A stretch of DNA of 64,000 nucleotides from Bryobacterales bacterium (GTDB lineage: Bacteria > Acidobacteriota > Terriglobia > Bryobacterales > Bryobacteraceae): contig PLOR01000021.1 of NCBI GenBank assembly GCA_003142185.1, forward strand, positions 124,001 to 188,000, read 5' to 3'. A program made the position numbers and the translations under genes. Below the pieces are notes generated by a model that worked only from the letters and a program-made list of their open reading frames with translations, had not been told where the DNA came from and did not search any database. Below are positions 1 to 64,000 of this stretch, in pieces. The number at the start of each line of letters is the position of its first letter. Within the stretch, counting starts at the first letter, position 1.

Positions 1-359
1 CCACGTTGGGCAAGGACTCGGTGCGGCGCCTCGAGCTGATCGAAAGAAACCGCCTGCTGCTGGCCGTGAAGCTTTTCCCGTGGAGTCTGCTGCTGCTCAA
101 TCCGCTTTTCTTCGCGGCGCGTCTCGCCGCCGGCGCGCTAGCTGCGTGCCGCGGCGCGGGCGACACCGCTTACTTCCCCGGACTGGCCGGGAAATGGCGG
201 CTGGTGCGGGGACTGGTGGCCGGCCAACTCCAAGCTTTACGCCTGGCGCCGCGCATGCTCCGCAAACGCGCTGGCATTCGCCGCATTCGCCGTCTCACCC
301 CTGGTCAGGTGCGGCGTCTGATCTGGAGCCACCGGCTGCGACTGAGGGACGTGGCATGA
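1..359 (+). CDS. Glycosyltransferase family 2, C-terminal part (truncated by window edge)
   Basis: The frame is open from the left edge to a TGA at 357-359, so only about the last 118 codons are visible. The residues 'LELIERNRLLLAVKLFPW' followed by a hydrophobic stretch (LLLLNPLFFAARLAAGALAA) and a basic tail resemble the region after the catalytic domain in bacterial GT2 sugar transferases of the rhamnosyltransferase type. No catalytic residues are in view. The stop overlaps the next ATG by 4 bp (ATGA), so it is probably co-transcribed with the two methyltransferases, which fits a surface-glycan or glycolipid locus. The family call rests on the tail alone and is tentative. Confidence 0.55.
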   Translation, partial: TLGKDSVRRLELIERNRLLLAVKLFPWSLLLLNPLFFAARLAAGALAACRGAGDTAYFPGLAGKWRLVRGLVAGQLQALRLAPRMLRKRAGIRRIRRLTPGQVRRLIWSHRLRLRDVA

Positions 360-1300
360 GCGCCTGCCTGCTGTGCGGCTCCGAAAGCGCCGCCGCGTTG
401 TTCCCCGCCACCGACCGCCTGCATCGAACCACTGCGCGCAGCTTCACCATCCTCCGCTGCGGCCAGTGCGGGTTGATGCGTCTGGACCCGCAGCCGACGC
501 CCGCCGAATCGCGCCAATATCATCCTGAAAACTACTGGTTCGCGCCCGACCAAACCAGCGCCGGCCGTCTGGAAGAAGCTTACCGCCGCCTGGTGTTGCG
601 CGATCACGCGCGTTTCGTCGAGCGCGCCCTGAGCGATTGCAGCGCGCGCGGCCCCTTGCTCGACGTGGGTTGCGGCGGCGGCCTGTTCTTGGGAATGATG
701 CGGGAGCGCGGTTTCCGCGTGGTGGGCCTGGACAATTCCGCCGCCGCTGCCGCCATCGCCTGGAGCCGCCAGCGCGTGCCCGCGGTTTGCGGCGAGCTGG
801 AGCACGCCCCAGTGCGCGCCGGTGGCTTTGCCGCCATCACCATGTTTCACGTGCTCGAGCACGTCCACGATCCGCGCGCCTACATCGCCGCGGCGCATCA
901 CCTGCTGGCGCCGGGCGGGCGGTTGATTGTGCAGACGCCCAACGCCGCCTGCTGGCAGTTCCGCTTGCTCGGCCGCGCCTGGAGCGGGCTCGACGTGCCG
1001 CGCCATCTCTATGATTTCCGCTCGAGCGACCTGGAACGGCTGCTCGAATCCTGCGGCTTCACCGTTCTGCGCCGCAAATATTTCTCCTGGCGCGACAATC
1101 CGGCGAGCCTGGCCAGCAGCGTGGCGCCCGGCCTGGACCCGATGGGGCGCCGCACCCGCCGGGTGCACGAAAACTCCGCCGCGCGCATCGCCAAGGACCT
1201 GGCGTATTTCGCGCTGATAGCGGCATCCGTGCCGTTCACACTTTTGGAAGCCGCCGCTGGGGCTGGCGCGACGGTCATGATCGAGGCCCGCAAGCCATGA
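356..1300 (+). CDS. Class I SAM-dependent methyltransferase with N-terminal zinc-ribbon-like cysteines
   Basis: A 314-aa protein starting at the ATG that overlaps the upstream stop (ATGA). The N-terminus has two CxxC pairs (C5-C8 and C35-C38), typical of a small zinc-binding module before the methyltransferase fold. SAM motif I is 'LLDVGCGGGLFLGMM' from about residue 101, and 'FHVLEHVHDPRAYI' fits the Methyltransf_23 pattern, with 'LLAPGGRLIVQTPN' as the later strand. The substrate cannot be read from sequence. Lying between a glycosyltransferase and a second methyltransferase, it may methylate a sugar or lipid-linked glycan (inference). Confidence 0.85.
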   Translation: MSACLLCGSESAAALFPATDRLHRTTARSFTILRCGQCGLMRLDPQPTPAESRQYHPENYWFAPDQTSAGRLEEAYRRLVLRDHARFVERALSDCSARGPLLDVGCGGGLFLGMMRERGFRVVGLDNSAAAAAIAWSRQRVPAVCGELEHAPVRAGGFAAITMFHVLEHVHDPRAYIAAAHHLLAPGGRLIVQTPNAACWQFRLLGRAWSGLDVPRHLYDFRSSDLERLLESCGFTVLRRKYFSWRDNPASLASSVAPGLDPMGRRTRRVHENSAARIAKDLAYFALIAASVPFTLLEAAAGAGATVMIEARKP

Positions 1301-1995
1301 GATACCAGGACATCGCTTACCGGCTGCCGCGCCCGTTTCGGCGGCACGTGCTGATCGTCGAAGCCGAAATTGAAGACGCCGTGGCGGCGCTGGCGCGCAG
1401 CCTTCCCTCTGGAGTGCGCGTCCTCGACGCGGGCGCCGGAGAGAACCGCTATAAGCATCACTTCGCGCAGCAGCGGTATTGCGGCGTGGACCTGGCGGTG
1501 GGCGATGCCAACTGGGACTACAGCCGCCTCGACGCGCTCGCCGACCTGGCGGCGCTGCCTTTTCGCGAAGGCACGTTCGACGCCGTGCTGAACATCGTCA
1601 CCCTAGAGCACCTGGCCGAACCCGCGCGCGCGCTGGCCGAAATCGGACGCGTGCTGGCTCGCGGCGCGCCGCTGCTGGTGGCTGCGCCGCAGGACTGGGA
1701 AACCCATCAGGCGCCGCATGACTACTTCCGCTACACGCGCTATGGTTTGCGTTGGCTGCTGGAGCAGGCCGGTTTCGAAGTCGTCGAGATGCGCGCCCAC
1801 GGCGGCTACTTCCGGCTGCTCGCGCGGCGACTGCTCAACGGCTTACAATTCTTTACAGGCGGCATTCGCTGGCTGGGCTTCATTCCGGCAGCGATCCTGG
1901 CGGTCCCGCCTGCGCTGATCCTGCCGTTTCTGGACGGTCTCGACCGCGACCGCAATTTTACGCTCGGGCATGTGTGCCTGGCGCGCAAGCGCTAG
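1297..1995 (+). CDS. Class I SAM-dependent methyltransferase (Methyltransf_11 type)
   Basis: A 232-aa protein whose ATG overlaps the preceding stop by 4 bp. Motif I is 'VLDAGAGENRYKHHF' from about residue 42; 'FDAVLNIVTLEHLAEPARAL' and 'VLARGAPLLVAAPQDWETHQ' are typical of Methyltransf_11 enzymes. A hydrophobic segment near residues 195-215 (FIPAAILAVPPALILPFLDG) suggests membrane association, as in methyltransferases acting on lipid-linked sugars. It is last in the three-gene overlapping glycan set; truB follows after about 35 bp. Confidence 0.85.
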   Translation: MRYQDIAYRLPRPFRRHVLIVEAEIEDAVAALARSLPSGVRVLDAGAGENRYKHHFAQQRYCGVDLAVGDANWDYSRLDALADLAALPFREGTFDAVLNIVTLEHLAEPARALAEIGRVLARGAPLLVAAPQDWETHQAPHDYFRYTRYGLRWLLEQAGFEVVEMRAHGGYFRLLARRLLNGLQFFTGGIRWLGFIPAAILAVPPALILPFLDGLDRDRNFTLGHVCLARKR

Positions 1996-2029
1996 TGGGA
2001 CTCGGGCTTTCGACGCCGAAAGGACAAGC

Positions 2030-2911
2030 TTGGACGGAGCCATCGTCATCGACAAACCGGAGGGCTGGACCTCGCACGACGTGGTGGGCAAGGCGCGGCG
2101 GATAGTCGGCATGAAGAAGATCGGCCACCTAGGCACGCTCGATCCGATCGCCACCGGCGTGCTGCCGCTGGTGCTCGGCCGCGCCACGCGACTGGCGCAG
2201 TTTTACACGCGCAGCGACAAGATCTACGAAGGCGTGATCCGCTTCGGCTGGTCGACCGTTAGCTATGATCGCGCCAGCGAGCGAACCAGCGAGAAGACCG
2301 AGCCGCAGCTCGATCGGGCCACGCTCGAACAGGCGCTCGAACGCTTCCGCGGTGAGTTTATGCAGACTCCGCCGCCGGTCTCCGCCAAGAAAGTGGAGGG
2401 ACGCCGCGCGTATCAACTGACGCGCGAATCCGTCGCCGTCGAACTTGCGCCCGTGCCGGTTGAGGTTTACGAGCTTACCCTTCTCGATCTGACGGGCCCG
2501 CTGGCGCGCGTGCGGGCGCACTGTTCCGGCGGCACCTACCTGCGTTCGATCGCTCACGATTTGGGCCAACTGCTCGGCTGCGGCGCACACCTGGAAAACC
2601 TGCGGCGCCTGGCCAGCGGCGAATTCGAGATCGCGCAGGCGCGCACCATCCCGCAACTGGAATCGCTGGCGACCGATCAGCGCCTGATCGATGCGCTGGT
2701 TCCGGCCGCACAAATGCTGCCCGGCATGGCCGCCGTTTTCGTCGATGATCTGACCGCCGGTCAGATCCGCAACGGCCGCAACTTTCCCGCTTCCCCGTTT
2801 CGCTCGCAGCCGGCCTCGCGCTATGTCAAGGCCGTGACGCGCAACGGCGATCTGGTTGCCATCGGCGAAGCTGTGTTGCCGAATCTCTACCATCCGGTGG
2901 TGGTGCTATGA
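2030..2911 (+). CDS. truB: tRNA pseudouridine(55) synthase TruB
   Basis: Converts U55 of the tRNA T-loop to pseudouridine in the cytoplasm. I chose the TTG at 2030 because a purine-rich ribosome site (GAAAGGA, 2018-2024) lies just upstream and the protein then begins 'MDGAIVIDKPEGWTSHDVV', the usual TruB N-terminus; an earlier in-frame GTG/ATG would add non-conserved residues and overlap the methyltransferase. The catalytic aspartate lies in 'GHLGTLDPIATGVLP' (about D38). 'GGTYLRSIAHDLG' is the second family signature. Length 293 aa is normal. The gene may be read through from the methyltransferases. Confidence 0.95.
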   Translation: MDGAIVIDKPEGWTSHDVVGKARRIVGMKKIGHLGTLDPIATGVLPLVLGRATRLAQFYTRSDKIYEGVIRFGWSTVSYDRASERTSEKTEPQLDRATLEQALERFRGEFMQTPPPVSAKKVEGRRAYQLTRESVAVELAPVPVEVYELTLLDLTGPLARVRAHCSGGTYLRSIAHDLGQLLGCGAHLENLRRLASGEFEIAQARTIPQLESLATDQRLIDALVPAAQMLPGMAAVFVDDLTAGQIRNGRNFPASPFRSQPASRYVKAVTRNGDLVAIGEAVLPNLYHPVVVL

Positions 2912-2996
2912 TCCTGCCGCTGGCCGGCTAATATGATGCGGAGAGAACGGCTGATCGTCGCTCTGGCGGCGACCATCGTAACTTGCAGCCAGGCGG

Positions 2997-3026
2997 TTGA
3001 CGCCGGATGCGAGCGCCGCATATACT
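2997..3026 (+). promoter_or_regulatory. Sigma-70-type promoter for the PadR gene
   Basis: TTGACG at 2997-3002 and TATACT at 3021-3026 are separated by 18 bp. Transcription would start near 3033, only about 9 nt before the ATG at 3042, and no ribosome site precedes that ATG, so the mRNA would be nearly leaderless. Sequence match only. Confidence 0.5.
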
Positions 3027-3035
3027 GGTGATCGC

Positions 3036-3050
3036 TATCGAATGACGATA
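3036..3050. promoter_or_regulatory. Inverted repeat at the PadR start (possible operator)
   Basis: TATCG-N5-CGATA straddles the predicted transcription start and the ATG at 3042. PadR proteins often bind their own promoters at inverted repeats, so this is a plausible autoregulatory site, but it is short and could be chance. Confidence 0.25.
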
Positions 3051-3380
3051 ACGAAAAACGATTCCGATAATCGCTTTGAGTATCACGATCTTTACTCGGG
3101 CCTGATCCGGCTGCACATTCTTTATCACGCCGTCGAAGGGCCGATCTTCGGGCTCGAGATGGCCGAGGAACTGGCGCGGCACGGTTACCGGATCAGCCTG
3201 GGAACCCTTTATCCGCTTCTGCACGGGCTGGAAAAGAAGGGATATATGCGCTCGGCAGAGAAGCGCACTGGGCAGTCGGTTCGTAAAGTGTATCGGGCCA
3301 CACCCTTAGGGAGGAAGGCTCTCAAGGCGATGAAGGTAAAAGTGAGCGAATTGTTTGGAGAGCTGATTGAAACGCGGTAG
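3042..3380 (+). CDS. PadR-family transcriptional regulator
   Basis: A 112-aa winged-helix protein. 'LHILYHAVEGPIFGLEMAEE' followed by 'GTLYPLLHGLEKKGY' (about residues 54-68) is the PadR DNA-recognition pattern, and 'GQSVRKVYRATPLGRKAL' is the wing and following helix. I prefer ATG 3042 to the in-frame TTG at 2997, which is the -35 hexamer of the likely promoter. The secreted-protein gene starts 5 bp after the stop, so this regulator probably controls itself and the following three genes. PadR members usually respond to small molecules; the ligand is unknown. Confidence 0.85.
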   Translation: MTITKNDSDNRFEYHDLYSGLIRLHILYHAVEGPIFGLEMAEELARHGYRISLGTLYPLLHGLEKKGYMRSAEKRTGQSVRKVYRATPLGRKALKAMKVKVSELFGELIETR

Positions 3381-3384
3381 CCGG

Positions 3385-4257
3385 ATGGATAAGTTCGCGG
3401 CGGTAAAAGTATTCCGTGCGCTTGCCGTGCTGGTGTTTGTTGCAACGGCTGCTCTGGCCGGTCCTCCGTTTCAGACGGACGATCCGGAGCCAATCGACTT
3501 CAGAAACTACGAGTTCTACACGTTCGCGGCTTCGGACGGCACCCCGGTGGAAACCGACACGGTTGGCCCGGCCGTGGAGTTCAATTGGGGAGCTCTGCCC
3601 AACGTGCACCTCCACATCATCGTTCCGGCCGCGGCGATCCTGCCGTCGAACAATCCGGCCTTGGCCCCCGCCGGTATGGGTCCGCGAGCTTTCGGTTTGG
3701 GCGATATCGAGACGGGAATCAAGTACCGGTTTGTGCAGGAAACCAAGCATCGCCCCATGGTCGGAACGTTTGTGATGTTCGAGTTGCCGACCGGCAGCGC
3801 CGCGAGAGGTCTGGGGGTTGGCAAGACATGGTATAAGGTCCCTCTCTGGGTGCAGAAAAGCTCTGGCCCCTGGACAACTTACGGGGGCGGCGGGGTGACG
3901 CTGGTGAATGCACCCGGCTATCGCAATTTTCCGTTCGCGGGCTGGCTGGTTCAGCGGGATCTCGGCAAGAAAGTGACGCTGGGAACCGAAATCTTTTATC
4001 ACGGACCGGAAGGACTGGCGACGCCGCAGACGAGGCCGGCGACGCTGATCGATGTCGGCGGCTATTACAAGTTTCGCGATCCCGGATTTCAGTTCCTGTT
4101 CTGTTATGGCCACACCGCCATCGGGCAAACCGAAAACTACGCTTACCTCGGTCTGTATTGGACTTGGGGTAAAGGCGGCAAGCCGGGCGATAGCGATAAG
4201 CCCGCGGGCACCGCATTCAACGGCCTGGCCCCTCCGGGCCTCATGGGCCACTCATAA
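3385..4257 (+). CDS. Exported beta-barrel-like protein of unknown role
   Basis: A 290-aa protein with a clear Sec signal peptide (MDKFAAVKVFRALAVLVFVATAALA, given here only as residues 1-26; probable cleavage after ALA-26). The mature part is rich in alternating aromatic strands such as 'FGLGDIETGIKYRFVQE' and 'YAYLGLYWTWGKGG' and ends near residue 290 without an anchor, resembling the outer-membrane 'phenol_MetA_deg'-like or transporter-type barrels. An in-frame TTG at 3367 lies inside the PadR gene and is less likely. Following PadR, it may be part of an envelope or efflux response. The family assignment is uncertain. Confidence 0.65.
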   Translation: MDKFAAVKVFRALAVLVFVATAALAGPPFQTDDPEPIDFRNYEFYTFAASDGTPVETDTVGPAVEFNWGALPNVHLHIIVPAAAILPSNNPALAPAGMGPRAFGLGDIETGIKYRFVQETKHRPMVGTFVMFELPTGSAARGLGVGKTWYKVPLWVQKSSGPWTTYGGGGVTLVNAPGYRNFPFAGWLVQRDLGKKVTLGTEIFYHGPEGLATPQTRPATLIDVGGYYKFRDPGFQFLFCYGHTAIGQTENYAYLGLYWTWGKGGKPGDSDKPAGTAFNGLAPPGLMGHS

Positions 4258-4285
4258 CGTCCGGCGTCGCTCGAAAGGAAACGCA

Positions 4286-4771
4286 ATGAACATCTCGGCC
4301 AGCGACGTAATACTTCTCGCGCATGCCGGGTTCGGCGTCACGGGATGCCTGGCGGCACTGTGGGTATTCATTGAGGCGCTCAGTGCGCAACCCGGGAACG
4401 CCGCTCGGATTCGGGCAGCCGCCCTGGTGACTGCGCTCTCGATGGCCGCCGCATGGATCTGCGGCGGATATTGGTACGTTCACTTCTACCCGGCCGAAAA
4501 GGCACTGATACTCGGGGGACCCTGGCCATTTGCCCACAATCTCGTTATGGAAACGAAAGAGCATCTGTTCTTGATCACGGGCATGCTGGCATTTCTGCTG
4601 CCGGTGGCGACTCGGGAAGAATTGTTTTCGCATGCTGCCGCCCGCAAGCTTGTTCTTTCCGTGGCGGCGCTGATCGTGATAACGGGTCTGACGGTGGAAG
4701 GCGCCGGTGCGGTGATCGAACACGGGGCTAAAGTCGCTCTGCTCCGCGGCGGTGCGAAAGGAGATCGATAA
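4286..4771 (+). CDS. Small integral membrane protein with conserved-looking histidines
   Basis: A 161-aa protein with a good ribosome site (GAAAGGA, 4273-4279). About four hydrophobic helices can be seen (near residues 8-28, 40-60, 90-108 and 120-145). Histidines lie at helix ends ('LLAHAGFG', 'YWYVHFYP', 'FAHNLVMETKEHLF', 'LFSHAAARK'), a spacing seen in b-type cytochrome-like membrane proteins, so heme or metal binding is possible. I do not recognise the family. The stop overlaps the next ATG by one base (TAATG), so the two small membrane proteins are translationally coupled. Confidence 0.7.
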   Translation: MNISASDVILLAHAGFGVTGCLAALWVFIEALSAQPGNAARIRAAALVTALSMAAAWICGGYWYVHFYPAEKALILGGPWPFAHNLVMETKEHLFLITGMLAFLLPVATREELFSHAAARKLVLSVAALIVITGLTVEGAGAVIEHGAKVALLRGGAKGDR

Positions 4772-5100
4772 TGAACTCCGCAACGGCTCCGGAATCCCCA
4801 AAGCTGAAAGCCGCAACCTCGGGCTTCGTCCTGGCTGCCGCGATCGCCGCGTTGTTCAATACGGCCCTCGCCTGGGCGCGGGATGCGTACGCCCCCCTGA
4901 ACGGCATTATGAAGTCGCTTACCGGCAACCCTTGGATAGCGCACTGTTTAGCCGACGTGGTTCTGTTCGCCGGGCTGGGATTCCTCTTCACGAAGACCAG
5001 GGCGGCGGAAAAGATAGATCCGAGCTGGTTGACTGGAGCGCTAATAGGCGCCGTGGCTATCGCGGCGCTCGGGCTGGCTCTTTGGTTTGCGTTTGTCTAG
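4771..5100 (+). CDS. Small three-helix membrane protein
   Basis: A 109-aa protein with three hydrophobic segments (about residues 18-36, 56-76 and 86-108). Its ATG overlaps the TAA of the preceding gene and an AAGGAGAT ribosome site lies in that gene's 3' end. 'IAHCLADVVLFAGLGFLFTK' carries the only histidine. No family recognised. It closes the PadR-led cluster; the shared regulation and coupled translation suggest it forms a complex with the 161-aa protein (inference). Confidence 0.65.
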   Translation: MNSATAPESPKLKAATSGFVLAAAIAALFNTALAWARDAYAPLNGIMKSLTGNPWIAHCLADVVLFAGLGFLFTKTRAAEKIDPSWLTGALIGAVAIAALGLALWFAFV

Positions 5101-5149
5101 AGCCTGAGGGAAGCACAGCGGCAGGGCCTTGTCACGTAATGATTACAGC

Positions 5150-5179
5150 AACCGCTCCCTGACGGTCGGGGCTCCGAAC
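5150..5179. repeat. Dispersed 'CCGCTCCCT-ACGGTC-GGCTCCG' repeat
   Basis: The stretch 'AACCGCTCCCTGACGGTC' plus 'GGCTCCGAACGG' lies between two convergent genes. A close copy is at 11208-11233 and a diverged one at 44051-44090. All three are intergenic. Confidence 0.5.
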
Positions 5180-5181
5180 GG

Positions 5182-5625
5182 TTACTTCTTTTCGGCTTCC
5201 TGCTGGTGGCGGCGCTTGCGGGCGGCTTCGTGTTCGGCGCGCAACTGATCGTAAAGAGGCTCTTGCTCGGGACGCAGAATGGCTTTCACTTCGGCCACCT
5301 GTTTGTCCCAAGCGGCGTGGCCCCGATCGTTCATTTCCCGGTGGATCTGGTCGAACTGCGCGCGCGTGTCGTCGAAGATCCGGTTCAGCTTGGCGATCTG
5401 CGCGTCGTCCAGCTTGACGCGCTGGCGCATCTCCTCCACCAGCCGTTTCCGTATCTCTTCCGGATCCGGCCCAGGACTCTTATGTGTGCCCGCCGTGGCC
5501 GGCGACAGGTTGTGGCCGAATACGGGAGACGCCATGTAGAGGTGGTAGCCGAAGGCGCCGGATATGGCACCGCCGACGAAGATTGCCAGCAGACCGAGAA
5601 ACGCAAGAAGGCGGGACTTGGGCAT
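5182..5625 (-). CDS. Spy/CpxP-like periplasmic protein
   Basis: A 147-aa protein with an N-terminal membrane or signal segment (about residues 5-27, 'LLAFLGLLAIFVGGAISG') and a highly charged helical domain. 'RQRVKLDDAQIAKLNRIFDD' followed by 'ILRPEQEPLYDQLRAEHEAA' matches the helical-repeat layout of Spy/CpxP and heavy-metal-resistance (CnrR/ZraP-like) proteins, though the exact LTxxQ motif is altered. It lies 10 bp downstream of the anti-sigma gene, so it probably belongs to an envelope-stress operon run by the ECF factor. Confidence 0.65.
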   Translation of the reverse strand: MPKSRLLAFLGLLAIFVGGAISGAFGYHLYMASPVFGHNLSPATAGTHKSPGPDPEEIRKRLVEEMRQRVKLDDAQIAKLNRIFDDTRAQFDQIHREMNDRGHAAWDKQVAEVKAILRPEQEPLYDQLRAEHEAARKRRHQQEAEKK

Positions 5626-5635
5626 GGGAATCAGC

Positions 5636-5974
5636 TTATCGGCCCGGTTCGTTCAACTCAAGCCGCACCGGCCCGACATTTTCCGGCGTATCCAGCGTGT
5701 TGGCGTCCGCCAGTGCTTCCAGGTAGCTCACTTCGGGAGCTGGCCTGGCGCGCGGCAGGGACACGTAGACTCCGATGGCAAGGGTGACCGCCGCCGCCGC
5801 GGTCACAAAGCCTCGCACCATGCGCTGAAAGGAAAACGTGAAGTTCCGCCGCGATTCGATCCGCCGCCACAGGCCGGGCATGAAATTGGCGCTGGGCTCC
5901 CGATCCGGGCAGGCCGCCCGGTATACCTGCAACAGAGAATCCAGTTTGTCGTCGCCGCCACGCGTTGGGTACAT
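5636..5974 (-). CDS. Probable membrane-anchored anti-sigma factor
   Basis: A 112-aa protein with one transmembrane helix near residues 54-72 ('MVRGFVTAAAAVTLAIGVYV'), a short charged cytoplasmic N-terminus and a short periplasmic tail. This layout, and its position directly after an ECF sigma gene, point to an anti-sigma factor. No HxxxCxxC zinc anti-sigma motif is present; there is only one cysteine ('YRAACPDREP'). ATG 5974 is preceded by AAAGAAG. Function is inferred from context. Confidence 0.6.
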   Translation of the reverse strand: MYPTRGGDDKLDSLLQVYRAACPDREPSANFMPGLWRRIESRRNFTFSFQRMVRGFVTAAAAVTLAIGVYVSLPRARPAPEVSYLEALADANTLDTPENVGPVRLELNEPGR

Positions 5975-5983
5975 CGCTTCTTT

Positions 5984-6028
5984 GCTCCAACGGCCTCAGC
6001 CGTCTGCTCCAACGGTCTCAGCCGTTCT
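5984..6028. repeat. Two-unit tandem repeat between sigma and anti-sigma genes
   Basis: Two 22-23 bp units starting 'GCTCCAACGG' and ending 'CTCAGCCGTTCT' or 'CTCAGCCGTCT' lie head to tail across the sigma-factor stop codon. Each contains a small hairpin (ACGGC/GCCGT). It may slow or couple translation between the two genes. Confidence 0.55.
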
Positions 6029-6596
6029 CGTTCTTCCGCTCCGCCGTTTCGAAGGCCTTCAAGACCCGTTGCCGCGCCCGGAATAAACGGACCTTAAGAG
6101 CATTCTCCTTGACCCGATAGATCTTTTCAAGCTCCCGTAAGGATAGCCCTTCCACTTCTTTCATCAACAGCAAAACGCGGTCCGCTTCGGAAACCGCGCC
6201 CAGCAGCGAATCCACGGTTTCGCGAATTTTCTTCTTCTGCTGCTGGTCGTGCTCCACCTTGCCGCCGGCTACCGCATCCGCCATCATAACCTGCTGCTCG
6301 GACAGGTCGGACATGCGAAACTCCGGCCGCCGCCGCTGCTTGCGCAGGTAATCGTACGCCGCGTTTACGGTCAGCCGGTACAGCCACGGTTCAAAGACCT
6401 CCGGCGCCCGCAACTGGTCGAGCGAAAAATACAGCCGCAAAAAGACTTCCTGTGCGACGTCCTCGACATCTTCCGTACGGGCGATCAAACGGCCGATCGT
6501 CCCCATGGTGCGCTTCCGGTACGCCAGGACAACTTCGTTAAATGCCGCACTGTCACCCTGTTGCGCGCGCCGGACCAGCTCGAAGTCTACCAGCAT
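6018..6596 (-). CDS. ECF RNA polymerase sigma factor (sigma-70 family)
   Basis: A 192-aa protein with region 2 ('EDVEDVAQEVFLRLYFSLDQ', about residues 43-62), 'EPWLYRLTVNAAYDYLRKQ' at the end of region 2, and a region 4 helix-turn-helix ('EGLSLRELEKIYRVKENALK', about residues 150-169). I start it at ATG 6596, which gives the normal N-terminus 'MLVDFELVRRAQQGDSAAFN'; the frame stays open far upstream against tldD but that part is an antisense shadow. It directs polymerase to a stress regulon that probably includes its own operon. Confidence 0.92.
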   Translation of the reverse strand: MLVDFELVRRAQQGDSAAFNEVVLAYRKRTMGTIGRLIARTEDVEDVAQEVFLRLYFSLDQLRAPEVFEPWLYRLTVNAAYDYLRKQRRRPEFRMSDLSEQQVMMADAVAGGKVEHDQQQKKKIRETVDSLLGAVSEADRVLLLMKEVEGLSLRELEKIYRVKENALKVRLFRARQRVLKAFETAERKNENG

Positions 6597-6642
6597 TCGA
6601 CACCGCTCGCCGCCGCTGGCCCAGTCCTGGACTTCGCTAGCA

Positions 6643-6671
6643 TAGGCGTAAAGATATATCCATAGGTTACA
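6643..6671 (-). promoter_or_regulatory. Candidate ECF-type autoregulatory promoter
   Basis: On the minus strand TGTAACCT (6671-6664) and CGCCTA (6648-6643) are 15 bp apart, upstream of the sigma gene start at 6596. An AAC-containing -35 box is typical of ECF promoters. Without transcription data this is a pattern match. Confidence 0.3.
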
Positions 6672-6743
6672 AGGTCCGCGACGCGGGAACACTCCCGCAA
6701 CCGTTTGATGCGATCCCCCGAACCGCGATGATAGCCTAAAGAC

Positions 6744-8174
6744 ATGCGCTTTTCCGAGTCCATTTTTTCCAGCCGCTTCCAGATCACGCGCCACGACCTG
6801 GAAAGCCACCTGGCCGAAGCGCTTGCCGCCGGCGGCGATTACGCCGACCTGTACTTCGAATATCTGCTCACCAGTTCCATCGGTATTGACGAATCGATGG
6901 TCAAAAGCGCTGCCCAAGGAGTTTCGGTGGGGGTTGGGGTGCGGGTGATCGCTGGGGAGCGGACCGGCTACGCCTACTCGGACGACCTGACGCCGGAAAA
7001 AATCCGCAAGGCCGCGCGCGTAGCGGCACACATCGCTCGCGGCCCCAGCCATGTGGACAAGGTGAGCCTGAGCGAAGGCCAGCCGCACAATCTGTACCCG
7101 GTCCTGATTGCACCCACCGATACCGCCTTCGGCGAACGCGTGGAACTGGTCAAGCGCGCCGACCGAGCCGCGCGCGCCTACGATTCCCGCATCTTTCAGG
7201 TGCAGGCGAACTACGCCGACAACCTGCGCGAAGTGATGGTGGCGACGAGCGATGGTGTGCTGACCGTGGATCGCCAGCCGCTGGCGCGTATCAGCGTTTC
7301 CGCGCTGGCGCGGGTGGAAGGCGGCGCGCCGCAGCGCGGCCACGCCGGCGGCGGCGGGCGCGTGGAGCTGGATTTCTTTCTGCGCGAGAAGACGCCCGAG
7401 CACTTCGCCCAGCAGGCCGCGCGGGAAGCGGTGGCGATGCTCGACTCCGTCGCCGCTCCGGCCGGCGAAATGACCGTGGTGCTCGGGCCCGGCTGGCCGG
7501 GCATTCTGTTGCATGAAGCCGTCGGCCATGGCCTGGAAGCGGACTTCAACCGCAAGGGCGTTTCCGCCTTCAGCGGCCGCATGGGCCAGCGGGTGGCGAG
7601 CGAATTGTGCACCGTGATCGACGATGGCACCATCTCGAACCGCCGCGGCTCGCTCAATGTGGATGACGAAGGCCATCCGACGCGCCGCAACGTGCTGATC
7701 GAAAATGGCGTGCTCACCGGCTACCTGCAGGACAAGCTCTCCAGCCGGCTGATGAAGTCGGCCTCCACCGGCAGCGGCCGGCGTGAGAGCTACGCGCATA
7801 TCCCCATGCCGCGCATGACCAACACCTTCATGCTGGCTGGCGAGAGCGATCCCGGCGATATCATCCGCTCGGTGCCCAAAGGCCTCTACTGCGTCAACTT
7901 CGGCGGCGGCCAGGTGGATATCACCAGCGGCAACTTCGTGTTCTCCGCCTCCGAGAGCTACCTGATCGAAGACGGCAAACTGACCCGCTCGGTGCGCAAC
8001 GCCACTCTCATCGGCAACGGCCCCGAGGCGCTGAAATACGTCAGCATGGTGGGCAACGACCTGCGCCTGGACGAAGGCATCGGCATCTGCGGCAAGGAGG
8101 GGCAAAGCGTCCCAGTAGGTGTCGGCATTCCTACTTTGAAGATCGACAGGATGACGGTGGGCGGAACGGGCTAG
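6744..8174 (+). CDS. tldD: Metalloprotease TldD
   Basis: A 476-aa protein of the TldD/PmbA family. The zinc-binding motif HExxxH is present as 'LLHEAVGHGLEADF' (H257, E258, H262). 'GYAYSDDLTPEKI' and the C-terminal 'GVGIPTLKIDRMTVGGTG' are family signatures. With TldE it forms a heterodimeric protease that cleaves unfolded peptides and matures some peptide products (known for E. coli). The partner tldE lies 1.15 kb downstream instead of directly adjacent; a repeat and an HNH cassette separate them. Confidence 0.95.
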   Translation: MRFSESIFSSRFQITRHDLESHLAEALAAGGDYADLYFEYLLTSSIGIDESMVKSAAQGVSVGVGVRVIAGERTGYAYSDDLTPEKIRKAARVAAHIARGPSHVDKVSLSEGQPHNLYPVLIAPTDTAFGERVELVKRADRAARAYDSRIFQVQANYADNLREVMVATSDGVLTVDRQPLARISVSALARVEGGAPQRGHAGGGGRVELDFFLREKTPEHFAQQAAREAVAMLDSVAAPAGEMTVVLGPGWPGILLHEAVGHGLEADFNRKGVSAFSGRMGQRVASELCTVIDDGTISNRRGSLNVDDEGHPTRRNVLIENGVLTGYLQDKLSSRLMKSASTGSGRRESYAHIPMPRMTNTFMLAGESDPGDIIRSVPKGLYCVNFGGGQVDITSGNFVFSASESYLIEDGKLTRSVRNATLIGNGPEALKYVSMVGNDLRLDEGIGICGKEGQSVPVGVGIPTLKIDRMTVGGTG

Positions 8175-8196
8175 TGGCGCAGGCCCCCGGCCTGCG
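8174..8196. repeat. 'GGCGCAGGCCCCCGGCCTGC' palindromic repeat (solo half)
   Basis: A 23-bp palindromic unit that begins on the last base of the tldD stop codon. The same unit occurs as a facing pair at 53957-54069 and in diverged form at 42777-42828 and 48521-48580. Confidence 0.7.
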
Positions 8197-8222
8197 ATGT
8201 GCGCATCGTAGTTGAAACTGCC

Positions 8223-8396
8223 ATGGCAAAAAACGAACGGAAACAAACCAAGGAACGGGCCGGCTCAATTGGGAAGGCCGCGAAGCAAGTCATCCGCAAC
8301 GACGAGTATGCGCGCATGCGGGAAGCTTACCGGCTGCAGCCCGACTCGGCGGACGAAGCCGATGATTGGTCCAGCGCCGAGAAGTTCCGGTTGTGA
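8223..8396 (+). CDS. Small charged hypothetical protein (57 aa)
   Basis: Starts at ATG 8223 as 'MAKNERKQTKERAG' and ends '...DEADDWSSAEKFRL'. It is highly charged with no membrane segment. The acidic 'ADEADDW' tail resembles the C-termini of small antitoxin-like proteins, but I do not recognise a family. No strong ribosome site is visible and it directly follows a repeat, so it may be a remnant. It is near the 85-aa/HNH pair. Confidence 0.4.
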   Translation: MAKNERKQTKERAGSIGKAAKQVIRNDEYARMREAYRLQPDSADEADDWSSAEKFRL

Positions 8397-8456
8397 AGAC
8401 GCCCCGTTTCCGCCTGAGCGGCAAGGCGTCCGGAAGCTTCGTGGTACTGTGAAAGC

Positions 8457-8714
8457 ATGAGCGTAGCCTCCATGCTCGACGGCCTCCTGGAACCCTTGGG
8501 CCGATGTTTGGATGCCGAGTCCGCCCGGCGCGTCGTCGGGTTTCGCGTCTCTCTGCCCGTGCAGCAGCGCATTGACGCGCTTGCCGAACGAGCCAATGAG
8601 GGTGTACTGACCAGCGACGAGTCTGCTGAGTATGAGGCGTTGATCAACGCCGCGGATTTCATCTCGATCCTCAAGCTGAAGGCCCGCCAGAACCTGCGCC
8701 CGATCCGCATGTGA
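8457..8714 (+). CDS. Small protein paired with an HNH nuclease (85 aa)
   Basis: An 85-aa, mostly helical, soluble protein ('LEPLGRCLDAESARRVVGFR', then 'RANEGVLTSDESAEYEALIN' and 'ADFISILKLKARQNL'). The middle part resembles short proteins often found directly before small HNH nucleases in soil bacteria and cyanobacteria. The HNH gene follows after 4 bp, so the two are a transcriptional unit. By analogy with toxin-antitoxin pairs it may control the nuclease; that is inference. Confidence 0.65.
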   Translation: MSVASMLDGLLEPLGRCLDAESARRVVGFRVSLPVQQRIDALAERANEGVLTSDESAEYEALINAADFISILKLKARQNLRPIRM

Positions 8715-8718
8715 TCCG

Positions 8719-9117
8719 ATGGATGCTTCCACGCGCGAGTTCGTGCGGCGGCGGGCGGCCGGACGTTGCGAGTATTGCCTTCTCCCGCAAGAATCGAGCG
8801 AGCTTACCCATCACATTGAACACATAGTCGCCAGGCAGCACGGCGGCCGAGACGACGCGGACAACCTGGCACTGGCGTGCCATCGGTGTAACCTGCACAA
8901 AGGGCCGAACCTGACCGCGATCGACCCGGTGACGCGAGAAGTCGTTGGGCTGTTTCATCCACGCAGTAGCGCCTGGGCCGATCACTTCGTCCTGGAGGAT
9001 GGTCGAATCATAGGAATCACGGCCGTTGGCCGCGCCACCGTGCAACTCCTGGCGATGAATGATGCCCGCCGCGTGGAGCTCAGGACGCAGATCCGGAGTT
9101 TGGGCAGCCAGCTTTGA
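8719..9117 (+). CDS. HNH endonuclease
   Basis: A 132-aa HNH nuclease. A zinc knuckle (C17xxC20) precedes the core 'HHIEHIVARQHGG' (H31-H35 region), 'DNLALACHRCN' (N49, C54, C57, N58) and 'HKG'. These supply the ββα-metal fold that nicks or cuts DNA. The C-terminal half ('FHPRSSAWADHFVLEDGRII') is the extension common in this subfamily. With the 85-aa partner it forms a two-gene cassette placed between tldD and tldE. Target and biological role are unknown. Confidence 0.85.
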   Translation: MDASTREFVRRRAAGRCEYCLLPQESSELTHHIEHIVARQHGGRDDADNLALACHRCNLHKGPNLTAIDPVTREVVGLFHPRSSAWADHFVLEDGRIIGITAVGRATVQLLAMNDARRVELRTQIRSLGSQL

Positions 9118-9327
9118 AGAGTCTCCGGCCTAGCCTTCCTTAATCATACAAGCTCGGTTAACGGAGTCATCGGTGGTCGAGTCGATCCATCCATCGTCAA
9201 AAGTGGCGAGTTTCGGGACGAGCACCGACACCCCGGCAAAGTGGATCGGGTGCTGTACGGGGGCGCGCACGTCTCGACTGATAACCAATGTCCCGCCTTT
9301 CCCGTGGGACGATGTTAGCCTGTGATT

Positions 9328-10686
9328 ATGCCTTCCGGTGAAAACCATTTGGGCGAGATGGCTCGGGACGTGGTGCGGCGGGCGCTGGCGGCGGGGGCGG
9401 GCGACGCGGAGTGCACCATCGAAGAAGGCGACGAGTTTTCGGCCAACGTACGGATGCGCGAGCTGGAGAACCTGAAAGAGGCCGGCTCGCGCGCGGCCGG
9501 GCTGCGCATTCTGATTGGCCAGCGCACCGGATCGTCGTACACTTCCGATCTCTCCGCGGAAGGCATCGAGCGCCTGGTGAAATCGGCGATCGAGCTGGCG
9601 GAAGTGACCACCGACGACCCGCACGCCGGCCTGCCGGAGCCGGAGGAGTTGGGCGCGCTTTCCGGCTGCCTGGATCTCTATTCGGCGGACGTCGACGGGC
9701 TTGACACCGATGGCCGGATCGCCCTCGCCCGCCGCGCCGAAGAAGCCGCGCTCGACGCCGATCCGCGCATTACCAATTCCGAAGGCGCCTCGTTTGACAG
9801 CTACGCCGGGCGCCACATTTTCGCCAACTCGCGCGGCTTCGCGGGGGAATATCGCAGCAGCTCGTGTTCGCTGGGGGTGGTGCCGGTGGCGCGGGATGGG
9901 GAATCGATGGAGCGCGATGCCTGGCATCATTCCGCGCGCTCGCTGGCGCACCTCGAGCCGCCCGAGCAGATCGGGCGCACCGCCGCCGCGCGCGCCTTGC
10001 GCCGGCTGAACCCGGTCAAGGTCGCTACGCAGAAAGTGCCGGTGGTGTTCGAGCCGCGGGTCGCCGCCTCGCTCGTCGGGAACCTGTTTGAAGCCGTTCA
10101 CGGCATGCTGATTTACCGGCACGAGTCGTTCCTGGCCGGAAAGCTGGGCGAGAAAGTGGCCAGCGAGAAGCTCTCGCTGATTGACGATGCCACCATCCCC
10201 GGCCTGTTCGGCACCTCGCCTTTCGACGATGAGGGGGTAGCTTCGCGGCGCACCGTGGTGCTGGAGCGCGGCGTGCTCAAGAGTTACCTGCTGAATACCT
10301 ACGCGGCGCGCAAGCTGGGGATGAAGACCACCGGCAACGCCTCGCGCGGGCTGGCCGGCAACGCGGGAATCGGCCACGGGAACTTTTTCGTCGAAAACGG
10401 CGTCCAATCGCCGGAGCGGATTATCGCGCGGATCGCCGACGGATTCTATGTCACGGAACTGATCGGCATGGGCGTCAACATTGTCACCGGCGACTACTCG
10501 CGCGGCGCCGCGGGTTTGTGGATCCGCAACGGCGAACTGGCGTTCGCGGTTTCCGAGGTCACCATTGCCGGTAATCTGCAAGATATGCTGTTGGGCGTGG
10601 AAGAGGTTGGCAACGACCTGGAGTTTCGCGGCTCCGTGGCCGCGCCCACGCTCAAGATCGGAGAAATGACCGTTGGCGGCAAATAA
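9328..10686 (+). CDS. tldE: TldE/PmbA, partner of the TldD protease
   Basis: A 452-aa TldD/PmbA-family protein without the HExxxH zinc motif, as expected for the E subunit. 'RAAGLRILIGQRTGSSYTSD' near the N-terminus, 'SPFDDEGVASRRTVVLERG' and the C-terminal 'APTLKIGEMTVGGK' are family features. It forms the heterodimer with TldD. The ATG at 9328 is used; a GTG two codons earlier (9322) is also possible. The next gene starts inside its last codons. Confidence 0.93.
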   Translation: MPSGENHLGEMARDVVRRALAAGAGDAECTIEEGDEFSANVRMRELENLKEAGSRAAGLRILIGQRTGSSYTSDLSAEGIERLVKSAIELAEVTTDDPHAGLPEPEELGALSGCLDLYSADVDGLDTDGRIALARRAEEAALDADPRITNSEGASFDSYAGRHIFANSRGFAGEYRSSSCSLGVVPVARDGESMERDAWHHSARSLAHLEPPEQIGRTAAARALRRLNPVKVATQKVPVVFEPRVAASLVGNLFEAVHGMLIYRHESFLAGKLGEKVASEKLSLIDDATIPGLFGTSPFDDEGVASRRTVVLERGVLKSYLLNTYAARKLGMKTTGNASRGLAGNAGIGHGNFFVENGVQSPERIIARIADGFYVTELIGMGVNIVTGDYSRGAAGLWIRNGELAFAVSEVTIAGNLQDMLLGVEEVGNDLEFRGSVAAPTLKIGEMTVGGK

Positions 10687-11182
10687 AACCGCGCGCCCGG
10701 ACCAGGCGCCCGGCCCGCAACAGAAGCGGTTCTCGATTCCCCCGGCGGCCATCGTCATCGTGCTGGTGTTGGCGGCGGGCGTAGCCGGGTTGCTGTATTT
10801 GAACCGGCTCTCGCAGCAAGGACCGCCGGCGCCGCCACCCTTGACCGGCATCGCGCGCACCTACATCCACGACGGCTTCCTCAAGATCACCGATTCCGAC
10901 ATGCGGGCGCACGAAAGCTACCTCCACCAGCAGGTTGTCGAAATCACCGGCAACATCACCAATACCGGCAACCGGGTGCTCGACACCGTGGAGATCGTCT
11001 GCGTGTTCTACGATCCGTACGGGCAAGTAATTCTGCGCGAGCGGGTGGCGATCGTCGGCCACAAGATGGGGAAGCTCGCGCCCGGCGAATCGAAGCCCTT
11101 CCGGCTGGCCTTCGACAACGTGCCGGAGAGCTGGAATCAGGCGATGCCGCAAATGGTGATCGCCGCCATCGATTTCGCATAA
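10673..11182 (+). CDS. Membrane-anchored FxLYD-like domain protein
   Basis: A 169-aa protein starting at a TTG (10673) that overlaps tldE by 14 bp. One transmembrane helix (about residues 24-43) follows a short cytoplasmic tail; the rest is an extracytoplasmic beta domain with 'VVEITGNITNTGNRVLDTVE' and 'VCVFYDPYGQVILRERV', the pattern of FxLYD/DUF3426-like domains. The domain resembles those found in lipoproteins and secretion-associated proteins, but no specific job can be given. Confidence 0.65.
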   Translation: MAANKTARPDQAPGPQQKRFSIPPAAIVIVLVLAAGVAGLLYLNRLSQQGPPAPPPLTGIARTYIHDGFLKITDSDMRAHESYLHQQVVEITGNITNTGNRVLDTVEIVCVFYDPYGQVILRERVAIVGHKMGKLAPGESKPFRLAFDNVPESWNQAMPQMVIAAIDFA

Positions 11183-11207
11183 CACGCAGGACCGTCTTAG
11201 CTGTGAC

Positions 11208-11233
11208 GACCGCTCCCTACGGTCACGGCTCCG
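11208..11233. repeat. Dispersed 'CCGCTCCCT-ACGGTC-GGCTCCG' repeat, second copy
   Basis: 'GACCGCTCCCTACGGTCACG' then 'GCTCCG' between two convergent genes, matching 5150-5179. Confidence 0.5.
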
Positions 11234-11239
11234 TTGCGC

Positions 11240-11617
11240 TTATTTCTGCCGCTTGATCGTCATCGGCGGGAAATCCATGTCGCCGCTGTCGGCCTTGGTT
11301 TTGAGGACAATCTCGTCGCCGTTGATGGTGCCTTCGCTCGAAAAAGTGGTGGCGCTGCCGTTCATATCCACCTTCACGGAAAACGAGATCTTGTCTCCGT
11401 CCACCTTGCCGTTGTCGATCGGCAGCGGGTCGCCTTGCGGCCCGAGAACCGTGCCCGTCAGCTTGGCGGCGTCCTGTTTGAAGGTGTAGGTCAGGCTGAA
11501 ACTGTTGCCATCCGGGGTCGAAACCTCGCCCTTCCAGGTGCCGGTTACGTCCGCCGCCCATGCGGCCGTGGCTAATAGCAGGAACAGAATTCCCGTTCCC
11601 AGTCTTCGTGTAATCAT
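11240..11617 (-). CDS. Small exported beta-sandwich protein, function unknown
   Basis: A 125-aa protein with a signal peptide (residues 1-21, 'ITRRLGTGILFLLLATAAWA') and a mature domain made of short repeated strands: 'DVTGTWKGEVSTPDGNSF', 'AAKLTGTVLGPQGDPLPI', 'GDKISFSVKVDMNGSATTFS', 'INGDEIVLKTKADSGDMDF'. This lipocalin-like pattern is common in exported acidobacterial proteins with no known role. ATG 11617 was chosen to place the signal peptide at the N-terminus. It stands alone, convergent with the gene before it and divergent from the phosphatase. Confidence 0.75.
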   Translation of the reverse strand: MITRRLGTGILFLLLATAAWAADVTGTWKGEVSTPDGNSFSLTYTFKQDAAKLTGTVLGPQGDPLPIDNGKVDGDKISFSVKVDMNGSATTFSSEGTINGDEIVLKTKADSGDMDFPPMTIKRQK

Positions 11618-11662
11618 GCCGAGATTGTACCGTAGGTCTTTCGGGTACGCTAGTCTGGGAAG

Positions 11663-13612
11663 GTGGAGCGGGGCGGGCGTATCTCGTGGCGGAGCATTGG
11701 GCGCTTGGAAAAGGCCTTTGTGCTGCTTCTGCCGGTCAACGTCATCCTGTGGCTGACCGGCGTCGCACCAGTTGCGCAATGGTTGCTCGCTAGTCTGTCC
11801 TTTCTGTTAGGCGTGGTGGTGGCCTTCCGCTTGGTGCGCCGCGGACTGCGCAAGGCCATCTGGCGCCTGCGCAACCGCCTGATCGCGGCTTACATTTTCA
11901 TCGCGGTGGTGCCGGTGGTGCTGATTCTGCTGCTGGCCGGCATCGCCACTTACGTGGTGATCGGGCAGATGGCGGTGTACTTGGTGAACACCGAATTGCG
12001 GCACCGCCAGGCAGCGCTGCTGCGGTCGGCCGAGGCTTTGGCGCTGGTGCCGGTGACGGATCCCGCCACTGCGCTGCGCCGCTTCGAAACCATGACCCAC
12101 AGCGCATTTCCGGAGTTCTCGCTGCTGATCACGGGAAAGCGCGAGCTTCGCTATCCGTCCGGCAACAAGATCTCGCAGCCACCCGAAGAATGGCGCGGCC
12201 CCTCATGGCGGCACGCCTCCGGGCTGATCGTCAAGCAGGAGGACGGCGGGGAACGGCTCTTCGCCTGGGCGCACGTGATCGAAAACGGCGAGGAAGTGAC
12301 GGTGCTGGCGCCGGTGACAATTGACGTGCTCGGCGGCCTGGTTCCGGGTTTGGGCGACGTGGCGTTTGCGCCTTTTGATTTGGGCAACGCGGCCTCTGCG
12401 CCTCTGGTGGGACAGTCCCGCGCCTCGCGTGTACCTCAGGCGCTCAATTCGTTGGACTTCCCGCTGCGGGGCCGGTTCCTGGTGAGGGTCCCGCGGTGGC
12501 GTTCGCCGGGCGAACATCGCGAGCTCGTGCTGAGCGTCGACACGCGCGCTTCCGCCGTCCTGGGCACCATCTTTGAATCACGCGATCAATCGTTCGATTT
12601 GGCCGAATTCTTCCTGGTCGCTTTCGTCGTGCTGACCATCCTGTTCCTGCTGGTGGAATTGATGTCGCTGGTCGCCGGAGTGCAGTTGAGCCGCAGCATC
12701 ACCGGCGCCGTGCATGAGCTTTACCTCGGCACGCGGCGCATCCAGCAAGGCGATTTCGGCCACCGTATCCCGATCAAAGGCAGCGACCAGCTTGCCGAAC
12801 TGGCGGCGTCGTTCAATTCCATGACGGCCAACCTGGGCCAACTGATGGTGGTGGCTAAGGAGAAGGAGCGCCTCGAATCCGAGCTCACCATCGCGCGCGA
12901 AGTGCAGCAGCAGCTTTTTCCCAAGGACGTGCCGTATACCAGGACGCTCGAGCTCAAGGGCGTCTGCAGCCCCGCCCGCATGGTGTCCGGCGACTATTAC
13001 GATTTCATGGCGCTGGGCGACGAGTCCCTGGCATTCGCCATCGGCGACGTGGCCGGCAAGGGAATTTCGGCCGCGCTGCTGATGGCCACCATTCAATCCA
13101 CCATGCGCACCCAGTTGGGCGCTAACAACGGCGCGTCGCCGCGGTTGCTTTCCACCGCCAAGCTGGTGGCCACCCTCAACCGCCAGCTTTACGCCAACAC
13201 CAGCCTCGAGAAATACGCCACTTTTTATTTCGCGCTGTATCACGAAGCCACCCACTCGCTCACCTACACCAACGCCGGCCACCTTTCGCCCATGTTGTTG
13301 CGCTCGGGCGAACTGCAGATGCTCGAATCCACCGGCACCGTGGTGGGCGCTTTCCCGCTGGCGCGCTACGAGGAACGCACCGTCGAGCTCGAGCACGGCG
13401 ACCTGCTGGTGGCTTATACCGACGGCATCGTCGAGCCGGAAAACGCCTACGGCGAGATGTTCGGGGAGGACCGATTGAAGGACCTGATATCCAAATACGC
13501 GCACGCGGATTCCTCCGAGCTGATCGCGCGCACCATGGAGTCCGTAAACGTTTGGACCGGCTCCTCGGAATTGCAGGATGACATGACGATGGTGGTGGTG
13601 AGGCGCATATGA
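11663..13612 (+). CDS. Membrane HAMP / SpoIIE-type PP2C serine phosphatase
   Basis: A 649-aa protein starting at GTG 11663. Hydrophobic helices near residues 17-56 and 72-100, an extracytoplasmic sensor part, a helix at about 313-337, a HAMP linker (about 340-396) and a PP2C/SpoIIE domain (about 409-648). Phosphatase metal-site features are 'VSGDYYDFMALGDESLAFAI', 'GDVAGKGISAALLMA' and 'YTDGIVEPENAYGEMFGEDR'. Such proteins dephosphorylate STAS anti-anti-sigma factors in partner-switching. No anti-sigma kinase is adjacent; a STAS protein is at 56 kb but lacks the usual serine. The stop overlaps nnr (ATGA). Confidence 0.88.
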   Translation: MERGGRISWRSIGRLEKAFVLLLPVNVILWLTGVAPVAQWLLASLSFLLGVVVAFRLVRRGLRKAIWRLRNRLIAAYIFIAVVPVVLILLLAGIATYVVIGQMAVYLVNTELRHRQAALLRSAEALALVPVTDPATALRRFETMTHSAFPEFSLLITGKRELRYPSGNKISQPPEEWRGPSWRHASGLIVKQEDGGERLFAWAHVIENGEEVTVLAPVTIDVLGGLVPGLGDVAFAPFDLGNAASAPLVGQSRASRVPQALNSLDFPLRGRFLVRVPRWRSPGEHRELVLSVDTRASAVLGTIFESRDQSFDLAEFFLVAFVVLTILFLLVELMSLVAGVQLSRSITGAVHELYLGTRRIQQGDFGHRIPIKGSDQLAELAASFNSMTANLGQLMVVAKEKERLESELTIAREVQQQLFPKDVPYTRTLELKGVCSPARMVSGDYYDFMALGDESLAFAIGDVAGKGISAALLMATIQSTMRTQLGANNGASPRLLSTAKLVATLNRQLYANTSLEKYATFYFALYHEATHSLTYTNAGHLSPMLLRSGELQMLESTGTVVGAFPLARYEERTVELEHGDLLVAYTDGIVEPENAYGEMFGEDRLKDLISKYAHADSSELIARTMESVNVWTGSSELQDDMTMVVVRRI

Positions 13613-15141
13613 AAGTTCTCACCGCGGCCGAGATGCGCGAGGTCGATCGGCGCACCATCGAAATGGGCATCCCCGGCATCGTCCTGATGGAGAATGCCGG
13701 CCTTCGCGTGGTGGAATTTCTGGCCGAACGGTTTGCCCCGCTGGAGGCGCAGCGCGTCCTGGTGCTGTGCGGCAAGGGCAACAACGGCGGCGACGGGATG
13801 GTGATCGCGCGGCAAATCCATACGCGCTTCCCTCAGTGCCGGCTCACCGTGGTGCTGTTCGCCGATCCGGAGAATCTGCGCGGTGATGCAAGCCTGAATT
13901 ACGCGATGCTGCGCGCCTGCGGTTGCCCGCTGCATGACGAGCTCCCGCGGGAAGCTGAGAGAGCGACTTTGATCGTGGACGCTTTGCTCGGCACGGGTGT
14001 CGGCGGTGCGGCCAAAGGCATCATCGAGCAGACCATCCGCCAGATCAACGGCCACCTACGGGACTCGGCCAAGGTGGTGGCGGTCGACATTCCCTCCGGC
14101 ATGTCGAGCGATTCGGGCGAATCCGCGGGCAAGGTCGCGCGCGCCGATTACACCGTCACCTTCACCGCGCCGAAGCTGGGACAGGTGATGCCGCCGAATT
14201 GCGACTCGACCGGCGAATTGATTGTGCGGCCCATCGGCACGCCGTGGGAACTGTACCGGGATGTGAAGATCGATCTGGTCGAGCCGTCGATGTTTTGGCG
14301 CGTGATGATGCCGCGCCCGCCGGGCGGACACAAAGGCACGTTCGGCCACGCGCTGGTGGTGGCCGGCTCGCGCGGCAAGACCGGCGCCGCAGCATTGTGC
14401 GGGCTGGGCGCGCTGCGCGCTGGAGCGGGCCTGGTGACGGTGGCCTCCGCCGAATCCGCCATTCCGGTGATTGCCGCGCACGCGCCGGAACTGATGACCG
14501 AACCGCTGGCGGAAACGCCGCACGGCTCGATCGGGCTCAACGCCGCGCTCGCCGCCGCCGCCGAAGGCAAAACCGTTATCGCGATGGGCCCCGGTTTGGG
14601 GCGCCAGCCGGAAATCTCGATTCTGGTAACGAGCTTGATGGAAAGCCTGGAGCAGCCGATGGTGGTCGACGCCGACGCGCTGGTGGATATCGGCAAGGTC
14701 CCGCGCACGCCGCGCGTTCGCGTTCTGACGCCGCATCCCGGCGAGATGGCGCGGCTCACCGGGAAAACGGTGGCCGAGGTGCAGGCCGACCGCATCGGCA
14801 TCGCGCGCGCGTTCGCCGAAGCGCATTTAGTCACGCTGGTGCTGAAGGGCCAGCGCACCATCATCGCCTACCCCGATGGCCGCGTTTGGATCAACCCGAC
14901 CGGCACGCCGGCCATGGGCACCGGCGGCACCGGCGACGTCCTCACTGGAATGATCGCCGGTTTCCTGGCGCAATTTCCGCAGCACCCTGACGAAGCCGTC
15001 GCCGCGGCGGTCTATCTGCACGGCCTGTCCGGCCAGATCGGCGCGCGCGCGCTTGGCGAGCGAAGTCTGATCGCTTCCGACCTGCTTCGGTACTTGCCGG
15101 CCGCCATGGAGGAGTGTGCCGCTGTTCCGCGCCTCGACTGA
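13609..15141 (+). CDS. nnr: Bifunctional NAD(P)H-hydrate epimerase / ADP-dependent dehydratase
   Basis: A 510-aa two-domain metabolite-repair enzyme. The N-terminal epimerase (YjeF_N, about residues 1-215) has 'GIPGIVLMENAGLRVVEF' and 'LCGKGNNGGDGMVIARQI'. The C-terminal dehydratase (about residues 225-500) has 'PGGHKGTFGHALVVAGSRG', 'TPHPGEMARLTG' (about residue 375) and the nucleotide loop 'GTGGTGDVLTGMIAGFLAQF' (about residue 437). Together they return hydrated NADH and NADPH to the normal cofactors. It overlaps the phosphatase upstream and tsaE downstream (26 bp), and nnr-tsaE is a frequent pair. Confidence 0.95.
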   Translation: MKVLTAAEMREVDRRTIEMGIPGIVLMENAGLRVVEFLAERFAPLEAQRVLVLCGKGNNGGDGMVIARQIHTRFPQCRLTVVLFADPENLRGDASLNYAMLRACGCPLHDELPREAERATLIVDALLGTGVGGAAKGIIEQTIRQINGHLRDSAKVVAVDIPSGMSSDSGESAGKVARADYTVTFTAPKLGQVMPPNCDSTGELIVRPIGTPWELYRDVKIDLVEPSMFWRVMMPRPPGGHKGTFGHALVVAGSRGKTGAAALCGLGALRAGAGLVTVASAESAIPVIAAHAPELMTEPLAETPHGSIGLNAALAAAAEGKTVIAMGPGLGRQPEISILVTSLMESLEQPMVVDADALVDIGKVPRTPRVRVLTPHPGEMARLTGKTVAEVQADRIGIARAFAEAHLVTLVLKGQRTIIAYPDGRVWINPTGTPAMGTGGTGDVLTGMIAGFLAQFPQHPDEAVAAAVYLHGLSGQIGARALGERSLIASDLLRYLPAAMEECAAVPRLD

Positions 15142-15535
15142 AGCCGAGACCATCGCCCTCGGCGAACGCCTCGCTGCCAAATTGCCGCGCGGCGTAGTGC
15201 TGCTGATTGGCAACCTCGGGGCGGGCAAGACCACCCTCGCCAAAGGGATTGCCTATGGTCTCGGCGCGGCGTTACCCGACGATGTTTCGAGCCCCACCTT
15301 CACACTGATCCACGAGTACGGCCACGGCCTGGTGTACCACGTCGACCTCTACCGCCTCGAAGAGTCCCGCGAGGTCGAAGGACTGGGCCTGGATGACATC
15401 ATCGACAGCGGCGCACTGGTGCTGATCGAATGGGGCGAGCGCTTCCCCGAGTTGTTCCCGCCGCCGCGCACCGAAATCCACCTCCGCGCGCTGCCCGACG
15501 ATACGCGAGAGATCGAACTGCGGCGGTTGGGGTAA
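15116..15535 (+). CDS. tsaE: tRNA threonylcarbamoyladenosine biosynthesis ATPase TsaE
   Basis: A 139-aa P-loop protein starting at a GTG (15116) with GGAGG upstream, inside the end of nnr. Walker A is 'GNLGAGKTTLAKG' (about residues 31-43); 'VSSPTFTLIHEYGHGLVYHV' and 'LVLIEWGERFPELFP' are TsaE signatures. It works with TsaB and TsaD to make t6A37 in ANN-decoding tRNAs. tsaB and tsaD are not in the window. Confidence 0.95.
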   Translation: MPLFRASTEAETIALGERLAAKLPRGVVLLIGNLGAGKTTLAKGIAYGLGAALPDDVSSPTFTLIHEYGHGLVYHVDLYRLEESREVEGLGLDDIIDSGALVLIEWGERFPELFPPPRTEIHLRALPDDTREIELRRLG

Positions 15536-15566
15536 CCGAGGCCTCGTCTAACTGAGACGCGGCGCT

Positions 15567-15845
15567 TTACTCGATGGGTATGTCAACTTCTGTGTAGCTG
15601 CCGGGCGTGGCGACTTTATGAGGGGGGGACTGCGCTTCGGTGCTGTGAGCGGCAAACTGAAGGACAGCTTGAACCTGTTCGCGCGTCACGCCGAATTCCT
15701 GTACCAGCTCGTCGACGCTCATGTCTTGAAGGTTCTCAAACACCGTCGAAACCGGCGTGCGGGTTCCTCGAAACACCCATGCGCCGCTACGCTTGCCTGG
15801 GACGCTTTCCACGGCCAGGCATTGCGACCAGTCCAGAATCGCCAT
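15567..15845 (-). CDS. DUF433-family antitoxin-like protein with a toxin-like C-terminal tail
   Basis: A 92-aa protein starting at ATG 15845 behind AAGGAGG. Residues 1-70 match the intact DUF433 protein at 36436-36675 ('DWSQCLAVESVPGK', 'GAWVFRGTRTPVSTVFENL', 'REQVQAVLQFAA'). The C-terminus 'ATPGSYTEVDIPIE' does not match that protein. It matches the last residues of the DUF5615 protein encoded after it ('ATPGSFVEVEIPLK'). The simplest reading is an in-frame deletion that removed most of a former toxin gene and fused its tail to the antitoxin. DUF433 proteins are predicted DNA-binding antitoxins. No toxin gene is adjacent here. Confidence 0.75.
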   Translation of the reverse strand: MAILDWSQCLAVESVPGKRSGAWVFRGTRTPVSTVFENLQDMSVDELVQEFGVTREQVQAVLQFAAHSTEAQSPPHKVATPGSYTEVDIPIE

Positions 15846-15916
15846 ATCGGCCTCCTTCTCCCAGAATACACGCACAGCCGAGGAATCGGAGGCTCGCCGC
15901 GACCGGCCGCCCCGCG

Positions 15917-18634
15917 CTATTCGACGGCTTTGGCGTCGCCGGTGATGCGCAGGCTGCCGGTGACCACGCCAGTGGTCGAGGGGCTAAGCGGACCCGCGAA
16001 ACCGGGCTGCGCGCCGCCGGCCGAGATCACCAGCGTCCCCGGCTCGGCGAGGCGAGCCCCGTCGGCTTGGACGGTGGAAAGCTGCCGGGGCGCCAGCGCG
16101 AATTTGACCACGCGCGTTTCACCGGGCTGCAACGACACGCGCGCAAAGCCTTCGAGCGAGATCAGGGGCGCTGGCACGGCGGCGCCAACGTGCTTCACGT
16201 AAAGCTCCACCACTTCCTCGCCCGCCGTCTGGCCCGTGTTCTGAACCTCCACCGACACCGCGACCGTGTCGCCGGCCCGCGTTTCGCTGGGCAAACGGAG
16301 GTTTCGATACGCAAAGCTTGTGTAGCTGAGGCCGTAGCCGAACGGATAGAGCGGCTCGCCGGTAAAGTAACGATAGGTTCGGCCCGCCATGCGGTAATCG
16401 GTGAAGGCGGGCAGTTGATCGGCGGAGCGATAGAACGTCACCGGCAGGCGCCCGGCCGGGTTGTAATCGCCGAACAGGACATCGGCGATGGCGTCGCCGC
16501 CGGCCTCGCCCGGGTACCAGGCTTCCACGATGGCGGGCACGTGATCGCGCGCCCAATTCACGGCCAGCGCGCTGCCGTTCAGCAACACCAGCACCACCGG
16601 CTTGCCGAGCGCGACGATTTCCTCCATCAGTTTCTGCTGCGCGGCCGGCAGGCCGATATCGATGCGGTCGCCTCCCTTGAAGCCTTCCACGGGCACGCGC
16701 ATCTCTTCGCCTTCCAGGCGCGGCGACAGCCCGAGCACCAGCACCACCGCGTCGGCCTGCCGAGCGGCCTGAAGCGCCGCCTCGTGTTCGGCGCCGGCCG
16801 GACGCGACCACAGCAGGCGCATCCGCGCATCGCCCAGGTACTTGTGATAATCGATGCGAATCGAATAGAGCTTGCCCGCTTCGAGCTCAACGGCTGCATA
16901 GCTGTAAGCGGCTTCGTGCAAGGAGTTGTGGCTGGTGACGAGTTTTCCATCCAGATAAATCTCGAAGGCGTTCCTACCGTAGCCGCCGAGCTGATATGGG
17001 CCCGAAGCGGGAGCGCGCAGGAATCCGGTCCAGCGAACGCCGAAATCGTCGGCATTCAAATCGGCGCGCGGCGCTTTGTCCCACCAGTTGAAATCGACTT
17101 GCGCATCGGTGCGCGTGAACAACGGCTGGAGAATAGCCGGAGGCTTGGCCCCCGTTTGCTCCTCGTCGGGCCATGTCTGCGCGCGGCTGCTGTAGCGTTT
17201 GCCATCGAAACTGCTGGCCGCGTAATATTCGGCCTTGAGCCCATTGGCGCGTCCAGCGCCGTCGCCGGTAAACAGCGCCGATGACGGAATGGTCTCGAAG
17301 CTCGGCATGTTGGCGGCCAAGTCGCTGCCGCGCGCGTAGAGCACTTTGGCGGTGGCGCCGATTTTGCGGCGGATGCCGTCGAGCGGCGTGACAGGGGACG
17401 AAGGCGTGCCGTTGTAATTGCCCACCAGTGCGTCCTCGTTATCCGCGTTGGGGCCGATCACGGCGATGGTCTTCAAGGATTTGGCGAGCGGCAGCGCGTG
17501 GCCATCGTTCTTCAAAAGCACAATCGATTTGCGCGCGGTTTCGAGCGCCAGTTGACGATGCGCGGCGCTGTCGTTCACGCTGTACGGAATCCGCGCGTAC
17601 TTCACCATTGCAGGCGGATCGAAGATGCCAAGCCGGAAACGAATGGTCAGCAGGCGGCGTAAGGCCCGGTCAATATCGGATTCCGCCACCAGCCCGGCGC
17701 GGACCGCGGGCAGCAGATTCCTGTACTCGGTGCCGCAATCGAGATCGGTACCCGCCTTGAGCGCAAGCGCGACGCCTTCCGGGGCGGTGCCGGCGAACTT
17801 GTGCGACTGATAGATGTCGCCGATGGCGCCGCAATCGGAAACCACATACCCCTGAAAGCCCCACTGTTTGCGCAGAATGTCGGTGAGCAGGCGGGGGTTG
17901 GCGCAGGCCGGCTGGCCATCCACGCTGTTGTAGGCGCACATCACGGAAAGCGCGCCGCCCTCTTTGACGGCGGCTTCGAACTGGGGCAGGTAGGTGTCGA
18001 ATAAATCGCGATCGTCGATGACGGCATCGAAGATATGGCGCTCGGATTCGGGCCCGCTGTGCACGGCGTAGTGCTTGGGTGTAGCCACGGTTTTCAGGTA
18101 CTTGGGGTCGTCGCCCTGAAGCCCGAGAACGAACTTCGCCGCCATGCGGCCGGTCAGGTAGGGGTCTTCGCCGTAAGTTTCCATGCCGCGTCCCCAGCGC
18201 GGGTCGCGAAAGAGATTGATGTTGGGGCTCCAGAAGGTGAGGCCCTGATAGATATTGCGCTGGCCGCGGCGGACGAACTCATGATGCTTGGCGCGCGCTT
18301 CATCGGAGATGGCGGTGGAGACGCGGAAGAGCAGGTCCGTATCCCAGGTGGCAGCCAGGCCGATGGTTTCCGGGAACACCGTGGCGCGGCCGGCGCGCGC
18401 CACGCCGTGCAGGCATTCGCTCCACCAGTTGTACTGCGGAATGCCCAGGCGATCGATGGCCGCGGAATCGTTCATGAGCTGCGAGACCTTCTCCTCGAGC
18501 GTCAGCCGCCCGAGCAGATCGTCGACGCGTTTTTCGAGCGGAGCGCCGGGGTTCTGGTAAGTCGCTGGTTGCGCGAACAAGGGTGTGAGCCAAGCGGCCG
18601 CGGCAAGACATTTGACAAAGCGGAGTGTGGGCAC
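15917..18634 (-). CDS. Exported GH3 beta-glucosidase/beta-xylosidase with inserted PA14 domain
   Basis: A 905-aa enzyme with a signal peptide (residues 1-21, GTG start at 18634). The GH3 N-terminal domain has 'NWWSECLHGVAR', 'WSPNINLFRDPRWGRGMETY' and the nucleophile aspartate in 'YVVSDCGAIGDIY' (about D267). The (α/β)6 domain is interrupted by a PA14 domain (about residues 465-610, 'GLKAEYYAASSF' to 'GDARMRLLWSRPAG') and resumes with 'DAVVLVLGLSPRLEGEEM'. A fibronectin-III-like domain (from about residue 790) closes it. 'CLHGVAR' and 'DCGAI' resemble bacterial xylan and β-glucan GH3 enzymes. It would release sugars from oligosaccharides outside the cytoplasm. Confidence 0.92.
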   Translation of the reverse strand: MPTLRFVKCLAAAAWLTPLFAQPATYQNPGAPLEKRVDDLLGRLTLEEKVSQLMNDSAAIDRLGIPQYNWWSECLHGVARAGRATVFPETIGLAATWDTDLLFRVSTAISDEARAKHHEFVRRGQRNIYQGLTFWSPNINLFRDPRWGRGMETYGEDPYLTGRMAAKFVLGLQGDDPKYLKTVATPKHYAVHSGPESERHIFDAVIDDRDLFDTYLPQFEAAVKEGGALSVMCAYNSVDGQPACANPRLLTDILRKQWGFQGYVVSDCGAIGDIYQSHKFAGTAPEGVALALKAGTDLDCGTEYRNLLPAVRAGLVAESDIDRALRRLLTIRFRLGIFDPPAMVKYARIPYSVNDSAAHRQLALETARKSIVLLKNDGHALPLAKSLKTIAVIGPNADNEDALVGNYNGTPSSPVTPLDGIRRKIGATAKVLYARGSDLAANMPSFETIPSSALFTGDGAGRANGLKAEYYAASSFDGKRYSSRAQTWPDEEQTGAKPPAILQPLFTRTDAQVDFNWWDKAPRADLNADDFGVRWTGFLRAPASGPYQLGGYGRNAFEIYLDGKLVTSHNSLHEAAYSYAAVELEAGKLYSIRIDYHKYLGDARMRLLWSRPAGAEHEAALQAARQADAVVLVLGLSPRLEGEEMRVPVEGFKGGDRIDIGLPAAQQKLMEEIVALGKPVVLVLLNGSALAVNWARDHVPAIVEAWYPGEAGGDAIADVLFGDYNPAGRLPVTFYRSADQLPAFTDYRMAGRTYRYFTGEPLYPFGYGLSYTSFAYRNLRLPSETRAGDTVAVSVEVQNTGQTAGEEVVELYVKHVGAAVPAPLISLEGFARVSLQPGETRVVKFALAPRQLSTVQADGARLAEPGTLVISAGGAQPGFAGPLSPSTTGVVTGSLRITGDAKAVE

Positions 18635-18773
18635 GATAGCAACCTCGAGGACGTCCGGAAGCTATTACCGTATAACATTTCTCAGTTCGCGAGTGGCGCG
18701 CCGGCCGTGGGACGGATTAGGGAGCGTGCACGACATAAAAGTGGACACACGTTCCAACATTGGGTGCGGGCCA

Positions 18774-18860
18774 AGCCCCGGAGGGGCGAAAGATCATAGC
18801 CCACGGCGTAAGCCGTGGGGAAAAGACGGCGGTGAGCTTAGCCCCGGAACGGGGCGTAAG
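18774..18860 (-). repeat. Three-hairpin palindromic element, inverted copy
   Basis: This 87-bp copy is the reverse complement of the element at 18879-18963: 'GCCCCGGAACGGGGC', 'CCCACGGCGTAAGCCGTGGG' and 'GCCCCGGAGGGGC' hairpins in reverse order. With its neighbour it forms a head-to-head pair in the gap between the GH3 gene and higBA. Confidence 0.8.
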
Positions 18861-18878
18861 ACGTTATTGGCGACCGAT

Positions 18879-18963
18879 CTTCCGCCCCGTTCCGGGGCTG
18901 GCAGGGAACAACCGGTTTCCCCACGGCTTACGCCGTGGGCTATTTTCTAACGCCCTCCGGGCT
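18879..18963 (+). repeat. Three-hairpin palindromic element, forward copy
   Basis: An 85-bp element: 'GCCCCGTTCCGGGGC', a linker ending 'GGTTTCCC', 'CCCACGGCTTACGCCGTGGG' and 'GCCCTCCGGGC'. A third copy lies inside a glycosyltransferase gene at 26446-26532; the middle stem there differs on both arms (AGGGC/GCCCT instead of ACGGC/GCCGT), so pairing is kept. Confidence 0.8.
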
Positions 18964-18974
18964 GAAGATGCGGC

Positions 18975-18994
18975 CGAGCGTACCTATACGCTCG
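18975..18994. other. Perfect 8-bp hairpin
   Basis: CGAGCGTA-CCTA-TACGCTCG, just after the palindromic element. There is no T-run, so it is not a standard terminator. The rest of the 18635-19102 gap shows no gene. Confidence 0.5.
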
Positions 18995-19102
18995 GATGTT
19001 GGTAGATCTCCACGGAATCCGAAAGCTCGCCACTTTCACGTCGCACACCCATGAGGGGGCGTAACGATGGCGGCGGTGTTCGCATTTTGATAACATTAGA
19101 GT

Positions 19103-19396
19103 GTGAACGTGATCAGCAGGCGAGGATTGATGGACCTGCTGGAGAAGAGGCCGGGAGCGGCGGACGAGGCGATCGCCTGGTACGGTGTTGCGCGCGCGTC
19201 GGATTGGGCAAGCCTTTCGGATGTACGGCGGGACTGCCCGGACGCCGACCTGGTGGGGCACGTTTTGATCTTCAACCTCCGCCACGACCGGTACCGGCTC
19301 ATCGTCCGTGTCTCTTTCCGGATGAAGACGCTTTTCGTCAAGGCCTTGCTGACGCACAAGGAATATGACAGACAGGAGTGGAAGAGATGGGCTTGA
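19103..19396 (+). CDS. higB: HigB-type toxin (type II TA)
   Basis: A 97-aa RelE-superfamily protein. 'MNVISRRGLMDLLEKRPGAA' and 'ASDWASLSDVRRDCPDADLV' fit the HigB_toxin family, and 'LIFNLRHDRYRLIVRVSFRM' plus 'LFVKALLTHKEYDR' is its conserved core with the basic and histidine residues used for mRNA cleavage on the ribosome. Starts at GTG 19103; a GTG at 19109 is an alternative. It overlaps the antitoxin by 10 bp. An imperfect inverted repeat (GTTCGCA 19078-19084 / TGTGAAC 19102-19108) spans the start and could be an operator. Confidence 0.85.
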   Translation: MNVISRRGLMDLLEKRPGAADEAIAWYGVARASDWASLSDVRRDCPDADLVGHVLIFNLRHDRYRLIVRVSFRMKTLFVKALLTHKEYDRQEWKRWA

Positions 19397-19788
19397 GGGC
19401 ATTCAATCCGATCCGGTATGGCGCGTTATGCGCCGAGGCAATCCCGAGAGTGATCGCGGACGACCGCGAGTTCGACCGCATGACGAAGAAGTTAGAGGAC
19501 CTGGCATTCCGCGACAAACCGACTGCCGAAGAAGCCGCCCTGGCGGAGTTGCTGGCTGCGCTGATCCAAGCCTACGATGACCGCCATCACCCGCTGCCGC
19601 AGTTGCCTCCGCACAAGATGATCTCGTTTCTGATGAACCAGCGCCACCTGCGCCAGGCCGACCTGCTGCCGGTTTTCGGCTCGCGCAGCGCCGCGTCCGA
19701 TGTTCTCGGCGGGAAACGGGAACCCAGCAAGGCGCATATCCGTAAGCTCTCCCAGTTTTTCCAAGCGCCGGCGGATCTGTTCCTGTGA
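19387..19788 (+). CDS. higA: HigA-type antitoxin
   Basis: A 133-aa protein from ATG 19387 ('MGLRAFNPIRYGALCAEAIP'). The C-terminal half is an XRE-like helix-turn-helix: 'PHKMISFLMNQRHLRQADLL' then 'SRSAASDVLGGKREPSKAHI' and 'KLSQFFQAPADLFL', the typical HigA ending. The toxin-first order and the 10-bp overlap are usual for higBA. It neutralises HigB and represses the operon. A GTG at 19378 would add three residues. Confidence 0.87.
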   Translation: MGLRAFNPIRYGALCAEAIPRVIADDREFDRMTKKLEDLAFRDKPTAEEAALAELLAALIQAYDDRHHPLPQLPPHKMISFLMNQRHLRQADLLPVFGSRSAASDVLGGKREPSKAHIRKLSQFFQAPADLFL

Positions 19789-19869
19789 GGATGACGGGGC
19801 CGGACTGACGGTTCATTCACAAGCCACCCGGGGGCAAGCGCCGTAAGAAAAGCCGAGAGGACTCTCGGC

Positions 19870-20709
19870 TCAGCCGGCCTGCATGGCGAGCGCGAAACGC
19901 ATTTCGGAGCGGGCGGAGCCGCGGATGGTGCCGGTGATGGGGGCGGCGAGGCGGGGGTCGGCGGCGGCGGCCACGGCGACATGGCGGGTGGAGGCGGCCA
20001 AGCCGGCGGAAGGATCGTAGCCGCGCCAGCCGCCGCCTTGCAGATACACTTCGGCCCAGGCGTGCAGGTTGGGCTTTTCCTGGTTGGCGGCTCCGGCTTC
20101 GTAGCCGCTAACGAAGCGTGTGGGGATGCCGACGGCTCGCGCCGCGGCGGCGAACAGCACCACCAGATCGCGGCAGGTTCCGGTTTTGAGGCCGAGCGTG
20201 ACTTCGGGCGGATGCGGCGGCCCGGCGTCGCGCACCTCGTGGCCGAATCCTTCGAAAAGCCTGCGGTTGAGCACGGTGAGGAATTCGAGCGTGTGGCCTC
20301 CGGCAGCCGCGGCGGCAGATGCGGCAAACTGGCGGACGGCGGCCGAAGGTTGCGACGACTCCATATACGGCGCCAGCGACGCGGCCACGGATTCCGGATA
20401 CACCGGCGCGAGCGCCAGCATGCCCGTCGAGGCAACGTAATCAAACGGATTCTCGCGCAGGGTTTCGATTGCAAATTCGCTCTCGATGCTCCATTCGGTC
20501 AGCTTGTGATCGAACCACGCCTCCACTGCCACGTTGCCGTCCTGATCCAGGCAGTCGCTGCGGCCGGCCGGCACGGGCGTGATATCGAGCCGATAGGAGA
20601 GCAGGCGTTGCGCGCCGTCATCCCGCGGGCGCAGCCGGAAAGTGTGGGGTTCGAGAAAAACCGGGCTGTCGTAGAGGTATTGGGTCGAGTGGTGGACTTG
20701 GATTCGCAT
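19870..20709 (-). CDS. Transglutaminase-like cysteine protease/amidase
   Basis: A 279-aa cytoplasmic protein with the N-terminal beta domain of this family ('IQVHHSTQYLYDSPVFLEPH') and a transglutaminase core. The triad is visible: Cys in 'LKTGTCRDLVVLF' (about C178), His in 'NLHAWAEVYL' (about H216) and Asp in 'WRGYDPSAG' (about D229). It is the last gene of the four-gene module CP-ATP-grasp / alpha-E / Anbu / transglutaminase, 27 bp after anbu. In that setting it is predicted to process or remove peptides made by the ATP-grasp ligase. The substrate is unknown. Confidence 0.88.
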   Translation of the reverse strand: MRIQVHHSTQYLYDSPVFLEPHTFRLRPRDDGAQRLLSYRLDITPVPAGRSDCLDQDGNVAVEAWFDHKLTEWSIESEFAIETLRENPFDYVASTGMLALAPVYPESVAASLAPYMESSQPSAAVRQFAASAAAAAGGHTLEFLTVLNRRLFEGFGHEVRDAGPPHPPEVTLGLKTGTCRDLVVLFAAAARAVGIPTRFVSGYEAGAANQEKPNLHAWAEVYLQGGGWRGYDPSAGLAASTRHVAVAAAADPRLAAPITGTIRGSARSEMRFALAMQAG

Positions 20710-20736
20710 GGGGCACGCTTGCGAACAACAGCGGGA

Positions 20737-21480
20737 TCAGAAAGCCATCGACGAGCCGGTAAGCCGTGAGAAAGCCGCCTCCACCCACTCCGAGGGCAGG
20801 TCCTGCACACTGCGCCGCATGCGGTCCTGCCACCAGTTGGAGATCTCGCGCAAGTCGTCCATGTTGTAACGATGCTCCACCAGCTCGAAGCTGCCGCGCG
20901 AGTAGAGCAACACATCCACCGGGAAACCCACATCGGCGGCGCAGAGGCGGGTCGCGTCGAAGGCCAGCAATCCGACCTTGAAAGCGTAGAGCATGGAATC
21001 GGCCGAGGTCACCGAACGTTCCAGAATGGGCTTGCCGAAACCGCTGGCGCCGATGATCTGGTAGGGCGTATCGGGGCCGATCTCGACCCAGTTTCCTACC
21101 GGGTAAACCAGGAACAGGCGGTGCGTGGAATCGCCCGCCATCTGGCCTCCGATGAGGGCGTGCGAGTTGAAAGAAAGCTCGGCGCGCTCGAGCGCGGCGC
21201 GGTCCTCTTCGGCCACGCGGCGAACCTGATCGGAATAGAGGTTCACCACTTTGTAAAGGCGGTCGCGGCCCGCCGAGTCCTTGGCGAAGGCTTCTTCGAA
21301 GCGGAGGAGAATTTTGTCGCGCAGCGAGCGCAGGCCGGAATTCATCACGAAGAACGCGAAGCCGGGCCCCTGATAGCTGGCGGTCTTCCGCGCCATCAGG
21401 CATTCGTTGCCGGTGAGGACGCGCGTATCCGCGATGCCCACCAGGCCCTGTTCAACGTTGATTCCCAGACAGAATGTCAT
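20737..21480 (-). CDS. anbu: Anbu proteasome-like NTN hydrolase
   Basis: A 247-aa protein of the predicted proteasome-type protease family (COG3484, Anbu). It begins 'MTFCLGINVEQGLVGIADTR': removal of Met exposes Thr2 as the N-terminal nucleophile expected of proteasome beta-type subunits. 'SFNSHALIGGQMAGDSTHRL' is another family block. GGAGGGGGG lies just before ATG 21480. Anbu proteins form open helical or ring assemblies. No classical proteasome gene is present. Confidence 0.88.
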   Translation of the reverse strand: MTFCLGINVEQGLVGIADTRVLTGNECLMARKTASYQGPGFAFFVMNSGLRSLRDKILLRFEEAFAKDSAGRDRLYKVVNLYSDQVRRVAEEDRAALERAELSFNSHALIGGQMAGDSTHRLFLVYPVGNWVEIGPDTPYQIIGASGFGKPILERSVTSADSMLYAFKVGLLAFDATRLCAADVGFPVDVLLYSRGSFELVEHRYNMDDLREISNWWQDRMRRSVQDLPSEWVEAAFSRLTGSSMAF

Positions 21481-21511
21481 CGTTCCCCCCTCCAACCCAT
21501 GGCGTTTCTCT

Positions 21512-22498
21512 TCAAGCCCAGATTCCGGCGCCTTCGGGGCGCTGGGCAAAGAAGTCATTCCCGATACACTCGTCGATGGTATTCATTTTCGTTTGCAGCG
21601 CGTCGAAAAACTCGTGCAGGCCGCCTTCGAGGATGGCTTCCACGCGGGCAAAGTCCAGTTCCGACCGCAGCAGGCCGATGCGTTGTTCCGAGGCGCAGGA
21701 GAAGCCGCCGCGGGGCGTGCCGGTGATGGCGTGCAGCGCCTGGTCGGCCCTGCCGATGGAGTAGCGCACGGCGCGCGGGAATTCGCCGTCGAGCAGCAGA
21801 AACTCGACGATGCGGTCGGGAGCGATGCGGCCGTACTTCTTGCGGTACATTTCAAAGCCGCTGACGCTCTTGAGCAGCGCCGACCACTGCGCATCGTCGA
21901 ACGGCGTACCCACGTCGGCCACCGAAGGCAGCAGAATGAAATACTTCACGTCCAGGACGCGGGTGGTCTTGTCGGCGCGTTCCAGGCGCCGGCCGACGGA
22001 AGTAAAATACCAGGCTTCGTTGTGACTGACGGTCGAGTGGGTGATGCCTTCAAACAGGTGGCAGCCCATGCGCACGGCGTGGCAGAATTCGGGCAGCGAT
22101 TCGGGAACGGTCTTGCGCGCCTCGGCGGTGATCATCAGGTAGAGCGAGTTGATCTGCTGCCACATTTCCGAGGAGATAGTCTCGCGCACCGAGCGGGCGT
22201 TTTCGCGCGCCGCCAGGATGCAGGAGTAAATCGAATTCGGGTACTCCGCATCGAATGCCAGGAAGCGCACCACATTCTGCTGCGTGGCTTCGCCATAGCG
22301 CTCGGCGAACAACTCGCGGTCGCCGGTGGTATTGATGATGGGCTGCCACTGGCTCGAGAAGACGCCGGGCAGGTCGAGCATCAGGTTGTGATTGACGTCG
22401 AGGAAGCGCGCCACGTTTTCGGCGCGCTCAATGTAGCGCGCCATCCAGTAGACGGCGTTGGCCACGCGGCTCAACAGCGGCTGGGCAGGCGTAATCAT
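21512..22498 (-). CDS. Alpha-E domain protein (DUF403)
   Basis: A 328-aa helical protein: '[20 protein letters not shown]' at the N-terminus, then '[20 protein letters not shown]' and '[20 protein letters not shown]', the duplicated alpha-E signature. These proteins are almost always encoded next to the circularly permuted ATP-grasp partner; here the genes overlap by 4 bp. The domain is proposed to act with the ligase in making or modifying a peptide; its chemistry is not established. Confidence 0.9.
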
Positions 22499-23937
22499 GA
22501 CTGGCCTCCGGGAGCGAGCACCCAGGTATCCTTGCTGCCGCCGCCTTGCGACGAGTTGACCACCAGCGAGCCTTTCTTCATGGCGACGCGGGTGAGCCCA
22601 CCGGGCAGAACGAAAATCTCCCTGCCGCAGAGCACGTAGGGCCGCAGGTCCACGTGGCGGCCTTCAAAATGGTCGTCGACGATAGTGGGAACGCGGGAAA
22701 GCGCCAGGGTGGGCTGCGCGACGTAATTGCGCGGATTGGCTTGAATGCGGACGGCGAACTCCTCGCGTTCAGCCTGCGTCGAGTGCGGACCCACCAGCAT
22801 CCCATAGCCGCCCGATTCGTTGGCGCTCTTGACCACGAGCTGATCCAGGTGTTCGAGCACGTACTGGCGGTCGGCGTCGCGGTAGCAAAGGTAAGTGGGC
22901 ACGTTGGGCAGGATGGCGTCCGCGCCTTCGTAGTAGCGGATCATGTCGGGGACGTAAGCGTAGATGACCTTGTCGTCGGCCACGCCGTTGCCGGGAGCAT
23001 TGGCCAGGGCGACGCGGCCGGCGCGGTAGGCGGCCATCAGCCCCGGCACGCCCAGCATCGAATCCTCGCGGAAGACTTCCGGGTCCATGAAGTCGTCGTC
23101 TACGCGGCGGTAGATCACGTGCACGCGCTCCAGGCCCTTGGTGGTGCGCATGAAAACATCGCCGCCGGAAACCACCAGGTCGCGCCCTTCCACCAGTTGC
23201 ACGCCCATCTGCTGCGCCAGGTAACTGTGCTCGAAGTAGGCCGAGTTGTAAATGCCGGGCGTGAGCAGCACCACGCGCGGATGCTGTTCGCCCAGGGCGA
23301 GAGATTCCAGCATCTCTAGCAGGCGGCTGGGGTACTCGTTGACCGGCCGCACCAACAGACCTTCAAACACGGCGGGGAAAATGCGTTTCAGCACCTCGCG
23401 GTTCTCCAGCACGTAGCTGACGCCGGAGGGCACGCGCAGGTTGTCTTCGAGCACGTAAAAGCGGCCGTCGCGGTCGCGCACCAGGTCGGTTCCGGTGATG
23501 TGGCACCAGACGCGCCAGGGGGGATTGAGGCCGTGGCACTGCTTCCGGTAGCTGGCGGCGGAGAGGATTACCTCGGCTGGGATGACGCCGTCCTTGAGAA
23601 TTTTCTGATCGTGGTAGATGTCGTCGATGAAGGCGTTGAGGGCGTGAATGCGCTGCACCAGGCCGCGCTCGATGTGCTGCCACTCGCCGGCGGCGATGAT
23701 GCGGGGGATCAGGTCGAAGGGAAAAATGCGCTCCGCGCCGGCCGAATCGCCGTACACATTGAAAGTGATGCCCATTTGCAGCAGCAGCCGCTCGGCGGCG
23801 TGCTGGTAGCGCAGCAGGTGGCCATCCGACAGGCTCTCGATGGTATCCACCAGCAGGCGGACGTGCGGCCGCGGCGTGCCGTCGTCCTGGAACATTTCGT
23901 CATAGAAGCTTTCGGTCCGATACGCGGAGAACCGCAA
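22495..23937 (-). CDS. Circularly permuted ATP-grasp ligase (DUF404/DUF407)
   Basis: A 480-aa protein that heads the module. '[20 protein letters not shown]', '[20 protein letters not shown]' and '[16 protein letters not shown]' are typical of the DUF404/407 CP-ATP-grasp family, as is '[18 protein letters not shown]' with the nucleotide-binding lysine. It probably forms amide bonds on a peptide or small molecule using ATP. The start is a TTG at 23937 with GGAG six bases upstream, giving '[20 protein letters not shown]'; an in-frame ATG a few codons later is possible. Confidence 0.9.
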
Positions 23938-24215
23938 GATGTGCTCCAGTGTACAAAGATCCAGTATCCATGCTCGCGGAATCCGAGCGCAAAGGGAAAC
24001 CGAAAGATTTTATGGCGCGGATTCGGGATTTCGATGGGTGCGTACGGGGGACCCTGAAGGGAGTCATTTATGCCTTTTTCACAGGCGACGCTCTAGGATC
24101 GATTATACCGTCACCAACGCTCCCTGGAGAGCCAGACCCCTTCAAGATTCGCCTCGCAGCGTCTCTGCAACCGAAACCGGGCACGGATAGAGTCTGCAAT
24201 CAGAAAGAGATAACC
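23938..24215. other. Gap of 278 bp without a supported gene
   Basis: Between two divergent genes. A frame on the plus strand is open through it into the next gene, but it has no ribosome site and no domain features, so I do not call it. It probably holds promoters for both neighbours. Confidence 0.5.
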
Positions 24216-24791
24216 ATGAAGCTTACGCTGTTACGCATGTCAGCATTTGTGGCCGCCCTGTTGTTCGTCGGCAGCCAGGCGTGCGCCCAGACGCCGCCGC
24301 CAGCCAGTCCGCCACAATCCGAATCCGAAGGGGGAACGTCCAACGACCTCTTCATCATGTTCGGCTCGGACCTGGATCGCCCGGGCCTGGAGCCCAGGGC
24401 AAACTACAACATCGGGTTGGGGCATACGTTCGCTTTCTTAAAAAACGACCCGATCGGCGACGAGCTGACTTTTGGCTATACCTACGAAAACGGAGGCTCC
24501 CACGGATTCCTGCATAGCCAGTACGGCGCGGACACGGAGGCCCTGGGCATCATGAAGAACTTTCGGTTGCCGAAGACCAAACGGTTGACCGGATACACGT
24601 GGGTTCAGGGCGGCATCACGAGCATGACCGGAAACCCGTCGGTCCGCAATCGTTTCTACGACGGCGAGTCGCTCGGCCTGATCGTTCATTGCAACGACCA
24701 CAGTTCCATCTGGATTCAGGAAACGTTCAATAAAGTTGTGACGGTACCCTGGTACACGACCGCGAGTCTCGGCTACACGCGTAGCTGGTAG
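24216..24791 (+). CDS. Exported protein of unknown function
   Basis: A 191-aa protein with a signal peptide (residues 1-24, ending 'LFVGSQACAQ') and a proline-rich linker. The mature part has beta-strand-like blocks: 'DELTFGYTYENGGSHGFLHS', 'TGYTWVQGGITSMTGNPSVR' and a final 'YTTASLGYTRSW' ending in an aromatic residue, as in outer-membrane barrels. About 160 mature residues would suit an eight-stranded barrel. AAAGAGA precedes ATG 24216. No family recognised. Confidence 0.7.
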   Translation: MKLTLLRMSAFVAALLFVGSQACAQTPPPASPPQSESEGGTSNDLFIMFGSDLDRPGLEPRANYNIGLGHTFAFLKNDPIGDELTFGYTYENGGSHGFLHSQYGADTEALGIMKNFRLPKTKRLTGYTWVQGGITSMTGNPSVRNRFYDGESLGLIVHCNDHSSIWIQETFNKVVTVPWYTTASLGYTRSW

Positions 24792-24838
24792 GGTTCGGCC
24801 CCTACGGGGCTGTTGGCAGGTCGGGGACGAGCCTCACA

Positions 24839-25888
24839 TTATTGCTGGCCGTAGAGCGGGGCCTGGGAGACGAGAATGAGGCCGCAGGCATAGAGTACCA
24901 GCATGACGACGATCAAGGTTTTGACCTTCGTGTCCCCGCCCTTGAACTCCTTCCAGACCAGCAGTCCCCAAAGCGCGCTGATGAGGGTGGCGCCCTGGCC
25001 CATGGCATAGGCGGTCGCGGGGCCGACGTGAACTTCGGGGGGCGCTTTGGCTGCGACGAACGCGGCCACGGCGCCCAGGCACCAGAGGGCGCCGCCGGCA
25101 ATGCCGAGCAGATGCTGCCAGATAACCGTCTTCTTAAAGAAGTCGCGCAATTCGATGGGCGGACCTTCAATCGGCAGGTTCATGAAGAACAGGTTGTACA
25201 CCAGCGTGGAAGCGAACACGCCCAGGGCGAAGACAACGGCGATGGCATAGGGGCCCAGCCCCACGTCGCCTTCCTCGCCCATCTCCACCAGCGGGAAGAA
25301 GCAACCCATCAGCACGCCGGCGACGATGGCGATGACCACGCCTTTCACCTTGGTCGGCCGCCGGGTGCTCTTGGCCTTACCGAGTTTGGCCAGATCTTCA
25401 TGCTCGATGCGCCCCAACAGGGCGTAGGCGTATGCGTCCGCCACAATCGCCACCAACACCAGCAGGCAGCCCGCGAACAGCAGGGTGGCATTCCCGGCCG
25501 GCCGCAGGATGAAGTTGAGCAGCACACCGATGATCAGCGCGAGGCCGATGCCCACGGGAAAGGCCACCGCCATGCCGGCGACGGAAATGGCTCCCAGCAA
25601 CAGCATGTTGGCCAGATTGAAGACCGCGCCCCCGGCGAAGCCGAGCAGCCATTGCCGCTTGCCGGCGTGCATGAGATCGTCGCTGAACGAGAAGCCGTCG
25701 TATCCCAGGTTGCCCGCCGTGTAGGCCAGAATGACGGCGGCGAGCAGCAGACCGGCGGCAAAGTCGAAGTAGTAAAGCTCGAAGCGCCACTTTCCGGCCA
25801 GCTTATAAGTGTTGGCCCAGGATCCCCAGCAAATCATGCTCAGGATCATCAGAAACAGAGCGGCGGTGTAAGTCTGCGGCAGAATCAT
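24839..25888 (-). CDS. GRP/DMT-type multi-pass permease (possible sugar uptake)
   Basis: A 349-aa protein with about ten hydrophobic helices, e.g. 'LFLMILSMICWGSWANTYKL' at the N-terminus, 'GAISVAGMAVAFPVGIGLAL' and 'ALWGLLVWKEFKGGDTKVKT' near the C-terminus. 'SMICWGSWANTYKL' and 'YAMGQGATLISALWGLLVWK' resemble the GRP glucose/ribose porter family and ureide-permease relatives of the DMT superfamily. The substrate cannot be read. It is transcribed alone. Confidence 0.8.
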   Translation of the reverse strand: MILPQTYTAALFLMILSMICWGSWANTYKLAGKWRFELYYFDFAAGLLLAAVILAYTAGNLGYDGFSFSDDLMHAGKRQWLLGFAGGAVFNLANMLLLGAISVAGMAVAFPVGIGLALIIGVLLNFILRPAGNATLLFAGCLLVLVAIVADAYAYALLGRIEHEDLAKLGKAKSTRRPTKVKGVVIAIVAGVLMGCFFPLVEMGEEGDVGLGPYAIAVVFALGVFASTLVYNLFFMNLPIEGPPIELRDFFKKTVIWQHLLGIAGGALWCLGAVAAFVAAKAPPEVHVGPATAYAMGQGATLISALWGLLVWKEFKGGDTKVKTLIVVMLVLYACGLILVSQAPLYGQQ

Positions 25889-25960
25889 CGATCAAGCTCC
25901 GGAATCGTGAGGGTACAATGCGCGACATGGGCAGGTCAACCATTCCAGTATTGCCTTAGC

Positions 25961-27535
25961 TTAGCGAGTCTCGAATTCGGGCGGGCGGCCCGGCGCCTGG
26001 AAAACATGAATCGGCCGGCCCGCGGCCGGACAATCCGGCAAGGGTACCACCGAATAGTAATTCAATCCATAACGCCAGTTTCTGTGGATCGGCTCCACGC
26101 AGACGCGGTCCGCCTGGGCGGAAACCCGAAGCCAGAGCGGCCGCGCGGAAGCCACGCGGTCCACTTCCGGCATCACGTCCCTCTTCAGGTATAGAACTCC
26201 CAGAGCCGCGCCGCAAGCCACACACGCCACGGCGGCCAGGCGGCGCTGGCGGCGGGCAAGCATCCACGCAGCCGCCGCCACCGGCAGCGGGACGAGCCAA
26301 ATCCAATGGAAAGCCGGCAGCGGCGTGCGCGAAAGGCCGGACAGCAGGGCTCCGGGCAACATGCCGCCGGCGATGGGAAACGAGACTAACAGCGCCGTGC
26401 AGAGCGCCAGGAGTGCGGGAACACGTCGTTTCCATGGGGGGATTTCTTCCGCCCCGTTCCGGGGCTCATCGGGCGGCGGCCTGGTTTCCCAGGGCTCACG
26501 CCCTGGGCTATTCTCTTTCGCCCTGACGGGCTCCTCCACGCCCAGAGCCATCAGAATGGCGCAGGCGGGAACCAGCGGCAGCACGTATCCGGGCAGTTTG
26601 TTGACGGAAGCGGAGAACAGCAGCAGTCCCCACAACACGACCAGCAGCAGAAACAGGCGCCGCGGATCGCGATAGAAGCTGCGGCGGACTGCCGCGAATA
26701 TGAGCGGTGTCCAGGGCAGCAGCGCGCCGGCGACGACCGGCAGATAAAACCACCAGGGCTCACGATGCTGCAGAGCATCGGAAGCGAAGCGGTCGAAATG
26801 GTGCTTGACGAAAAAGTCCACCAGAAATGCCGGGCCATTGCGGAGATAGCAAAGCCCGTACCAGGGCAGGCACACAGCCAGCAGTGGCAGGGCAAGGCGG
26901 GGCAGCGCGCGCGTCAGGCTGCGGCGATGTTTCCAGGCGGGCCAGACGAACGGCGCGGCCAGCGCCAGCGGCACCAGCCCTTTGGCCAGCACGGCCACGC
27001 CGAACAAAGCTCCCGCCGCAGTCAAGCCGCGGGTTTCGCCGCGCGCGACCCAGGGGAGCGCCAGCAGTAGGGCCGCGGTAAAGGCGGCCGCCATGGGTAG
27101 ATCAGTAACGCCCACCTGGCTGAAGCCGATCCACTCCGCGCTGGTCGCCAGCATCAGCGTGGCAAGCCAGGCCACCGTGCTGCCGTACTCGCGGCGCAGC
27201 AGCCACCAAAAGAAGATGAGGAACGCGAAGGAGCACAAGGCCACCGGCAGGCGCGGGGCGAGATCGGGACCGAGGCCGAGGCGGAACGCGGCGCCGGTCA
27301 TCCAATACAGCAGGGCCGGTTTTTCGAACCACGGCTGGCCCCAGAGGCGGGGCGTGATCCAATCGCCCGAGCGCGCCATTTCGCGGCCGATGGAAGCGTA
27401 GCGCGGTTCATCGGGGCCAAGCACGCCGGCGGCGTCGAGGCGATAAAAGTAAACCAGGCAGAGGAGGAGAAGCGCGATGCACGCCAGGAGCGGGGTCTTC
27501 GAGTTGCGCCAGCGGGCTTTCCAAGCGGCGGACAT
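25961..27535 (-). CDS. ArnT/PMT-like membrane glycosyltransferase with an inserted palindromic segment
   Basis: A 524-aa protein with many transmembrane helices. The periplasmic loop after helix 1 carries 'AAGVLGPDEPRYASIGREMA', the acidic family motif used for catalysis, followed by 'WITPRLWGQPWFEKPALLYW'. Such enzymes move a sugar from a polyprenyl-phosphate donor to lipid A or protein. Residues about 336-363 ('AKENSPGREPWETRPPPDEP' onward) are hydrophilic, proline-rich and encoded by a palindromic repeat (26446-26532) related to the intergenic ones at 18.8 kb. They fall in a loop between helices, so the protein may still work. Confidence 0.85.
   Translation of the reverse strand: MSAAWKARWRNSKTPLLACIALLLLCLVYFYRLDAAGVLGPDEPRYASIGREMARSGDWITPRLWGQPWFEKPALLYWMTGAAFRLGLGPDLAPRLPVALCSFAFLIFFWWLLRREYGSTVAWLATLMLATSAEWIGFSQVGVTDLPMAAAFTAALLLALPWVARGETRGLTAAGALFGVAVLAKGLVPLALAAPFVWPAWKHRRSLTRALPRLALPLLAVCLPWYGLCYLRNGPAFLVDFFVKHHFDRFASDALQHREPWWFYLPVVAGALLPWTPLIFAAVRRSFYRDPRRLFLLLVVLWGLLLFSASVNKLPGYVLPLVPACAILMALGVEEPVRAKENSPGREPWETRPPPDEPRNGAEEIPPWKRRVPALLALCTALLVSFPIAGGMLPGALLSGLSRTPLPAFHWIWLVPLPVAAAAWMLARRQRRLAAVACVACGAALGVLYLKRDVMPEVDRVASARPLWLRVSAQADRVCVEPIHRNWRYGLNYYSVVPLPDCPAAGRPIHVFQAPGRPPEFETR
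26446..26532 (+). repeat. Three-hairpin palindromic element inside a coding sequence
   Basis: 87 bp: 'GCCCCGTTCCGGGGC', 'GGTTTCCC', 'CCCAGGGCTCACGCCCTGGG' and 'GCCCTGACGGGC', in the same order as 18879-18963. It keeps the host frame open in the glycosyltransferase gene, where it is translated on the minus strand. Confidence 0.8.
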
Positions 27536-27560
27536 TTTCAGTTAGACCTTGTCGACGGAC

Positions 27561-27675
27561 ATGGCGCACACACTCATGCGTGCCGTGTCGAGACTCTTCT
27601 CGAGACATGCCCGCCGCGTGGGCAACCGTGCGTCGGCACGAGTGCCGACGCGGCACGCACGAGTGCGTGCGCCAC
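27561..27675. mobile_element. MITE-like palindromic element, family 'GTGGCGCACGCACTCGTGCG', copy 1
   Basis: About 115 bp with 20-bp imperfect terminal inverted repeats, an inner 'TCGAGA-CTCT-TCTCGA' hairpin and 'CGTCGGCAC-GAGTGCCGACG'. It fills the gap between the glycosyltransferase start and the purL stop. A second copy is at 41239-41352. No transposase gene inside. Confidence 0.75.
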
Positions 27676-27681
27676 GTTTCC

Positions 27682-29891
27682 TCATCCCATCAGCGCGTTT
27701 TCGTACGCGGGGCGGAGGGCGGCGATTTCCCAGGCGCCTAGGGTGTTGCCGCGCTGGCGGATCTCGAGACCGTTCTCGATGGTCGTCCCGATGACGGCGG
27801 CTTCGACGCCGTGCTGCGCCGCCAGGCCCAAGACGGCCTTGGGGTTGGCGGTAGAAACGAGGATTCGCGACGGTGCTTCGTGGAAGAGCAGGATCTCGGG
27901 CCGCAAGTCGGAATTGAGATCCACCTGCGCGCCGATCTGGCGGGCGCCGAAGCAGCATTCTGCCAGCGCGACGGCGAGGCCGCCATCGCTCAGATCGTGG
28001 GCGGATTCAGCGAGACCTCCAGCGGCGATCTGACGCATGGTCTCCTGCACGCGTTTTTCTCTCTCGAGATCGAGCGCCGGCGGCAAGCCCCACAGCGAGC
28101 CGACGATTTCCTTGGCATACTCGGTCGAACCGAATCGAACGTCATCGCACGTGCCGAGGCCGCCTAACAGCACCACCGCGCGGCCGGCGTTGACGAACGG
28201 AATGGTGAGCGGCGCCGCAATCTTGAGCAGCCCGACGATGCCGAGTACGGGCGTGGGGTAGATGCCCTCGCCCAGCGTTTCGTTATACAGGCTGACGTTG
28301 CCGCCGGTGATGGGCGTCTCGAAGAAGCGGCAGGCATCGGACATGCCTTCGATGGCCTCCACCAGTTGCGCCATGATTTCCGGCCGTTCCGGATTGCCGA
28401 AGTTGAGGCAGTTGGTCGCCGCCACCGGCTGCGCGCCGACGGTGGAGAGGTTGCGGCAGCACTCCGCCACGGCAAGTTGCGCGCCCTCGCGCGGCGAAAG
28501 ATACGCGTAGCGGCCGTTGCCATCGAGCGAAAGCGCGATGGCGGTGCCGGTTTCCTTGATACGCAGAATGGCGGCGTCGCAGCGCTCCGGGCCGGCGATG
28601 GTGTTGGTGCGGACCTGGTAATCGTACTGCTCCCAGATCCAACGCTTGGAACAGATGTCGGGCGCGGAAAGCAGGCGCGGCAGGGCGGCCACGATGGCGG
28701 GCTGGTTCCACTCGGTGGGCGGGACCGTGGGCGCGGCGGGCGGTGCGGTATGCGGCCGGTCGTAGAGCGGCGCTTCATCGGCCAGTTCGCGATTGGGAAT
28801 CTCCGCCACGACGTTCCCGTGATGGCGGACGCGCAGCTTGCCGTCGCCGGTGACCTTGCCGATTTCGACGGCTTCCAGTCCCCACTTGCGGAACACCTGA
28901 TAAACTTCCTGCTCGCGGCCGCCGGCGGCCACCAGCAGCATGCGCTCCTGCGATTCGGAGAGCATGATTTCGTAAGGCGTCATGCCGGTCTCGCGCTGCG
29001 GCACCTTGTCGAGCTCGATTTCGATGCCGACCTCGCCGCGGCTGCCCATCTCGCAAGTGGAGCAGGTGAGGCCCGCCGCGCCCATGTCCTGAATGCCGAC
29101 GATGGCGCCGGTGTGCATGGCTTCGATGCAGGCCTCCAGCAGCAGCTTCTCCATGAACGGATCGCCCACCTGTACGTTGGGGCGCTTCTGCTTGGATTCC
29201 TCGGTGAATTCGGCACTGGCCATGGAGGCGCCGTGGATGCCGTCGCGGCCGGTGCGTGCGCCCACGTAGATCACCGGGTTGCCAATGCCGGCGGCCTTGG
29301 CGTAGAAGACGTCTTCCTTGCGGCAGACGCCCAGCGCGAACACATTCACCAGCGGGTTACCGTCATAGCACGGTTCGAAGATGCACTCGCCGCCCACCGT
29401 GGGCACGCCGAAGCAGTTGCCGTAATGAGCGATGCCGGCCACCACGCCGGAGAGGATGCGGCGGTTGCGGGCGCCGGTTTTCGGATCGTCGAGACGGCCG
29501 AAGCGGAGCGAATCGAGCACCGCGATCGGACGCGCGCCCATGGTGAAAATGTCGCGCAGAATGCCGCCCGAGCCGGTGGCGGCGCCCTGAAAGGGCTCGA
29601 TGAAGCTGGGGTGGTTGTGCGATTCGATCTTGAAAGCGATGACGTAGCCGCCGCCGATATCGATGATGCCGGCGTTTTCGCCCGGCCCCTGCACCACCAG
29701 CTTGCCGCGCGTCGGCAGCTTCTTCAGATGCAAGCGCGAGCTCTTATAAGAGCAGTGCTCGCTCCACATCACACTGAAGATTCCCAGTTCGGTGTAAGTT
29801 GGCTCGCGGCCCAAAATCTCGACGATCTTTTGATACTCGCCCGTCGTGAGCTGGTGCTGGGCGATGAGATCGGGTGTGATGGCGATGGTGC

Positions 29892-29895
<4 letters not shown>
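27682..29895 (-). CDS. purL: Phosphoribosylformylglycinamidine synthase subunit PurL
   Basis: A 737-aa small-type PurL. '[20 protein letters not shown]' near residue 45 has the catalytic histidine; '[20 protein letters not shown]', '[20 protein letters not shown]' and '[20 protein letters not shown]' are ATP and FGAR binding blocks. With PurQ (glutaminase) and PurS it turns FGAR into FGAM in purine synthesis. The start overlaps the purQ stop by 4 bp. No purS gene is in the window. Confidence 0.96.
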
Positions 29896-30584
<689 letters not shown>

Positions 30585-30729
30585 GAGCTTGTTGGGAGGG
30601 GAGGCAAACTTGAGTTTATCAAACCGCGGCCCGGCGGCGTTGGCAGGGCATGCTTTAGGGTGTGCGACACAGGAATGGCGATTCGCCTGAATCTGAGAGT
30701 AGGGCGCGCAAAGCTTCTCTCTTTCGGAA

Positions 30730-30879
30730 GCTTTGTATCAGGGCATGGCTTCAGCCGTGCCGAAGGATCGCGAGAAAGGTTGGGCTTTAGCCCCTGCGCC
30801 TGCAGGAAGACCCAGTGGCTGAAGCCCTTGTCTTGGGTTGTGTTACGGCACGGCTGAAGCCAGTGCCCTGATACAAAGC
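30730..30879. mobile_element. MITE-like element, family 'TTGTATCAGGGCACGGCTTC', copy 1
   Basis: About 150 bp with terminal inverted repeats of roughly 33 bp ('GCTTTGTATCAGGGC' at 30730 and 'GCCCTGATACAAAGC' at 30865-30879) and an inner 'GGGCTTTAGCCC' hairpin. It occupies most of the 30585-30964 gap before purQ. Related copy at 44196-44405. No gene is visible in the rest of the gap. Confidence 0.75.
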
Positions 30880-30964
30880 CATCCGCAGAGTTCCCACCTC
30901 CACGTCGCACACCTCATGCTCTTAGCTTGCCCGCGTGTTCGCTCTGAGAGCGCGCTCGCCTTGC

Positions 30965-31993
30965 CTAGCGGCGGCCGGGCAGAGTGAGTTGGACGGTGGC
31001 GCCGTCGTCGTCGCTGACGATCTTGCTTTCCTTGGTCGTCTGGCTGCTGCGGGCGCGGCCCTGCGGCGGATCGGCGAACGCGCTGAGTCCCTTGCCCGCC
31101 TTGGCAGCGGCGATCTGTTCCGGCAATAGCGCCAAGCGCTCGGCAATCATGGCGCGCTGCTGCTCCCACGCCTGCTTCAATTCTTCTTCGGGAACCCGCA
31201 GCGAGACATCCAGCGTCTTGCCCGTGACGTGACTCTCGATTTTGATCTGGCTCGAGGCTTTTGGCTGGTTCTTGATCATCATTTGTAGCAGGCCCATGGT
31301 GCCGAGCAGTTTTTGGGCGTCCTCGGCGGAGTGCATGTGGAGCTGCGCCACCATCTCGAGGTCATGATTCACCGCCAGGCCGAATTCGAGGCTATCCACG
31401 GCTTCCATACCCTGGGGTGCGCTCTTGGCCGCGGAGGGCCCGTCCAGACGATCGGCCACCACCCAAATCCAATATCGATCGCGCAGTGCGGTGGCGGCGT
31501 CCGCCAGGCGCGCATCCACCGTTTTCAATCCCTGCCGGTCAATCGCCCGTTCCACGATGAAGCGGTCGCCGGCCAGGATGGTGGTTGAATCCACGATGGC
31601 CACCAACTGTTCCCGCTTGGCGTCCACCGGGATGAGCGGCACTGAGTGGTATCGGCCGGTCGCAGCCGGGAGCCGCGATTGGTTGAAACGGCCGCGCAGG
31701 ATGGCCAGCGCGGGCGCCTTCTGGTCCACGGAGGAACTCGCGATCCACAGTTCGTCCAGGTCCTTGAGCGGATCGAAGCCTTTAAAGGGCGCTTCCTTCA
31801 GCCACGCATCCCCATAGGTGGTCTTCACCTGTTCGATGACAGCCTTGCCCCAGTCCGAATCCATGATCGCGCGAACCTGCACGCCGATCAGCATTCGGGT
31901 ATCGGGCGGAACATATTCCGGCAAAGTTGGATCGACGGCCATCAGGGCTCGGGCCGAAAACAAAAGCGCGATCAGCGCACACGAACGCAGCAC
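30965..31993 (-). CDS. Exported protein of unknown function
   Basis: A 342-aa protein with a signal peptide (residues 1-19, ending 'LFSARALMA'). The mature part is mixed α/β with no membrane segment: 'LPEYVPPDTRMLIGVQVRAI', 'FDPLKDLDELWIASSSVDQK', 'LVAIVDSTTILAGDRFIVER' and a basic tail 'GLSAFADPPQGRARSSQTTK'. The repeated comparison-like 'TTILAGD' and 'DSLEFGLAVNHDLEMVAQLH' blocks occur in exported acidobacterial proteins without assigned function. No family name can be given. Transcribed alone. Confidence 0.7.
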   Translation of the reverse strand: MLRSCALIALLFSARALMAVDPTLPEYVPPDTRMLIGVQVRAIMDSDWGKAVIEQVKTTYGDAWLKEAPFKGFDPLKDLDELWIASSSVDQKAPALAILRGRFNQSRLPAATGRYHSVPLIPVDAKREQLVAIVDSTTILAGDRFIVERAIDRQGLKTVDARLADAATALRDRYWIWVVADRLDGPSAAKSAPQGMEAVDSLEFGLAVNHDLEMVAQLHMHSAEDAQKLLGTMGLLQMMIKNQPKASSQIKIESHVTGKTLDVSLRVPEEELKQAWEQQRAMIAERLALLPEQIAAAKAGKGLSAFADPPQGRARSSQTTKESKIVSDDDGATVQLTLPGRR

Positions 31994-32175
31994 AGGAATG
32001 ACTCCTTGTAACCAGCATGGTCCTGCACCGCGGCGTAGCGCCAGATGTCTTGGGTTAGCAGCGGGGTACTGACAATTTGGGACCGGTGCGGCCTTTTCGA
32101 CCCAACACGGCGAGCCTGGCCATTCCTGCTATCCTGATGGTGGTTGCGCAGCGGCTAGAGCGGCTTAGCGGATAT

Positions 32176-32499
32176 ATGACTGTCGTGGTGAGAGAGAGGA
32201 CCGATTTGGTGGTGCCGCCCAGCGTCCGGCGGCGAGCCGGCATCAAGACTGGCGACCGGCTGGAGTTTCGCGTCTCCGGTGGGGCGATCCATATCGTTCG
32301 AGAATCGCCTTCGGCTGGCGAAGAGTTGACCTGCGATCAGCGCGCTGCGATCGACAAACGGCTGTCAGCGGCGGACGATGACATCCGCCGAGGCCGGGTT
32401 TATGGACCATTTTCAACGGCCGCGAATCTGGCGGCTTCGGTTGAAGCCAATGTTCGAAAACTGCGCGCCGCGAAACGAAAAGCCAGATCGGCGCGGTGA
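32176..32499 (+). CDS. AbrB/MazE-fold antitoxin
   Basis: A 107-aa protein. The N-terminal swapped-hairpin domain is 'VRERTDLVVPPSVRRRAGIK' then 'TGDRLEFRVSGGAIHIVRES'; the rest is a charged helical tail that should wrap the toxin. I start it at ATG 32176, where the family begins, instead of upstream in-frame codons. The toxin gene overlaps its stop by 4 bp (GTGA). Confidence 0.85.
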   Translation: MTVVVRERTDLVVPPSVRRRAGIKTGDRLEFRVSGGAIHIVRESPSAGEELTCDQRAAIDKRLSAADDDIRRGRVYGPFSTAANLAASVEANVRKLRAAKRKARSAR

Positions 32500-32741
32500 C
32501 GCTCGCCTACACGAAGAGCGCGCTGGAATCTCTCGGCAACCTTCCCAAGCCAATTCGCAAGGCTTTTTACAAGCAGGTTGACTTCCTGGTTCGGGATCTG
32601 CAGCATCCGTCTCTGCGCGCCAAGAAATACGACGAGGCCAGCGGCCGGTGGCAGGCCCGCGTCAACCGCAACTGGCGCTTCTACTTCCGAATTATCGGTG
32701 ACCGCTACGTTATTGAGGATGTTGTTCCGCATCCGAAATAA
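32496..32741 (+). CDS. RelE/ParE-superfamily toxin
   Basis: An 81-aa protein from GTG 32496. 'LAYTKSALESLGNLPKPIRK', 'SLRAKKYDEASGRWQARVNR' and 'NWRFYFRIIGDRYVIEDVVP' are the strand pattern of RelE-type mRNA-cleaving toxins, ending in the usual 'HPK'. With the AbrB-like antitoxin upstream it forms a type II pair. It is convergent with ku. Confidence 0.85.
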   Translation: MTLAYTKSALESLGNLPKPIRKAFYKQVDFLVRDLQHPSLRAKKYDEASGRWQARVNRNWRFYFRIIGDRYVIEDVVPHPK

Positions 32742-32766
32742 GGCGCAAACGTGGCAGCGAGCTTTT

Positions 32767-33636
32767 TCAGCCGGTCTTGGCTTTGCGCGTGCGGGGCTTG
32801 GGGACGGCCTCGACCGGCGGGTCGGCGACTTCGGCCGATGTGGCTGCCGCGGCGGTGGCGACCTGGGCGGGTTTGCGCTTCTCGGCCAGGCTTTTCTTCA
32901 GCGCTTCCATGATGTCGATGACCGGAGCGATGTGCGGCTCGGGCGTCTCCACCACCTTCTTGCCCTCGATCTTGGCTTCGATCATTTGCCGCAGGTTTTC
33001 GCGGTAACCGTCGTGATATTTCTGCGGTTCGAACTCGGCCTCGAGCGATGAGATCAGCATCTTGGCCATGTCGAGCTCCTTGTCCTTGACCAGGCTGGTG
33101 TCGGTGCGGAACTCATCCACCTGGCGGATCTCGTCCTGGTAGAACATGGTGTGGGATAAGATACCCTTGGCGCCGGGTCGCAGCACGATGACATGCTCGC
33201 GGTTGTGCATGGCCACCTTGGCGAGAGCGAAGTAATTCGATTCGCGCATGGCCTGAAACAGCAGCGCGTAGGGCTTTTCGCCGCCTTCGTCGGGCGCAAC
33301 ATAGTAGGAGCTTTCCAGATAGACCGGGTCGACCTGACTGGCCTTGACGAATTCGAGGATCTCCATCACTTTGGCGGTTTTGGGCGCCACCTTCTTAATA
33401 TCCTCGTCGTCGATGACTACATAGCGGTCCTTCTCGTATTCGTAACCTTTGACCAGCTCGGTGCGCGGAACCGGCTTATCTTCGAGCTGGCAGTAAGTCA
33501 CCTGGCGAATGCGCGAATTATCGTCCTTGTGGAGTTGATTGAAGCTGAGGGTTTCGCTGCGCGCGGCGCTGAACAAGCGCACGGGAAACGAGACCAGGCC
33601 GAATGTGATGTGCCCCTTCCAAACGCTGGATGCCAT
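32767..33636 (-). CDS. ku: Non-homologous end-joining protein Ku
   Basis: A 289-aa bacterial Ku homodimer subunit. It starts at ATG 33636 with 'MASSVWKGHITFGLVSFPVR', the family N-terminus. 'EKDRYVVIDDEDIKKVAPKT', 'PVYLESSYYVAPDEGGEKPY' and 'AMHNREHVIVLRPGAKGILS' are core Ku blocks. The C-terminus is lysine-rich and extended ('KPRTRKAKTG'). Ku binds broken DNA ends and recruits LigD, which is encoded divergently 91 bp away. Confidence 0.96.
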   Translation of the reverse strand: MASSVWKGHITFGLVSFPVRLFSAARSETLSFNQLHKDDNSRIRQVTYCQLEDKPVPRTELVKGYEYEKDRYVVIDDEDIKKVAPKTAKVMEILEFVKASQVDPVYLESSYYVAPDEGGEKPYALLFQAMRESNYFALAKVAMHNREHVIVLRPGAKGILSHTMFYQDEIRQVDEFRTDTSLVKDKELDMAKMLISSLEAEFEPQKYHDGYRENLRQMIEAKIEGKKVVETPEPHIAPVIDIMEALKKSLAEKRKPAQVATAAAATSAEVADPPVEAVPKPRTRKAKTG

Positions 33637-33727
33637 AAGCGCGGCTCCCGAACCGCGGCGGAACTCTAAGGTTCCCAACATACTACAATGCCCCATAAGA
33701 TGTAAATGGTGCGCTGTAAAGGTACTT

Positions 33728-36355
33728 ATGCCGCTTGAAGAGTACGCGAAGATACGCCGCTTCGGCGACACTCCGGAGCCTGCGCCGGGAGGCAAGCAGG
33801 GTTCCGGCAACTACTTCTGCGTGCAGCGGCACGATGCCACCCGGCTGCACTATGATTTCCGGCTGGAGATCGACGGCGTGCTGAAATCGTGGGCGGTGCC
33901 GAAGGGCCCGACGCTCGATCCGGCGGTGAAGCATTTCGCGGCGCACGTGGAGGATCACCCGGTCGAGTACGGCGATTTCGAAGGCAACATTCCGGCGGCC
34001 AATTACGGCGCGGGCAGCGTGATGCTGTGGGACCGCGGGACGTTCGAACTGCTGGGCGGCGTCTCCGGCGCCGAACAACTGGCGCGCGGCGACTTGAAAT
34101 TCCGCTTGTACGGTGAAAAGCTGAACGGCGATTTCGCGCTGGTCCACATGAAAGGCCGCGGCAAGGGAAACGACTGGCTCATCATCAAGAAGCGCGACCA
34201 GTTCGCCACGCCGGATTGGGATGTGGAGGAGCACGCGGCGAGCGTTCTTTCCGGGCGCACGCAGCAGGAGATTGCGCAGAACCTTCCTGCGCGCAAGAGA
34301 AAACGCAAGACCGCTGGCGCCGCGGACCGAGTGTGGAAGAGTAGCCGTCCGGCGGCGCGGGTGAGTGCCAAGGCCGCGGCCGCCGCGCAACCGGCCCGGA
34401 CGAGGAAGCGAGCGGCTGTCGATTGGGAGAAGATTCCCGGCGCGCGCGCCGCGGAGATGCCCACTGCCCTGGAACCGATGACGGCCACGCTGGCCGACCA
34501 GCCGCCGCGCGGCAGCGAGTGGCTGTTCGAGGTGAAGTGGGATGGCGTGCGCGCGATTGCGTTTATCGAAAATGAAGAAGTCCGGCTGACATCGCGCAGC
34601 GGCGTGCGCTGCGAGCGGCAGTATCCGGAATTGGCGGTGATCCCGCACCAGGTGGCCGCCGCGCGCGCGGTGCTGGATGGCGAAATCGCGGTGCTCGATG
34701 CCAAGGGCGTTTCGCAGTTTCACCTGATCCAACCGCGCATCTCGAACACCGATCCGAATACCGTGGCGCACCTGGCGCGCTCGCAGCCGGCCATCTATTT
34801 CGTCTTCGACCTGCTCTACCTGGATAGTTACGATCTGCGGCGGGTGAGCCTGAGCGAACGCCGCAAGCTGCTCGAGCAGGTGGTGACGCCGGGCGCGGCG
34901 CTGCGCATATCCGAGGCCTTTCCGGGCGCCGGCGCGGAGCTGCTGGAGGCGGCGCGCGAAACCGGCCTCGAGGGCGTGATGGCCAAACACGGATCGAGCG
35001 CGTACGAATCGCGCCGCAGCCGCGAGTGGCTGAAAATCAAAATCACCGGCAACCAGGAATTCGTCATCGGCGGTTTCACTCCGCCGGAAGGTGCGCGATC
35101 GCATTTCGGCGCGCTGGTATTGGGCGAGTACGACGAGGGAGATCTGCGCTGGGTGGGCAACGTGGGCACCGGCTTCGACCAGAAACTGCTGACGGCGCTG
35201 CACGTAAGGCTGAAGGCCCTGATTACGAGCGACTGCCCGTTCCGCGAGCGGCCCACGCCCGACCGCGGCATCACCTGGGTCAAACCCGAGCTGGTCTGCC
35301 AGGTGAAGTACGCCAACTGGACGCCGGAACACCATCTGCGGGCGCCGGTTTTTCTCGGGTTGCGGGAAGACAAGCGCGCGGCCAAGGTGGTGCGCGAAGA
35401 AGCGGCGCGCGAACCGGAGGAGCTGCTCGCGGCCGGCGAGAAAGAAGCGGCGCGCCAGATCGACGGGCACACGCTCAAGTTCACTAACCTGGGCAAGGTG
35501 TTTTACCCGGACGAGGGCTACACGAAGCGCGATGTGCTGAATTATTACCAGCGCGTGGCGCACCTGATCGTTCCGTATTTGCGCGATCGGCCTCTCTCGC
35601 TCAAACGCTATCCGGACGGCATCAAGAAGGAATTCTTCTTTCAGAAAAACGTGCACGAGCACTTCCCGGATTGGCTGCGCACGGAGCTGATCGAATCCGA
35701 CCACGCGGGCAAGCCCATCAAATATTGTTTCGCGCAGGACCGCGCCAGCCTGCTGTACCTGGTGAACCTGGGCTGCATCGATCACAACCCGTGGATGAGC
35801 CGCTCGCCGCGGCTGGATTATCCGGATTACGTGTTGATCGATCTGGACCCGCAGGAATGTTCCTACGACCGCATCGTGGAAGCGGCGCTGGTGGTGAAGG
35901 GACTGCTCGACCGAATTGGGATGACCGGTTATCCCAAGACCACCGGCGGCGACGGCATGCACGTGTACGTGCCTTTAGAGCCTGTATACACGTTCGAGGA
36001 AACACGCGCCTTCGCCGAGTTGCTGGCGCGCCTGGCGGACGCCGGCAAGCCCGGACTGTTCACCATGCCGCGCACGGTTTCCAAGCGGCAGAAGGACCGC
36101 GTGTATTTCGATTACATGCAGAATGCGAAATCGAAGACCATCGCCGCACCTTATGTGCTGCGGGCGTACGCGGGAGCGCCGGTGGCGACGCCGCTCGAAT
36201 GGAGCGAAGTGCGGCCGGGCCTGCGTCCGGCGCAATTCAACATCGAGAATGCGCCCGACCGGTTCGCCGAAAAGGGCGATCTGTTCGGCGGCGTGCTGAC
36301 CAAACCGCAACGGCTGGAAGAAGCGCTGGAGCGGCTGGAGGGACTGATGCGGTGA
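33728..36355 (+). CDS. ligD: ATP-dependent DNA ligase LigD (PE-LIG-POL order)
   Basis: An 875-aa multifunctional end-joining enzyme. N-terminal 3'-phosphoesterase (about residues 25-160, 'NYFCVQRHDATRLHYDFRLE'); central ligase with the adenylated lysine in 'LFEVKWDGVRAIAF' (about K269) and 'GLEGVMAKHGSSAYESRRSR'; C-terminal polymerase/primase (from about residue 584) with 'YVLIDLDPQECSYDR' and 'YPKTTGGDGMHVYVPL'. This domain order is that of Pseudomonas-type LigD. ATG 33728 lies after the ku promoter gap. A low-complexity basic linker (about residues 190-240) joins PE and LIG. Confidence 0.96.
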   Translation: MPLEEYAKIRRFGDTPEPAPGGKQGSGNYFCVQRHDATRLHYDFRLEIDGVLKSWAVPKGPTLDPAVKHFAAHVEDHPVEYGDFEGNIPAANYGAGSVMLWDRGTFELLGGVSGAEQLARGDLKFRLYGEKLNGDFALVHMKGRGKGNDWLIIKKRDQFATPDWDVEEHAASVLSGRTQQEIAQNLPARKRKRKTAGAADRVWKSSRPAARVSAKAAAAAQPARTRKRAAVDWEKIPGARAAEMPTALEPMTATLADQPPRGSEWLFEVKWDGVRAIAFIENEEVRLTSRSGVRCERQYPELAVIPHQVAAARAVLDGEIAVLDAKGVSQFHLIQPRISNTDPNTVAHLARSQPAIYFVFDLLYLDSYDLRRVSLSERRKLLEQVVTPGAALRISEAFPGAGAELLEAARETGLEGVMAKHGSSAYESRRSREWLKIKITGNQEFVIGGFTPPEGARSHFGALVLGEYDEGDLRWVGNVGTGFDQKLLTALHVRLKALITSDCPFRERPTPDRGITWVKPELVCQVKYANWTPEHHLRAPVFLGLREDKRAAKVVREEAAREPEELLAAGEKEAARQIDGHTLKFTNLGKVFYPDEGYTKRDVLNYYQRVAHLIVPYLRDRPLSLKRYPDGIKKEFFFQKNVHEHFPDWLRTELIESDHAGKPIKYCFAQDRASLLYLVNLGCIDHNPWMSRSPRLDYPDYVLIDLDPQECSYDRIVEAALVVKGLLDRIGMTGYPKTTGGDGMHVYVPLEPVYTFEETRAFAELLARLADAGKPGLFTMPRTVSKRQKDRVYFDYMQNAKSKTIAAPYVLRAYAGAPVATPLEWSEVRPGLRPAQFNIENAPDRFAEKGDLFGGVLTKPQRLEEALERLEGLMR

Positions 36356-36435
36356 AGAGCGGGGAGTGGCCACTGTCCGGCGTTTCGTTGTGCTGGGGAC
36401 GGGCGGGCGCTATTCTGAAAATCAGGAGGCGGACG

Positions 36436-36675
36436 ATGGCGAATCTCGATTGGTCACAATGCCCCGCTGTGGAGAGCGTTCCCGGCAAGGTTAGCGGCGC
36501 GTGGGTGTTGCGGGGAACCCGTATGCCCGTGGCCGCAATTTTCGAGAACATCGAAGCAGGGGCCAATATCGACGACATCATGGAGTGGTTCGACGGGCTG
36601 GACCGCGAGCAGGTCAAGGCGGTCATCGAGTTCGCGGCCCGAAGTCTGGATAAAGCGCCCGCCTACGTGCCGTAG
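36436..36675 (+). CDS. DUF433-family antitoxin
   Basis: A 79-aa protein with AGGAGG before ATG 36436. 'DWSQCPAVESVPGKVSGAWV', 'LRGTRMPVAAIFENIEAGAN' and 'MEWFDGLDREQVKAVIEFAA' are DUF433 features (predicted winged-helix). The DUF5615 gene starts immediately after its stop. The pair is a predicted toxin-antitoxin unit. A shortened relative is at 15567-15845. Confidence 0.85.
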   Translation: MANLDWSQCPAVESVPGKVSGAWVLRGTRMPVAAIFENIEAGANIDDIMEWFDGLDREQVKAVIEFAARSLDKAPAYVP

Positions 36676-37002
36676 ATGCTGATTATTTTCGATCAGGCGA
36701 CACCCGTGCCGATTCGTCCTTTTCTCGAGGGCCACACCGTCCGCACAGCGGCGCAGCAAGGTTGGGACAGGCTCAGGAACGGCGATTTGCTGACCGCAGC
36801 GGAAGCGGCCGGGTTCGACATACTGCTGACGACCGACAGGAACATGCGCTATCAGCAGAATCTTGCGGGCCGCAAGATCGCGATCGTGGTTCTCGGCCGG
36901 CAACAATGGCCACAACTTCGATCTCACATTCGACGCGTCGTTGATGCCGTCAATGCGGCCACACCCGGCAGCTTCGTCGAGGTGGAGATCCCCCTCAAGT
37001 AA
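36676..37002 (+). CDS. DUF5615 PIN-like protein (predicted toxin)
   Basis: A 108-aa protein whose ATG directly follows the DUF433 stop. 'MLIIFDQATPVPIRPFLEGH' holds the first acidic residue of the PIN-like fold, and 'LLTAAEAAGFDILLTTDRNM' with 'RYQQNLAGRKIAIVVLGRQQ' holds the others. PIN-like nucleases usually act on RNA; here the first motif reads FD-Q instead of the more common DE, so activity should not be assumed. The C-terminus 'ATPGSFVEVEIPLK' recurs fused to the DUF433 protein at 15.6 kb. Confidence 0.82.
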   Translation: MLIIFDQATPVPIRPFLEGHTVRTAAQQGWDRLRNGDLLTAAEAAGFDILLTTDRNMRYQQNLAGRKIAIVVLGRQQWPQLRSHIRRVVDAVNAATPGSFVEVEIPLK

Positions 37003-37153
37003 GACTCTTCGCCGCGAGGTTCCATAGCAAATGCTGCCCTCGGCTGTGTCTAACTAAGCACGAGATGTGGCGAATCGATAGGCAACGCGGGATGCGAGTG
37101 CGTCAGGTAACGGGATAGCGCCTGCGGAGGACGTTGCACCTCCGTGTGTGTCG

Positions 37154-38458
37154 CTAGCCCAGCAGCGCTTCCAGCCGCGAACCCGCGCGCACGATAGTTT
37201 GCGTGCGTTCGGGGCCGGTGGAGACTGAGCCGACCTCGACGCCGACGCGGGCTTCAAGAAACGCCAGGTAGTCCTTGGCGCGGGCGGGCAATTCGTCGTA
37301 GCTGGACATGCCAAACGTAGACGTCTTCCAGCCGGGCAGGCGCTCGTAGACGGGTTCGACGTTTTCCATGCAGGCTACGCGCGGCGGCATCTCCGTCAGT
37401 TCCTTGCCGCCGGCGCGATAGCCCACGCAGACGGGAATCGAATCGAACTCGTCGAGCACGTCCAGCTTGGTCACTACCAGGCTGTCGAAACCATTGATGG
37501 CGGCGGTGTAGCGCAGCAGCGGGGCGTCAAACCAGCCGCAGCGGCGCGGCCGTCCGGTGACGGCGCCGAATTCGCTGCCGCGACGGCGAATCTGCTCGCC
37601 CTCCGGATCGCCCGCTTCGGTGGGAAACGGGCCGCCGCCGACACGGGTGATGTAGGCTTTGGAAACGCCGACCACGCCGCCGATCCGCGTGGGCGCGACG
37701 CCGGTTCCTGTGCAGGCTCCGCCGGCCGAGGCGCTCGAAGAAGTGACGAACGGGTAGGTGCCGTGATCGATATCGAGCATGGTTCCCTGCGCGCCCTCGA
37801 ATAAGACGCGCTTGCCCTCTCGAATCGCGCTATTCAGCAGCATGGCCGTGTCGCACACCATGGGGCGTATGCGCTCGGCCATGGTTTCATACTGGTCGCG
37901 GATGGCGTGCGCGTCGTCTTCCTCGTCAATGCCGAAGGTGCGGGCGATGGCGTGTTTCTCTTCCATCAGCGAATCGTACTGGGCGCGGAAGGCGTCGCGG
38001 TCGAGCAGGTCGGCGACGCGAATGCCGCGGCGGGCGATCTTGTCTTCGTAACACGGCCCAATGCCGCGCGAGGTGGTGCCGATGGAAATGCGCCCGGGGC
38101 GCCCTTCCGACATGCGCTCCATCATGCGGTGCTGCGGAAACAGCACGTGCGCGCGATTGCTGATGGCCAGGTTGTGCGTGACGTCCACGCCGGCCGCTTC
38201 GAGAGTGTCGATTTCGTCGAGCAGCGCCGCCGGATCGAGCACCAGGCCGTTGCCGATGACGGCCTTTTTTCCGGGTCGCAGAATGCCGCTCGGAATCAAC
38301 TTGAGGATGAACTTCTTCAAGCCGATGAAGACGGTGTGGCCGGCGTTGTGCCCGCCCTGGTAGCGCGCCACGATGTCGAATCGATCGGAGAACAGATCGA
38401 CAATCTTGCCCTTGCCCTCGTCTCCCCACTGGGAGCCGAGGATGATGATATTTGCCAT
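37154..38458 (-). CDS. purA: Adenylosuccinate synthetase
   Basis: A 434-aa enzyme joining IMP and aspartate with GTP in AMP synthesis. 'ILGSQWGDEGKGKIVDLFSD' is the nucleotide P-loop region, 'RYQGGHNAGHTVF' the IMP-binding and catalytic histidine block, and 'FEGAQGTMLDIDHGTYPFVT' the family signature. Divergent from alaS with a 138-bp gap between the starts. Confidence 0.97.
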   Translation of the reverse strand: MANIIILGSQWGDEGKGKIVDLFSDRFDIVARYQGGHNAGHTVFIGLKKFILKLIPSGILRPGKKAVIGNGLVLDPAALLDEIDTLEAAGVDVTHNLAISNRAHVLFPQHRMMERMSEGRPGRISIGTTSRGIGPCYEDKIARRGIRVADLLDRDAFRAQYDSLMEEKHAIARTFGIDEEDDAHAIRDQYETMAERIRPMVCDTAMLLNSAIREGKRVLFEGAQGTMLDIDHGTYPFVTSSSASAGGACTGTGVAPTRIGGVVGVSKAYITRVGGGPFPTEAGDPEGEQIRRRGSEFGAVTGRPRRCGWFDAPLLRYTAAINGFDSLVVTKLDVLDEFDSIPVCVGYRAGGKELTEMPPRVACMENVEPVYERLPGWKTSTFGMSSYDELPARAKDYLAFLEARVGVEVGSVSTGPERTQTIVRAGSRLEALLG

Positions 38459-38596
38459 GAAAGGGAATCCAAACTATTCTAGCGTAGCCGTGGCGACGCC
38501 AGTGATGTTCGGCATGGACCGTTCGGCATGGGCTACATTTCCGAAACGCCTTACTTCGCTACAATTGGATTTACTCTCTCCCAGTTAGGAACCTCC

Positions 38597-41233
<2,637 letters not shown>

Positions 41234-41238
41234 CCCTC

Positions 41239-41352
41239 GTGGCGCACGCACTCGTGCGGGCCGTGTCGAGACTTTTCTCGATACCTCTTTTTCCAAGGGG
41301 CGCCGGGCGTCGGCAAGAGTGCCGACGCTGCGCGCACGAGTGCGTGCGCCAC
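41239..41352. mobile_element. MITE-like palindromic element, family 'GTGGCGCACGCACTCGTGCG', copy 2
   Basis: 114 bp with perfect 20-bp terminal inverted repeats, inner 'TCGAGA-CTTT-TCTCGA' and 'CGTCGGCA-AGAG-TGCCGACG' hairpins. It lies 6 bp after the alaS stop, between alaS and ypdA. It matches 27561-27675. Confidence 0.8.
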
Positions 41353-41376
41353 GTCGGCCCGCTGTAAACTTGTGTC

Positions 41377-42372
41377 ATGCCATCCACTCCGATGACCGAA
41401 TCTTTTGACGCACTCATCGTCGGCGCGGGGCCAACCGGCCTCGCCTGCGGCATCGAACTCGAACGCCGCGGCGTCAAGGCCGTGATCGTCGAAAAGGGCT
41501 GCGTGGTCAACTCCCTTTACAACTACCCCACCAACATGGTTTTCTTCACGACCCCGGAATTGCTCGAAATCGGCAACATCCCGATGACCAGCCTGAACGA
41601 GAAGCCCAACCGCCACGAAGCCCTCAAATATTACCGGCGCGTGGCGGACCATTTCAAACTGGACATTCGCCAATATGAGCGCGTGGAATCGATCGCCGGC
41701 GCCGACAACGCCTTCGAAGTTCACTCGACTGATCGTCTCGGTGCCCGCCGCGCCTACCTGACGCGCAAGATCGTGCTGGCCATTGGGTACTATGACGTAC
41801 CAAATATGCTCGGCGTGCCCGGCGAGGATCTCGAAAAGGTTCTGCACTATTACAAGGAGCCGCATCCTTATTACAACCACGATGTGGCTGTGATTGGCGG
41901 CCAGAATTCGGCGGCCATCGCCGCGCTGGAGCTGAATTGGACCGGCGCGCGCGTCACCCTGATTCACCGCGAAGCAGGGATCTCGAGTCGCGTTAAGTAC
42001 TGGATCAGACCAAACCTGGAAAATCGCGTCAAGAACGGCGAGATCCGCGCTTACTTTCATTCGCGTGTTGTGGAAATCCTGCCCGATTCCATTCGCATCG
42101 CGACCCCCGATGGCGAAAAAACATTAAAGAACGATTTTGTTTTTGCCATGATCGGCTATCGTCCCGACCTCGACTTCCTCTCCGCCACGGGAGTCTCGTT
42201 GGATTCCGCTACACAGAAGCCGCGCACCGATCCCGCCACGCTCGAAAGCGAGCGCCCCGGCATTTACCTGGCCGGTGTGATCGTCGCCGGCATGCACACC
42301 AACGAAATCTTCATTGAAAATGGACGGTTTCACGGCCGCCAGATAGCCGAATCCATCGCCTCCCGCTTGTAA
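41377..42372 (+). CDS. ypdA: YpdA-family FAD/NADPH thiol-disulfide oxidoreductase
   Basis: A 331-aa flavoprotein. FAD site: 'ALIVGAGPTGLACGIELERR'. NADPH site: 'VAVIGGQNSAAIAALELNWT'. 'YNYPTNMVFFTTPELLEIGN' and 'HTNEIFIENGRFHG' are YpdA (Bdr) signatures. The family has no CxxC redox pair; in Firmicutes it reduces bacillithiol disulfide. If the function holds, this bacterium uses bacillithiol or a similar thiol. ATG 41377 is used; 41392 is also possible. No bsh biosynthesis genes are in the window. Confidence 0.9.
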   Translation: MPSTPMTESFDALIVGAGPTGLACGIELERRGVKAVIVEKGCVVNSLYNYPTNMVFFTTPELLEIGNIPMTSLNEKPNRHEALKYYRRVADHFKLDIRQYERVESIAGADNAFEVHSTDRLGARRAYLTRKIVLAIGYYDVPNMLGVPGEDLEKVLHYYKEPHPYYNHDVAVIGGQNSAAIAALELNWTGARVTLIHREAGISSRVKYWIRPNLENRVKNGEIRAYFHSRVVEILPDSIRIATPDGEKTLKNDFVFAMIGYRPDLDFLSATGVSLDSATQKPRTDPATLESERPGIYLAGVIVAGMHTNEIFIENGRFHGRQIAESIASRL

Positions 42373-42498
42373 CATCCCATTTATCCCGCGCCATGAACCA
42401 ACAGTACTGGAGCTAGCTATTTAGTATCTTTAATCGCCAATCTGCAACGTTCAGCCATCTCGCTGTGTCTAATCTAATGACGAAAAGGAGGGCTCGAC

Positions 42499-42771
42499 AT
42501 GCTTCACTCTTTGGTTAACACGCTGTTTGGATGCGCTCACTCGCGCACAACTTTCCCCATGACGCCCGGCTCGAGAAACGGCGTCATCACGGCGAAGAAT
42601 GCCACGCACCTGGGTACTTACGTGGTTTGTCTCGATTGCGGCAAGGAATTCGCGTACGATTGGAGAATCATGCGCGTGGGACATCCAATCGCTATGCAAG
42701 TTACAGCGGCACCGGTTGTCGCCATGCAGCCAGCCGTTCAACAACAAGAAGCGCAGCCCGTGTATCGCTAG
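42499..42771 (+). CDS. Small zinc-ribbon-like hypothetical protein
   Basis: A 90-aa protein with a strong AAGGAGG ribosome site (42484-42490). 'LFGCAHSRTTFPMT' and 'LGTYVVCLDCGKEFAYDWRI' supply one C-x-H and one CxxC pair, which together could bind a zinc ion. The C-terminus is glutamine- and proline-rich and looks disordered. Similar short proteins are common in acidobacteria with no known function. Confidence 0.75.
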   Translation: MLHSLVNTLFGCAHSRTTFPMTPGSRNGVITAKNATHLGTYVVCLDCGKEFAYDWRIMRVGHPIAMQVTAAPVVAMQPAVQQQEAQPVYR

Positions 42772-42776
42772 TGCTA

Positions 42777-42828
42777 GTGGCGCGGGTCCCCGACCTGCGT
42801 CGCTAGTGGCGCGGGTCTCCGACCTGCG
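42777..42828. repeat. Two tandem 'GTGGCGCGGGTCCCCGACCT' units
   Basis: 23-bp units at 42777-42799 and 42806-42828, both in the same orientation and each preceded by 'CTA'. They are diverged members of the palindromic family at 8174, 48521 and 53957, here as a direct duplication. Confidence 0.7.
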
Positions 42829-42905
42829 TCCGGAGCTTCGGCATTAATCGCGGGGCAGGCGTCCCGGTTTGCGGGTCCATTCCGATTTCGCCTGCCAACC
42901 GCGGG

Positions 42906-44018
42906 CTATCCGCTGCGCGATTCTCCGCCCGAATCGCCGGGAGTGATGCTTCCCAGCACTACCCGACGCCGCGCGCCAGTGGCCGAGGGCAGATTGCCGG
43001 GCCTGCCTTGCCACGTCTGGTGCGCGAGTATAGCGAACGCCACCGCTTCTTTAGCGTCGATGTCGATTCCGTAGTCCGCCGTCGTTGCAATCGCCGCTTC
43101 CGGCAGGAAGCCGGCCAATTGCGCCATGATGCGCGGGTTGTGCGCTCCGCCGCCGGAGACGATCAGTTCCGCGCCCGCCGCGCCGCTTCTTCGCACGCCG
43201 ATGGCGATGGTGGCTGCGGTCAGCGCCGTCGCGGTGGCAATCAAATCCCGCATCGGCAGCTTCGACCGTTTCATCCGTTCCACAAACTCCGCGCCGTACT
43301 GCTCACGCCCCGTGCTCTTGGGCGGATCGCGGCGATAGTACGGATGGCTCAATAGATCGTCGAGCAGCGCGTGATGGATGCGCCCGGACGCGGCCAGCCT
43401 GCCGCCGCGGTCGAAGTTCCGTTTGCCGCGCGTGTGCTCCCGCACCAACGCGTCGATCACCATGTTGCCGGGCCCCGTATCGAAAGCCGCCACGTCGCAA
43501 GGCTGCGCGCCCGCCGGAATCACCGTGATATTGGCGATGCCGCCGATATTGAGCGCCGTGCGCGTCCGTTTCGGATGCCGGAACAGCAGGTAATCGACGT
43601 AGGGAACCAGCGGTGCGCCTTCGCCTCCTGCCGCGATATCGCGCGCGCGAAAGTTCGCCACTACCGGCACGCCGGTGCGCTCCGCGATCACCGCAGGCTC
43701 GCCAATCTGCAACGTGTTGCGCCGGCCCTCGTGAAAAATCGTCTGCCCGTGGCATCCGATGAGTTCGACCCGCCCGAAGCTTTGTATCGCGCGGTTCGCC
43801 GCGCGCGCGTACAGTTCGCCCAACTCGAAATGCAGCCGCGAAATCGCGCCGGTGTGCGTCGCCGCGTTCGATACCGCCAGCAACTCTCTTCGCACCGCCG
43901 CCGGATACGGCGTCGATTGGAACCCGATCACCCGCACAGGTTGGCGCCCGCCTACTTCGACGATCGCCACGTCGATCCCGTCCAGCGACGTCCCGCTCAT
44001 GATGCCCGCAATTCGCAT
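42906..44018 (-). CDS. anmK: Anhydro-N-acetylmuramic acid kinase
   Basis: A 370-aa sugar kinase that phosphorylates and opens 1,6-anhydro-MurNAc during cell-wall recycling. 'MRIAGIMSGTSLDGIDVAIV' is the family N-terminus with the ATP phosphate loop; 'IGCHGQTIFHEGRRNTLQIG', 'VPVVANFRARDIAAGGEGAP' and 'AFDTGPGNMVIDALVREHTR' are the other conserved blocks. 'ELIVSGGGAHNPRIMAQLAG' is near the C-terminus. It stands alone; no murQ next to it. Confidence 0.95.
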   Translation of the reverse strand: MRIAGIMSGTSLDGIDVAIVEVGGRQPVRVIGFQSTPYPAAVRRELLAVSNAATHTGAISRLHFELGELYARAANRAIQSFGRVELIGCHGQTIFHEGRRNTLQIGEPAVIAERTGVPVVANFRARDIAAGGEGAPLVPYVDYLLFRHPKRTRTALNIGGIANITVIPAGAQPCDVAAFDTGPGNMVIDALVREHTRGKRNFDRGGRLAASGRIHHALLDDLLSHPYYRRDPPKSTGREQYGAEFVERMKRSKLPMRDLIATATALTAATIAIGVRRSGAAGAELIVSGGGAHNPRIMAQLAGFLPEAAIATTADYGIDIDAKEAVAFAILAHQTWQGRPGNLPSATGARRRVVLGSITPGDSGGESRSG

Positions 44019-44108
44019 GTCTGGTTCTCGCCGCGCGTTCGTAATCGCCGCAACCGCTCCCTCACGGGGTGCCCTCTGGGCCCGGCTCCGATGCGCGCCC
44101 GTTCTCCA

Positions 44109-44473
44109 CTGTAGGGGCCGGGCATGCCCGGCCCACGGAGCGTCTACATTTCAGCGTGAGGCGGCACTTAGCCCCGCCAACCCAATACGTGGTGTCTTGT
44201 ATCAGGGCACGGCTTCAGCCGTGCCGCAGGATGCAGGCATCATCGGGCTTTAGCCCCTGTCGCCCTTTTTCGTCGCTCGCTACGCGCGCCGAACTCACGA
44301 TCCTGTCCGGGTGGGCATTGCGCGCAGGTTTGGCCATTACCAGGGGCTAAAGCCCGATTCCTTACTGTGACTCGTCGGCACGGCTAAAGCCGTGCCCTGA
44401 TACACAGCTAATCATATCCCCAAGCGCTTGGAAATGTAGGAACTCGCGGGCCGGGCATGCCCGGCCCCTACAG
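44109..44473. mobile_element. Composite repeat bounded by 'GGGCCGGGCATGCCCGGCCC'
   Basis: A 365-bp segment with facing outer ends at 44109-44134 and 44448-44473, each containing the 20-bp palindrome shown. Inside it lies a complete MITE-like element (44196-44405). The right end reaches over the mutS stop codon. With flanking DNA this fills the 449-bp gap between anmK and mutS; no gene is visible. Confidence 0.7.
44196..44405. mobile_element. MITE-like element, family 'TTGTATCAGGGCACGGCTTC', copy 2
   Basis: 210 bp with terminal inverted repeats of about 30 bp (44196-44226 and 44376-44405) and a second nested inverted repeat, 'GGGCTTTAGCCCCTG' (44245-44259) against 'CAGGGGCTAAAGCCC' (44341-44355). 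Matches 30730-30879 in its ends but has a longer centre. Confidence 0.75.
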
Positions 44474-47077
44474 CAACTCTTTCTGTAATTCCGCCAACAA
44501 TTCCAGCGCCTCGATCGGCCGCAAGCGGTCCAAATCAAGCCCGCGGACGCGCTCCGCGATACCGTATCCCACCGGCTCGAAGAGCCGGATCTGCACCGGT
44601 CCCGCGTCCTCCGCTTTCACTAGTTCCGCGCTCACCGCGTGTTCCGTGCGCTCGTGCAGCTTCAGCACCTCGCGAGAGCGCTCGATGACAGCCAGCGGCA
44701 GCCCCGCCAGCCGCGCCACTTCAATCCCGTAGCTGCGGTCCGCCTTGCCCGGCTCCACTTTGCGCAAAAAGATGATGTGATCGCCCGCTTCTTTCACCGT
44801 CACGCGCAGGTTGCTCACGCCCTCCAGTTGCTCGGCCAGCTCGGTCAGTTCGTGATAGTGCGTCGCGAACAGCGTCTTGGCGCGCGTCCGCGCGTGGATG
44901 TGCTCGACCACCGCCCACGCCAGCGCCAGGCCGTCGTAGGTCGCCGTGCCGCGCCCGATTTCGTCCAGCACGATGAAGCTCCGCGCCGTCGCCGTGTTCA
45001 GAATCGCCGCCGTCTCCGTCATCTCCACCATGAACGTGGAGCGGCCTCGCGCCAGGTTGTCCGACGCGCCGATGCGCGTGAAGATGCGGTCGATCAGCGG
45101 CAGCTCCGCCTCCTCGGCCGGCACGTAGCTGCCCATCTGCGCCAGAATCGCGATCAGCGCCGCCTGCCGCAGGTACGTCGATTTGCCGCCCATGTTGGGG
45201 CCGGTGATGATGGCGATCAGGTTCGACCCGTTGTTCAAGAACAGATCGTTGGGAATGAAGCGGCTCGCTTCCTCGCCCGTCAGCCGTTCAATCACCGGAT
45301 GCCGGCCCGCCAGAATGCGCATCTCGCCCGAATCCGAAAACTTCGGGCGATGATACCGGCCCTCCGCCGCCACCTGCGCCAGCGCCGCTGTCACGTCCAG
45401 CTCCGCTACCGCCGCCGCGGTAGCCCGAATGCGCTGCGCCTCCGCGCCCGCGCGCCGCCGTACGTCGGTGAAAAGATCCTTCTCCAGGCTCAGGATCTTC
45501 TCCTCCGCGTCCAGCACCTTGTGTTCGTATTCTTTCAGCTCCGGCGTGGTGAATCGCTCGGCGTTAGCCAGCGTCTGTTTGCGCTCGTAATCCGCCGGCG
45601 CCAGGTGCTGATTGGCGCGCGTGATTTCGATGTAGTATCCGAACACGTTGTTGAACCGCACCTTGAGCGACCCGATTCCGGTGCGCTGCCGCTCGCGGGT
45701 CTCGATCTGCGCGATGTACCGTTGGCCATTCTGCTTCAGGTCGCGCAGCTCGTCGAGCTCCGCGTGAAAGCCGGCGCGGATGGTCCCACCATCGGCCACG
45801 TTGAGCGGCGGCTCATCGGCGATCGCATCGAGCAGCAGCTTGGCCACATCCGCCAGCTCGTCCAGCCCGTCGTGGAGGGCGCGCAAGCGCGTGCCCTGCC
45901 GCGTCCCGATCATCCGCCGCAGCGTGGGAATCTTTTCGATTGAGCGGCCTAGCGCCAGCATCTCCCGCGGCCCGGCGGTCCCCAGCGTCACTTTGGCCAG
46001 CAGCCGTTCGATGTCGAGAATGCCGCCCAGTTGCTCGCGCAGCTCCGCGTGCGCGATCGTCTGTTCCAGCAACTCGCCCACTGCGCCCAACCGCTCTTCG
46101 ATTTCGACGGCGTCCATCGACGGCCGCAACAGCCGCTGCCGCAACAGCCGCCCGCCCATCCCGGTCCGCGTCTGATCGAGCACCGCCAGCACGGTCGTCT
46201 GCGAGGCGCTGCCCGCGGCTTCGACATCCGCCGCGAACACCGGCTCGGTCAATTCCAGGTTGCGCACCGTCACCGCGTCCAGCACCATCGAATCGGCGCG
46301 GTTATACCAGGTGGGCCGGTCCAGGTGATCGAGCGCCGCCCGCTGCGTCTCGCGCAGGTAATGCAGAATGGCGCCCGCCGCTCCCACCGCCGCCGGCCTG
46401 CCGCCCAGTCCGCAGCCGTCCAGCGTCAGCAGTCCGAAGTGATCCCGCAGCGTGCGGCCCGCGTAATCCGCGGTGAATACCCATTCCTCGACCTCGGTCC
46501 GCACGAAGCGCGGCGCGCGGTCCGCGGCCGCCGCCGGCGCCAGGTCGCCGGGGAACAGCACCTCTTTCGCCGCCAGTTGCTCCAGCGCCCCCGCCACTTC
46601 CGCCGCATCCATCTCGGTCACCCGAAACTCGCCGGTCGAAACGTCCACGTGCGCCACGCCCGCCCGAGCCCCTGCCGGCGCCACCGCCGCCAGGTAATTG
46701 TTTTCGTGCGACCGCAACAGGCTCGCATCCATCGCCGTGCCTGGTGTTACCACCCGCGTCAGTTCGCGCCTCACCAGCGTCTTGGCCAGCTTCGGGTCTT
46801 CCATCTGGTCGCAGATGGCGACCCGGTGCCCCTTCTGGATCAGCCGCGCGATGTAGGCTTCCGCCGCGTGGTACGGCACGCCGCACATCGGAATCGCCGC
46901 GCCTTTTTCCTTGTTGCGAGAGGTGAGCGTGATCTCCAGGTCGCGCGCGGCGATCACCGCGTCCTCGAAGAACAGCTCGTAGAAATCGCCCAGCCGGAAC
47001 ATCAAAAGGGCGTGCGGCACCTGCTGCTTGATGCTGTTGTACTGCCGCATCAGCGGCGTCGAAGCGTCAGCCGGCAT
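44468..47077 (-). CDS. mutS: DNA mismatch repair protein MutS
   Basis: An 869-aa MutS. The mismatch-binding motif is 'LFRLGDFYELFFEDAVIAAR' near residue 28. The ATPase has Walker A 'ITGPNMGGKSTYLRQAAL' and 'FIVLDEIGRGTATYDGLALA'. The C-terminal dimerisation tail ends 'LLAELQKELL'. It detects mispairs and starts repair with MutL, which is not in the window. The stop codon lies inside a repeat palindrome, so the last codons may be influenced by that element. Confidence 0.97.
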   Translation of the reverse strand: MPADASTPLMRQYNSIKQQVPHALLMFRLGDFYELFFEDAVIAARDLEITLTSRNKEKGAAIPMCGVPYHAAEAYIARLIQKGHRVAICDQMEDPKLAKTLVRRELTRVVTPGTAMDASLLRSHENNYLAAVAPAGARAGVAHVDVSTGEFRVTEMDAAEVAGALEQLAAKEVLFPGDLAPAAAADRAPRFVRTEVEEWVFTADYAGRTLRDHFGLLTLDGCGLGGRPAAVGAAGAILHYLRETQRAALDHLDRPTWYNRADSMVLDAVTVRNLELTEPVFAADVEAAGSASQTTVLAVLDQTRTGMGGRLLRQRLLRPSMDAVEIEERLGAVGELLEQTIAHAELREQLGGILDIERLLAKVTLGTAGPREMLALGRSIEKIPTLRRMIGTRQGTRLRALHDGLDELADVAKLLLDAIADEPPLNVADGGTIRAGFHAELDELRDLKQNGQRYIAQIETRERQRTGIGSLKVRFNNVFGYYIEITRANQHLAPADYERKQTLANAERFTTPELKEYEHKVLDAEEKILSLEKDLFTDVRRRAGAEAQRIRATAAAVAELDVTAALAQVAAEGRYHRPKFSDSGEMRILAGRHPVIERLTGEEASRFIPNDLFLNNGSNLIAIITGPNMGGKSTYLRQAALIAILAQMGSYVPAEEAELPLIDRIFTRIGASDNLARGRSTFMVEMTETAAILNTATARSFIVLDEIGRGTATYDGLALAWAVVEHIHARTRAKTLFATHYHELTELAEQLEGVSNLRVTVKEAGDHIIFLRKVEPGKADRSYGIEVARLAGLPLAVIERSREVLKLHERTEHAVSAELVKAEDAGPVQIRLFEPVGYGIAERVRGLDLDRLRPIEALELLAELQKELL

Positions 47078-47110
47078 CGCACCTACCGGAGCTGAAACAT
47101 TTCATTCCGA

Positions 47111-47185
47111 GCCACAGATGAACACAGATAAACACAGATAAGACTTTCGTTTTTCTATCTGTGTTCATCTGTGTTTATCCGTGGC
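47111..47185. repeat. Inverted repeat 'CCACAGATGAACACAGATAA'
   Basis: Two 30-bp arms (47111-47140 and 47156-47185) with one mismatch region and a 15-bp T/A-rich loop, each arm containing short 'ACACAGAT' repeats. It lies between the dehydrogenase stop and the mutS start. Similar 'CACAGAT' inverted repeats are widespread in environmental bacterial genomes. It may act as a terminator-like hairpin, though no T-run follows. Confidence 0.65.
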
Positions 47186-47195
47186 CAATGTTCTC

Positions 47196-48470
<1,275 letters not shown>

Positions 48471-48520
48471 GGTTGCCACAGGCTTCGTGCCTCCGGTTCC
48501 ATTATCCCCTGTGGCGCGCC

Positions 48521-48580
48521 GTGGAGCAGGCCCCCGGCCTGCTCGGGCCAATTACTCGGCAGGTCGGGGACCTGCCCCAC
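48521..48580. repeat. Facing pair of 'GCAGGCCCCCGGCCTGC' units
   Basis: Left arm 48521-48544 and diverged right arm 48558-48580 ('GGCAGGTCGGGGACCTGCC'). The pair overlaps the end of the RraA-like gene and supplies its last codons and stop. Confidence 0.7.
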
Positions 48581-49304
48581 TCCGCTTGGCCCGCACCCGT
48601 TTGCCCAGCGCGGCGATGCGGTCCGCCATCTCGCGCCGGGCGGCCGCATACGCAACCACGTCGTGATTCCAACTGCGGGCGCAATCGATACAGACCGCTT
48701 CGGCCGCCACGAATTCCTGCGCGGCGTGCGCCACATCCGCCGCGATGGTCTCCGGAATGCCGCAGACTCCGTTGGCGTCGGCGTGCAGCAGGTCCCCCGG
48801 CCGCACCAGCATCCCGCCCACCTGGACCGGCTGGTGGAGTGATGTGATATGGCTTTCGGCGTGAGACGAAACCACGCCGTCCGAGAACGCCCGGAAGCCC
48901 AGCCGCCGCACCTGCTCCAGATCGCGCGCCGGACCGTTGGTGATGACGCCCAGCGCGCCGAAGCACTGGTAGCTGGCGCACATCACTTCACCGAAAGTGG
49001 CGCCCACCGGCGGTTCGTCCAGGTCCTGGAAGACCACGATCGCCGGCCCCGGCAACTCGGCGAAGCGCGCCACCTGTTCGTCCAAGCCGTTGTAAACGTC
49101 GGCCTCGGCGCGCGGGTGCGCGGTCCGCATGGTGGCCGTCGAAGCGTAGCCCACGATCGGTCCCATCTCCGCGAAACAGGCGCGGATCCGCCCGTCCATG
49201 AAACCCTCGCGACGCGCCCGTACCTCAAACAGCTCGATTACGTTGGAAATCGTGGGCGTGTCGTACTGTCCCAGAAGCAGCAGATCGGAAGCGGAAAGAG
49301 GCAT
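48552..49304 (-). CDS. RraA-like / dimethylmenaquinone methyltransferase-fold protein
   Basis: A 250-aa protein of the RraA/HMG-aldolase family. 'VIELFEVRARREGFMDGRIR', 'ATFGEVMCASYQCFGALGVI', 'TNGPARDLEQVRRLGFRAFS' and 'LVRPGDLLHADANGVCGIPE' contain the Gly-Arg-Asp metal and substrate residues of the family's aldolase/decarboxylase members. It is more likely an enzyme on a 4-carboxy-4-hydroxy acid than an RNase E regulator. The C-terminus 'AKRSGAGPRPAE' is encoded by a palindromic repeat, so the original stop may have been lost. Confidence 0.82.
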   Translation of the reverse strand: MPLSASDLLLLGQYDTPTISNVIELFEVRARREGFMDGRIRACFAEMGPIVGYASTATMRTAHPRAEADVYNGLDEQVARFAELPGPAIVVFQDLDEPPVGATFGEVMCASYQCFGALGVITNGPARDLEQVRRLGFRAFSDGVVSSHAESHITSLHQPVQVGGMLVRPGDLLHADANGVCGIPETIAADVAHAAQEFVAAEAVCIDCARSWNHDVVAYAAARREMADRIAALGKRVRAKRSGAGPRPAE

Positions 49305-49708
49305 CGCCGACTATTCTAAGCTCTTCTGAGCAGACCGATATGCCTCTGCGCATAGTTGGCGGGACATGTTGTCCGGCGAAAATGCCGTGGTGGTAGGACA
49401 TCCATGATAAGGGCTTGTCAAGGGGAACGGAACTTTCCCTGCACACAGAAGAGCTTCCTGAAGCGCCGCTCGGCGCCGGGTGCCCCATCTGCAACTCGGC
49501 CGCAAACGGTTGCAAGCCGCGCCAAGGCTCCTGGCGTTTTCCGGCCCACTGACGCAGCGCGTCGTGCGTCGCTCGCAGCTTGTCTTCCTCGACAATCTGC
49601 CCGCCGGCGAGAGAACCCTTTTCCATTTCAGCCCTTATACATTCAAACAGGCATCGGATTGTGTCGCCTGTCTTTCGCCGGCAGCGACAGGCCACAAAAG
49701 GCGATGGC
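49305..49708. other. 404-bp gap without a convincing gene; possible decayed ORFs
   Basis: Several frames are open here, including a minus-strand one with 'EMEKGSLAGGQIVEEDKL' and 'DALRQWAGKRQEPWRGLQPF', but they overlap neighbours and lack ribosome sites, and none shows a domain I recognise. The region may hold remnants of a small antitoxin-like gene. Confidence 0.35.
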
Positions 49709-50971
49709 CTACTTCGTGTAGATCGTCACGTTCACGTTCATGCCCGGCCGCAGCACGACGCCCTCATGGCGGTCTACCAGGATCTTCACCGGAATGCGTT
49801 GCACCACTTTGACGAAGTTGCCGGTGGCGTTTTCCGGCGGCAAAAGGCTCATGCTCGCGCCGGTGGCGCCGGCAATCGAATCCACATGGCCGTCGATGGT
49901 GGCGCCGTACATATCCACGTGAATTTCCGCCCGCTGGCCGGCATGCACCTGGGCGAGTTGGGTCTCCTTGAAATTGGCGGTGACCCAGGTGTCGCTCAGC
50001 GGGATCAGGGTCATGATGCCTTGGCCGGGTTGCAGGATCTGGCCGATTTCCACGCTCTTGCGCGTCACCACGCCATCCATGGGCGCGATGATGGTGGCGT
50101 AACTGAGTTGCAACTCGGCCGCTTCGAGCGTAGCGCGCGCGGACTCGACAACCGCCTGCGCGGTGCCCGCGTCCGCCGTGCGAATGGCCACCTGTTTGCG
50201 GTTCGCCACCGAGGTGGAGAGCTGCGCGTTCGCCTGCGCAACGCGGGTTTCGGCGGCCGCCAGCGAGGCTTTCTTGATCGCTGCATCCTTCCCGGCCGAG
50301 GCCAGTTTCTCCTGCGCGGCCTTCAGTTCGCTATCGGCCACTTTGGCCGCCGCCACATAGGCGTCGTACTGCTGTTGCGAGATTTCGGCTTTGTCCACCA
50401 GCGGCTTCATTCGCGCCAGGTCGGCCTGTGCGCGATCGTTGTTGGCCTGGCGGGCGTGCACGTTGGCTTCGGCAAAAGCCAGATCGGAACTGGAGGCCTG
50501 TTCGTAGACCAGGCGGGCGCGGTCGAGCTCCGCTTGCGCGTCCCCTACGCCGGCCGAAGCCGACGTTTCGCCGGATTCGGTGACGAGATCGCTCAGCGGC
50601 ACGCCCACCTGCGCCGCGCGCAACTTGCTCTCATCCTCCGCCAGCGTGGCCTTCGCCTGATCCACCCGCGCCTGGTAGTCGCGCGGGTCAATGCGCACCA
50701 GAACGTCTCCCGCTTTAACCGGCTGATTGTCCCTCACCAGCACGTCGATCACGTTGCCGCTGATCTTGGGTGCGATGGCGCTGACGTGCCCGTCCACTTC
50801 CGCATCATCGGTTGAGACGCGGTCGCGGTAATGATAGTAGGCCCACAGCCCCGCCCCAATCGCGATCACCAGCAGGATCGCCACCACAATCCGCACCGGC
50901 GATTTCGTTTGCGGCTCCGCCACGGCGGGCTTCTCTTCCGTTTCCGGCATTGCGACTTTCGATTCGGCCAT
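49709..50971 (-). CDS. emrA: HlyD/EmrA-type periplasmic adaptor
   Basis: A 420-aa membrane-fusion protein. One N-terminal helix (about residues 27-46) is followed by 'STDDAEVDGHVSAIAPKISG', the EmrA/HlyD entry motif, then a long coiled coil (about residues 95-240) and the lipoyl/barrel region 'YATIIAPMDGVVTRKSVEIG'. It links the inner-membrane EmrB pump to a TolC duct. ATG 50971 is 5 bp after the emrB stop region. Third gene of tolC-emrB-emrA. Confidence 0.9.
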   Translation of the reverse strand: MAESKVAMPETEEKPAVAEPQTKSPVRIVVAILLVIAIGAGLWAYYHYRDRVSTDDAEVDGHVSAIAPKISGNVIDVLVRDNQPVKAGDVLVRIDPRDYQARVDQAKATLAEDESKLRAAQVGVPLSDLVTESGETSASAGVGDAQAELDRARLVYEQASSSDLAFAEANVHARQANNDRAQADLARMKPLVDKAEISQQQYDAYVAAAKVADSELKAAQEKLASAGKDAAIKKASLAAAETRVAQANAQLSTSVANRKQVAIRTADAGTAQAVVESARATLEAAELQLSYATIIAPMDGVVTRKSVEIGQILQPGQGIMTLIPLSDTWVTANFKETQLAQVHAGQRAEIHVDMYGATIDGHVDSIAGATGASMSLLPPENATGNFVKVVQRIPVKILVDRHEGVVLRPGMNVNVTIYTK

Positions 50972-50975
50972 TATG

Positions 50976-52493
50976 TTACTCCATCGCCAACGGGCCATGC
51001 ATAGGCCCGGTCCGCTTCATCAAAAACATCAAAGGAATAATTAAAACAAACAGCACCGCCATCACCCAGAACGCATCGGCGAAGGACAGCATGGCGGCCT
51101 GGCGCAGCAGGCCGCCATACAGAAGTCCGCCCGCCTGCCTGGCTGCGTCTGGCATACTGGCCCCATGCGCGTGCAGCAGTTGCGTGGTGTGCTCGATAGC
51201 GTTACGGTACGCCGGGTCATACGGAGTCAGATGCGACACCAACACCTGCTGGTGCATCTGCGACCGCCGCGCCAGCAGCGTAGTTACGGTGGCGATGCCG
51301 GAGCTGCCGCCGATGTTGCGCGCCAGGTTGAACAAGCCGGTGGCGTAGTTCATGCGGTCCCTAGGGACCATCGCCACCGCCGCCACGCTGATCGGCACGA
51401 ACAGGAAAGCCATGCCGGCGCTCTGCACCATGCGGCTCCAGACCGCGGTCCCGTAATCGATATAAAGGTTGAACCTGGACATGATCACGAGGCCGCTGGC
51501 CGACACCAGCACGCCAAAGATCACCAGCCAGCGGGCCTGGAAATAGCGCAGCAGAATGCCCACCAGCGGCATGCAGACGATCACCACCAGGCCGCCCGGC
51601 GAGAGCACCAGCCCGCTCAGCATGGCGGTGTAGCCCAGCAGCGTTTGCAACAGCAGTGGCAGCAGCATGGTGCTGGCATAGAGCACGAAGCCCAGCACCA
51701 GCATGGCCAGCGTGCCCAACATAAAATTGCGGATCTTGAGCACGCGGAAATCGATCACCGGGTGCTCGTGCCGCAACTCCCAGAACACCACCCACACCAA
51801 ACACACCGCGGCCACGATGGCGAACCCGACGATGAACTGCGAACTGAACCAGTCTTCCTTCTGCCCTTCATCCAGCACCACTTCGAGCGAGCCCAGCCCG
51901 AGCGCCAGCAGGCCAAAGCCCATGTAGTCGATTTTGAGACCGTCGCGGAAACTCCGGCGCACCAGGTACTGTGGGTCGAACACCAGCATTTTGGTCATCA
52001 GCAGCGAGAGCACGCCCACCGGAATATTGATGAAGAAGATCCAGCGCCAGGAGAAATCGTCGGTGAGCCAGCCGCCCAGCGTGGGGCCGATCACCGGCGC
52101 CAGCACCACGCCCATGCCGAACACCGCCATCGCCATGCCCTGCTTTTCGCGCGGGAAGGTTTCCACCAGGATAGCCTGCGACATGGGCTGCAATGCGCCG
52201 CCGCCGATGCCTTGCAGCACGCGAAAGAAAATCAGCGAGCCCAGCGTCGGCGCCAGGCCGCACAAAAACGAGCTGATGGTGAACAGCGCTACGCAGATCA
52301 TGTAGAACCGCTTGCGCCCCATCAGCATGCTGAACCAGCCGCCCATCGGCAGGATGATGGCGTTGGCAACCAGGTACGAAGTCAGCACCCAGGTGGCTTC
52401 ATCGGTGGATGCCGAGAGGTTGCCCGCGATGTGCGGCAGCGCCACGTTCGCCACGCTGGTGTCCAGCACCTCCATGAAGGTTGCCAGCATCAC
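50976..52493 (-). CDS. emrB: DHA2-family MFS drug:H+ antiporter EmrB
   Basis: A 14-helix MFS exporter, 505 aa if started at the GTG at 52493. 'MEVLDTSVANVALPHIAGNL', 'GWFSMLMGRKRFYMICVALF' (motif A) and 'AVFGMGVVLAPVIGPTLGGW' (motif C) define DHA2. Nine more codons upstream read I-N-P-W-I-I-A-F-T, which belongs to the EmrB N-terminus, yet no ATG, GTG or TTG precedes them. An ATC at 52520 has GGAAAG seven bases upstream, so initiation at a rare AUC codon is possible. It pumps toxic hydrophobic compounds with EmrA and TolC. Confidence 0.9.
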   Translation of the reverse strand: MMLATFMEVLDTSVANVALPHIAGNLSASTDEATWVLTSYLVANAIILPMGGWFSMLMGRKRFYMICVALFTISSFLCGLAPTLGSLIFFRVLQGIGGGALQPMSQAILVETFPREKQGMAMAVFGMGVVLAPVIGPTLGGWLTDDFSWRWIFFINIPVGVLSLLMTKMLVFDPQYLVRRSFRDGLKIDYMGFGLLALGLGSLEVVLDEGQKEDWFSSQFIVGFAIVAAVCLVWVVFWELRHEHPVIDFRVLKIRNFMLGTLAMLVLGFVLYASTMLLPLLLQTLLGYTAMLSGLVLSPGGLVVIVCMPLVGILLRYFQARWLVIFGVLVSASGLVIMSRFNLYIDYGTAVWSRMVQSAGMAFLFVPISVAAVAMVPRDRMNYATGLFNLARNIGGSSGIATVTTLLARRSQMHQQVLVSHLTPYDPAYRNAIEHTTQLLHAHGASMPDAARQAGGLLYGGLLRQAAMLSFADAFWVMAVLFVLIIPLMFLMKRTGPMHGPLAME

Positions 52494-52524
52494 CGTGAAC
52501 GCGATAATCCACGGATTGATGTGC

Positions 52525-53835
52525 CTACTTTCCGTAGAGCGTCTCCATCTGCCCGGCGGCGTGCGCCAAGTCGGCCCGTGACTGGTTATAGCGGTAGAGC
52601 GCCGCGATCTGGTTATCGTTGGCGCGCGCCAGCTCGTTCTGCGCGGTCACCACTTCGATGTTGTTGGCAACCCCGGCCTGGAAGCGGTCGCGCGCCTGGT
52701 CCACTTCCTGCCGCGCCAGATCCACTCCCAGATTGGCCACGTTGACTTCGTTGCGCGCCGCTACGAGTTGCGCGATGGAGGTCTTCACTTCCAGCGCGAT
52801 CGAGTCTCGCGCCGCCTGCTCCTGCTGCTTGAGCTGGCGCAGGGTGATTTCCGCTTTGGCCCGCTCGGCTTCGATCCGCCCGCCGGTGAAGATCGGGACA
52901 TCCAGGCTGGCCTGGTATTGGTAAACCGGAATGGCGCTCGCGGGCGTGAGGCCCTGCTCCGACCAATTGCCGCTCAGCGTCAGCTTCGGCAGCCGCTCTT
53001 CTTCGGCGGCCTTGAGGCCCAGTTGCGCCTGCGCCATCTGCGCGGCGATCTGGCGCAGCTCGGAACGCGTGGCATAGGCGTGCTCCAGAGTCTGATCGGC
53101 GGAAACGTCGGGCGTTTGGAAGAATTGCACCTGGTCGGCCAACTCGACTTTTCGCTGCGGATCGACGCTCAATAAGCGGCCCAGCGCGAACAGCCCGGTC
53201 TCGAGTTGAGTGCGGGTCACGATCACGCGCTGCTTCTCGTTTTGCAATTGCACGTTGGCGCGCAGCGTATCGATGCCGGTGCCCACGCCGTTCTTCTGCA
53301 AATCGGCCGCCTGGTCGTAAAGCGCCTGCGCCAGCGTCTCAAGCGCCTGCGCGGCCTCCACGTCGGCCGCCGAACGCTGGCAGCCGAGGTATTGCGAAAC
53401 TACCAGCAGCACGCTTTCCTCGCGCGCCGTCATTTCCTGCGCGTGCGCGGCCGTGATTCCGGTTTGCGCGGCACGGTAGCGCCGCCACAGCGTGAGATCC
53501 AAGGGCGCGCTGAACCGGATGCCGCCTTGCGACACCCAGAATGGCCCGATGTGTTGCGGAATGCCCGGGAACGGCTCTCCGAACAGCGCCTCCACGTTCA
53601 GCCGCTCGACCGATTCACCGATCCCCGCACCCACCTGCGGCAACAGTCCGGAGCGGGCGACGCGGCTATCCTGGGTGCTTTGCGCCACGTTCAGATTGGC
53701 CAGGATCACCTGCGGGTTCTGCCGCAGAGCCAGAACCACCGCGTCGTGCAGCGTGAGCTTCAGCGGCGCGGAATCCTGCGCCAGGGCCAATGGCGCCAGC
53801 GCCAGCCAAACGAAAACCCTAGGTTTCATAGTCAT
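52525..53835 (-). CDS. TolC-family outer-membrane efflux protein
   Basis: A 436-aa protein with a signal peptide (about residues 1-19) and the duplicated OEP domain. 'LTLHDAVVLALRQNPQVILA' and 'ALYRYNQSRADLAHAAGQME' are the family's repeated helical ends; 'QASLDVPIFTGGRIEAERAK' marks the second repeat. It forms the trimeric outer duct for the EmrAB pump. ATG 53835 is used (AGGA upstream); 53829 is a possible alternative. Confidence 0.9.
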   Translation of the reverse strand: MTMKPRVFVWLALAPLALAQDSAPLKLTLHDAVVLALRQNPQVILANLNVAQSTQDSRVARSGLLPQVGAGIGESVERLNVEALFGEPFPGIPQHIGPFWVSQGGIRFSAPLDLTLWRRYRAAQTGITAAHAQEMTAREESVLLVVSQYLGCQRSAADVEAAQALETLAQALYDQAADLQKNGVGTGIDTLRANVQLQNEKQRVIVTRTQLETGLFALGRLLSVDPQRKVELADQVQFFQTPDVSADQTLEHAYATRSELRQIAAQMAQAQLGLKAAEEERLPKLTLSGNWSEQGLTPASAIPVYQYQASLDVPIFTGGRIEAERAKAEITLRQLKQQEQAARDSIALEVKTSIAQLVAARNEVNVANLGVDLARQEVDQARDRFQAGVANNIEVVTAQNELARANDNQIAALYRYNQSRADLAHAAGQMETLYGK

Positions 53836-53956
53836 CCAGCGCGTCCTATAGACAATTCTAAAATGCAGCGTGCGGGCCATTGTATCCAACTGGTTTCATT
53901 GGACTAGTGAGCATTCGCACTGCCCGCATTTCGGCACCGGCCCAAATGGCGGCGTA

Positions 53957-54069
53957 GTGGCGCAGGCCCCCGGCCTGCGAACGGCAGACGAAGGGCACCC
54001 GCAGGAAGAATCACCAAACGCAGTTTCAAGTGCGTCGGGCCGTCAACGCAGGCCGGGGGCCTGCGCCAC
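53957..54069. mobile_element. MITE-like element, family 'GGCGCAGGCCCCCGGCCTGC'
   Basis: A 113-bp element with facing 23-bp ends (53957-53979 and 54047-54069), each itself palindromic, and a 67-bp centre. It ends 1 bp before the sigma-54 activator stop. It is the complete form of the family seen as partial copies at 8174, 42777 and 48521. Confidence 0.75.
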
Positions 54070-54070
54070 A

Positions 54071-56134
54071 TTACTTTGCCACGCCCAGCTTGCGCATCTT
54101 GGCTTGCAGCGTGGTGCGCTTCATGCCGAGCCTGGCGGCGGCCCCATCGGCGCCGCCCACCTTCCCGCCGGATTCCCGCAGCGCGCGCTCGATGGCTTCG
54201 CGCTCCGCCGCGGCCAGAGTCACTACCGCGCCGCCACCGCCCGAAGCGCGCTTCAACTCGCGCACCGGCGCGTGCAGCGCCGATCCGGGCGAGAGGATCA
54301 CCGCGCGCTCAATGAAGTTGGCCAGTTCGCGAATGTTGCCCGGCCAGTGATAGCGCGTCAGCGCCTCCATGGTTTCGGCTGGGATCGAGGTGATGCGCCG
54401 GTTCATCCGCCGTGCGTTCTGTTGTACGAAATAGCGGACCAGCAGGGGAATGTCCTCGCGGCGGTCGCGCAATGGCGGCACGGTGATGGGAAACACGTTG
54501 AGCCGGTAATAGAGGTCGGCGCGAAATTGCCGCTCATCCACCATGGCGGCCAGGTCGCGATTGGTGGCGGCCACCAGGCGCGCATCGGTGCGGATGGTGC
54601 GGGAGCTGCCCAGCCGCTCGAATTCGCGCTCTTGCAGCACGCGCAGCAGCTTGGTCTGGAGTTCGAGCGGAATCTCGCCCACTTCGTCCAGAAACATGGT
54701 GCCGCGGTGGGCCAGCTCGAAACGGCCGATACGCTGTGCGATGGCGCCGGTGAACGCGCCTCTCTCGTGGCCGAACATTTCGCTTTCGAGCAGCCCGGTG
54801 GGGATGGCGGCGCAATTCAGCTTGACGAAGGTGCCCTGGCGGCGCGAGCTCAGATTATGGATTGCCCGCGCCAGCAGTTCCTTGCCGGTGCCGGTCTCGC
54901 CGCAAATCAATACCGTGGAATCGGTCGGCGCCACCGTCTCCACCTGCTTCAGATTGGCCTTGAGCGCGCGGCTCTGGCCGATGATTTCCTCAAAGCGGCT
55001 GTCGGTGCGGATTTCGTCTTCGAGGTAAACCTTTTCTTCCGCGAGCCGTGAGTTCAGCTCCTCGATCCGCCGGTAGGAAAGCGCGTTGTCGAGCGCGATC
55101 GCCACCTGCCCCGCCACTTGCGTATAGAAATCCATGTCGCCCTGGGAGAAGAACTGGTCGCGCCGCGAACCAACCGTCAGGACGCCCAGGGTCTCGCCGC
55201 GCGCCACCAGCGGCATCGCGCAGAACGACCGCACGCCCTCCACCGCCATTACCCGGGCGGTGGCCGGCGCCAGGGCATGCATTTCGTCGAAGCTGAAAAT
55301 GCGGCCTTGGCGCGTGCGGAACACGTGTCCGGCCACGGAATCGGCCATCGGCACCAGCGTGTCTTCGCGGAGTTCACCCGTGCCATCCGGAAAATCGAGC
55401 GCCGCCACCCGCAGGTCGCCGCTTTCCGCATCGAGCAGCAGCAGGCTCGTGTAATCCAATCCGAAGACGCGGCGCAGCGAGGCCGAGGCCGAGCGGAACA
55501 ACTCCTTGCTGGCCACCGAGCTCACCACCGCATTGTTGATTTCGAGCAGCGCCCGTAGCCGGTCGCGCTCGCGCGCCAGCGCCAGCTCGTAGGTCCGGGC
55601 CGCTTCGAAGTTCAGCGCATTATCAACGGCTACCGACACCTGGTGCGCCACCTGCTGCATGAACTCGATTGTCTCGGCGCTATAGGCGTCCGTTTTGGTC
55701 GATCCGAAGGTCAGTCCGCCGATCTGGCGTTGCGCGGTGCGCAATGGCAACACGCAGAACGATTCGACGCGGTTGGCGGCCAGGATCTCACGCAGCCTCC
55801 CAAACGGCATTTCGGGGCCCATGCGCGGCACGTAGTATGGGCGCCCGGATTCGAGCGCCACCATGGTCGGTGTCTCGGAAAAAGCCAGCGGGCCCGGAAG
55901 CTCGCCGGTCAGCGGCTGGTCGGTTTCCAGGATGTGCACGCGAACCACCCGTTGCTCGAAATCCACCAGGGTGAGGGTGATGTAGTCGAACTCGACAAGG
56001 CGCTTCAGCGAGCGGCTCAGCTCGCTGAACAAAGTGGCGAGTTGGCGCTCGGTGGAGATCGATTCGGCAACTTCCAGCAGCGCTTCGAAACGCGCCTTAA
56101 CGGTCGCCGGACCTGTCGCGGAAGAGGGAAACAT
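54071..56134 (-). CDS. Sigma-54-dependent activator with two GAF domains
   Basis: A 687-aa regulator. Two GAF sensor domains (about residues 25-180 and 205-350), an AAA+ domain with Walker A 'CGETGTGKELLARA' (about residue 410) and the sigma-54 contact motif in 'FGHERGAFTGAIAQRIGRFE' (about residue 459), and a Fis-type HTH at the C-terminus ('AARLGMKRTTLQAKMRKLGV'). The layout is that of FhlA. It would open sigma-54 promoters when a ligand binds the GAF domains. No -12/-24 target was searched for. It overlaps the STAS gene by 38 bp. Confidence 0.93.
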   Translation of the reverse strand: MFPSSATGPATVKARFEALLEVAESISTERQLATLFSELSRSLKRLVEFDYITLTLVDFEQRVVRVHILETDQPLTGELPGPLAFSETPTMVALESGRPYYVPRMGPEMPFGRLREILAANRVESFCVLPLRTAQRQIGGLTFGSTKTDAYSAETIEFMQQVAHQVSVAVDNALNFEAARTYELALARERDRLRALLEINNAVVSSVASKELFRSASASLRRVFGLDYTSLLLLDAESGDLRVAALDFPDGTGELREDTLVPMADSVAGHVFRTRQGRIFSFDEMHALAPATARVMAVEGVRSFCAMPLVARGETLGVLTVGSRRDQFFSQGDMDFYTQVAGQVAIALDNALSYRRIEELNSRLAEEKVYLEDEIRTDSRFEEIIGQSRALKANLKQVETVAPTDSTVLICGETGTGKELLARAIHNLSSRRQGTFVKLNCAAIPTGLLESEMFGHERGAFTGAIAQRIGRFELAHRGTMFLDEVGEIPLELQTKLLRVLQEREFERLGSSRTIRTDARLVAATNRDLAAMVDERQFRADLYYRLNVFPITVPPLRDRREDIPLLVRYFVQQNARRMNRRITSIPAETMEALTRYHWPGNIRELANFIERAVILSPGSALHAPVRELKRASGGGGAVVTLAAAEREAIERALRESGGKVGGADGAAARLGMKRTTLQAKMRKLGVAK

Positions 56135-56447
56135 GGGGACTGCCAGCCGGTTGTTCCTCAACCGTAGCACAGCCCGCCCGGCCTATGCCTTCTTCCACCA
56201 GCGCTTGAATGAGGGGTGTGGCCGCGTCCAGCCGCACGCCCTGCCGGTGCATTTCCGCGAGCAGCGATTGCCCCGCGGCGTCGACGAAATCCACTTCGCC
56301 TAAGTCGAGCGACGTGATCCGACCGGCGGTGGTCGAGGATGCCGTCCGCCAGCATTGGCGCAACTCCTCCACCCACGGCCCGGAAAGCTTGCCTTCGAGC
56401 TTGATCCGCAGCTCGCGGGCGCTGTCGTGAATCGTAATCCGTAGCAT
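56097..56447 (-). CDS. STAS-domain protein
   Basis: A 116-aa protein from ATG 56447. 'LRITIHDSARELRIKLEGKL' and 'TSLDLGEVDFVDAAGQSLLA' are the STAS fold; the usual phosphorylatable serine in 'D-S-S-G' is alanine here (DAAG), so it is unlikely to be a standard anti-anti-sigma factor. It is upstream of, and overlaps, the sigma-54 activator, suggesting it relays a signal to that protein. Confidence 0.8.
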   Translation of the reverse strand: MLRITIHDSARELRIKLEGKLSGPWVEELRQCWRTASSTTAGRITSLDLGEVDFVDAAGQSLLAEMHRQGVRLDAATPLIQALVEEGIGRAGCATVEEQPAGSPHVSLFRDRSGDR

Positions 56448-56608
56448 GGGTTGCCGGGGTAGAGTGCACGGGATCTGCCAGATGGGCAGTGTACGCCGTT
56501 TCAGTGGGTTAGCTGGCGGCCGGCGAGACGGGCTAAGGCCAATTGCCGAAATGCGGGCAGTTGGGCCCGCGTTTGCGGCCGGGCAGGTAACGGTCGGCTG
56601 CGGTTGTC

Positions 56609-56638
56609 TTGACATTGTCTGGCGTAGAGCGCTATCCT
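56609..56638 (+). promoter_or_regulatory. Sigma-70-type promoter for tacAT
   Basis: TTGACA (56609-56614) and TATCCT (56633-56638), 18 bp apart, 20 bp before the antitoxin ATG. GAAGGG at 56645-56650 is the ribosome site. Confidence 0.55.
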
Positions 56639-56658
56639 CAAGGTGAAGGGATGGAGCC

Positions 56659-56949
56659 ATGCCGACACGCACCGGGCGGACCGAAAAGTTGGATCTACGG
56701 ATTACACTGGATGCCAAAATGACGCTGCGAGCGGCGGCGGCGGCGACGCAACGTTCAGTGAGCGAATTCGTTCTCGAAAGTGCGCTGGCCCGCGCCGACG
56801 AGGCGCTGGCGGACCGCCGGGAATTCGTTCTCAACGCTCCTCAGTGGAAAGCATTCATCGCTGCGCTAGATGCGCCTCCGCGCCCCCTGCCTCGATTGAA
56901 GCGGCTGCTGAATGAACCTGGATTCTTTGATGCCGGCCCCGCTCGGTGA
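56659..56949 (+). CDS. tacA: TacA-type (DUF1778) antitoxin
   Basis: A 96-aa ribbon-helix-helix antitoxin. 'EKLDLRITLDAKMTLRAAAA' and 'TQRSVSEFVLESALARADEA' are the RHH domain; the tail 'LPRLKRLLNEPGFFDAGPAR' wraps the GNAT toxin. It neutralises TacT and represses the operon. It overlaps tacT by 4 bp (GTGA). Confidence 0.88.
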   Translation: MPTRTGRTEKLDLRITLDAKMTLRAAAAATQRSVSEFVLESALARADEALADRREFVLNAPQWKAFIAALDAPPRPLPRLKRLLNEPGFFDAGPAR

Positions 56950-57452
56950 CCCCTCCTCGGCGCGTTGAGAAGCTACGGCGCGATCACCCGGTCGAAGACT
57001 TCGACTGCGGCCGGGAGCCATTGAACCGATACCTGACCCGCTACGCCTGGCAGAGTCAGCAAGCGGGCGCCGCCCAAACGTACATCGGCTTGGATGGTGA
57101 CGTTGTTGTTGGCTACCACACCTTGACGGTAGGCCAGGTGAGCCACGAGGAAGCGCCACAGCGCCTGACCAAGGGCCTGGCGCTGCATCCGGTCCCAATT
57201 ATCTTGCTGGCGCGCATGGCGGTGGATCGCCGATGGCAAGGGCAGGGCGTGGGCAAGGCGCTGTTAAGAGACGCTCTCGAACGCACGTTGCAGGCCGCCG
57301 ACATCGCCGGAATTCGAGCGTTCGCGGTCCATGCCAAGGACGAGCAAGCCAGGAGTTTCTATGCGCGCTTCGACTTTGTCCCTTCGCCCACCGATTCGCT
57401 GCACCTGTTCCTTCTGGTGAAGGACGTGCGGCACCTCGTATCCGACCGATAG
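56946..57452 (+). CDS. tacT: TacT-type GNAT toxin
   Basis: A 168-aa GNAT acetyltransferase from GTG 56946. 'FDCGREPLNRYLTRYAWQSQ' is the family N-terminus, 'ILLARMAVDRRWQGQGVGKA' binds acetyl-CoA, and the catalytic tyrosine is in 'DEQARSFYARFDFVPSPTD'. TacT-type toxins acetylate aminoacyl-tRNA and stop translation. Paired with tacA. Confidence 0.9.
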   Translation: MTPPRRVEKLRRDHPVEDFDCGREPLNRYLTRYAWQSQQAGAAQTYIGLDGDVVVGYHTLTVGQVSHEEAPQRLTKGLALHPVPIILLARMAVDRRWQGQGVGKALLRDALERTLQAADIAGIRAFAVHAKDEQARSFYARFDFVPSPTDSLHLFLLVKDVRHLVSDR

Positions 57453-57469
57453 TATGTACGCCCGCAGGC

Positions 57470-58234
57470 TCAGCCCTCTTCCGCCGCTCCCCGCCCGGCC
57501 AATTTGGCCAGCAGAAAATCGTGGTTCATTCTGGCGATCACTTCCAGCTTGATTTCCTTGGGGCAAACGGCTTCGCATTCGCCGATATTGGTGCAGGCTC
57601 CGAATAGTTCCTGGTTGGCTTGCGCCACCATAGCCACGGCGCGTTCGTGGCGCTCGGGTTGTCCCTGCGGCAGCAGGCCGAGGTGCGAAATCTTGGCGGC
57701 CAGAAACAGCGACGCCGAGGCATTCGGGCACATGGCGACGCACGCGCCGCAGCCGATACAGGCGGCCGCATCCATGGCGCGGTCGGCATCTTCCTTCGGC
57801 ACGAGGATGGCATTGCCGTCGGGAGCGCTGCCGGTCGCTACCGAAATAAAACCGCCGGCGGCCATTACGCGGTCGAACGCGCTACGGTCCACCACCAGGT
57901 CCTTCACGATGGGGAACGCGCGCGCGCGCCATGGCTCCAGGTACAACTCGTCACCGTCCTTGAAGAACCGCATGTGAAGCTGACAGAGCGTGGTGCCGGG
58001 CTTCGGCCCGTGAGCCACACCGTTCACCATCGAGCCGCACATGCCGCAGATGCCCTCGCGGCAATCGTGGTCGAACGCCACCGGCTCTTCGTCCTTGGCG
58101 ATGAGGTCCTCGTTGAGAACGTCCAGCATTTCCAGGAACGACATGTGCTCGTTGACATTGGGGACTTCGTAGCGCGCCATGCGGCCCTTGTCGTCCGCGT
58201 TCCGCTGCCGCCAGATGTGGAGGATGATTTTCAT
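57470..58234 (-). CDS. sdhB: Succinate dehydrogenase iron-sulfur subunit
   Basis: A 254-aa protein. [2Fe-2S] cysteines in '[20 protein letters not shown]', [4Fe-4S] in '[17 protein letters not shown]', [3Fe-4S] in '[15 protein letters not shown]'. It passes electrons from SdhA to the quinone site of SdhC. ATG 58234 overlaps the sdhA stop by one base (TAATG). Confidence 0.96.
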
Positions 58235-60147
58235 TACTTGTAGCTCCTCTGCGCCGGGTGTACGTATTCGAAGGTGAGCGGCTCCTTGTGCAGGTCGGGC
58301 CGGTTGCCCACCCCGCGGAATTCCCATGCCGCGGCGTAAGAATAGTGTGCGTCATCGCGCGCGGCTTCGCCTTCCGGCGTCTGGTATTCCTCGCGGAAAT
58401 GGCCGCCGCAGGATTCGTTGCGCTCCAGCGCATCCAGGCATATCAATTCCGCCAGCTCGAAGAAATCCGCCACTCGGCCGGCCTTTTCGAGCGACTGGTT
58501 CAGCTCTTCGCCCGAGCCCAGCACCTTCACCTCGCGCCAGTACTGTTCGCGCAAACCGGGAATCTTCGAAAGCGCCAGCTTCAGCCCTTCCGCGGTTCGC
58601 GACATGCCACAGTACTCCCACATCAGCTTGCCCAGCTCGCGGTGGAAAGAATCCACCGAGCGCGTGCCCTTGTTATGCAGTAGCTTGCTGGTGGTTTGCA
58701 ACACCTGCTCTTCGGCGTCTCGCACGGCCGCGTTGTTGGCATCGGCCTTTTCGAGCTTGGTCGAGGCCACGTAGTCGTTGATGGTATTGGGCAGCACGAA
58801 GTAGCCGTCGGCCAGGCCCTGCATCAGCGCGCTGGCGCCCAGGCGGTTGGCGCCATGGTCGGAGAAATTGGCCTCGCCGATCACATACAGGCCGGGAATG
58901 GTGGACATCAGGTTGTAGTCCACCCAAAGGCCGCCCATAGTGTAGTGGATGGCCGGGTAGATGCGCATCGGCTCCTGGTAAGGATCTTCGCCGGCGATGC
59001 GCTCGTACATGTCGATCAGGTTGCCGTAGCGCTCTTTGATGACGTGCTTGCCCAGGCGGTCGATGGCGTCGCGAAGATCGAGATATACGGCGAGCTTGGT
59101 CCCGCCCACGCCGCGGCCTTCATCGCAGACCGCCTTGGCGTTGCGCGAAGCCACGTCGCGCGGCACCAGGTTGCCGAAACTCGGATAGCGGCGCTCCAGG
59201 TAGTAGTCGCGCTCGGCTTCCGGAATCTGGCTGGCCGGCCGCGTGTCGTCCTTCTTGGCCGGCACCCACACCCGGCCGTCGTTGCGCAGCGACTCGCTCA
59301 TCAGCGTGAGTTTGGATTGATAATCGCCGGAGACCGGAATGCACGTCGGGTGAATCTGCGTGAAGCAGGGATTGCCGAACAGCGCACCGCGCTTGTACGC
59401 GCGCCAGATGGCGGTAGCGTTGGAGCCTTTGGCGTTGGTGGATAGGTAATATACGTTGCCGTAGCCGCCGGTGCCGAGCACCACCGCGTCGCCCAGATGC
59501 GACTCGATTTTGCCGGTCATCAGGTCGCGCGTCACAATACCGCGCGCATGGCCGTCGATGACGATCAGGTCGAGCATTTCCGTGCGCGGAAACATCTCCA
59601 CCGCGCCGGCGCCGATCTGCCGTTCGAGAGCCTGGTAAGCGCCCAGCAGCAACTGCTGCCCGGTCTGCCCGCGGGCGTAGAATGTGCGCGAAACCTGCGC
59701 GCCGCCGAAGCTGCGGTTATCCAGGTAGCCGGAATACTCGCGTGCGAACGGCACGCCCTGCGCCACGCACTGGTCGATGATGTTGAGGCTGACCTGCGCC
59801 AGTCGGTAGACGTTCGATTCGCGGGCGCGGAAATCGCCGCCCTTCACCGTGTCGTAAAACAGGCGGTACACGCTGTCGCCATCGTTGTGATAATTCTTGG
59901 CGGCGTTGATGCCGCCCTGCGCGGCGATGGAGTGCGCGCGCCGCGGCGAATCCTGGAAGCAGAAGCACTTGACGTTGTAGCCTAGCTCGGCCAGTGAGGC
60001 GGCCGCGGATCCGCCGGCGAGGCCGGTTCCCACCACCAGGATCGTGTACTTGCGCTTGTTGGCCGGATTCACCAGCTTGAGGCTGAATTGGTGCCGGTCC
60101 CAACGTGTCTCAATCGGACCTGTCGGACATTTTGAATCGAGTTCCAT
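58234..60147 (-). CDS. sdhA: Succinate dehydrogenase flavoprotein subunit
   Basis: A 637-aa flavoprotein. '[20 protein letters not shown]' binds FAD and '[15 protein letters not shown]' has the FAD-linked histidine. '[20 protein letters not shown]' and '[20 protein letters not shown]' are substrate-binding blocks. Sequence style matches the type-B enzymes of Bacillus and Bacteroidetes. Oxidises succinate to fumarate in the TCA cycle; may run in reverse. Confidence 0.96.
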
Positions 60148-60156
60148 GTGGCCTCC

Positions 60157-60861
60157 TTAATACGTCAGCAACCCGGTCAGCACCGCGATGGGGATCGAAC
60201 AATTACCCACCGCGACCGCTATCGCCAGTACGGCCGCCGCCTTCTTGACCAGCGGCGTGTAGCGCGGATGGCTGATGCCGAGCGACTGGAACATGCTCCA
60301 CATGCCGTGGTACAGGTGCAGGCACAGCAGGATCATGGCCAGAATGTAAAACCCCGAGATCCACGGATTGGAGAAACCGGTGATCACGTTGTAGCGCACG
60401 TCGGGCATGTTCGGCCCCAACTCGCGCAACTCCAAGACCTTACCCGCCGTGAGATGAAGCACGTGGAAGATCACGAAGGCGCCTACGATGGGGCCGCTCC
60501 AGATCATCGTGCGCGCCGCGTAAGACGCGGGCAGGTCGGCCTTCTTCACATAGCCGATCGGCCGCGCCGCGCGGTTTTGCAGCCAGAGTTGAGTGGCCGC
60601 GATAATGTGAAGCGCCACGGCCAGCAGCAGCACGCTGCGCGCCGCCCACAGCGCCGCCGCGTTGGCCGGATTGTGCAGAAAGCCGGCATAGCGGTTGATC
60701 TGCTCGGCATCGGAAGAGTAGATTTGCAGGTTGCCCAGCAGGTGGGCGAACACGTAGCCGACCAGCATGACGCCGGTGATCGCCATGACGGCTTTCTTGC
60801 CGATGGGCGCTTCATAGAAGCGCACCGCCCGGTGAATGGGATGAATTGCGATAGTACTCAT
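60157..60861 (-). CDS. sdhC: Succinate dehydrogenase cytochrome b subunit (type B)
   Basis: A 234-aa protein with five hydrophobic helices and heme-ligand histidines ('YVFAHLLGNLQIYSSD', 'AVALHIIAATQLWL', 'FVIFHVLHLTAGKVL', 'LLCLHLYHGMWSMFQ'). A single large five-helix subunit with no sdhD marks the type-B complex with two b hemes. First gene of sdhCAB, with a palindrome in its leader. Confidence 0.93.
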   Translation of the reverse strand: MSTIAIHPIHRAVRFYEAPIGKKAVMAITGVMLVGYVFAHLLGNLQIYSSDAEQINRYAGFLHNPANAAALWAARSVLLLAVALHIIAATQLWLQNRAARPIGYVKKADLPASYAARTMIWSGPIVGAFVIFHVLHLTAGKVLELRELGPNMPDVRYNVITGFSNPWISGFYILAMILLCLHLYHGMWSMFQSLGISHPRYTPLVKKAAAVLAIAVAVGNCSIPIAVLTGLLTY

Positions 60862-60878
60862 GCGGATATCCTGATTGT

Positions 60879-60895
60879 CGCGAACATCGTTCGCG
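60879..60895. promoter_or_regulatory. Perfect palindrome in the sdhC leader
   Basis: CGCGAAC-ATC-GTTCGCG lies 18 bp before the sdhC ATG (minus strand), with AGGA between it and the ATG. It may be an operator or an RNA hairpin that controls sdhCAB. A TTGACA sits at 60955-60950 (minus) but I see no good -10. The rest of 60862-61050 has no gene. Confidence 0.4.
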
Positions 60896-61050
60896 GAAAT
60901 GGATGGTAGCCCTCCATGCGCAGGGAAAGCCCCAGCAGACTTCTGGGTGTCAATGCCTTATATTAACCGGTTTTGGGAGGGATGGGAATTGCGCGGCTGG
61001 CGTGCACGTTTCTTGGAGAAACCCGGCGCTGGCGGGAGACTACACCTTCG

Positions 61051-61138
61051 GTAGGACAGACGATCGGGTTTTGTCGTCTGTCATGCCTCGTTAACGCACG
61101 AACTTTGACAGACGACGAAGAACGATCGTCTGTCCTAC
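61051..61138. repeat. REP pair upstream of the transposase
   Basis: Two 33-bp REPs face each other: 61051-61083 and 61106-61138. Each is 'GTAGGACAGACGA' ... 'TCGTCTGTCA' and is itself a hairpin (GACAGACGA/TCGTCTGTC). They end 5 bp before the transposase start. Confidence 0.85.
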
Positions 61139-61142
61139 CACG

Positions 61143-61799
61143 ATGGCCTTCACGCGCAGACACCTGCCTCACTGGATTCCGGAGGACGCCGCTGTGTTCG
61201 TGACGTGGCGATTAGCTGGATCGTTTTCCGGTGATGAATGGGACAAAGTGGCGTCTTGCGTAGCCGGCGACCGTTCGCGCGAGCACGCCGCCTTGACAGA
61301 CGACACGAACCGATCGTCCGTCCTACCGCGCCTGTTGGAACAGGACGAGCGCCTCGACCGTGCGCATTGCGGTCCCGCCTGGTTGCAAGATTCGCGAGTC
61401 GCTTGTATGTTTGTGGAGGCTCTCCGGTATGGTGAGAGGGCTCGCCGATTTTACGAACTCCTCGCGTGGGTAGTCATGCCCAATCACGTCCACGTGATCT
61501 TCCAACCGCATACGGAATTGGCGGCCATCATGCGGTGGCTCAAAGGGAGAACCGGTCGAGTCGCCAACACCATTCTTGGCCGCACTGGGACTGCTTTCTG
61601 GCAGAACGAGTCATTCGACCATTGGATACGGTCCGCGGAGGAACTCGAGTATCTGATCGAGTACGTGGCGGACAACCCGGCAAAGGCTGGTCTGGTTGAG
61701 GCCAACGAGCAGTGGCGATGGTCAAGCGCGGGTTGGGTGACGGGGGCGGTGGGCCTGACAGACGACACAAACCGATCGTCTATCCTACCTCGCAGGTAG
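61143..61799 (+). CDS. REP-associated tyrosine transposase (RAYT, HUH Y1)
   Basis: A 218-aa TnpA_REP protein. 'LPHWIPEDAAVFVTWRLAGS' is the family N-terminus, the HUH histidines are in 'VVMPNHVHVIFQPH', and the catalytic tyrosine is probably in 'EELEYLIEYVADNPAKAGLV'. It starts at ATG 61143. REP sequence inside the gene encodes 'LTDDTNRSSVLPR' near residue 51 and again 'LTDDTNRSSILPRR' at the C-terminus, and the stop is in a fifth REP. RAYTs move or process REPs as single-stranded DNA. Confidence 0.92.
   Translation: MAFTRRHLPHWIPEDAAVFVTWRLAGSFSGDEWDKVASCVAGDRSREHAALTDDTNRSSVLPRLLEQDERLDRAHCGPAWLQDSRVACMFVEALRYGERARRFYELLAWVVMPNHVHVIFQPHTELAAIMRWLKGRTGRVANTILGRTGTAFWQNESFDHWIRSAEELEYLIEYVADNPAKAGLVEANEQWRWSSAGWVTGAVGLTDDTNRSSILPRR
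61294..61326 (-). repeat. REP copy inside the transposase gene
   Basis: A 33-bp REP in the same orientation as 61106-61138, translated in frame as 'LTDDTNRSSVLPR'. Confidence 0.85.
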
Positions 61800-61828
61800 G
61801 ACGGGCCATCGGTTTTCGTGGCCTGTCA
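61756..61828. repeat. REP pair at the transposase 3' end
   Basis: REPs at 61756-61788 and 61796-61828 face each other with 7 bp between. The right copy has changes in both hairpin arms (GACGGGCCA/TGGCCTGTC), keeping base pairing. The pair encodes the protein's C-terminus and stop. Confidence 0.85.
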
Positions 61829-61852
61829 TGCGGGCCACGTCCTACTTGTGCT

Positions 61853-61873
61853 GTATGCACATGATATGCATAC
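61853..61873. promoter_or_regulatory. Inverted repeat upstream of the BrnA-like gene
   Basis: GTATGCA-CATGATA-TGCATAC, perfect 7-bp arms, 16 bp before the ATG. Ribbon-helix-helix antitoxins bind such sites in their own promoters. Confidence 0.45.
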
Positions 61874-61889
61874 GCTAGAATTGTGGGCT

Positions 61890-62159
61890 ATGAAAGATCG
61901 CTACGATTTCAGCAAGGGCAAACGGGGCAGGGTTGTTCCACCGGAGCCCGAGCCGGAGGGCAAAACGCGGATCACGATCCGGCTCGACCAGGAAATTGTG
62001 GATCGCTTTTTCGAGATGGCGGAGCAATCCGGTGGTGCGACCGGCTATCAAACCCTAATCAACGCGGCGTTGCGGGAATACCTGGAGGGAAAAGCGCCGC
62101 GGCTCGAGGACACGCTGCGACGCATCATTCGCGAGGAACTCAAGTCGAGCGCGCCTTGA
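61890..62159 (+). CDS. BrnA-like antitoxin (orphan)
   Basis: An 89-aa protein. 'EGKTRITIRLDQEIVDRFFE' and 'GYQTLINAALREYLEGKAPR' are the BrnA/CopG ribbon-helix-helix. brnT toxins normally lie just upstream, but here that space holds REPs and no toxin is seen, so it appears orphaned. ATG 61890 starts 'MKDRYDFSKGKRGRVVPPEP', the family N-terminus. Confidence 0.78.
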   Translation: MKDRYDFSKGKRGRVVPPEPEPEGKTRITIRLDQEIVDRFFEMAEQSGGATGYQTLINAALREYLEGKAPRLEDTLRRIIREELKSSAP

Positions 62160-62201
62160 TGGCGGATCGGGACGTCAGCGCGCAACGCGAAGCGCAAAGC
62201 T

Positions 62202-62904
62202 TTAGTTTGGGGAGTATATTGCGCTGAACTCCGAGCCACTCAAATCTCTTACTGACAACTTGATCGAGCTTTTTTCGACGACGGCCTGAGGTAGAGGGAT
62301 ATAGAATCTCGCAGACCCGTTAACGGGTGTTTCTGTGACTTTTTGCCGTCTTGTTTTGATGCTAATGTCCTCGTCCTCGGAAACCGCAAAGCCAGAATTA
62401 GCCCCCCCCAACTCTAAGCCCTGCCAGATTTATTGGAATGGAATCACGCGTAACGGGGACGAGCCCGTTGCGCGGTATGACTGTCAGAGACCATTGAGTC
62501 GCGATGCTCGGCTTACCAACGTTCCATATTGACGCTGTGATCAAAACCCCCGTAAGGCTGTTCGGCGAGATGAATATGTCGGGAGGGCCGACAGTCAGTA
62601 GAAACTTGGTCGGTGCCTCTGATATAGGGGCCACACTCGATGGTCCATTTCCGACGGTCGGATGATGGCGGTCGTAGATGTTCAAACCAGTTGCGCACAG
62701 GTTCGCCAAAATCAGGACAAACATGACGAGCATGGGCCAGTAGCGGCGGACAAATGGCATCGTTGTTGCATCAGGCGGCATCTTGGACACCCCTGACTGA
62801 GCAGCAAAGATTTTGTTCTGCTCTTTGAAAATACGGTTCTGCATTACGAGTAGACAGACGCTCGCTACGTTCGAGAGAATGCCAGTCAAATCGTTGATGC
62901 TCAT
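62202..62904 (-). pseudogene. Membrane-anchored protein gene broken by a frameshift at a G8 tract
   Basis: From ATG 62904 the frame encodes one transmembrane protein ('PFVRRYWPMLVMFVLILANL') with a beta-rich C-terminal domain ('FLLTVGPPDIFISPNSLTGV', 'ASIWNVGKPSIATQWSLTVI') but stops at 62398, just after eight G residues (C8 at 62402-62409 on the plus strand). Another frame continues with 'ANSGFAVSEDEDISIKTRRQ' to a stop at 62202. Removing one base from the run joins them into a 233-aa protein. This may be a phase-variable gene, a pseudogene or a sequencing error. No family recognised. Confidence 0.7.
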
Positions 62905-62966
62905 CGGCGTTTCGGAGGATATCCCCGACCCTTGGAATGCCAAGGGTACCATCGGAAAACCGGCGC

Positions 62967-64000
<1,034 letters not shown>

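Follow-up and report, generated by a model that had tools for sequence, protein, structure and literature searches.

Near the 3' end of the window, as we call the whole stretch of 64,000 nucleotides of Bryobacterales DNA that was analysed, lies an open reading frame that, judged from its sequence, is a REP-associated tyrosine transposase (RAYT, also called TnpAREP; Table 1). The NCBIfam model REP_Tyr_transpos (NF047646) matches it at 82.3 bits, only just above the cut-off of 80, and Pfam Y1_Tnp matches it at 31.9 bits (cut-off 23); the IS200 model reaches 23.3 bits, below its cut-off of 55. The best solved relative, both by sequence and by the fold of the predicted model, is the TnpAREP structure 4er8. 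In an alignment of 57 RAYTs, N114 and H115 are invariant and H117 and Y174 nearly so, giving the gene the HuH motif and single catalytic tyrosine of this group. L8, P9, H10, F19 and T21 are also invariant in this alignment, and because these residues, which belong to real protein, precede the stretch encoded by the internal REP, the gene must be read through that REP. Directly after the last REP of the locus is an open reading frame for a BrnA-type antitoxin (61818-62159, with a likely start near 61890; Pfam BrnA_antitoxin, 8.3e-11).

Table 1. Features of the RAYT locus, in positions of the window
Feature	Position	Strand	Remarks
REP 1, Y subtype, upstream	61050..61083	+	GTAG foot 61051-61054
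REP 2, Y subtype, inverted relative to REP 1, just 5' of the start codon	61106..61139	foot on -	
RAYT (TnpAREP) CDS, 218 aa	61143..61799	+	HuH motif NHVH at aa 114-117; Tyr in EYVADNP at aa 174
beta1-alphaA linker, aa 25-76	61215..61370	+	confidence of the model low at aa 31-60; varies most in length among five segments
Candidate decayed second REP, Z subtype, in the linker	61239..61278	foot on +	weakly to moderately supported
REP 3, Y subtype, internal	61294..61327	foot on -	in frame as LTDDTNRSSVLPR, aa 51-63
REP 4, Y subtype, C-terminus	61756..61789	foot on -	encodes LTDDTNRSSILPR, aa 205-217
REP 5, Z subtype (GGCC form)	61795..61828	foot on +	GTAG foot gives the TAG stop, 61797-61799

An earlier note on this DNA had described five REPs at the locus, two upstream of the gene, one within it and two at its 3' end that supply the C-terminus and the stop codon. 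All five are found where it placed them, and the peptides that it gave for the internal and terminal copies are those encoded. Its description of both pairs as facing fits the 3' pair, whose feet face each other, but not the upstream pair, whose feet point outward. All five copies belong to one family that is spread through the genome in two main forms, which we named Y (GACAGACGA..TCGTCTGTC) and Z (GACAG[AG]CCA..TGG[CT]CTGTC) on the model of E. coli usage. The genome-wide search that had been proposed as a check found the Y core GACGACN6CGATCGTC at 75 exact places, 4 of them in the RAYT locus, and the stretch with the upstream REP pair has matches at 39 other loci (with 40 of 98 candidates scored). 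Since the same REP recurs throughout the genome in this way, the REPs of the locus are not a product of chance. With at most one mismatch, the Z pattern gives 45 forward and 45 reverse matches, compared with 0 and 0 for a reversed-pattern control. REP 5 is a copy of this common second subtype, and the paired changes that the note saw in it are no special compensatory event.

Among 70 sampled loci, neighbouring REPs form 46 distinct pairs, all of them inverted with their feet outward and most often separated by a spacer of 25 bp. Such inverted doublets, occurring genome-wide, have the form of the REPIN, the proposed mobile unit. Mixed pairs of Y and Z make up 41 of the 46, and the other five are Y with Y, as is the upstream pair in the window. 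The GTAG foot is present on 54 of the 62 Y copies in this sample, and the RAYT gene itself has inverted GT[AG]G-headed REPs, abundant in the genome, on both sides. The 131 REP copies in the 70 fetched loci, counted without the RAYT locus, were also checked for positions within other genes: in none of the three domain-bearing ORFs, among 10 REP-spanning ORFs scanned, did a REP lie inside a Pfam domain, a result that we take as indicative only, because the codon score used to test ORFs is weak and misses even the RAYT gene (-0.013). A pattern scan of viral contigs matched one record. Two other RAYTs of the same genome (L004 and L005) are accompanied by different REP-like hairpins, into which, judged by eye, their C-termini run.

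The internal copy, REP 3, is one base off a perfect palindrome; in the predicted model, the stretch that it encodes follows strand beta1 (aa 18-24) and precedes helix alphaA (aa 84-99). The confidence of this model is 57-67 over aa 31-60, compared with mostly 94-98 in the core. Across RAYTs, the standard deviation of length is 10.7 aa for the beta1-alphaA segment (computed with the REP-bearing ORFs included), versus 0.9, 5.2, 2.4 and 0.6 for the four other segments. The sequence of the window linker further suggests a second, worn REP of the Z form. We word this as a suggestion because the codon-shuffle p value varies with the reference REP copy (0.047, 0.28 or 0.0006) and because unrelated linkers may score as well (14, 46 or 0 of 148, again depending on the reference).

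The nearest relatives of the window RAYT (L001) are L038, which has two tandem genes, L039, L040 and L070, at 67 to 75% identity in the 57-sequence alignment; these loci or their duplicates are labelled as Bryobacterales and Candidatus Solibacter MAGs. REP DNA of the window's family is present in the same linker in all five of these genes: the two L038 genes and L039 have a Y copy there, and L040 and L070 a Z copy together with one half of a Y. The internal copy is thus not peculiar to the window gene. A fresh in-frame jump into this gene alone can be rejected, since REP DNA is present at this place in five more ORFs of its 11-row clade (see below); the internal REP of the window looks old. 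Each of the tandem genes of L038 has both an internal and a C-terminal REP. In four other relatives, L041, L043, L045 and L048, the linker is short and, as judged by eye, holds no REP, though the same kind of REP adjoins these genes. The earlier note had proposed an alignment of homologs to see whether the internal segment is absent from relatives; it is absent from these four, and in this comparison the segment in the window appears to be an insertion. No intact REP copy was found in the linkers of L041 and L055. The L055 linker contains an apparent worn Z, with codon-shuffle p values of 0.0002 against two references and 0.0022 against a third; among 148 unrelated linkers, 0, 9 and 0 reach its score. 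The comparisons gave no pair of filled and unfilled linker alleles within one species, and in the one same-genus genome compared (G001) we found neither a RAYT match nor sdhC.

At the 3' end, the C-terminal copy and the TAG stop are flanking REPs into which the reading frame runs. A C-terminal REP is also present in both L038 genes, L039, L041 and L070, and as a Z copy in L055. We therefore reject an insertion as the origin of the C-terminal copy, which had been singled out as an oddity within the coding sequence: in the relatives L038, L039, L070 and L041 the same copy is an ordinary 3' flanking REP. According to Di Nocera et al. 2013 (PMC3733652), GTAG REPs often furnish neighbouring ORFs with their TAG stop, and there are repeats beside tyrosine transposase genes that overlap the gene at its 5' or 3' end.

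To place the internal copy among RAYTs at large, a profile built from the RAYT alignment was applied to loci of the window's family and its phylum, together with a search of genome contigs, and gave hits in 267 ORFs. Thirty-six were excluded as not full length, and removal of 22 duplicates from the remaining 231 left 209 distinct ORFs. The excluded ORFs include L002, a second RAYT of the same genome (contig C92), and L151, whose linkers are cut by runs of N right before the REP. In L002, a 39-N assembly gap (1425-1463) ends in a REP half right before the linker, a point at which the assembly may have been interrupted by an internal REP; L151 has a similar gap. For each ORF in the full-length set, the gene interior was matched to its own flanks at a threshold of 30 bits, and permuted flanks provided the expectation. 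Internal matches of at least 30 bits were found in 13 of the 209 ORFs, compared with 0.7 expected; L070 is a known miss of this test despite its intact internal REP. The remaining 196 ORFs gave no such match. In-frame REPs inside tnpAREP genes, which the earlier note held to be unusual, had already been reported in 2018 (PMC6006769).

Nine of the 13 matches are palindromes in the beta1-alphaA linker (L001, L038 twice, L039, L040, L148, L156, L205 and L095, the last a Verrucomicrobia record), and these fall in five lineages and represent at least five different REP types. In one further match, L302, from another Acidobacteria lineage, a flank-matching repeat near position 1621 lies between the HuH and Tyr motifs. 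The matches in L223, L046 and L184 were rejected as REPs, being duplicated pieces of RAYT coding sequence. Duplicated RAYT gene pieces also occur in the flanks, beside intact RAYT genes, at L223, L184, L188, L046 and L099, and L298-L301 carry long stretches of extra sequence, in the linker and past the HuH motif, that give no 30-bit match to the flanks. Two pairs of relatively close genes differ in the filling of the linker: L095 (filled) and L111 (unfilled), Verrucomicrobia-type records with 84% identity over 153 columns, and likewise L148 and L149, with 82% identity, where L149 has some other bases at the site.

In a tree of 158 rows from which the linker was left out, and with L070, L002 and L151 labelled as REP-bearing by hand, the REP-bearing label requires 6 changes, at least 4 of them forced by starred branches; the count is 6 whether L055 is scored or, as in one of the two label counts, left unscored. 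This is a quick tree, in which 71 of the 155 inner branches have support below 80. The position of the window gene in the 11-row clade (support 96) is an open fork, and the 5-row clade of close relatives, with support of 88, is not starred. A test of linker position gives p = 0.00024 for five of five lineages and p = 0.0012 for five of six when L302 is counted, values that are rough only, as the lineages are taken as independent and the linker is counted as 29 of the 154 positions in the model. The recurrence comes from five lineages only, three of which are represented by a single gene each (L205, L156 and L095). Taken together, the beta1-alphaA linker looks like a recurrently struck and tolerated site. 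Its length variability and the recurrence fit a tolerant site, and special targeting is not needed.

Based upon these comparisons, we consider it probable that the locus is a REPtron, that a REP or a pair of REPs was inserted in frame into its linker long ago and later decayed, and that other RAYT lineages acquired theirs independently. By REPtron we mean a RAYT gene flanked by inverted copies of the REP that is presumably processed by the predicted enzyme. A single REP, or a facing REP pair, would have been inserted in frame into the beta1-alphaA linker in an ancestor of the window gene and its closest relatives, and would have been kept and translated there because the linker tolerates changes in length. 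One ancestral insertion in this clade is the simplest reading of the sequences. Uneven decay and trimming would then have left L038 and L039 with a Y, L040 and L070 with a Z and one half of a Y, and the window gene with a Y plus perhaps the worn Z. In other RAYT lineages, the same linker would independently have taken up other REP types. The insertions may have been mediated by the RAYT or caused otherwise, with drift afterwards. From the cognate type of each insert we infer that RAYT activity placed the linker REPs. The earlier proposal that the enzyme's own elements can insert in frame thus stands as regards an insertion of the cognate REP relative to short-linker kin, and the enzyme as its agent is our deduction. 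We would likewise read the changes on each branch as gains rather than losses, and the internal copy as presumably neutral to the protein.

Alternatively, the internal REP could be kept for a function. For example, the RAYT could limit its own synthesis by binding the hairpin, either in the gene that encodes it or in the transcript, or the copy could help the element to move as a unit. Such a function might explain why the internal copy of L148 is identical over 28 nt to the two copies that flank it, and why that of one L038 gene is identical over 35 nt to its 3' copy. It might also account for the persistence of a Y copy with its foot in four clade members (L001, both L038 genes and L039), the foot being CTAC in the window and CCAC in the others, in each case as in the gene's own flanks. 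However, recent insertion or conversion explains the identity equally well, most RAYT ORFs (the 196 noted above) give no internal match at the 30-bit threshold, the kin with short linkers have no internal copy as judged by eye, and some internal copies have decayed, such as those of the window and L055. We therefore regard a retained function as unlikely. A more specific form of this idea, in which the linker is the preferred home of the RAYT's own element, refreshed to match the flanks, and its hairpin lets the enzyme sense and limit itself, seems to us doubtful.

The likeness between internal copies and their own flanks, and the density of near-identical repeats at RAYT loci, are also what would be expected if gene conversion or unequal exchange between the flanking REPs and an ancestral linker hairpin, rather than transposition, had created and refreshed the internal copy. 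Yet the internal copies of L156 and L205 match the flank on one side only, and the hairpin-less short linkers of related genes would give conversion no substrate, so that this process has a slim chance of being the explanation. A conserved protein motif with a secondary likeness to REP DNA might be suspected from the common frame of the Y half in all six clade genes bearing it (RSS, then V, A or I), but is very improbable and already contradicted, as the opposite-facing REP of L040 and L070 encodes a different peptide at the same linker place and the linker REPs of other RAYT lineages encode unrelated ones. Nor were the same residues found without REPs among the fetched relatives: the genes with TDDxNRSSV (L038 twice and L039) keep an intact REP.

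The old insertion into a tolerant linker, our preferred reading, has partial precedents. As far as the consulted sections of Quentin et al. 2018 (PMC6006769) go, tnpAREP genes of subclass 2.4, like some in subclass 2.8, contain cognate REPs in frame; those of subclass 2.4, called unique to it, generally lie between the HuH and Tyr motifs, and the subclass is abundant in Cyanobacteria and Bacteroidetes. The window RAYT resembles this subclass in having a cognate REP in the coding sequence, with the frame intact, in a peripheral variable region. It differs in the site, which precedes the HuH motif in the beta1-alphaA segment, and in the hosts, which here are Acidobacteria (Bryobacterales) and one Verrucomicrobia record; the repeat in L302 is at the place published for subclass 2.4. 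REP-encoded peptides, TAG stops from REP feet and repeats overlapping RAYT gene ends are shared with the cases of Di Nocera et al. 2013 (PMC3733652), where the available text does not mention a REP inside the RAYT catalytic domain. Similarly, Nunvar et al. 2010 (PMC2817692) described RAYTs between inverted GT[AG]G-headed REPs dispersed in the genome, but no internal copy in the portion consulted. The doublets of this genome correspond to the REPINs of Bertels and Rainey 2011 (PMC3116915), where inverted doublets are the proposed mobile unit and singlets are decayed doublets; the accessible part of that work describes them in extragenic space, whereas the window copy is intragenic. A full-text literature search with partial coverage returned no earlier report of a REP site between beta1 and alphaA. 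Since in-frame REPs in RAYT genes are already known, what is added here is the place in the linker, the clade of Acidobacteria and the recurrence of REPs at this place.

Whether REPs are moved by RAYTs in nature has been difficult to demonstrate. A permissive site within a gene, filled or short among relatives and read in frame, allows insertion events to be placed on a tree, and L148/L149 and L095/L111 are ready test pairs. Such a site also shows how repeats turn into protein sequence, and serves as a warning for annotation that RAYT linkers and C-termini may be made of REPs.
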